Virus record (IMG/VR): IMGVR_UViG_3300024431_000029
Coordinates: 1 to 20,963 of that record
Source: a virus
Length of the DNA: 20,963 nucleotides
Strand: one strand, 5' to 3'
Notes under the pieces: generated by a model
What the model was told of the DNA's origin: nothing
The model's input: only the letters and a program-made list of their open reading frames with translations
Databases searched by the model: none
Shown here: positions 1 through 20,963 of the stretch, piece by piece
How the letters are laid out: the number at the start of each line of letters is the position of its first letter
How positions within the stretch are numbered: the stretch's first letter is position 1
Translations under genes and position numbers: made by a program

Positions 1-1677
1 GAGAGTTGCGGTCGCACCGGATGTTCCTCCCGTAATAGTATCACCAAGAATAAATACACCATCAGTCATCGTCACACCAATCTTTGTTCCTGTTGGATCG
101 AGAGCGTAAATCAAGGCATCAGCTGGACCCGCTGAACCAGCTGGAGTGAACAGAGGATAAACGCTCCCTGATAACTTTTCGCCTATTTGAAATGTACCAG
201 TAACACCTGTCATAGTAAACCAGAATGGACCACTACCTGATCCCAAAGCAAGAGTTGATCTACCTTTCAAATCTGGAAAGTCAGTGAAGTCACCAGGAAA
301 GGCTGGTGGTGTGTTAGCTACGGGCACATGCGCCGTGAGTCCAGTTTCAGAAACAGTTCCTACCGCAGGATCATAACCATTTGGATACAGATCGAAATTC
401 ACGCCACTAGCACTTCGTAGATCGTCGGTGGTTTCAAAAGTGTAAGGAGTGTAGTGCCCGATGAGAGGAATCTCATATGCTTGAAAACGTGTCTCATGTT
501 CAGCTTCAGTTTCAATGCATCTAAAGACCGTCACTTCTCCGAATACCTTTAGACCAGCCGGGTGAATTACTTTCTTGATCGTGTCTAACCATTTGTCGAT
601 TGTTATTTCAGTCTTGAGAACGTAAGAGTAATCTTGATAGAAGAAGCTATCTTGAATAACTTTGTTTGAACTCAGCTTACCATCATTGTTACCATAGAAA
701 CCATCAGCAGTAAAGATAGATCCCAGGTTGACTGTTGCCGCCGCACCCGTACCATTTTCAGATTCGCTGAAATCGGGAATAGGTGGAATGAGATAGTTTG
801 TGCCAGGGTCACGCACAGATATCTTCAAAATCGCGCCAGTCTTTCCATCAATACGAGCGACCGCACCTAACGCGCCGATACCGACATCACCAGGAGCATT
901 ATCAAGTCGTACTACTTCACCTACAATAAAACCAGTTCCTCCGTTATCAACATCAATGCTAGTAACCATCGTGAAGATATTTTCTTCAATTAGCTTTGTA
1001 GTGCCATCTTCAAGTTCCAGATCAAACTGAATTCGCTGTGGAGGATCGAACGTGCCAAAGATTTCACTAAGAACATACTCAGTCACTTCGTAAAGACCTG
1101 ATTGAAATTGAATTGCTCTATCAACTTTTGCCGATGCTGTAATGTCGCCAGTTCGTCGATCACGCTGACGAATCTTCTTTCCGACAGCTTGGAATGTTTC
1201 GGGTCCGTTCGCTGTCGTTACTCGCATGAAACGCTCAATAATGAACTTACCATCCGATGCACGCAAGATGTCAACCTTAGGAAAGAAGAATTCTACATTA
1301 GCATCGAATAGAATTCGAAACAAGAATTGGTAAGACTTCTCTGAACCCTTAGACTTATAATATGCTTTGATATTCTTAAGGATTCGTCGGTCGTCAAGTG
1401 GTTGGCCTGTCTCACTATCAACAGCTAGTTGTTCGGGAAAGTTGAGCATGTAAGTTTCTTTGAACTGCCTTACGAACTCCTCTAGTGTATCATCTATGTC
1501 AGCAATATCTGGCAAAGCAAACGAGATATTGAGTGCTTGATTTTCTGTCTCCATCCATTCATAGTATGCCTGCACAAATGCAACGAACGTTGGATGGTCG
1601 GCCCGTATAAACTCAGGTAGCTGTGCGGGCACCTGAGAAGAAAGGGTGTTTCTAGTTGGAATACCTTTATGCGGCAA
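1..1677 (-). CDS. Large T4-type virion structural protein following gp6 (baseplate or fibre-associated), C-terminus beyond left edge
   Basis: An uninterrupted frame of 559 codons enters from 1677 and leaves at the left edge, so the C-terminus is missing. I place the start at a TTG (1677-1675), because AAGGA lies seven bases upstream inside the end of gp6, an in-frame stop lies just further upstream, and the first ATG falls inside the conserved-looking stretch AYYEWMETEN. The N-terminal part (FIRADHPTFVAFVQAYYEWM, then DIDDTLEEFV, YYKSKGSEKSYQFLFRILF and FFFPKVDILRASDGK) and a later HPAGLKVFGEV segment resemble a structural protein found beside gp6 in cyanophage-type T4-like phages. The distal part is Gly/Thr-rich beta sequence ending in the window with GDTITGGTSGATATL, typical of phage adhesion or decoration modules. 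Its place directly after gp6 suggests a wedge or fibre-attachment role (gp7 analogue at most). The family resemblance is from memory; the precise role is unknown. Confidence 0.8.
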   Translation of the reverse strand, partial: MPHKGIPTRNTLSSQVPAQLPEFIRADHPTFVAFVQAYYEWMETENQALNISFALPDIADIDDTLEEFVRQFKETYMLNFPEQLAVDSETGQPLDDRRILKNIKAYYKSKGSEKSYQFLFRILFDANVEFFFPKVDILRASDGKFIIERFMRVTTANGPETFQAVGKKIRQRDRRTGDITASAKVDRAIQFQSGLYEVTEYVLSEIFGTFDPPQRIQFDLELEDGTTKLIEENIFTMVTSIDVDNGGTGFIVGEVVRLDNAPGDVGIGALGAVARIDGKTGAILKISVRDPGTNYLIPPIPDFSESENGTGAAATVNLGSIFTADGFYGNNDGKLSSNKVIQDSFFYQDYSYVLKTEITIDKWLDTIKKVIHPAGLKVFGEVTVFRCIETEAEHETRFQAYEIPLIGHYTPYTFETTDDLRSASGVNFDLYPNGYDPAVGTVSETGLTAHVPVANTPPAFPGDFTDFPDLKGRSTLALGSGSGPFWFTMTGVTGTFQIGEKLSGSVYPLFTPAGSAGPADALIYALDPTGTKIGVTMTDGVFILGDTITGGTSGATATL

Positions 1678-1678
1678 C

Positions 1679-3517
1679 TTAGGATCCTTCGTCCACGATT
1701 ACAGTTACATTGACCGCTGAGGCATCGTCAGGATCAATAGCTAAGATTTGATTGAATGCTACATTGATATCCAATTCAGCAGGTTCGACGGTAATAGAGA
1801 TGGTGATAGTACCGGGTAGGGTTTCAGGCTGAAAGTTGATTAGCTCGACTAGGCCGGTATCGTAATTAATCTTACCGATACAAGGGTTGATAATACGCTT
1901 TTCTAGATCGACAAACTTGAACACACGAACGACTCCATTACCATCATCTTCGAGGAATGCATTCACGATCTGACCTACTTCGGTATCAAAGAAACCAAAA
2001 GTTGTGCTACTCAATACAGGCTTGAATCCATCTTCAGGGTGAAAGATAGGATTATTGAATCGTAGAACATATGAAACTTGTCTACCAAGAGCTGGCTCGA
2101 ATCGTTTCTGCATCTTGATCTTAGTAGAGTTATTTAGAATCGAAGGTTCTGAGTCATCAATGTCGCATACCAGATTTGAATAACGAAAGTTTTGTTCAAA
2201 CTTCTCAAGCTCGATATCACCGAAATCACGAATGACTTGTTCGACTAATTCTTTAATGCTGTTGGGACTAAGAACGGTCGCACGGGGATTGAAACGTACT
2301 TCAGTATCGACAATCAAGAATGTGAAATCAGGGTCGATAACGATAGGTGTAATACTTACTACGTTTCGGCGCTTCAAGATTGTATTCGCAATGGTCAATT
2401 TCTCAGCATCACTGATCGTCACACCGGTCGCAGGTTTGAGAGAGATGAATACCTTACCGAATTGTGGTGGAGTAATATCCTCACCACCAAACACAAAGAT
2501 GGATTCGATATCAGGAAAATCACGCGATACGATTGCAACGTAATCGTCAGCCGTCACAGCTCGATCTTGAGCTTGAAAATTCAACGGAGCAAATAATTTG
2601 ATTGAAGGTATACTTTCGCGTATCGCACCCCCTGCCGCAGCGAGTACGACGATAGCTTCCAGAGTACCCGATACTGTGAATGCTCTATTGCTAAGACTAT
2701 CGTTAATACCTGCACCATTCGGTGCATCTGCGTTTGCTGAAATCCAATCCACAACAACCACGTTGCCATTCTCAAGGGCCCTACCAACGATACCATCACC
2801 AAAAGTCATTTCATAGAAACCACCTTCAACTTCTTGTAGCTGGTAAGATGCATCATCTGGTCCTACAACAATAAGAGTAGTCGAGAGGGCCCAGGGCTCA
2901 TCAAATCCAGTAACATCACTGATAGATGTTTGAACTCGCACAGTCAATGTCTTAGTATCAATACCTGCATCAGGAATAATAAACTTCTGATCGGGGTTCA
3001 AAGTATCAACGACGTAAGCAAAGTCTCGATGTGTTCCTTCATTGATTACTAATTCGTCGATTACAAAAAAACCAGTTGTTATATCTTCGACAAACTGACC
3101 GGGCGCCAAGTTGAGAAAGTTGAATGTTGTACCATCAATGGTTGTTTGAAAAACAGTATCAGGTGCTAAGAACTTGTCGGGGTCTCCGGGGTTTGGATCT
3201 ACTTGCGAAACGACTTTCACCGTAGCAGTTGATGAACGTACAGAACGTGGAGTATATCCCAATTGTTTAGCAAGTGATACGACAGAATCTCTGGCGATGG
3301 CGCTGTCTAAGAACATCTCGTTCGCAACCATATTGATATAGAACGAATGATAGTGCGTGTTGTAGGCAAGCGTATCGAGCAGAACGCTCATGGCTGATCC
3401 CTCAAAGTCAAAGTCTTTGAATTGGTCTTGGCCCTTGAGGAAGTTCTTTAGGTTCTGTTTGATCTGGTCGAAGTCCAGCTCAGTTACAGGAATATTCGAT
3501 GTATTTGCATTAACCAT
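1679..3517 (-). CDS. 6: Baseplate wedge protein gp6 (Baseplate_J family)
   Basis: This is a 612-residue homologue of T4 gp6 (660 residues), the protein that dimerises to join neighbouring wedges into the inner baseplate ring. The N-terminus is diagnostic: FDFEGSAMSVLLDTLAYNTH, then NMVANEMFLDSAIARDSVVSLAKQLGYTPRS, the signature of the gp6/Baseplate_J proteins. A central region with FGDGIVGRALENGNVVVVDW and a later IESIFVFGGEDITPPQFGKV are also typical of the family. The start ATG shares one base with the stop of gp25 (TAATG), implying translational coupling, and gp25-gp6 is the classic T4 neighbour pair. The C-terminal 150 residues are beta-rich and less conserved. No frame breaks were seen. 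Confidence 0.95.
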   Translation of the reverse strand: MVNANTSNIPVTELDFDQIKQNLKNFLKGQDQFKDFDFEGSAMSVLLDTLAYNTHYHSFYINMVANEMFLDSAIARDSVVSLAKQLGYTPRSVRSSTATVKVVSQVDPNPGDPDKFLAPDTVFQTTIDGTTFNFLNLAPGQFVEDITTGFFVIDELVINEGTHRDFAYVVDTLNPDQKFIIPDAGIDTKTLTVRVQTSISDVTGFDEPWALSTTLIVVGPDDASYQLQEVEGGFYEMTFGDGIVGRALENGNVVVVDWISANADAPNGAGINDSLSNRAFTVSGTLEAIVVLAAAGGAIRESIPSIKLFAPLNFQAQDRAVTADDYVAIVSRDFPDIESIFVFGGEDITPPQFGKVFISLKPATGVTISDAEKLTIANTILKRRNVVSITPIVIDPDFTFLIVDTEVRFNPRATVLSPNSIKELVEQVIRDFGDIELEKFEQNFRYSNLVCDIDDSEPSILNNSTKIKMQKRFEPALGRQVSYVLRFNNPIFHPEDGFKPVLSSTTFGFFDTEVGQIVNAFLEDDGNGVVRVFKFVDLEKRIINPCIGKINYDTGLVELINFQPETLPGTITISITVEPAELDINVAFNQILAIDPDDASAVNVTVIVDEGS

Positions 3518-3942
3518 TATCGGAGTCTCGTAAGTGATATATTGATAACGATGGGGTCATCGTTATTTGCTGTCCGAAATGTAATCACAACATTGTAGGC
3601 ATTTTGTTCGTGTTCATCTAGAACTTGTACGTCAATCAATTCAACCCGTGGTTCGAACTGATTGATGACTTCAATAATTCTGCGTTGTAGCAGTACAGCA
3701 GCAGCGGGCCCTACCGGCTCGAATAGCATAGAACGGATCTTTGGATCAATCTCTGGATGAAAAGGCTTCTCATACTTATTCAGTTGAAGTAGATTTCTGA
3801 GGGCCCGCTTGACTGCCTCTTCATCAAATTTACGAGGCACCTGGCCTGTAATTGGATTTGCGATAAAGTCCAAGTCGAGATCAATAAAGCGAGGGACCTT
3901 TTTGACCAAACCTAATGCTGATTGTGGGGTCGGAAAAGTCAT
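3517..3942 (-). CDS. 25: Baseplate wedge protein gp25
   Basis: A 141-residue protein of the GPW/gp25 family (T4 gp25 is 132 residues). gp25 sits in the core of each baseplate wedge and is linked to the start of sheath assembly. The hallmark EPR motif is at residues 97-99 (NQFEPRVELIDVQV), preceded by the family block around residues 61-76 (FHPEIDPKIRSMLFEPVG) and by FDEEAVKRALRNLL. The protein ends in a beta strand pair with TFRTANNDDPIVINISL. The start ATG overlaps the stop of a possible 25-residue ORF (ATGA), and its own stop overlaps the start of gp6, so the three reading frames would be translationally coupled. Confidence 0.95.
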   Translation of the reverse strand: MTFPTPQSALGLVKKVPRFIDLDLDFIANPITGQVPRKFDEEAVKRALRNLLQLNKYEKPFHPEIDPKIRSMLFEPVGPAAAVLLQRRIIEVINQFEPRVELIDVQVLDEHEQNAYNVVITFRTANNDDPIVINISLTRLR

Positions 3943-4016
3943 AGCTCATCCCCGATCCGGCGGAGGTGGGCCTGTGCGGCTTGGATAATAGTGTTCGTCT
4001 GATTGCTGATAGCCAC
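3939..4016 (-). CDS. Possible 25-residue ORF coupled to gp25
   Basis: Between the membrane-protein gene and gp25, the minus strand holds a GTG-initiated frame of 25 codons, VAISNQTNTIIQAAQ followed by AHLRRIGDEL. It is preceded by a good Shine-Dalgarno (GAGAGGA, about five bases before GTG) and its TGA overlaps the gp25 ATG in the same ATGA arrangement used elsewhere in this block. The predicted peptide is a short amphipathic helix. It may be a real microprotein, or only a translation-start device that feeds ribosomes into gp25, which has no strong Shine-Dalgarno of its own here. I know of no homologue. Confidence is limited by the small size. Confidence 0.4.
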   Translation of the reverse strand: MAISNQTNTIIQAAQAHLRRIGDEL

Positions 4017-4046
4017 TGAAGTCCTCTCAAAGTGATCCCATTACAA

Positions 4047-4054
4047 TATGTATA
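4047..4054 (-). promoter_or_regulatory. Candidate T4-type late promoter (TATACATA)
   Basis: The minus strand reads TATACATA, one mismatch from the T4 late promoter element TATAAATA. It lies about 30 bases before the GTG of the small ORF that leads into gp25-gp6, in one of the few non-coding gaps of the baseplate block (4017-4071). The core ATACATA recurs in both arms of the dyad at 11521-11537. The motif is short and also occurs inside genes, so this is a suggestion from position and sequence together. Confidence 0.35.
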
Positions 4055-4071
4055 TGGCTTATCGTGATCCG

Positions 4072-4755
4072 TTAGACCAATTGTGACTCAATCACCGTGC
4101 GTGTGCTACGAAGTTGGGCTCGGACGTGAGCCTCAGACTGGGCTTCGTAGTCTTCCTTGTTGCCCCATTCGACTAGCACATACCCGATAATCTGGGACTT
4201 GCGTGCTTTGGCGTGCCACTTTCTCAGAGGCAGAGCGGCAAAAGCATAGACCGTGCCGTTTTCGAGCAACGACCGAAAGTAACCTTCGGGTTGTTCTGCG
4301 ACCAGACGACCAACAGCTTTGTTGTCTCTCAGCACTGGAACTACGTCCCAGAACAGAGACAATAAGACACTTTGCATCTGCGGAGCCATCGGTTGAGAAC
4401 CTGATCTAAAAGATTCATAGGAAACGGAGAATCGCTTAACGGGGCTACCGTCTAAGTAATCCCCACCATTATGGAATTGACCAACCTGGGCCCGCTCGGC
4501 GTCAAGCACGTTGCGTAACTCATTCAAGACTTCATTGATTTCTTGGTGGTTCTTTCCGTTCGTCAGCAGCGTAGTTGAGTCTTCCCCTAACTGTTCTTCC
4601 CGGGACGTGACATCTTTTCGTTTAGCAGTCCATGTCTTCAATATCTTGATGAAGATACTGATTACTACACCAGCTATGATAGTACCGACTGTCATACCAA
4701 GGTTCAACCACCATTGTTGGCTGATAGCAGCTAATATTAATGTTGTTGTAATCAT
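4072..4755 (-). CDS. Membrane-anchored protein of unknown function in the baseplate block
   Basis: A 227-residue protein. Residues about 18-40 (WLNLGMTVGTIIAGVVISIF and following) form one strong membrane segment, followed by a basic stretch (KTWTAKRK) consistent with a cytoplasmic C-terminal domain by the positive-inside rule. A charged linker then leads to a soluble domain (about residues 70-227) with AQVGQFHNGGDYLDGSPVKR and LPLRKWHAKARKSQIIGYVL. The FHNGG...SVSYE pattern and the alpha/beta layout recall GAF-like sensor domains, but I cannot assign a family. It overlaps the preceding gene by ATGA, so it is probably made late with the baseplate. It could be a holin-related, membrane-docking or signalling protein; none of these is supported by a decisive motif. 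Confidence 0.75.
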   Translation of the reverse strand: MITTTLILAAISQQWWLNLGMTVGTIIAGVVISIFIKILKTWTAKRKDVTSREEQLGEDSTTLLTNGKNHQEINEVLNELRNVLDAERAQVGQFHNGGDYLDGSPVKRFSVSYESFRSGSQPMAPQMQSVLLSLFWDVVPVLRDNKAVGRLVAEQPEGYFRSLLENGTVYAFAALPLRKWHAKARKSQIIGYVLVEWGNKEDYEAQSEAHVRAQLRSTRTVIESQLV

Positions 4756-5894
4756 TGTGGAATGCTTTCACCTTCAAGACCAATCAAAGGAAGACTAGTA
4801 GCCTCAACGACTTCTTCTTCTTCCTCTAACAATTGAACGATTTCTGCTTTGAACTGTTCAGTACCATTTACATTGACAAACAAGAATCTGGAATACAAAT
4901 CTGCTTTCGCCAAACTGGACATGGTCTGTGCAAGACCAAACTTAGTAATGAATTCTAGAGCTTCATTGTAATTCGAATCGTCTATATTAGGTAGGGAATT
5001 TATGGGTCCAACAAGTACGTTTACCGCTGCCAAAATAGCGGTATAAGAAGTTTGTGGTGTCGCAGCAGGATTTCTTGGATCGAATACTGGTAGGGTGACA
5101 GTTACAATGGTAGCGGTCGCTCCAGACGTTACCCCTAGTATACTATCGGTAGCATTGAACTCACCGGCATTCGATTGCGTGATAGTTAGTGTGCTGGTTA
5201 CTGGATCCCATTTACTAACCAGAGCAGTTTCAACCGTTGTCAGATCGTTAACCGTTTCCCCAACAATGAAGTTACCAGCAACTCCACTCAAAGTGAGGGT
5301 AATATTATTGTCGAGGCCACCATTGAGTCGTTCGAAGATACGGAACGAAGCAATCAAGGCCTGGTTCATCAGAATTTCAGCACCACCGAGTAATGTCTGA
5401 AAGATGAAAGAGAAGAAATCTTGTTCCGGTGTGCCTTCTGGTTCGAGACTATTCTTGATTAAGTTGTGTGAGACAGCGACACCTATCAATCCCGGAAACG
5501 ATGGTGGGTTAGCTGCTGCTGGTAGCGTGAAACCACTCACTCGATCTGAGTGAGTTTGATAGTCCAAAATGGAGGTCTTGAGACTATTGAGTGAAGCGAT
5601 GAGTGCTGAGATTTGGGTATTTGAGATGCTACCTGCACCGCCTGGTCCGGGTACACCGAACTGAGTAGGTATTACTTGTCTACCCGGCAAGCCGCCGGTC
5701 AAGGGCGTCAATAGAGCTATCTCGCGGTCAATGCTTGCAACTGCTGTAGTGATAGACGGTCGCACAGGATTGAGAAGTGCTCCATCATCAAATACTAAAG
5801 TAACAACGTCCCGCTCAGCAGGCGTTAGCTCAATTAGTTGCAGGGGTTCTGCCTCTGCAAACTCGGCAACTGGAAATTGAATTATCTCAGCCAT
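4752..5894 (-). CDS. Unassigned virion-type protein downstream of the spike tip
   Basis: A 380-residue protein that I do not recognise. The N-terminal half is helical and carries LTPAERDVVTLVFDDGALLN and VASIDREIALLTPLTGGLPG. The middle (about residues 200-270) is a beta-rich insert, VAGNFIVGETV to TDSILGVTSGATATIVTV, of the kind found in phage fibres and decoration proteins and shared with the structural protein at the left edge. The C-terminus is helical again, with an acidic run (LLEEEEEVVEA) near residue 360. Its ATG follows the PAAR gene's stop by a few bases with AGGA overlapping that stop, and its own stop overlaps the membrane-protein start. Position between PAAR tip and gp25 suggests a baseplate-associated or injected protein; this is inference from context. 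Confidence 0.75.
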   Translation of the reverse strand: MAEIIQFPVAEFAEAEPLQLIELTPAERDVVTLVFDDGALLNPVRPSITTAVASIDREIALLTPLTGGLPGRQVIPTQFGVPGPGGAGSISNTQISALIASLNSLKTSILDYQTHSDRVSGFTLPAAANPPSFPGLIGVAVSHNLIKNSLEPEGTPEQDFFSFIFQTLLGGAEILMNQALIASFRIFERLNGGLDNNITLTLSGVAGNFIVGETVNDLTTVETALVSKWDPVTSTLTITQSNAGEFNATDSILGVTSGATATIVTVTLPVFDPRNPAATPQTSYTAILAAVNVLVGPINSLPNIDDSNYNEALEFITKFGLAQTMSSLAKADLYSRFLFVNVNGTEQFKAEIVQLLEEEEEVVEATSLPLIGLEGESIPQ

Positions 5895-5897
5895 AAT

Positions 5898-6161
5898 TTA
5901 TCCTGCAAATACATTACCAGAACCGGTAGCGGTATGACCACACGATGCTGAGTCGCCTTGGCGGCAAACATTGATACCTGAAGCAAATACCGATCCAGAT
6001 GCACCAACCATTATTGGTGCAGCATGTTCATTTTTTCCATGACCAGCTACGGCTGCACCACGCACCACGACCATAATACCATTAGCGAACACGGAACCAT
6101 TTGCACTACTGATGATTGGTCCACCAGCAGAATCTTGTACTACTCTTGAAATACCTGGCAT
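5898..6161 (-). CDS. PAAR-repeat spike tip protein (T4 gp5.4 type)
   Basis: An 87-residue protein of the PAAR family, which forms the sharp cone capping the central spike of contractile tails and often binds a metal through His/Cys residues (T4 gp5.4 is 97 residues). The chain shows the tandem pattern SSANGSVFANGIMVVVRGAA and GASGSVFASGINVCRQGD, with His residues at AVAGHGKNEH and CGH near the end (SASCGHTATGSGNVFAG), plausible metal ligands. It lies directly after the gp5-like spike, the protein it would cap. The length and lack of any C-terminal extension suggest a plain tip without an effector domain. Confidence 0.9.
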   Translation of the reverse strand: MPGISRVVQDSAGGPIISSANGSVFANGIMVVVRGAAVAGHGKNEHAAPIMVGASGSVFASGINVCRQGDSASCGHTATGSGNVFAG

Positions 6162-6169
6162 ATATTACC

Positions 6170-7993
6170 TCAATTCAGGAAGATACTCGCACCACGAATA
6201 AAGCACGAAGCACCTGATCTTATACTGATCGTTCCCGCTACATCAAGCACATAACCGCCCAATATAGTTTCTTTTTTGTTCCCCAAAACTTGTGTAGTTA
6301 GATTGCCTGCTACAAATACGTTTGCATTGCCCGCTTGCACTTGAAGATTTAGATTGCCCTGGCGAACAACGATCTGCAAAGTACCATTGACGACCTCGAT
6401 ATCACAAGTATTCTGTATCTTGATACGAGCTTGATCCTCAACCGTAATATTTAGGTCGCCTTTGACAAGCAAGTTGTCGTCCCTATGAATGATCTCATAA
6501 GCATTACCAACTACCTTTACCATGCGATCACCTGACGGGTGAATTTCTTCGAAGGTGCCAGACCTATGAAATGTATGAATACGTTCGAAGCCTGGAGTGT
6601 CATCAAACTCTTGGATGTGTCCCGACTCACTCTCGAAAACATGGTTGAATGGATACTTCGTAGATGCAGCCTTAGTTGGCGGTTCAAACCATGTCACAAA
6701 AGAATTTGCTGTCTCGATTGGTCGTAGACTTTTATTTAATGGTGCATTTGTATTCAAGGCAATAGATTCAATAGGCACGCCAAGAAAATCTGGAATCTTT
6801 AAGAAATTTGTTTTCTGAGCAACAACAGGATGCTGGTCACTATTTTGACCAAAGATTACTTGACCATCAGTTCTAGCTAATCTGGATGTATCTGGTTCGC
6901 CAATACCTGGAGTCGTTAATAATAATCCCTCAACTTCGATTGCTCCATCTGCAATACCCGATAGACTCGTTACGGCATTGCTGTCGGGCAGGCCATCTAG
7001 CACACTTGATATATTTTCAGACGCCGCTGCTAGAGCTTTCTCTTGAGCTTGCTTGAGGGCATCACGCACACTATCGGCCGCTAGTTCAACACCTTTACCT
7101 ATGATCGACAATTGGGATAATACAGCACCTACTGCACCTTCAATTTGCGACTCAATACCGGATGTAATACTATCAAGGCCTTGAAATTGGGCAATAGCTG
7201 CTATTGCAGCATCTTGAATACTATCGGTCGATGCTGCAACGATATCTTCGACAGCTTTAACCTGAGCTTGTGCTCCGCCGAAACCGGATAGAACACCTTC
7301 AGCAGCCAAGGTAATCTGTTCTTGAGAATCGGCTACGATACTCTGTGCAGCATTTGTAATCAGTTCAGATGATGGTTCAATTCCTGTAGTAGCTGTTATA
7401 GCAGAACCCACAGCGGTTTCAATCTGTGCTTGAACGTCGTCTGAGATATCTTGAGCTGTCTCCACTTGACCCTGAACACCAGAGGCAATATCTTGTGCTT
7501 GAGATACAAGAGAGGGATCGACACCCAATGCTTTAGCAAGTTCATCTTGGGAAATACCAGGAATTTCTATCCCGGTATTCGAAGTTAGTTGCCCTACTGC
7601 ATCTTGTAGAGGATTATTACCCGTTAATGGATACTTACCGTTGGGATCAAAAAATCCAAGACCTTGTTGATTTCCTACAGGAGCTTGAGGAATTCCACCG
7701 ATGGTTCCCATTATGACTGGCTCTTGAGCGTTCTCTCCATCTCGAAAGAAACCAATGACCCAAGTACCTTCGACTGGTCCAACAGGGGCATGACCTATGC
7801 CACTCATCGCAGCAGATGTAATATCTTGCAAAGGGAATGCCCACGGTAGCTGTTCAGTGGCGACGGCGGCCCTCTCTTGCGGGTGAAAGCCTAGTATTCG
7901 AACGCGACAGCGACCGAGTTGCAAGGGATCATTTCGGTCCTCAACAACACCTTGCCACCAAACAAATTTGATTGAATCTACAAAGTCTTCCAT
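6170..7993 (-). CDS. 5: gp5-like central spike protein without a lysozyme domain
   Basis: A 607-residue counterpart of T4 gp5 (575 residues). The N-terminal domain (about 1-105: FVWWQGVVEDRNDPLQLGRC, RILGFHP, then PVGPVEGTWVIGFFRDGENAQEPVIMGTIGG) is the OB-fold shared by gp5 and VgrG spikes. The C-terminal 110 residues (from NAYEIIHRDDNLLVKGDLNI to the end) are short repeating beta strands as in the triple-stranded gp5 beta-helix needle. Between them, where T4 gp5 has its lysozyme domain, is a long Ala/Gln/Asp/Ser-rich helical stretch (about residues 150-345) with repeated VQGQVETAQDISDDVQAQIE-like heptads and no lysozyme motifs. It is preceded by the hub gene and followed by the PAAR tip, the expected order. 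The spike probably penetrates without cell-wall hydrolysis, or hydrolysis is supplied elsewhere. Confidence 0.88.
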   Translation of the reverse strand: MEDFVDSIKFVWWQGVVEDRNDPLQLGRCRVRILGFHPQERAAVATEQLPWAFPLQDITSAAMSGIGHAPVGPVEGTWVIGFFRDGENAQEPVIMGTIGGIPQAPVGNQQGLGFFDPNGKYPLTGNNPLQDAVGQLTSNTGIEIPGISQDELAKALGVDPSLVSQAQDIASGVQGQVETAQDISDDVQAQIETAVGSAITATTGIEPSSELITNAAQSIVADSQEQITLAAEGVLSGFGGAQAQVKAVEDIVAASTDSIQDAAIAAIAQFQGLDSITSGIESQIEGAVGAVLSQLSIIGKGVELAADSVRDALKQAQEKALAAASENISSVLDGLPDSNAVTSLSGIADGAIEVEGLLLTTPGIGEPDTSRLARTDGQVIFGQNSDQHPVVAQKTNFLKIPDFLGVPIESIALNTNAPLNKSLRPIETANSFVTWFEPPTKAASTKYPFNHVFESESGHIQEFDDTPGFERIHTFHRSGTFEEIHPSGDRMVKVVGNAYEIIHRDDNLLVKGDLNITVEDQARIKIQNTCDIEVVNGTLQIVVRQGNLNLQVQAGNANVFVAGNLTTQVLGNKKETILGGYVLDVAGTISIRSGASCFIRGASIFLN

Positions 7994-9483
7994 TATGCAA
8001 ACGCCCCTCCCAAATCAAAGGGTAGGTTTTGCAGAATATCAGTTCCTGTTTCAACCGGATTGATAATGTCAGATGTTGCAGAGGCATCTAAGATATCAGC
8101 GAGTCCTTGATTGCTCCCGAAAGGTAAGGAACCTTTCGATAGCTCTAGTACCATTTCGTGACTATCTGCTGAGACAATATGGTGAATATTCGAAACGATA
8201 TAGTTACCACTTACTTCAGGATCTCTATCGTCGGGGTGAATATTACCTTTAACATTTTCAGGTCGGGGAACATCTAATACTACGATTTGGCCTGCTCGTA
8301 ACCAATTAATACCTGGCGCTTCGACTCGAATACGCAGAGCTTCAAACTGGCGCAATTGACTATTACGCTGAAGTAACCATTTCTGGCTTTCATCATAGTC
8401 TTGTATACCATCAAACATTTGATTGTGTTTTGGATAGAACCGAACCAGTGCATCTGGATTACGACCATGCTCAGTATAACCGGGAAAAGCCTTAGCCTTT
8501 TGGGTCGTTATATTACCATCAGAGTCTACTAAGTGATCTTCTATATGTTGTAGCTTGGCAAAGTTGCTTAGATAATCGAATACTTCAGTATTGAATGTTT
8601 TGGTCACGATATCATGTGTGATAAGTTTACTAGCATACATTCCTTGGTCAACTCTTTCCATAGTTGATCCCGATTGTAAGATAGAGTAACTACGAATCAA
8701 TTGCATCTCAGGTAGTATCGAGCGGGATCGACCTGAGGCTTTACCAGAGCTATGCGAACGAAAATTTGCAGGGTCATAAATCAGTCGCAGAGCAGGTGTT
8801 CGCTGTGACAGTTCATTCAATGAGCGAAATTGAAAACCATCTGCGGTTTCAAAAAACAGATAGTTGGCAGCATCAGGATTCTCATCTGGTCTTGCTCTTG
8901 CAGCTAGCCAGTTGATAGCTTTGAAAGGTTTCCAAGAAGGAATTACGAATGATTGAATGCCCGTGGTGGCTTCAACAAAGATTTCTTCTCCCAAAATATT
9001 GTTAGCAATTCGTTCTACCATTTCACTAATCGGCATCTGACTATATGCTTTGCGAACCCGACGCTCTTGGTTTCGAAAATATGCGTGAGACACCAATTGT
9101 AATGTATATGATTGTGTAGTATCAGTGAGGTCGCCAGAGCTACCTGTATTTCGATCAGAAATCTGATAGACACGCATGTTCAATTCTGTAGCCGGAGCCC
9201 CGGGGAATCCAGGAGTCTTGAAAACGATCTCAACGGTTTCTAGACCTGCAATGGGAAAGGCACCGATAAGATTGATCGAGTCTATCAACGTCAAGCTACC
9301 GCTCAATACATTGCTGTAGATATCTTCAAAGATGTTGAATGATACCATGATGCGTTGTACATCAACTTCACGCAATCCTGAACGCAGAATGACTTGTTCG
9401 ATACGAACATCGCCTGGATGAAAGAGTTCATCCGCCCGACCGCGTACTGAATTGGAACGAGTTTGTCCTAGTTTATCAGGCAT
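7993..9483 (-). CDS. 27: gp27-like baseplate hub protein
   Basis: A 496-residue protein placed between gp53 and the gp5-like spike, overlapping both neighbours by TAATG. Sequence features fit the gp27/VgrG-base hub fold: an N-terminal beta barrel region (MVSFNIFEDIYSNVLSGSLT, then FPIAGLETVEIVFKTPGF), a middle SQMPISEMVERIANNILGEE followed by IPSWKPFKAINWLAARARPD, where hub proteins carry a helical segment, and NYLFFETADGFQFRSLNEL just after it, a strong family signature. The C-terminal barrel holds IRVEAPGINWLRAGQIVVLD and SGNYIVSNIHHIVSADSHEM. It is longer than T4 gp27 (391 residues). The trimeric hub would join the tube to the spike. Identity of fold is well supported; exact orthology to T4 gp27 is inferred. 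Confidence 0.82.
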   Translation of the reverse strand: MPDKLGQTRSNSVRGRADELFHPGDVRIEQVILRSGLREVDVQRIMVSFNIFEDIYSNVLSGSLTLIDSINLIGAFPIAGLETVEIVFKTPGFPGAPATELNMRVYQISDRNTGSSGDLTDTTQSYTLQLVSHAYFRNQERRVRKAYSQMPISEMVERIANNILGEEIFVEATTGIQSFVIPSWKPFKAINWLAARARPDENPDAANYLFFETADGFQFRSLNELSQRTPALRLIYDPANFRSHSSGKASGRSRSILPEMQLIRSYSILQSGSTMERVDQGMYASKLITHDIVTKTFNTEVFDYLSNFAKLQHIEDHLVDSDGNITTQKAKAFPGYTEHGRNPDALVRFYPKHNQMFDGIQDYDESQKWLLQRNSQLRQFEALRIRVEAPGINWLRAGQIVVLDVPRPENVKGNIHPDDRDPEVSGNYIVSNIHHIVSADSHEMVLELSKGSLPFGSNQGLADILDASATSDIINPVETGTDILQNLPFDLGGAFA

Positions 9484-10277
9484 TATGTACTTCTACGCGG
9501 GTTGCGTCTAAAAATGATTTCCAAATCACGAAGCACCGGGTCAAGCTGGTCAGGGTCGATCAGATTGATTTGTCGTTTTGCTTCATTCATATTTCGTTCG
9601 TCACCTTCATTAGTGACTACATTTACTGTCGGGGGGAAACCAAAGCCTCCCTGAATATAACCATCTCGATAGGTCAATGGATTCAGCGGTTTTCCCTGGG
9701 CATCTTCAAAATGATTCAACGCTGATTTAGTCTCCTGCACCAAACGAGTCAACTTAGCAGTAACCGGAACGAGTTGACCTTCCTCTTGTACCAGAGTATC
9801 ATCTTGTTGAAACACACCTGAGATATCGTTTACCACTAAACTACTTAGGGTGCGATCAACTGACGTTACTATACCAGTTGCAGTAGCAGCCACATTCGTT
9901 ACTGAAAATCCTTCTCGAAAGTCTCCAGAGATAAGCGTAGGCTCCATAAAGAAGGTACTACCTCTATATTTCTTGTCGATAAATGGGACTAGCTTTCTCT
10001 CGCTAAGAGGCCAATCAAAAAAGGGATTGATGATCTCATTCGCCAGAAGAACAACCCAATGTAAACCAGCAGACCCGTATAGTTTGTGTGCTATGATATC
10101 TGGCGTATCCTCATCCTTTACTGAATAAGATACAAACAACGATCCAACTTCTTTCAGATTTTGCTTGATTGCAACTCGTCTAAAGATATCGGTTACGATC
10201 TTTGGCTCAGCGAACTTCGCTCCGCTAGGAATTTTTAGATCGTAGACAAGAGTAGGAAACTTTGAAAAGTAAGCCAT
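9483..10277 (-). CDS. 53: Baseplate wedge protein gp53
   Basis: A 264-residue homologue of T4 gp53 (196 residues), the LysM-like wedge protein that links adjoining wedges near the hub. The hallmark segment is HKLYGSAGLHWVVLLANEII followed by NPFFDWPLSERKL, matching T4's LYG-x4-YWVLL-x5-Y-x-P-Y-x-GW pattern. The extra length comes from an insert of roughly residues 110-180 (SVTNVAATATGIVTSVDRTL and following), a beta-type module, before a C-terminal segment containing RDGYIQGGFGFPPTV and ending with basic residues. The ATG lies three bases after the gp48 stop and the stop overlaps the hub start. The family call is confident. Confidence 0.92.
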   Translation of the reverse strand: MAYFSKFPTLVYDLKIPSGAKFAEPKIVTDIFRRVAIKQNLKEVGSLFVSYSVKDEDTPDIIAHKLYGSAGLHWVVLLANEIINPFFDWPLSERKLVPFIDKKYRGSTFFMEPTLISGDFREGFSVTNVAATATGIVTSVDRTLSSLVVNDISGVFQQDDTLVQEEGQLVPVTAKLTRLVQETKSALNHFEDAQGKPLNPLTYRDGYIQGGFGFPPTVNVVTNEGDERNMNEAKRQINLIDPDQLDPVLRDLEIIFRRNPRRST

Positions 10278-10279
10278 AA

Positions 10280-11497
10280 TTAGAACCCTTCGAGTATATG
10301 CTGGCGGTTCAAAGTCTCAAGTTCACTAAACGATAAAGTGACTGTGATGTGCGTTGGTGGGTTGCCACCCCTGCTCTCTACGGTATCGCCTTGCAATGAC
10401 GAAGGTAGGGGCGATGAATGACTTCTATGTGTTGAAAATATACCTGAACCAGAATAGTCAACTGCAATATTTTTGAGATAGCAACGTCCCACGCGATTCA
10501 ACCAATCGTTTTCTTTATCTAGAAAGAGGCCATCCTTAGGTTCTTGTTCTCTTGAGATATATTGAATATCAAACTCAGCAGGGAAGGCATGAAATCGACC
10601 ACCAGCAATAAATTCAGGGTGTGCAAAGAATTTGAATGTTCGAATAATGTCATCAATCGCTTCAGATTCTTGACTACTTTGAGGGATAAAATGAAATGTA
10701 TATTCGAAAGAACGTTGACCAACTGAGCGAAACAAAAATTGCATATGAGGATTGAGTACACGACGAACATTTCTTTCTAAGAATGCTCGGGCCCCAATGT
10801 TTGCGCCAACGAGAGAACCCAACTGGTCAACCAGATTTGTTCCAATTCGTAAACCAAATTCTTCACCAAGAGATTTGATAAAGTCACTCTTTACCGCTTG
10901 GTCGATATTTGTTGAACCGTCGATAATTCGCTTGGTAAGATCAACTATTCCAGCACCAGCAGCAGCTATACGCAATGATTCGCCTTGATACTCAAATGCA
11001 TAACCAGCACTAATCTTTTCGGGCATATAGATGATAATAGAACCAACAGTTTCGGTGGTAACAGGTAGTTGTTTGAGTCTCGTCAACTCCTCCGATGAAA
11101 CTCCTCGTTCAATCAGAGCTTTACGAGTCTTATCAATTCGTTTGCGTCCACGACCAACAATTGATTGCTGCTTAGCGTTCGGTATAAACTCATTGAATTG
11201 CACTCCATCAACAGATTGAGCAATCGGAGATGAGGACGGCCCCAACCCACCCAAAATACTTTGGCCGCGTGCGATGGCTTGAGCGCCAGAATTAGTGTCG
11301 ATCTTACCAGAACCAGGAGTAGTTTCTACGATATGAAACATTATAAAGTGGCCACTTAATTGGTCAGAATTGATGGGATACTTTAAGACACCGATGTCCT
11401 CAGTGCCAACATTAAGCGGGTCGAGCTTATTGCGGGTCCCTTGAATAAAGTTATTCACATTGCTGACAACGGTTCCGAATTTACCTAGAGTGGTCAT
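10280..11497 (-). CDS. 48: Baseplate tail-tube cap protein gp48 (gp54-related)
   Basis: A 405-residue protein, first gene of the minus-strand baseplate block. The start YPINSDQLSGHFIMFHIVET and the tail-tube-like C-terminal half (VGQRSFEYTFHFIPQSSQES, then a long stretch to THITVTLSFSELETLNRQHI) fit gp48, whose T4 C-terminus has the parallel pattern FTLEITMREIITLNRASLY. gp48 and gp54 form the platform on the hub from which the gp19 tube grows. A very good Shine-Dalgarno (AAGGAG) lies seven bases before the ATG. A middle hydrophobic/Gly-rich stretch (about residues 175-245) has no clear counterpart that I recall. gp54 is the main alternative; the neighbour gp53 and the length favour gp48. Confidence 0.8.
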   Translation of the reverse strand: MTTLGKFGTVVSNVNNFIQGTRNKLDPLNVGTEDIGVLKYPINSDQLSGHFIMFHIVETTPGSGKIDTNSGAQAIARGQSILGGLGPSSSPIAQSVDGVQFNEFIPNAKQQSIVGRGRKRIDKTRKALIERGVSSEELTRLKQLPVTTETVGSIIIYMPEKISAGYAFEYQGESLRIAAAGAGIVDLTKRIIDGSTNIDQAVKSDFIKSLGEEFGLRIGTNLVDQLGSLVGANIGARAFLERNVRRVLNPHMQFLFRSVGQRSFEYTFHFIPQSSQESEAIDDIIRTFKFFAHPEFIAGGRFHAFPAEFDIQYISREQEPKDGLFLDKENDWLNRVGRCYLKNIAVDYSGSGIFSTHRSHSSPLPSSLQGDTVESRGGNPPTHITVTLSFSELETLNRQHILEGF

Positions 11498-11520
11498 TCA
11501 TTGCTCCTTGAGGCCTTTCT

Positions 11521-11537
11521 CATACATACTATGTATG
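11521..11537. promoter_or_regulatory. Perfect 17-base dyad in the divergent gp48/gp4 control region
   Basis: CATACATA, a central C, then TATGTATG: a perfect inverted repeat with eight-base arms. It covers the gp4 start codon (11535-11537) and lies 24 bases upstream of the gp48 start. The one-base centre is too small for an RNA hairpin loop, so a DNA-level role is likelier: either an operator, or two face-to-face late promoters, since each arm shares six of eight bases with the T4 late element TATAAATA. Late promoters in both arms would give a usual leader for gp48 and an almost leaderless mRNA for gp4. Confidence 0.5.
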
Positions 11538-11987
11538 GCATATAAAGGTAAATTCAAACCACACAATCCCAAGAAATATCAAGGGGATTCGTCTGGAATC
11601 ATCTATCGCTCCTCGCTTGAGCTTCGCTTCATGCGGTACTGTGACAGCACCCCGGAGGTACTCGAATGGGCTAGTGAAGAATTGGTGATCCCATATAAGT
11701 CTCCTATAGATGGTAAACCCCATCGGTATTTCCCTGACTTCTGGATCAAGGTCCGCCGAAAAGACGGTCGGCTTTATGAGTCGGTCATCGAAGTCAAGCC
11801 CAAGAAATACTGCGGGCCCCCTAATCCAAAAAATAGACTGACGAAAACTGGCAGGATTTCACGACGCTACATCAGCGACGTGAAGAACTGGGGTGTGAAC
11901 TCCGCTAAATGGGAGGCTGCCAGAGGGTTATGCAAGTCGAAAGGTTGGGAGTTTGTGATTCTAACCGAGGGACATTTGAAACCCTGA
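11535..11987 (+). CDS. 4: Head completion protein gp4, PD-(D/E)XK nuclease-like
   Basis: A 150-residue protein, the same length as T4 gp4, which acts after DNA packaging so that heads can join tails. I start it at the ATG giving MAYKGKFKPHNPKKYQGD because this matches the conserved gp4 N-terminus; an upstream in-frame ATG at 11460 would overlap gp48 by 38 bases. Nuclease-type residues are visible: E29 in YRSSLELRF, P67-D68 in YFPDFW, and E86-x-K88 in VIEVKPKK, the order expected of a PD-(D/E)XK core. No Shine-Dalgarno sits at normal spacing; the only GAGG is about 21 bases upstream, so translation may start on a leaderless or near-leaderless mRNA. It opens the plus-strand late block. Confidence 0.92.
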   Translation: MAYKGKFKPHNPKKYQGDSSGIIYRSSLELRFMRYCDSTPEVLEWASEELVIPYKSPIDGKPHRYFPDFWIKVRRKDGRLYESVIEVKPKKYCGPPNPKNRLTKTGRISRRYISDVKNWGVNSAKWEAARGLCKSKGWEFVILTEGHLKP

Positions 11988-12000
11988 GCATAGATATAGT

Positions 12001-12717
12001 ATGGCAGAGAATATTTTTAACAAGATTCAACAGCTTCGCAGCAATACAGGAATTCCAGCCAGAGGCGCAATTGCCCAAGACTGGTTTCGTCAGACTGTTC
12101 GACGACTCTTTGGTGAGCGAGCCATTCGTGGGCGTGAGGAGCTTGTTCAAGCGGACGAAGCCACCACTAGATCACCCCAACAAATCCAAAGTCTGCGGGC
12201 TGGTCGAATGTATATGTTCGTCTACAATCCCAAACTACGAAAGCAACTGCCCGTGTATGATCGTTTTCCAATGATCTTTGTTCTAGAGTTTCGGCGTCAA
12301 GGATTTCTTGGAATCAACCTGCATTACTTGCCCCTCAAACTAAGAGCTGCATTGTTCAACGAACTGACCATCCTCATAAATACCCAAAATCTGAATGAGA
12401 ACACTCGCTTGCGTATCAGCTATCAGATCATCAAAAATGCAACGAAATATCACAGTGCTTTACCACTAGTTCGAGAGTACCTTAATAAGCATATACGGTC
12501 ACGAATGCTTGAGGTTCATTCCCGCGATTGGGAAATTGCTTTATTCCTACCAGCAGAGCAATTCAAGAAGAAGGGTAAGCATACCGTTTGGGCAGAGACA
12601 CGAACAGAAATTAGAGAAGGACCACGCAGACGGGCCCGTGCCGCAAAAGAGCGACGTGAACGCGAGCAGCGTCAACGTCAGGAACGTCTACAGCAAGGTA
12701 CTCAGGAAACCCCATGA
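12001..12717 (+). CDS. Conserved T4-type protein of unknown role with basic coiled-coil tail
   Basis: A 238-residue protein following gp4. The central region MYMFVYNPKLRKQLPVYDRF then FVLEFRRQGFLGINLHYLPL, followed by KLRAALFNELTILIN, looks like a widely shared T4-like phage family (pattern F-x-Y-x-PK...LP-x-YD-x-FP...GFLG-x-NLHYLP) for which I know no certain function. The N-terminus is helical. The last 40 residues (from REGPRRRARAAKERREREQR) are an extremely basic helix that may bind DNA or RNA. Its stop overlaps the next start (ATGA). Between gp4 and the tube-type gene in T4 one would look for head-tail or baseplate factors; a head-completion or DNA-end-protection role is possible but not shown. 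Confidence 0.8.
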   Translation: MAENIFNKIQQLRSNTGIPARGAIAQDWFRQTVRRLFGERAIRGREELVQADEATTRSPQQIQSLRAGRMYMFVYNPKLRKQLPVYDRFPMIFVLEFRRQGFLGINLHYLPLKLRAALFNELTILINTQNLNENTRLRISYQIIKNATKYHSALPLVREYLNKHIRSRMLEVHSRDWEIALFLPAEQFKKKGKHTVWAETRTEIREGPRRRARAAKERREREQRQRQERLQQGTQETP

Positions 12718-13397
12718 CCGGTATCGACGAACTACAAGCTAGAATTGGCAGCTTTGGCGTAACACGACCTAATAGATTTCAGGTCGAGCTGTCCTCACCG
12801 CCGGGTCTTTCCAACTTGATTCCAAGAGATAGAATAGAACGCCTAGCGATTCAATGTGAAGTAGCACAATTGCCAGGTAAGTCATTCTCCACACAAGAAC
12901 AACGTATCTATGGACCTGTTCGCAAGTTTCCATATACTGCAACTTTCACTAGCAATATTGAATTGACATTTCGTATTGGAACCGACTATCTTGAACGTTC
13001 GATTTTCGATGAATGGCAAAATAAGGTTATGAACCGGTCAACTAATATGTTTGGTTACTACAAAGAGTATGTGACCGATATGATTATTCATCAGTTTGAC
13101 ACCGAAGATGAACGTATCTATTCAGTCAAACTTATCGAAGCATGGCCCGAAGCTATTCAACCGATTGAACTGAGTGCCGAAACGACGAATACATATAATA
13201 GACAAACCATCACATTCGCTTTTCGTCAGTGGGAGCAGACTAATGCTCTACCACTGATATTCCCCAGCACGACCTCGACGAAGAAAGCTGAAGGCGGAAA
13301 GATTCTAACGTATTTGACACAAGGTGGATTTGCTTTCTTCGATCAGTTGCCACGCATTACTGGTTCTGGTGGAACTATCTTTGGTAGTATTCTTTAA
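12714..13397 (+). CDS. Tail-tube-fold protein, gp54/gp19 type (tube initiator or tube-like)
   Basis: A 227-residue protein with the tail-tube fold shared by gp19, gp48 and gp54. It opens with TRPNRFQVELSSPPGL, comparable to the ARPNLFQVEI start of gp19, continues with IQCEVAQLPGKSFSTQEQRI and ELTFRIGTDYLERSIFDEWQ, and ends the core with SVKLIEAWPEAIQPIELSAE and TITFAFRQWEQ, equivalent to the last tube strands. T4 gp19 is 163 and gp54 320 residues, so length does not decide. A short C-terminal extension (GGFAFFDQLPRITGSGG) is less typical of gp19. AGGA is well placed before the ATG, which overlaps the previous stop. It probably starts the tube or forms a tube-like ring above gp48. Confidence 0.8.
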   Translation: MTGIDELQARIGSFGVTRPNRFQVELSSPPGLSNLIPRDRIERLAIQCEVAQLPGKSFSTQEQRIYGPVRKFPYTATFTSNIELTFRIGTDYLERSIFDEWQNKVMNRSTNMFGYYKEYVTDMIIHQFDTEDERIYSVKLIEAWPEAIQPIELSAETTNTYNRQTITFAFRQWEQTNALPLIFPSTTSTKKAEGGKILTYLTQGGFAFFDQLPRITGSGGTIFGSIL

Positions 13398-13416
13398 CAC
13401 AATAGGATGAATTATT

Positions 13417-14157
13417 ATGACATTACCCACAATCGTCACACCCCGATATACACTTGAGCAGCCGTCTACCGGCAAGCAAATTTCGTTTCGACCTTTTCTG
13501 GTCAAAGAAGAAAAGATTCTTCTCATGGCTCTCGAAAGTGACGATGCTTCAGAAGCGATTCGAGCGACTAAGCAAGTAATTGAAAACTGCTGCGACGACC
13601 TTGGTAATATTGATGATCTTCCAATGTTCGATATCGAATATATTCTCTTGCAGTTACGTTCAAAGTCCGTAGGTGAAGTTGCAGAACCAGTAATCAAATG
13701 TTCAAAGTGCGATGGGGATATCAAATTGAAAATTGATCTCTCGAAAATCGCTGTAACTAAGAACAAAAAGCATACTACTAAAGTTCAGATCACCAATACG
13801 GTTGGTTTGATTATGAAGTATCCAACATATGCAACCCTTCAAAATATTCAAGGTGCTGAAAATCTTACTGCTACAGAGACAATAGACTTGATGTTGAGTT
13901 GTATTGAATTCATCTATGATGATAAGCAACAGCATAAAGCATCTGAGCAAACCTCTACAGAACTTCATGAATTTATAGATCACTTGACGCAAGCTCACTT
14001 TGCAAAGATTCAAGAATTCTTTGATACGATGCCTAGATTAGAGCATACCGTATCATACACCTGCACCAATAAAGTTCGCACCGGCGACACCACTAGTGAA
14101 AAATGTGGTCATAAGGGTAAGGTGGTAATCAATAATTTACAGGATTTTTTCGGGTAA
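13417..14157 (+). CDS. 26: gp26/gp51-family tail assembly protein with zinc-ribbon cysteines (zero-frame product)
   Basis: A 246-residue protein of the T4 baseplate gp26/gp51 family, which acts in assembly of the baseplate hub. Family features are the start PRYTLEQPSTGKQISFRPFL followed by VKEEKILLMALE, then FDIEYILLQLRSKSVGEV, and near the end FFDTMPRLEH. C95-x2-C98 and C216...C230-G-H form a split zinc-ribbon pattern. The reading frame ends NLQDFFG just after a run of six Ts. That run forms a T-TTT-TTC slippery heptamer at 14145-14151, and the -1 frame is open through to the 51-codon ORF at 14184-14339; a frameshift would give a product of about 307 residues. Position immediately before the tape measure is where tail chaperones of the G/GT kind lie. 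Confidence 0.85.
   Translation: MTLPTIVTPRYTLEQPSTGKQISFRPFLVKEEKILLMALESDDASEAIRATKQVIENCCDDLGNIDDLPMFDIEYILLQLRSKSVGEVAEPVIKCSKCDGDIKLKIDLSKIAVTKNKKHTTKVQITNTVGLIMKYPTYATLQNIQGAENLTATETIDLMLSCIEFIYDDKQQHKASEQTSTELHEFIDHLTQAHFAKIQEFFDTMPRLEHTVSYTCTNKVRTGDTTSEKCGHKGKVVINNLQDFFG
14145..14151 (+). promoter_or_regulatory. Candidate -1 ribosomal frameshift site T TTT TTC
   Basis: The last codons of the upstream gene read GAT TTT TTC GGG TAA, giving the canonical slippery pattern X-XXY-YYZ (T TTT TTC) six bases before the CGGGTAA... stop context (stop at 14155-14157). After a one-base slip the frame continues CGG GTA AGT TTC and stays open for 11 codons to the ATG at 14184, then through the 51-codon ORF to the stop at 14337-14339. 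The slip site is very near the zero-frame stop, as in many tail chaperone genes. I see no obvious strong stimulatory hairpin just downstream by eye. Confidence 0.65.
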
Positions 14158-14183
14158 GTTTCTGTCATGATTCCCTAGCCAAT

Positions 14184-14339
14184 ATGTACAAGATGAATTT
14201 CAATTTGATGCAGCACCATAACTATAGTCTCAGCGAATTGGAATGTATGATACCCTGGGAGCGACAAGTCTTTATTAAGATGCTGGCTGACTGGATTGAG
14301 GAAGAGAACGAAAGGTACAAGCAACAAGGTATGAAGTAA
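14184..14339 (+). CDS. Small 51-residue ORF, probably the frameshift-added part of a tail chaperone
   Basis: A 51-codon frame, MYKMNFNLMQHHNYSLSELE then CMIPWERQVFIKMLADWIEE and a charged end ENERYKQQGMK, stopping one base before the tape-measure ATG. The pattern NFNLMQHH...SL-x-E-[LI]-E-x-M-[IL]-PWER is one I associate with short proteins encoded just ahead of the tape measure in T4-like environmental phages. No Shine-Dalgarno precedes its ATG (the upstream bases are TTCCCTAGCCAAT), and it is in exactly the -1 frame relative to the preceding gene with no stop between, so it is more likely made as a C-terminal extension after slippage at 14145-14151 than as a free protein. In lambda and many other phages the T part of GT recruits the tape measure and tube subunits; the same role is inferred here. 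Confidence 0.75.
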   Translation: MYKMNFNLMQHHNYSLSELECMIPWERQVFIKMLADWIEEENERYKQQGMK

Positions 14340-14340
14340 G

Positions 14341-16230
14341 ATGGCTGACGAACTAACACAATCTGGTTTCGATGATACTATCCAAAAACTATCGGCTGAG
14401 ATTGAAGCTGCTGGCGATGGTGTCGAACGCTCTGTCGAGGACCAATCAGAAGTATTAGAACGGATTGTTGCCCGTAGCGTCAAAGCTATAACAACTACCT
14501 TGACCAATTCGACGAGACTGATTGAACAAATTGTTGCGACTCAGGAAACGATCCAAGAGGACGATAAAGAGCAAGACAAAAAAAGTATATTTCTTCTTAC
14601 TAATTTAGGTGTGAGTTTGCGTGGACTTCTTACTCTTGGAGTCAATGCTAAACTTTCGGATACTGAACGCACGCGAGAAGAAAAACGAACAGGCGATGCT
14701 CTGATTGGTGCGTTGACCGAAATTGGTGGTGGTCTAGCATTCCTCAAAAACAAATTGGGCGACTTCCTGAAAATCGTCACAAACCCCCTAACGCTGATAG
14801 GTTCTATTGTTGGTATTGCTATCGGCACGGTAGCGGGGTTCTTTGCTTTCTTCAGCAGAGCCCTCAACATCCCTGCCATACTTCAAGCCATACTCAAACC
14901 AATCCTAGAATTTCTATCTCCTAAATCGCGTGTAGGCAAGGCTGTTAGTGGTATTGCTAAAACTTTAAGTCGAATGATTAGTTCATTCGTAAAGGTGTTC
15001 AGTCGGTTCGGTGCATTCATTCTCAAATCTATTCCGCTTGTTCAAAAGATAGTCAACTTTATAAAACCATTCATTGCATTCGGCAAAGGTCTTGGTAGCC
15101 TTCTAGGTAAGCTCGCTCTACCCTTGACTATTGTAATTAGTATAGTCAAAGCTGTCTTGGGTTTTATGGACGAGTTCAAAAAGACTGGAAGTATTCTTAT
15201 GTCCAGTCTACGAGCCATTGGTGATATTCTAGACTTTCTTTCGTTTGGTGTATTCAATGCAGACCAGCTAAAGAAATTTGTTGGTGAACCTATTCAGAAT
15301 TTCATTGCTGGTATCAAAGAATTGTTTACTGAAGGATTCTCGATAGCAACAATGAATAAGATTATGGAACCGCTTATCAAGTTCATTCTTGCTACCCCTA
15401 ATATTGTGATCGACGCTATGGGAAGGATAACGGCATTCATCGCAGAAAAGTTGGGATTTGAAAACTTTGCTAAGAAGCTAAGATCATTCTTGGCCGACTT
15501 TGATTTGTTCGACCTTATCAATGATGCTGCTCAAGCGATAGGCAATTGGTTCGTATCGCTACCAAGCAAACTCGGTCAGCTAGGTATAATACAAAAAATG
15601 AGTAACAGTCTCGTCAGCATGTTCACTAAGATTACGGATATGATATTCGATTTCGTACTTGCAGTTCTACCAGATTTCGTGCTTTCCAAAGAACTTGAGG
15701 AAGTAAAGCAGGCTCGCAAGATTCGGAAAGACCGGCTCAAGAAAATTACTGCGGTTCAAGCCGAGTTAGGTCTTGCTACTATTAAAGAAGGCGAAGCGGA
15801 ATTACAGCGCCGAGCAGATGTTACAACCGAACAGAAACGGCTTGATGCTATTAAGAAGGCCATTGACACTGGATCCCGTCGCGGCACCGGTCTAACCGGC
15901 AACGAACTAAATGCTTTAGTCGAGAGAGCAGTAACTATATCTGACCGGCTGAAAGCGTTGGATGCCCAGACACCAGTTTCGCTTGAAAAGTTAGCCCTAA
16001 CGCAGGGAGCTGCCTCTGCTCTAGACCTGGCAAATCAAATGGCAGCCAATGCTACCCTGCGTGATAAAGCTAATCGAACAGCACCCGCTGTTTTGCCCAT
16101 TCCTGCTGCGCCGATTATAGCATCTCCTACAAGTTCTGCATCACCGATCATCGCCCCATTATCAATGCGAAATAACGAAAACACGTTTCGCAGAATCATG
16201 CAAAAAGACTTCACGGGAACACAAGGTTAA
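14341..16230 (+). CDS. 29: Tail length tape measure protein (gp29-like)
   Basis: A 629-residue protein, close to T4 gp29 (590 residues), the ruler inside the tail tube that also belongs to the hub. It is mostly helix, with an N-terminal heptad-rich segment (residues 10-80), a long series of hydrophobic/amphipathic helices including membrane-like stretches near 150-172 (TLIGSIVGIAIGTVAGFFAF) and about 258-280 (ALPLTIVISIVKAVLGF), and a charged coiled-coil region after residue 450 (LEEVKQARKIRKDRLKKITA). A Pro/Ala/Ser-rich linker near 580-610 precedes the C-terminus. This composition is typical of tape measures, which enter or span the host membrane during DNA delivery. The ATG follows the 51-codon ORF by one base; only a weak Shine-Dalgarno is visible, so coupling to the preceding ORF is likely. 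Confidence 0.82.
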   Translation: MADELTQSGFDDTIQKLSAEIEAAGDGVERSVEDQSEVLERIVARSVKAITTTLTNSTRLIEQIVATQETIQEDDKEQDKKSIFLLTNLGVSLRGLLTLGVNAKLSDTERTREEKRTGDALIGALTEIGGGLAFLKNKLGDFLKIVTNPLTLIGSIVGIAIGTVAGFFAFFSRALNIPAILQAILKPILEFLSPKSRVGKAVSGIAKTLSRMISSFVKVFSRFGAFILKSIPLVQKIVNFIKPFIAFGKGLGSLLGKLALPLTIVISIVKAVLGFMDEFKKTGSILMSSLRAIGDILDFLSFGVFNADQLKKFVGEPIQNFIAGIKELFTEGFSIATMNKIMEPLIKFILATPNIVIDAMGRITAFIAEKLGFENFAKKLRSFLADFDLFDLINDAAQAIGNWFVSLPSKLGQLGIIQKMSNSLVSMFTKITDMIFDFVLAVLPDFVLSKELEEVKQARKIRKDRLKKITAVQAELGLATIKEGEAELQRRADVTTEQKRLDAIKKAIDTGSRRGTGLTGNELNALVERAVTISDRLKALDAQTPVSLEKLALTQGAASALDLANQMAANATLRDKANRTAPAVLPIPAAPIIASPTSSASPIIAPLSMRNNENTFRRIMQKDFTGTQG

Positions 16231-16233
16231 AAG

Positions 16234-16264
16234 AAAAACGCCACTCAAACGAGTGGCGTTTTTT
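16234..16264. terminator. Bidirectional intrinsic terminator between converging blocks
   Basis: ACGCCACTC and GAGTGGCGT form a perfect nine-base stem around an AAAC loop, flanked by five As on the left and six Ts on the right. On the plus strand the T-run ends the tape-measure block; on the minus strand the A-run becomes a U-run that ends the gp32 transcript. The two genes converge with stops at 16230 and 16297. Confidence 0.93.
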
Positions 16265-16296
16265 GGACAGAACAGTCCTCTTACGAAGGGCTCAGA

Positions 16297-17241
16297 TTAA
16301 TCTTCGTTGGCAAGACCTTCGAAGTAGGCATGGGCACTCTTAGGCGATTCCTCATCGTCATCCGTGTCGTCATCCGTATCAACCGCTTGCGGCTTTGTCA
16401 CCTTCGCCTCTTGACTCATGGCGGCGGCCACGTCAGCGGAAGTTTCTTTAGCTCCAGCAGCTTCGGCAGCAGCGTCAGCAGCAGATGACTGTAGAGTGTC
16501 AACCGATTCGAGAACCGTTTGTACACGATCTCGCAGTTCCTTATACTCCTTGAATTCACTGGCGTCGATGAACGGCTGCAACTTATGCTGCCCCTCATAG
16601 AGAGCTTCAAGTGCCTTCTCGTCGCCGTCAAGGAACTGAGTTGCAGCAGCAAACTCAGACTTGTCATAGTTGACAAATCCCTCAACGTTTCGAATCTTGA
16701 TCTTGAAGTCAGCACCGTCCCAGAAGCAGAAAGGATTGATTTCCTTCTCATCTTCGAAGTCGGGATCCATAGCGTCCATCAACTTGGTAAAAATCTTCAT
16801 CCCGTACTTGTACAGGAAGACCCTACCTTCGTTCTCAGGATTCTTAGGATCGCTGACAATGTACACGTTTGAGATGTACTGAAGTCGGCGCTTACGATTG
16901 CGGGCGATGTTTTTCTTGGCATCAATACCACTGTTCCAAAGCTCAGTGTTGCGTTCGCAAGCAGGACACTTACCAGCGATGGTCGTGGGACAATTCTCAA
17001 TGTACCATTGACCCTTCGGTCCCTTGAAACCATGTGAAAAGATACGGATCCAGGGAAGATTTTCTCCCTCTACTGCGGGAAGAAACCTGATGATCGCATA
17101 GCCATTGTCTGACTTGTCGCGTGATGGTTTCCAGAAACGGTCGTCGTCAAACGAGCCGCCGGGTTTGTTCATCTTCGCGGCGGCGTCGGCCAGGTCGGCG
17201 GTTTTGCGGCCACGATCTTTCTTTAAATTACTGAGTGACAT
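16297..17241 (-). CDS. 32: Single-stranded DNA-binding protein gp32
   Basis: A 314-residue homologue of T4 gp32 (301 residues), which coats ssDNA in replication, recombination and repair. The N-terminus has a basic LAST-like cooperativity motif (NLKKDRGRK). The OB core includes YAIIRFLPAVEGENLPWIRI, and the zinc site is complete: H70, C84, C92 and C95 in FSHGFKGPKGQWY...NCPTTIAGKCPAC, parallel to T4 H64, C77, C87, C90. NIARNRKRRLQYISNVYIVS follows, then FWDGADFKIKIRNVEG. The last 80 residues are Ala-rich then strongly acidic (DTDDDTDDDEESP), the tail that recruits gp59 and other replisome proteins. A good TAGGAG lies seven bases before the ATG. The 89-base leader is A/C-rich on the mRNA strand and looks unstructured, which would suit gp32-type translational autoregulation, though no operator pseudoknot is obvious. 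Confidence 0.96.
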   Translation of the reverse strand: MSLSNLKKDRGRKTADLADAAAKMNKPGGSFDDDRFWKPSRDKSDNGYAIIRFLPAVEGENLPWIRIFSHGFKGPKGQWYIENCPTTIAGKCPACERNTELWNSGIDAKKNIARNRKRRLQYISNVYIVSDPKNPENEGRVFLYKYGMKIFTKLMDAMDPDFEDEKEINPFCFWDGADFKIKIRNVEGFVNYDKSEFAAATQFLDGDEKALEALYEGQHKLQPFIDASEFKEYKELRDRVQTVLESVDTLQSSAADAAAEAAGAKETSADVAAAMSQEAKVTKPQAVDTDDDTDDDEESPKSAHAYFEGLANED

Positions 17242-17320
17242 ATTGTGTCTCCTATTTCAGTGTATTTGGTTTGTACGTTGTTGTGAATAGTTGTAAAACG
17301 TATTACGGTGTATGCAGTTA

Positions 17321-17327
17321 TATTTAG
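17321..17327 (-). promoter_or_regulatory. Candidate late-type promoter CTAAATA upstream of gp32
   Basis: The minus strand reads CTAAATA, the core I associate with late promoters of cyanophage-type T4-like phages and six of eight bases from T4 TATAAATA when extended by one base. It sits about 80 bases before the gp32 ATG in the only gap of any size in this block (17242-17330). Other copies of the heptamer occur inside genes (around 2134, 6447 and 19777), so specificity is low. Confidence 0.35.
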
Positions 17328-17330
17328 GTT

Positions 17331-17714
17331 TTAGGGGGCCCTGAAATCGCCCTTACGAACTTCCGCATAATTGCCCGGCGTATCTGGTAGCGGTGTATCA
17401 GTAGCTTGCCACTGACTATCACCAAATCCAAAGAGTTGGGTGCGAGCGGCGAACAGACCTTCGTGGTGTTGCTCTAACAGGGAAATCTGAGCGTTGATCT
17501 CAGTGATCGCTGTTCGAAGCGTCTCCAAACCAGGACTTTGTTTCGCACGATCAAGGTGAACCATCTCGGGATGATCCAGGTGAACTCCAAAGTCGGTTGC
17601 CAGACTGTTGAAGTTTTCATTCAAATTACTCAATCGTATGGCCACCGAATCAAGTTCCTCGACGATCGGTAGTTGCATTGGTTCTTCATCCATCTTTTCA
17701 GTAGCTCTCCGCAT
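17331..17714 (-). CDS. Unassigned 127-residue helical protein upstream of gp32
   Basis: I do not recognise this protein. I start it at ATG 17714 (MRRATEKMDEEPMQLPIVEE); extending to a TTG at 17747 would overlap the previous gene by 22 bases without need. GAGAG lies eight bases upstream. The chain is acidic and helical, with a predicted coiled-coil segment LDSVAIRLSNLNENFNSLAT and a second one around TLRTAITEINAQISLLEQHH, then a Pro/Asp-rich C-terminus (TDTPLPDTPGNYAEVRKGD). It is cytoplasmic by composition and lies between an exported protein and gp32. A structural or inhibitor-type role is possible, but nothing shows it. Confidence 0.7.
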   Translation of the reverse strand: MRRATEKMDEEPMQLPIVEELDSVAIRLSNLNENFNSLATDFGVHLDHPEMVHLDRAKQSPGLETLRTAITEINAQISLLEQHHEGLFAARTQLFGFGDSQWQATDTPLPDTPGNYAEVRKGDFRAP

Positions 17715-17725
17715 TTCAGAAGCTC

Positions 17726-18136
17726 TCAACGAAGCACCGCTTCCCAAGTACCGTTATGGTTTCCACGGTCACGCAGAATCCATGTAGCACCCGTCACAGC
17801 GTCAACAAGAAAAATGGGATCAGGTCGGTCGATCACGAAACGTCGCGGGCTCTGCACTTGGAGGAAACCCGAAGTGCCGGCTAAGCCAGGAACGCGAGCG
17901 AACCAACTCAGTTGGCTACTTGCGTTCTTAAGATCACCACGAAGCTCGAAAATCTCCCCGGTCACGGTGTCGAGAAGTCCAACTCCCTGTTGGTACGGTA
18001 TCACCTGAGCAACAGGAATGTCTAGGGTTCGAAAGGCGCGTTGCGGTGCCCCGAATACCTCACTGGCAACCACGACCAGAAGAACAAAGGCCGCACCCGC
18101 GACCAACAGCTTATTTCGCTTGAGAAATGTAATCAT
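17726..18136 (-). CDS. Unassigned exported or membrane-anchored protein with a duplicated strand motif
   Basis: A 136-residue protein with a typical signal or signal-anchor sequence: basic start MITFLKRNK, hydrophobic core LLVAGAAFVLLVVVASEV and a possible signal peptidase site at VFGA before PQ (about residue 30). The mature part holds two copies of a D-x-x-TG-x-x-[FW]-x-L motif, GLLDTVTGEIFELR (residues 53-66) and IFLVDAVTGATWILR (108-122), resembling blades or strands of small beta repeats. TAGGAG lies nine bases before the ATG, and a host-type promoter precedes it. Function is unknown; an envelope-located phage protein such as a superinfection-exclusion or lysis-timing factor is a guess from location only. 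Confidence 0.75.
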   Translation of the reverse strand: MITFLKRNKLLVAGAAFVLLVVVASEVFGAPQRAFRTLDIPVAQVIPYQQGVGLLDTVTGEIFELRGDLKNASSQLSWFARVPGLAGTSGFLQVQSPRRFVIDRPDPIFLVDAVTGATWILRDRGNHNGTWEAVLR

Positions 18137-18157
18137 AGTATAATGCTCCTACCATAT

Positions 18158-18185
18158 AGTATACAACAAATTCAGGTCAAGTCAA
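18158..18185 (-). promoter_or_regulatory. Candidate sigma-70-type promoter, TTGACT-N16-TATACT
   Basis: On the minus strand a -35 element TTGACT (18185-18180) and a -10 element TATACT (18163-18158) are separated by 16 bases. The -35 overlaps the stop of the HAD gene and transcription would begin around 18151, just ahead of the Shine-Dalgarno and the ATG at 18136 of the exported protein. This could drive the exported protein, the helical protein and possibly gp32 early in infection with host polymerase. Confidence 0.5.
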
Positions 18186-18556
18186 GTAGATTCTTTAACA
18201 ATTTCGGGTGGGGGTCCCTGGATAACATTGTAGTCCCATTCGGCGTCTGTGGGATGGTCGATTGATCCGACACCAGTATCGTTGATTACGATTCGAGGAC
18301 TTGGGCAATCGAAGAGGATGTCATGGTACTTGAGTCCAATCTTCTCAAGTTCATTGATGGTGTTCTTCTTGCCGAAACGACCATTGTGGCAGCCACCCGA
18401 AACCTTGTCGCCACGATAGGTCGTTATCACGATTCGATGTCCAGCATCATACCAGGCATTGATGGTCTTGACAGCACTCTCGATAGGTTGCTCGTCGGAC
18501 CAACGAATGATCGTACCGTCGATGTCAATAAAAAATGTAGCTAATTTGTCACTCAT
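18182..18556 (-). CDS. HAD-superfamily phosphatase
   Basis: A 124-residue HAD-fold hydrolase, starting at ATG 18556, which overlaps the gp59 stop (ATGA); a longer frame to 18655 lies wholly inside gp59 and is not needed. Motif I is complete, FFIDIDGTII, with nucleophile D11 and acid/base D13. Motif II is the Thr in IVITTYRGD, a Lys follows in GRFGKKNTINELEK, and motif IV is probably IVINDTGVG. It is a small HAD without a large cap, comparable to phage phosphatases acting on nucleotides, polynucleotide 3' ends or small metabolites. The substrate cannot be read from sequence. CHNGRFG near residue 60 is unusual for the place and might be a minimal cap or metal-binding loop. Confidence 0.82.
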   Translation of the reverse strand: MSDKLATFFIDIDGTIIRWSDEQPIESAVKTINAWYDAGHRIVITTYRGDKVSGGCHNGRFGKKNTINELEKIGLKYHDILFDCPSPRIVINDTGVGSIDHPTDAEWDYNVIQGPPPEIVKEST

Positions 18557-19197
18557 GCTAACAGACCATGTTCCTGCAATTTGTTTTTCATAACCATGCT
18601 GTGCTTGTGTCTGTTCTCGCCAATGTCGGTCAAGAATGGCTTGTAGTTCCGACACCTAAGCTCAAATGCCTTCCACACATAATCATCAGACATCTCTCGA
18701 TCCCAATGCTTGAAGAAATGCAGCATGTTGTCCAGAATGATGAATGACTCGATACAGATTTGGTCACGCATTACCATTTTCAACAGCAACGGGTGCATCT
18801 GATCCTTGGTTTCAAACAAACCGTCAAAAGCGATATCCCTTTTCTCAATCTCGTTCAATAAGATTTCGCAATCACATTCGAACGTATAGTCCAAACTCTG
18901 AATGCGTCTGCACCAATCGAGATAGTTCTGCTCGCAAGTCTCGGCAAGCATATCGCCTACCCATAGGTTTGCATTCGTCGCAAGGTTGGCCACGAAGTAG
19001 TCGAGCAACTCGAAAGAGTCACGACCACTAAAACGTTTCGCTAATCTCTCGAAGAAATAGCGATCACGTCGTCGTTGATAACTTGATTTGTTAGCCCGGA
19101 TACGACCATTACTCTCGAAGAAATTATAAGTCTCCGAATGAAAGTGCGTTTTCAGGGCAACGTATAATCGGTATACGTCAAAGCCACTTAGCTTCAT
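18553..19197 (-). CDS. 59: Helicase loader gp59
   Basis: A 214-residue homologue of T4 gp59 (217 residues), which loads the gp41 replicative helicase onto gp32-coated forks. Clear matches to the T4 protein are DVYRLYVALKTHF near the start, SSYQRRRDRYFFERLAKRF (T4 AYQKRRDKYFFQKLSEKY), a DYFVANLATNANLWVGDML segment (T4 has VANQDAWIGD), and CIESFIILDNMLHF (T4 SFETFILLDSFLN). GAGG lies six bases before the ATG and overlaps the gp33-like stop. The gene order 59-33-32 of T4 is partly kept, with extra genes inserted between 59 and 32, so these replication partners are still co-directional. Confidence 0.9.
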   Translation of the reverse strand: MKLSGFDVYRLYVALKTHFHSETYNFFESNGRIRANKSSYQRRRDRYFFERLAKRFSGRDSFELLDYFVANLATNANLWVGDMLAETCEQNYLDWCRRIQSLDYTFECDCEILLNEIEKRDIAFDGLFETKDQMHPLLLKMVMRDQICIESFIILDNMLHFFKHWDREMSDDYVWKAFELRCRNYKPFLTDIGENRHKHSMVMKNKLQEHGLLA

Positions 19198-19205
19198 TAT
19201 AATCC

Positions 19206-19454
19206 TCAGATGGGTAAAACACCTGATCTGGGAAGAAGATGAATATTCTGTCCCTCAACTTGAATCTTCTCAATAATAGGCTTCGATAATAGTTTAGCTG
19301 CCGAAGCAGGTTCAAGATTATGTTTCTCACATAATTCTAGAACGGCATCCATGTAGTCCATGTCACGATCTTGCACCATCGTTTCCACTTCTTTGCAGAA
19401 ACGTGTACTGTTGGTGCCAACTAAGAACGATATGGGTAGGATGTCCTTGCTCAT
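19206..19454 (-). CDS. 33: gp33-like late transcription co-activator
   Basis: An 82-residue protein starting at ATG 19454, which overlaps the previous stop (ATGA); an in-frame GTG five codons upstream is less likely. The pattern VETMVQDRDMDYMDAVLELC then EKHNLEPASAAKLLSKPIIE resembles the short gp33 proteins of cyanophage-type T4-like phages, which keep only the RNA-polymerase flap-binding helices of T4 gp33 (112 residues). gp33 bridges the sliding clamp to polymerase at late promoters. The C-terminus, QNIHLLPRSGVLPI, is hydrophobic and might serve as the clamp-contacting end. Position between guaC and gp59 agrees with the 59-33 pairing of T4. The sequence match is from memory and short. Confidence 0.72.
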   Translation of the reverse strand: MSKDILPISFLVGTNSTRFCKEVETMVQDRDMDYMDAVLELCEKHNLEPASAAKLLSKPIIEKIQVEGQNIHLLPRSGVLPI

Positions 19455-19717
19455 GACGGATCTTCGCACTCACACTTGGTGGAATTGCACCAGGGAACAT
19501 CTTCTGGATTTTTCAAGGCACGCACACTCGCATTACGCAACTCATTATCCGTGAACAGATAACAGGTTGTATTGTGTACATTCCCTTCGTGACGCCCTCG
19601 CATAGCGAAGTAATAGGGATTAGCTGCACGATGCCGGCCTTTGTTCTCGACGGCAAATACATCACCAGTTTCAGTGTCAAACAAACGTCTAACTCTATTT
19701 ACTAAATTTCTTAACAT
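19451..19717 (-). CDS. Unassigned 88-residue protein
   Basis: Unrecognised. The protein begins basic ([20 protein letters not shown]), contains NPYYFAMRGRHEGNVHNTTC and LFTDNELRNASVRALKNPED, and ends with a Cys-rich stretch (PWCNSTKCECEDPS) that could bind a metal or form a disulphide. Its ATG shares a base with the guaC stop (TGATG) and its own stop overlaps the gp33-like start, so it is translated as part of the guaC-33-59 unit. Confidence 0.7.
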   Translation of the reverse strand: MLRNLVNRVRRLFDTETGDVFAVENKGRHRAANPYYFAMRGRHEGNVHNTTCYLFTDNELRNASVRALKNPEDVPWCNSTKCECEDPS

Positions 19718-20775
19718 CAGTCATCCTTCTGGCGGCACACCCGCACGAATGTAGTACACTTGGGTAGCTGCTTCAAGTATTTAGCACCAACGTAAGTGCA
19801 ACACGAACGCAAACCACCCAAAATTTCTTGTAAAGTATCCTTGACCGGTCCTCGGTCAGGGACTTTAATTGTCTTACCTTCAACGGCACGATAGATTGCA
19901 ACCCCACCGTTATGCTTGTCTTGTGCTTCGCGGGAACTCATACCGTAGAATGCTCGACCGTCGAACATTTCCGCAGCACCACCTTCGTCATGGCCAGCAA
20001 GCATACCACCAAGCATCACGAAGTCAGCACCGGCACCGAATGCCTTGCAGATGTCCCCCACTTCTTTGCACCCACCGTCAGACATAACGTAGCCACCCAT
20101 ACCATGAGCGGCATCTGCACACTCAATAACCGCAGAGAGTTGTGGATAACCCACACCCGTCTTGCTGCGAGTTGTGCAAGCTGAGCCCGAACCGATACCA
20201 ACCTTTACAATATCAGCGCCAGCGAAAATCAATGCTTCGGTCATCTCGTCTGTAACAACATTACCTGCAACGATGATTGATTTTGAATAGAGTGTGCGGT
20301 AAAATTTGACTCGTTCAACCAGCTTTTCCATGTAACCGTTTGCAACGTCGATACAAAGTAGATGGGGAAAGAATTCTTGCCAGTCCGGTCCAGGGATAAC
20401 CTCCCGAACACGGGCTGTTACTTCTTGTAGTTTCTGGTAATCTTCATCCTTCACACCAACCGTATAGAACAGATTAGCCCAGCGAGCATAATCTACTTCG
20501 CCGGATGGAACGAAAATATCGAAAAGCTCATCAACGCTATGGTGCTTGTGTAGTGCGGTGGTCATATCAAACTTGGCAAGCTCGGTGGCCATCTCAAACG
20601 TACCGACACCATCCATATTTGCTGCAACGATAGGCACACAAGACCATGTGTTGTGCGAGTGACGCATTTTGAATGTTCGGGCAAGCTCGACCTGACTTCG
20701 ACTCGTAAGCGTAGTTCGCTTCGGTCGGATGAGGACATCGCTAAAATCAAGTTTCAAATCTTGTTCGATTCGCAT
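19717..20775 (-). CDS. guaC: GMP reductase
   Basis: A 352-residue GMP reductase (E. coli GuaC 347). It converts GMP to IMP and ammonia using NADPH, returning guanine nucleotides to the branch point of purine synthesis. I start it at ATG 20775, giving [20 protein letters not shown], which aligns with E. coli [20 protein letters not shown]. Visible landmarks are [37 protein letters not shown], the active loop [20 protein letters not shown] with catalytic C200, [20 protein letters not shown], and [15 protein letters not shown]. There is no CBS insert, and the length and AEGK region favour GuaC over IMP dehydrogenase. The Shine-Dalgarno is weak (TTGGA). It lies just after a tmRNA and heads the co-oriented run with the 88-residue gene, gp33-like gene and gp59. 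It is probably an acquired metabolic gene for nucleotide supply. Confidence 0.95.
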
Positions 20776-20796
20776 AATAAATTCCAAAGGAGGAAA

Positions 20797-20826
20797 GGGG
20801 CATGACAGGTTTCCCTGTCATGCGCC
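20797..20826 (-). terminator. Strong hairpin with GAAA tetraloop between tmRNA and guaC
   Basis: On the minus strand the arms GCATGACAGG and CCTGTCATGC pair perfectly around a GAAA (GNRA) loop, with two more G-C pairs beyond one mismatch. The bases that follow are C- and T-rich (CCCCTTTCC) but do not form a proper U-tract. It may terminate or mark the 3' end of the tmRNA transcript, or act as a processing or stability element at the head of the guaC mRNA. The call as terminator is tentative. Confidence 0.45.
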
Positions 20827-20963
20827 TGTGTTCTGTTCACAAGCTAATCATCTAGCTCGGCTAACCTGACGTATCAGGCAGCAAGACGGAGCGTGTTGGC
20901 GCCGTTTAAAAGTTTGCCACCGTTTTACGAGTCTGTGACAACTCGGCTGCCTCCAGTCACTTC
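20825..20963 (-). ncRNA. ssrA: tmRNA, mRNA-like piece with tag ANTLRLAA, 5' part beyond right edge
   Basis: Read on the minus strand, this stretch has the tmRNA plan. Pseudoknot PK1: stem 1 CGAG (20945-20942) with CTCG (20931-20928); stem 2 TTGTCAC (20941-20935) with GTGGCAA (20920-20914, one G-U pair). Even the bases match E. coli in GCCGAG and CTCGTAAAA. Thirteen bases after PK1 a frame begins GCC AAC ACG CTC (20900 on) and reads ANTLRLAA then TGA (20876-20874): starts A-N and ends L-A-A, as most tags do. The tag end lies in a helix like H5: GCTC (20892-20889) with GAGC (20858-20855), then CCTGA and TCAGG closed by a TACG loop. A further hairpin is at 20843-20825 (CTTGTG with CACAGG). No T-arm or acceptor end follows before guaC, so the gene is probably circularly permuted, with the tRNA-like part off the right edge. 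The 3' end shown is approximate. Confidence 0.85.

Follow-up and report, generated by a model that had tools for sequence, protein, structure and literature searches.

A conserved -1 slip site predicted to produce the short and long forms of a tail assembly chaperone in a T4-type phage

In the stretch of viral DNA analysed here (the window; 20,963 bases), a -1 ribosomal slip very probably fuses a gp26/gp51-family protein (G) to a segment encoded immediately downstream in the overlapping frame (T). The slippery heptamer, its phase, its conservation, the protein family and the modelled fold are properties of the sequence and are described below. Ribosomal slipping, the ratio of the products, their binding partners and their function, as we infer them from these properties, would be as follows. 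One gene would encode the short as well as the long form of the T4-type tail assembly chaperone (TAC). The majority of ribosomes would stop at 14157 and release a 246-aa G form (TAC-N). At T TTT TTC the two tRNA-Phe would slip by -1 onto TTT TTT, and the minority of ribosomes in which this happens would read on to 14339, giving a 307-aa GT form (TAC-NC) that would end in the gp51 C-terminal domain, 62 residues long. The product sizes of 246 and 307 aa predicted in the initial annotation agree with the sequence. The features of the locus and of its immediate neighbours are:

12714..13397, + strand: upstream tail-tube-like protein (PF06841 gp19, E 1.3e-6; phrog_45 tail tube, E 3.1e-39)
13417..14157, + strand: G / TAC-N, gp26/gp51-family protein, 246 aa, the zero-frame product (PF12322, phrog_150, fold of the AF2 model)
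14145..14151, + strand: slippery heptamer T TTT TTC (read directly; in-phase TTTTTT(C/T) in 95/95 loci)
14151..14339, + strand: T segment, 62 codons and a stop, the C-terminal part of the predicted 307-aa GT / TAC-NC (phrog_634, phrog_150, conservation)
14155..14157, + strand: TAA stop of the zero frame, where the short product ends (read directly)
14184..14339, + strand: 51-codon ORF with an internal ATG, most likely not a real start (no Shine-Dalgarno; conserved upstream residues)
14341..16230, + strand: putative tail tape measure, 629 aa (assigned by position)

Read directly, the zero frame of the gene at 13417-14157 ends TTA CAG GAT TTT TTC GGG TAA. The heptamer is in phase with the gp26/gp51-family gene and a single codon separates it from the stop. 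The first -1 codon after a slip would be CGG (14151-14153), from which 62 codons are open before TAA at 14337-14339; the first eleven of them encode RVSFCHDSLAN and precede the ATG of the 51-codon ORF. One spacer base lies between the T stop (14339) and the start of the next gene (14341). Direct reading therefore bore out three elements of the initial annotation: a T TTT TTC at the very end of the gp26/gp51-family gene, 11 open -1 codons in phase with a 51-codon ORF, and the end of that ORF one base before the putative tape measure gene. The string TTTTTTC occurs twice in the window (6.5 expected). The window has 22 predicted genes, and of their in-phase X XXY YYZ sites the one at 14145 alone lies within 30 nt of a stop and alone has a -1 frame that runs beyond the end of its gene.

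The surroundings are those of a T4-type phage, with gp6, gp25, gp5, gp53, gp48, gp4, gp2, tail tube and gp32 as neighbours in the window. The 14341-16230 product matched no Pfam family above the cut-off and did not match T4 gp29 by HMMER or BLASTP; it is regarded as the putative tape measure from its position, a long ORF following T being placed likewise in relatives and the homologous place in HTVC008M being annotated 'putative tail tape measure'. In three Pelagibacter and Methylophilales phages (L001, L095, L098), one or two extra small ORFs separate T from the putative tape measure. Elsewhere in the window, the minus-strand gene at 19717-20787, beside replication genes, encodes an IMP dehydrogenase / GMP reductase domain protein (PF00478, E 2.4e-64), and two further minus-strand genes between gp25 and a PAAR-like gene (4072-4755 and 4752-5894) have no Pfam match and weak PHROG matches.

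The locus was compared with its relatives in a main set of 95 loci, consisting of the window, 79 IMG/VR contigs (80 were fetched, and L049, which matches in part only, was omitted) and 15 isolate phages. The set spans KVP40, Aeromonas phages Ah1 and 65.2, Stenotrophomonas phage Moby, Acidovorax phage ACP17 and Vibrio phage EniLVp02, together with cyanophages, Pelagibacter phages and Methylophilales phages. An in-phase TTTTTTY heptamer was found in 95/95 loci, ending with C in 75 and with T in 20. The first 50 codons of the -1 frame are free of stops in every locus, while those of each of the other frames contain one in 95/95. In most loci the second codon past the heptamer is the zero-frame stop; in 11 loci this stop lies 9-42 nt further on and the -1 frame is intact. 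After the heptamer, alignment entropy is periodic in the -1 codon frame, with third positions varying most. The comparison of heptamer and phase across relatives that the initial annotation had proposed thus found both kept in every locus, and a search for relatives whose small ORF lay in another phase or carried its own strong Shine-Dalgarno, which that annotation held would speak against a slip, did not overturn the proposal.

The 51-aa part of the T segment matched phrog_634 (baseplate hub assembly catalyst, that is gp51) with E 3.6e-19. It also matched positions 245-277 of the 282 positions of phrog_150 weakly (E 0.0047), and this weak match to the C-terminal end is a sign that phrog_150 includes in-frame fusions. 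The window ATG at 14184, for which the absence of a Shine-Dalgarno was confirmed, is codon 12 of the -1 frame. The residues ahead of it, R-V-S-F-C-H-D-S-L-A-N, align with R-I-x-L-x-H-D-S-L-x-N, which is conserved in all relatives. Because these upstream residues are conserved, a product begun at the window ATG would miss part of the domain, and the 51-codon ORF, whose ATG sits inside the conserved segment, is most likely not a real unit. The small ORF identified earlier as the T part belongs to the gp51 C-terminal family (phrog_634), and its ATG is most likely a false start.

These observations bear on the possibility that T is made as a small protein of its own, either from the ATG at 14184 or by re-initiation coupled to termination at the G stop, with the heptamer a coincidence of coding FF. 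GenBank does list gp51 as its own CDS in cyanophages, KVP40 and others, and an ATG overlaps or lies just past the stop in KVP40, Moby, EniLVp02, S-SSM7, P-SSM2 and S-PM2. In 14 loci the -1 frame has an ATG at codon 2-4, so that an additional separate short product is possible there. However, in 81/95 loci the first ten -1 codons contain no ATG, the earliest being at codon 11 or beyond, and two loci lack an ATG in this frame altogether; the residues ahead of the window ATG are conserved and no Shine-Dalgarno precedes it; and T4 gp51 fuses exactly these parts. We consider a separate T unlikely to account for the locus. In the GenBank records of ACG-2014d, Aeromonas phage Ah1 and Aeromonas phage 65.2 (L094, L089, L102), the T/gp51 ORF downstream of gp26 is unannotated because it has no start codon.

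While F codons elsewhere in these genes are divided between TTT (672) and TTC (300), the first F of the site is TTT in 95/95 loci. The base before this codon is always T, although the residue it belongs to varies (D, S, N, G). After dereplication at 70% identity, which gave 53 representatives and is the sole handling of shared ancestry in this test, N-NT TTT had a mean probability of 0.40 per representative given the amino acids and was present in 53/53. Judged from these sequences, codon choice at the FF pair exceeds what the protein demands.

Relatives also carry a candidate stimulatory element. In their alignment TGGAGGG lies upstream of the heptamer, with a gap of 10 nt between GGAGG and the heptamer; a spacing of 9-14 nt has been reported for Shine-Dalgarno elements that stimulate -1 shifts (PMC5009743). 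As the Shine-Dalgarno-like stretch overlaps a conserved peptide, LEGL, it was tested against synonymous codon shuffles. Pairing with the anti-Shine-Dalgarno at -6 kcal/mol or better was found in 58% of representatives compared to 24% expected, the highest of 100 synonymous shuffles reaching 34%. At the codon concerned, E is encoded by GAG and GAA in a ratio of 44:21, against 463:1756 elsewhere (p = 2e-15). Most relatives thus resemble dnaX, which has an internal Shine-Dalgarno upstream of its -1 site, whereas the window does not: no internal Shine-Dalgarno is present 9-14 nt upstream of its heptamer (the best pairing, -4.1 kcal/mol, is in the wrong place), and it encodes INNLQ where relatives have LEGLQ. 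Downstream of the window heptamer, a search for a stem-loop or pseudoknot gave folds no better than shuffles (z +0.57 and +1.37), and 27 relatives yielded no consensus base pairs there. Because neither a Shine-Dalgarno-like element nor a downstream stem-loop was found, slip efficiency in the window may be low.

The stimulator also helps to distinguish ribosomal slipping from RNA polymerase slippage on the T run, which would reach the -1 frame in the transcript. Poly-T runs are the substrate of polymerase slippage, and a few relatives have 7-8 T. However, the run in the window is only 6 T, a C interrupts the run in 75/95 loci, and bacteria need runs of 9 according to the cited requirement (PMC5009743); moreover, a Shine-Dalgarno-like stimulator at ribosomal spacing in relatives suits a ribosomal event. 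We rate polymerase slippage as slightly less probable even than a separate T. That a sequencing or assembly indel split one gene, a homopolymer being a usual spot for such errors, is practically out of the question and is refuted by conservation: 95 independent loci share this phase, and among them are finished isolate genomes whose zero-frame stops are intact.

The G part matched PF12322 (T4_baseplate) over its whole length (E 1.5e-58; 198.5 bits against a curated cut-off of 24.5) and phrog_150 (baseplate hub) with E 1.3e-61. A search by sequence for a relative with a solved structure found none. An AF2 model of G had a pLDDT of 91.8. With VIA-align, its first 95 residues matched 3FGX at Z 8.0 (85 aligned, 3.9 A) and 2OB9 (HK97 gp13, a tail assembly chaperone) at Z 7.7 (84 aligned, 4.5 A), values to be read with the caution that a Z under 8 calls for; the next-best chain reached Z 2.1. 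Foldseek alone gave a weak match (E 0.73). 3FGX has been described as a tail assembly chaperone (PMC9603447). Both top matches are therefore known chaperones, which is unlikely to have arisen by chance, and the modelled structure supports a tail assembly chaperone fold for the G part.

From homology with lambda and T4, we infer a chaperone function for the two forms, as well as their ratio and partners. By analogy with lambda gpG/gpGT, many copies of G and a few of GT would coat the putative tape measure protein encoded by the neighbouring gene, the T part would bring in tube or hub subunits, and G and GT would depart before the tail is completed.

T4 itself provides a natural counterpart of the predicted fusion. 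T4 gp26 (baseplate hub, 208 aa) and gp51 (hub assembly catalyst, 249 aa) both belong to PF12322, gp26 being the PF12322 domain alone and gp51 the domain plus T in a single frame, with ~48 extra residues that match the T family. The gp51 proteins of T4 and JSE align with the T segment, and the colinearity of T4 gp51 with the predicted fusion extends over the junction (DVFKLLVN compared to DFFRLTLVN). A T4-type gp51 model (pLDDT 81, built from 8 sequences) had no fold match above Z 4.2. Whereas the window has one gene with a predicted slip, T4 makes the two forms from two genes on opposite strands, and the end of T4 gene 26, encoding GLKEFFELL with FF as TTC TTT, has no slip site. Taken together, the conservation in 95/95 loci, the colinearity of T4 gp51 and the modelled fold of G support the G/GT-like tail chaperone made by a -1 slip that the initial annotation had proposed.

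Whole-genome searches found a single PF12322 copy in 18 isolate genomes (HTVC008M, P-SSM2, KVP40, Ah1 and 14 more) and two copies in T4, JSE and four T4-type contigs. The single-copy genomes retain the -1 T ORF, and the T4-type two-copy genomes lack a slip site at g26. This complementary copy number suggests two routes to the long form, a slip within a sole gene or expression of another copy. In one T4-type contig, the gp51 gene (L132:1501-2246; 746 nt) has an internal frame break, with stops in the translated frame, which may be genuine or an assembly error.

A variant arrangement was observed at the 3' end of the gp26-like gene in the Ackermannviridae phages Vi01, Kevin and RCIP0012 and 18 Ackermannviridae contigs, and in vibriophages K351 and K444 (L093, L101, L092, L104-L121, L090 and L097). 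They group in a single, fully supported clade, and each has one copy of PF12322. The T ORF is still in the -1 frame and the residues before any ATG in it are conserved, with ATTTTC, GTTTTC, CTTTTC or CTTTTT in place of the canonical heptamer; TAATG is present at some junctions of the group. In this clade the -1 T ORF may be reached by a slip at U UUC or by re-initiation.

We tentatively propose that T4-type phages as a whole began with one TAC gene that was read with a frameshift. In the T4 branch a duplication (gp26 plus an in-frame gp51) would have taken the place of the slip, the marine branch would have kept the slip under an internal Shine-Dalgarno that was lost in the lineage of the window, and the Ackermannviridae branch would obtain the same -1 T ORF by a non-canonical slip or re-initiation. 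The order of slip first and duplication later is unproven because the gp26/gp51 tree is unrooted, with a long gp51 branch.

A -1 slip would account for gaps in existing annotation. Sullivan et al. 2010 reported that cyanophage and vibriophage gp51 are without the first 200 residues and that Aeh1 is without gp51 (PMC3037559). With the slip, the 'missing' N-terminus of the short cyanophage and vibriophage gp51 would be gp26 itself. In Ah1 (Cinqassovirus, where Aeh1 is placed alike) the T ORF and the heptamer are present but unannotated, which bears on the missing gp51 of Aeh1. In hundreds of marine phage records the gp51 start would be false or gp51 unannotated, and the T4 'hub assembly catalyst' gp51 would be re-labelled as the long form of the tail chaperone. 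As one branch may obtain by a slip the same product for which another uses two genes, the reason why the ratio is important can be tested directly.

G-T frameshifting was described in 2016 as conserved in long-tailed phages 'except T4' (PMC5009743). In lambda gpG/gpGT the long form is G plus T (PMC5009743), as predicted for GT here. The lambda slip sequence differs from the T TTT TTC of the window, and efficiency and binding partners have been measured in lambda. For T4-like phages, tail assembly chaperones were treated by Vladimirov, Gautam and Davidson (2022, Virology 566:9-15), whose work we cite through PMC10885494 and PMC12846349. According to the PRFect paper (PMC10885494), they reported T4-like phages in which a short gene is accompanied by a long fusion gene, while PMC12846349 credits them with poly-T -1 slip signals in T4-like TAC-N genes. 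As these accounts present it, the slip arrangement is already reported for T4-like phages and is not new there. The proteins are of the same family as those of the window locus, with a short and a long TAC; the title of the 2022 paper, however, refers to a non-frameshifting mechanism, with the short and long forms as separate genes, in contrast to the one gene and slip of the window. In the literature examined, no description was found of the Shine-Dalgarno element or of the copy-number complementarity. The TAC locus of the Vandenendeviridae, a phage family other than that of the window, is similar: in phage Adele a -1 slip occurs at GTTTTT and the downstream ORF is misannotated, and the -1 frame is unbroken in all genomes (PMC12846349), as it is in the loci described here.

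Follow-up and report, generated by a model that had tools for sequence, protein, structure and literature searches.

Probable tag-coding half of a permuted (two-piece) tmRNA gene beside guaC in a T4-like phage

Does a T4-like phage known from one environmental virus record carry its own tmRNA and, if so, where is the tRNA-like part of that RNA? The window analysed here is the whole record of 20,963 bases, which has genes for baseplate, tail, SSB and helicase-loader proteins of the T4-like type and whose right end cuts into the putative tmRNA gene on the minus strand. We read the feature, with a probability of about 0.9, as one half, the coding one, of a tmRNA (ssrA) gene of the rare circularly permuted, or two-piece, form in a T4-like phage. 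Its elements are listed below; related viral contigs carry L numbers.

20904..20963, minus strand: 5' part of the coding piece, comprising the last bases of the tRNA-like 5' half/P2 strand, truncated where the contig ends, then PK1 and spacer; read from the sequence, the extension in L003 and PK1 covariation with L010/L011
20945-20916, minus strand: PK1 pseudoknot, stem 1 CGAGU/ACUCG, stem 2 GUCAC/GUGGC
20874..20903, minus strand: tag frame GANTLRLAA-stop, resume codon GGC (20903-20901); orthologous ARAGORN tag GTYEYRLAA
20860..20882, minus strand: H5-type hairpin closing the tag, GCU(G)CCUGA-UACG-UCAGG(UU)AGC, with the stop codon within the stem
20824..20873, minus strand: noncoding stretch of 50 nt after the tag, identical in L010
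20800..20823, minus strand: terminal hairpin GCATGACAGG-GAAA-CCTGTCATGC, 10-bp stem with covariation
19717..20775, minus strand: guaC (GMP reductase, phrog_9582), directly downstream of the tmRNA, ATG at 20775

The order on the minus strand is GAAGTGACTGGAGGCAGC-CGAGUUGUCACAGACUCGUAAAACGGUGGC (PK1)-12 nt-GGC GCC AAC ACG CUC CGU CUU GCU GCC UGA-UACG-UCAGG, then the 10-bp hairpin and guaC. Taken alone, the window is suggestive only, because ARAGORN makes no tmRNA call on it, no family reaches gathering in an Rfam scan of it, and its end alone scores 14.7 bits (E 0.0004) against RF00023, with PK1 and tag aligned, and misses the gathering threshold of 47 bits. A standard one-piece tmRNA was rejected, as only the hairpin and guaC follow H5 and there is no T arm downstream of the tag. 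Left of the tag, no T arm or acceptor 3' strand was seen in the window, and none is expected there since the gene is permuted and cut by the contig end. By our reading the acceptor half is located upstream, past the end of the contig, and only the tag-coding half is inside the window; the tRNA-like acceptor half is absent from it because the contig ends.

Relatives were gathered by a GuaC search and then by a wider search with a GuaC protein alignment, which gave L010 and L011. The contig of L002 (GuaC 90% identical) begins almost at the same base as the window's end. L003 (GuaC 88% identical) is 27 bases longer and reaches the acceptor stem, its extra bases being the 5' tRNA-like half GGCTGAACCGGTATCGACTGG. 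It gives a 5'-truncated match to RF04321 of 26.7 bits, below gathering (47); both the window and L003 end inside the gene and neither reaches this threshold. Pattern scans of IMG/VR for the acceptor half belonging to the window's own sublineage did not find it and returned only contigs of the L010/L011 type. The contig ends themselves cluster near the tmRNA: those of the window and L002 lie within one base of each other, that of L003 follows a little further on, and L004 ends inside guaC. These shared ends probably reflect an assembly break at sequence common to co-occurring relatives. In bacterial genomes the tag-H5 pattern had one match, in Amycolatopsis, with no ARAGORN tmRNA call there, and we took it as chance.

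The complete gene is found in L010 and L011, whose GuaC is 71% identical, directly upstream of guaC. Both are called as permuted tmRNA by ARAGORN and by RF04321 (71.4 bits against a gathering of 47), and the two genes are nearly identical to each other. The L010 gene runs from the T arm through CTGCTCC-A, a 21-nt intervening sequence, GGGGCTG, PK1, tag and H5 to the terminal hairpin; the acceptor half, upstream of the 5' tRNA-like half, comprises the T arm (CTGGGGTTCGAATCCCC) and CTGCTCCA, ahead of the intervening sequence and GGGGCTG. Of the seven acceptor-stem pairs six are standard or G-U, including the alanine-type G3-U70, and one is a U6-U67 mismatch; CCA is not encoded. Against the beta_tmRNA model RF01850 L010 scores 52.3 bits, under the gathering of 84, and L012 and L019 score 111-117 bits. 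An upstream exonuclease ORF in L010 (phrog_298, PD-(D/E)XK) has its stop at 1716-1718, a point that the modelled acceptor half already covers, since the RF04321 match starts at 1692, and the overlap with the 3' end of the ORF is L010:1692-1718. The T stem begins about 8 nt after the TAG stop of this ORF. A search of the phage collection with the L010 tmRNA gave no match.

On this comparison of sequences, L003, L010 and L011 settle that the feature is a tmRNA. The core of what an earlier note had claimed, that a T4-like phage encodes a tmRNA of its own next to guaC, thus holds, as the complete gene is present in the orthologous L010/L011 loci. There, once flanks are included, both the covariance match and the tRNA-like domain are found, and the window simply stops too early. 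The note had the identity right; the permuted form went unrecognised in it.

The finer anatomy was also largely as the note had described it. Both stems of its PK1-type pseudoknot are present at 20945-20916, before the resume codon, and in the five-sequence alignment each forms with compensatory changes (A-U to U-A in stem 1, A-U to G-C in stem 2), stem 2 of L010/L011 having one U-U mismatch. The tag-closing H5-like helix with its UNCG loop lies at 20878-20865 (core CCUGA-UACG-UCAGG) and is invariant in five relatives except for the loop (UACG/UCCG) and the bulge. The short frame described there as ANTLRLAA-stop, beginning at 20900, stands in its frame and its LAA-stop (stop at 20874), but its start codon does not. 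The most likely first codon of the tag is the preceding GGC at 20903, 12 nt past PK1, which would give GANTLRLAA plus the charged Ala, because the RF00023 and RF04321 alignments place the GGC of the window or L003 at the resume codon, as ARAGORN does in L010/L011 (tag GTYEYRLAA, resume GGC). In E. coli the bases preceding the resume codon are UAGUC, and the UAAAC before GGC fits this pattern better than the bases before GCC. In the window and in its relatives the tag ends in a protease signal and stop; its N-terminal part varies (ANTL vs TYEY) and RLAA-stop is kept. The note had suggested that the phage may need the RNA for the many broken mRNAs of late infection or may use it to retarget proteolysis; the kept LAA end would speak mildly against a changed protease.

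Within the 50-nt stretch after the tag two mutually exclusive helices can be drawn, AGCUA/UAGCU (20857-20842), with one compensatory pair change, or GCUUGUG/CACAGGC (20844-20824), and the helix directly after H5 is therefore ambiguous. The terminal hairpin with its C/U-rich tail has a predicted energy of -18.5 kcal/mol, 8 of its 10 pairs are changed on both sides among relatives, and in L010 it lies where the beta_tmRNA model has its 3' hairpin; it probably marks the 3' end of the tmRNA transcript.

The anatomy of a phage tmRNA and its conservation are observed in the sequences. For covariation, five sequences, which represent only about three lineages, were aligned across the whole coding half, and PK1, H5, the following helix and the terminal hairpin were scored. 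In this set 96.4% of cells are paired and 11 pairs are changed on both sides, most of these compensatory changes sitting in the terminal hairpin; none of 500 shuffles reaches the observed value, and slid controls give 19-37% paired. An alignment widened to 11 phage tmRNAs placed PK1 of L010/L011 wrongly and was left out of the results. In the stretch that separates the tag stop from the terminal hairpin the window equals L010 at 50 of 50 positions, whereas third codon positions of guaC are 47.5% identical. Covariation and this identity put the tmRNA elements at more than chance, and the conserved noncoding bases together with the compensatory changes show, at the level of sequence, continuing selection. 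As a side observation, L024:2136-2275 and L026:2042-2181 share near-identical flanks and tag and have clearly different PK1 sequences, as if PK1 had been swapped as a cassette.

How would such a gene work? Two-piece processing, charging through G3-U70, use of host SmpB and LAA-directed proteolysis are established tmRNA biology, and by analogy we propose that the phage gene is expressed and that its RNA is processed, charged and used for tagging. With the gene order of L010, the PD-(D/E)XK exonuclease ORF would be followed by the acceptor half (T arm and acceptor 3' strand), the 21-nt intervening sequence, the 5' tRNA-like half, PK1, tag, H5, terminal hairpin and guaC. Host tRNA-processing enzymes would cut the precursor into an acceptor RNA and a coding RNA that stay paired, and the host CCA-adding enzyme, AlaRS and SmpB would complete the complex. 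No smpB was found in the 12 phage records searched, most of them fragments, so host SmpB would be needed. The complex would then enter stalled ribosomes, add Ala-GANTLRLAA to the nascent chain and allow release at UGA, and the LAA end would direct the tagged product to ClpXP-type proteases. The simplest guess is that the gene keeps rescue RNA available to the phage when late translation is heavy.

It is also conceivable, if quite improbable, that the RNA is a tmRNA-derived inhibitor or decoy that acts chiefly by titrating host SmpB or by blocking trans-translation in the host. A TLD-only/TLD-like RNA of mycobacteriophage DS6A has been proposed to inhibit endogenous tmRNA (PMC4131195, PMC11915505), and the U6-U67 mismatch in L010 would fit such a role. 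However, G3-U70 is kept, and the tag frame, PK1, H5 and RLAA-stop have all persisted through changes in the N-terminal residues of the tag, a pattern that indicates selection for a tag that is translated. The virulent T4-like gene content likewise sits badly with a decayed or host-derived ssrA fragment, left for example by integration or imprecise excision. Integration into host ssrA is common, and prophages do contain ssrA fragments (PMC9004378), but the complete gene in L010/L011, the 50 conserved noncoding bases and the compensatory changes make such an origin very improbable here. Least credible of all is a leader element of guaC, an attenuator or cis-regulator resembling part of a tmRNA by chance: the position directly upstream of guaC and the hairpin at the end would suit it, but the orthologous L010/L011 locus is a full permuted tmRNA by two methods, which contradicts this reading, and in most guaC relatives the two are not adjacent, a gap of at least several hundred nt separating tmRNA and guaC.

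Continuing with the two-piece tmRNA, guaC is a common neighbour that lies outside the RNA itself; its homologue is annotated as GMP reductase in the homologous phage RAS14. In 46 of 80 related guaC-bearing viral contigs, L010/L011 included, the 3 kb upstream of guaC contain a permuted tmRNA on the guaC strand. Their tags are mostly ANDD...ALAA, one contig (L060) having an implausible tag. The linkage thus recurs in environmental T4-like phages; our literature search found no paper connecting tmRNA with GMP reductase in phages. A rather unlikely idea is that a guaC-linked lineage evolved short, Gly-start RLAA tags that alter the handling of rescued peptides, making it functionally distinct from the competing host tmRNA. 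If so, such tags might, for instance, evade a host adaptor that reads the N-terminal part of the tag while ClpX recognition is kept. Two-piece genes are missed because their halves are permuted and contigs can break inside them, upon which standard tools stay blank.

Phage tmRNAs were already listed in PMC4131195, and RF04321 is described in PMC11915505. A survey found tmRNA in 402 of 18,146 phage genomes; 53 of 133 unique phage tmRNAs were two-piece, 50 of these 53 from marine or aquatic phages (PMC9004378). With the permuted tmRNAs of RF04321 and RF01850 the present gene shares gene order, T arm, G3-U70 acceptor stem, PK1, LAA tag and terminal hairpin. It differs in its Gly resume codon, its short encoded tags of 9 residues (GANTLRLAA/GTYEYRLAA), the missing encoded CCA, the acceptor half overlapping an upstream ORF and the beta_tmRNA score (52 vs 84). 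In the guaC phages L012-L087, too, a permuted tmRNA precedes guaC on its strand, but with longer tags of the ANDD...ALAA type (ANDDSFTPMALAA and similar), an Ala resume codon, spacing from guaC and RF04321 scores of about 136-144 bits. The Stenotrophomonas phages (Menderavirus, e.g. Yut2 PV130723, L091) combine a T4-size genome with a permuted tmRNA called by ARAGORN, but theirs sits in a tRNA cluster and has the tag VAANDDSYTVRIAA; guaC is not among the annotated genes within 3 kb of it. The two ends of the ARAGORN call at L091:2980-3353 run into annotated tRNA-Leu and tRNA-Thr, and the tag ends in IAA, not LAA. Methylophilales phage Melnitz and its relatives also encode a permuted tmRNA in an aquatic T4-like myophage; the ssrA of Melnitz shows affinity to the alphaproteobacterial lineage, is associated with a glutamine riboswitch and has a transcription coactivator gene downstream of it (PMC9004378), whereas the present tmRNA relates to beta-type models and has guaC as its neighbour. 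Phage two-piece tmRNAs are thus already published (PMC9004378, PMC4131195), and the present gene is a divergent addition, a branch with unusually short tags.
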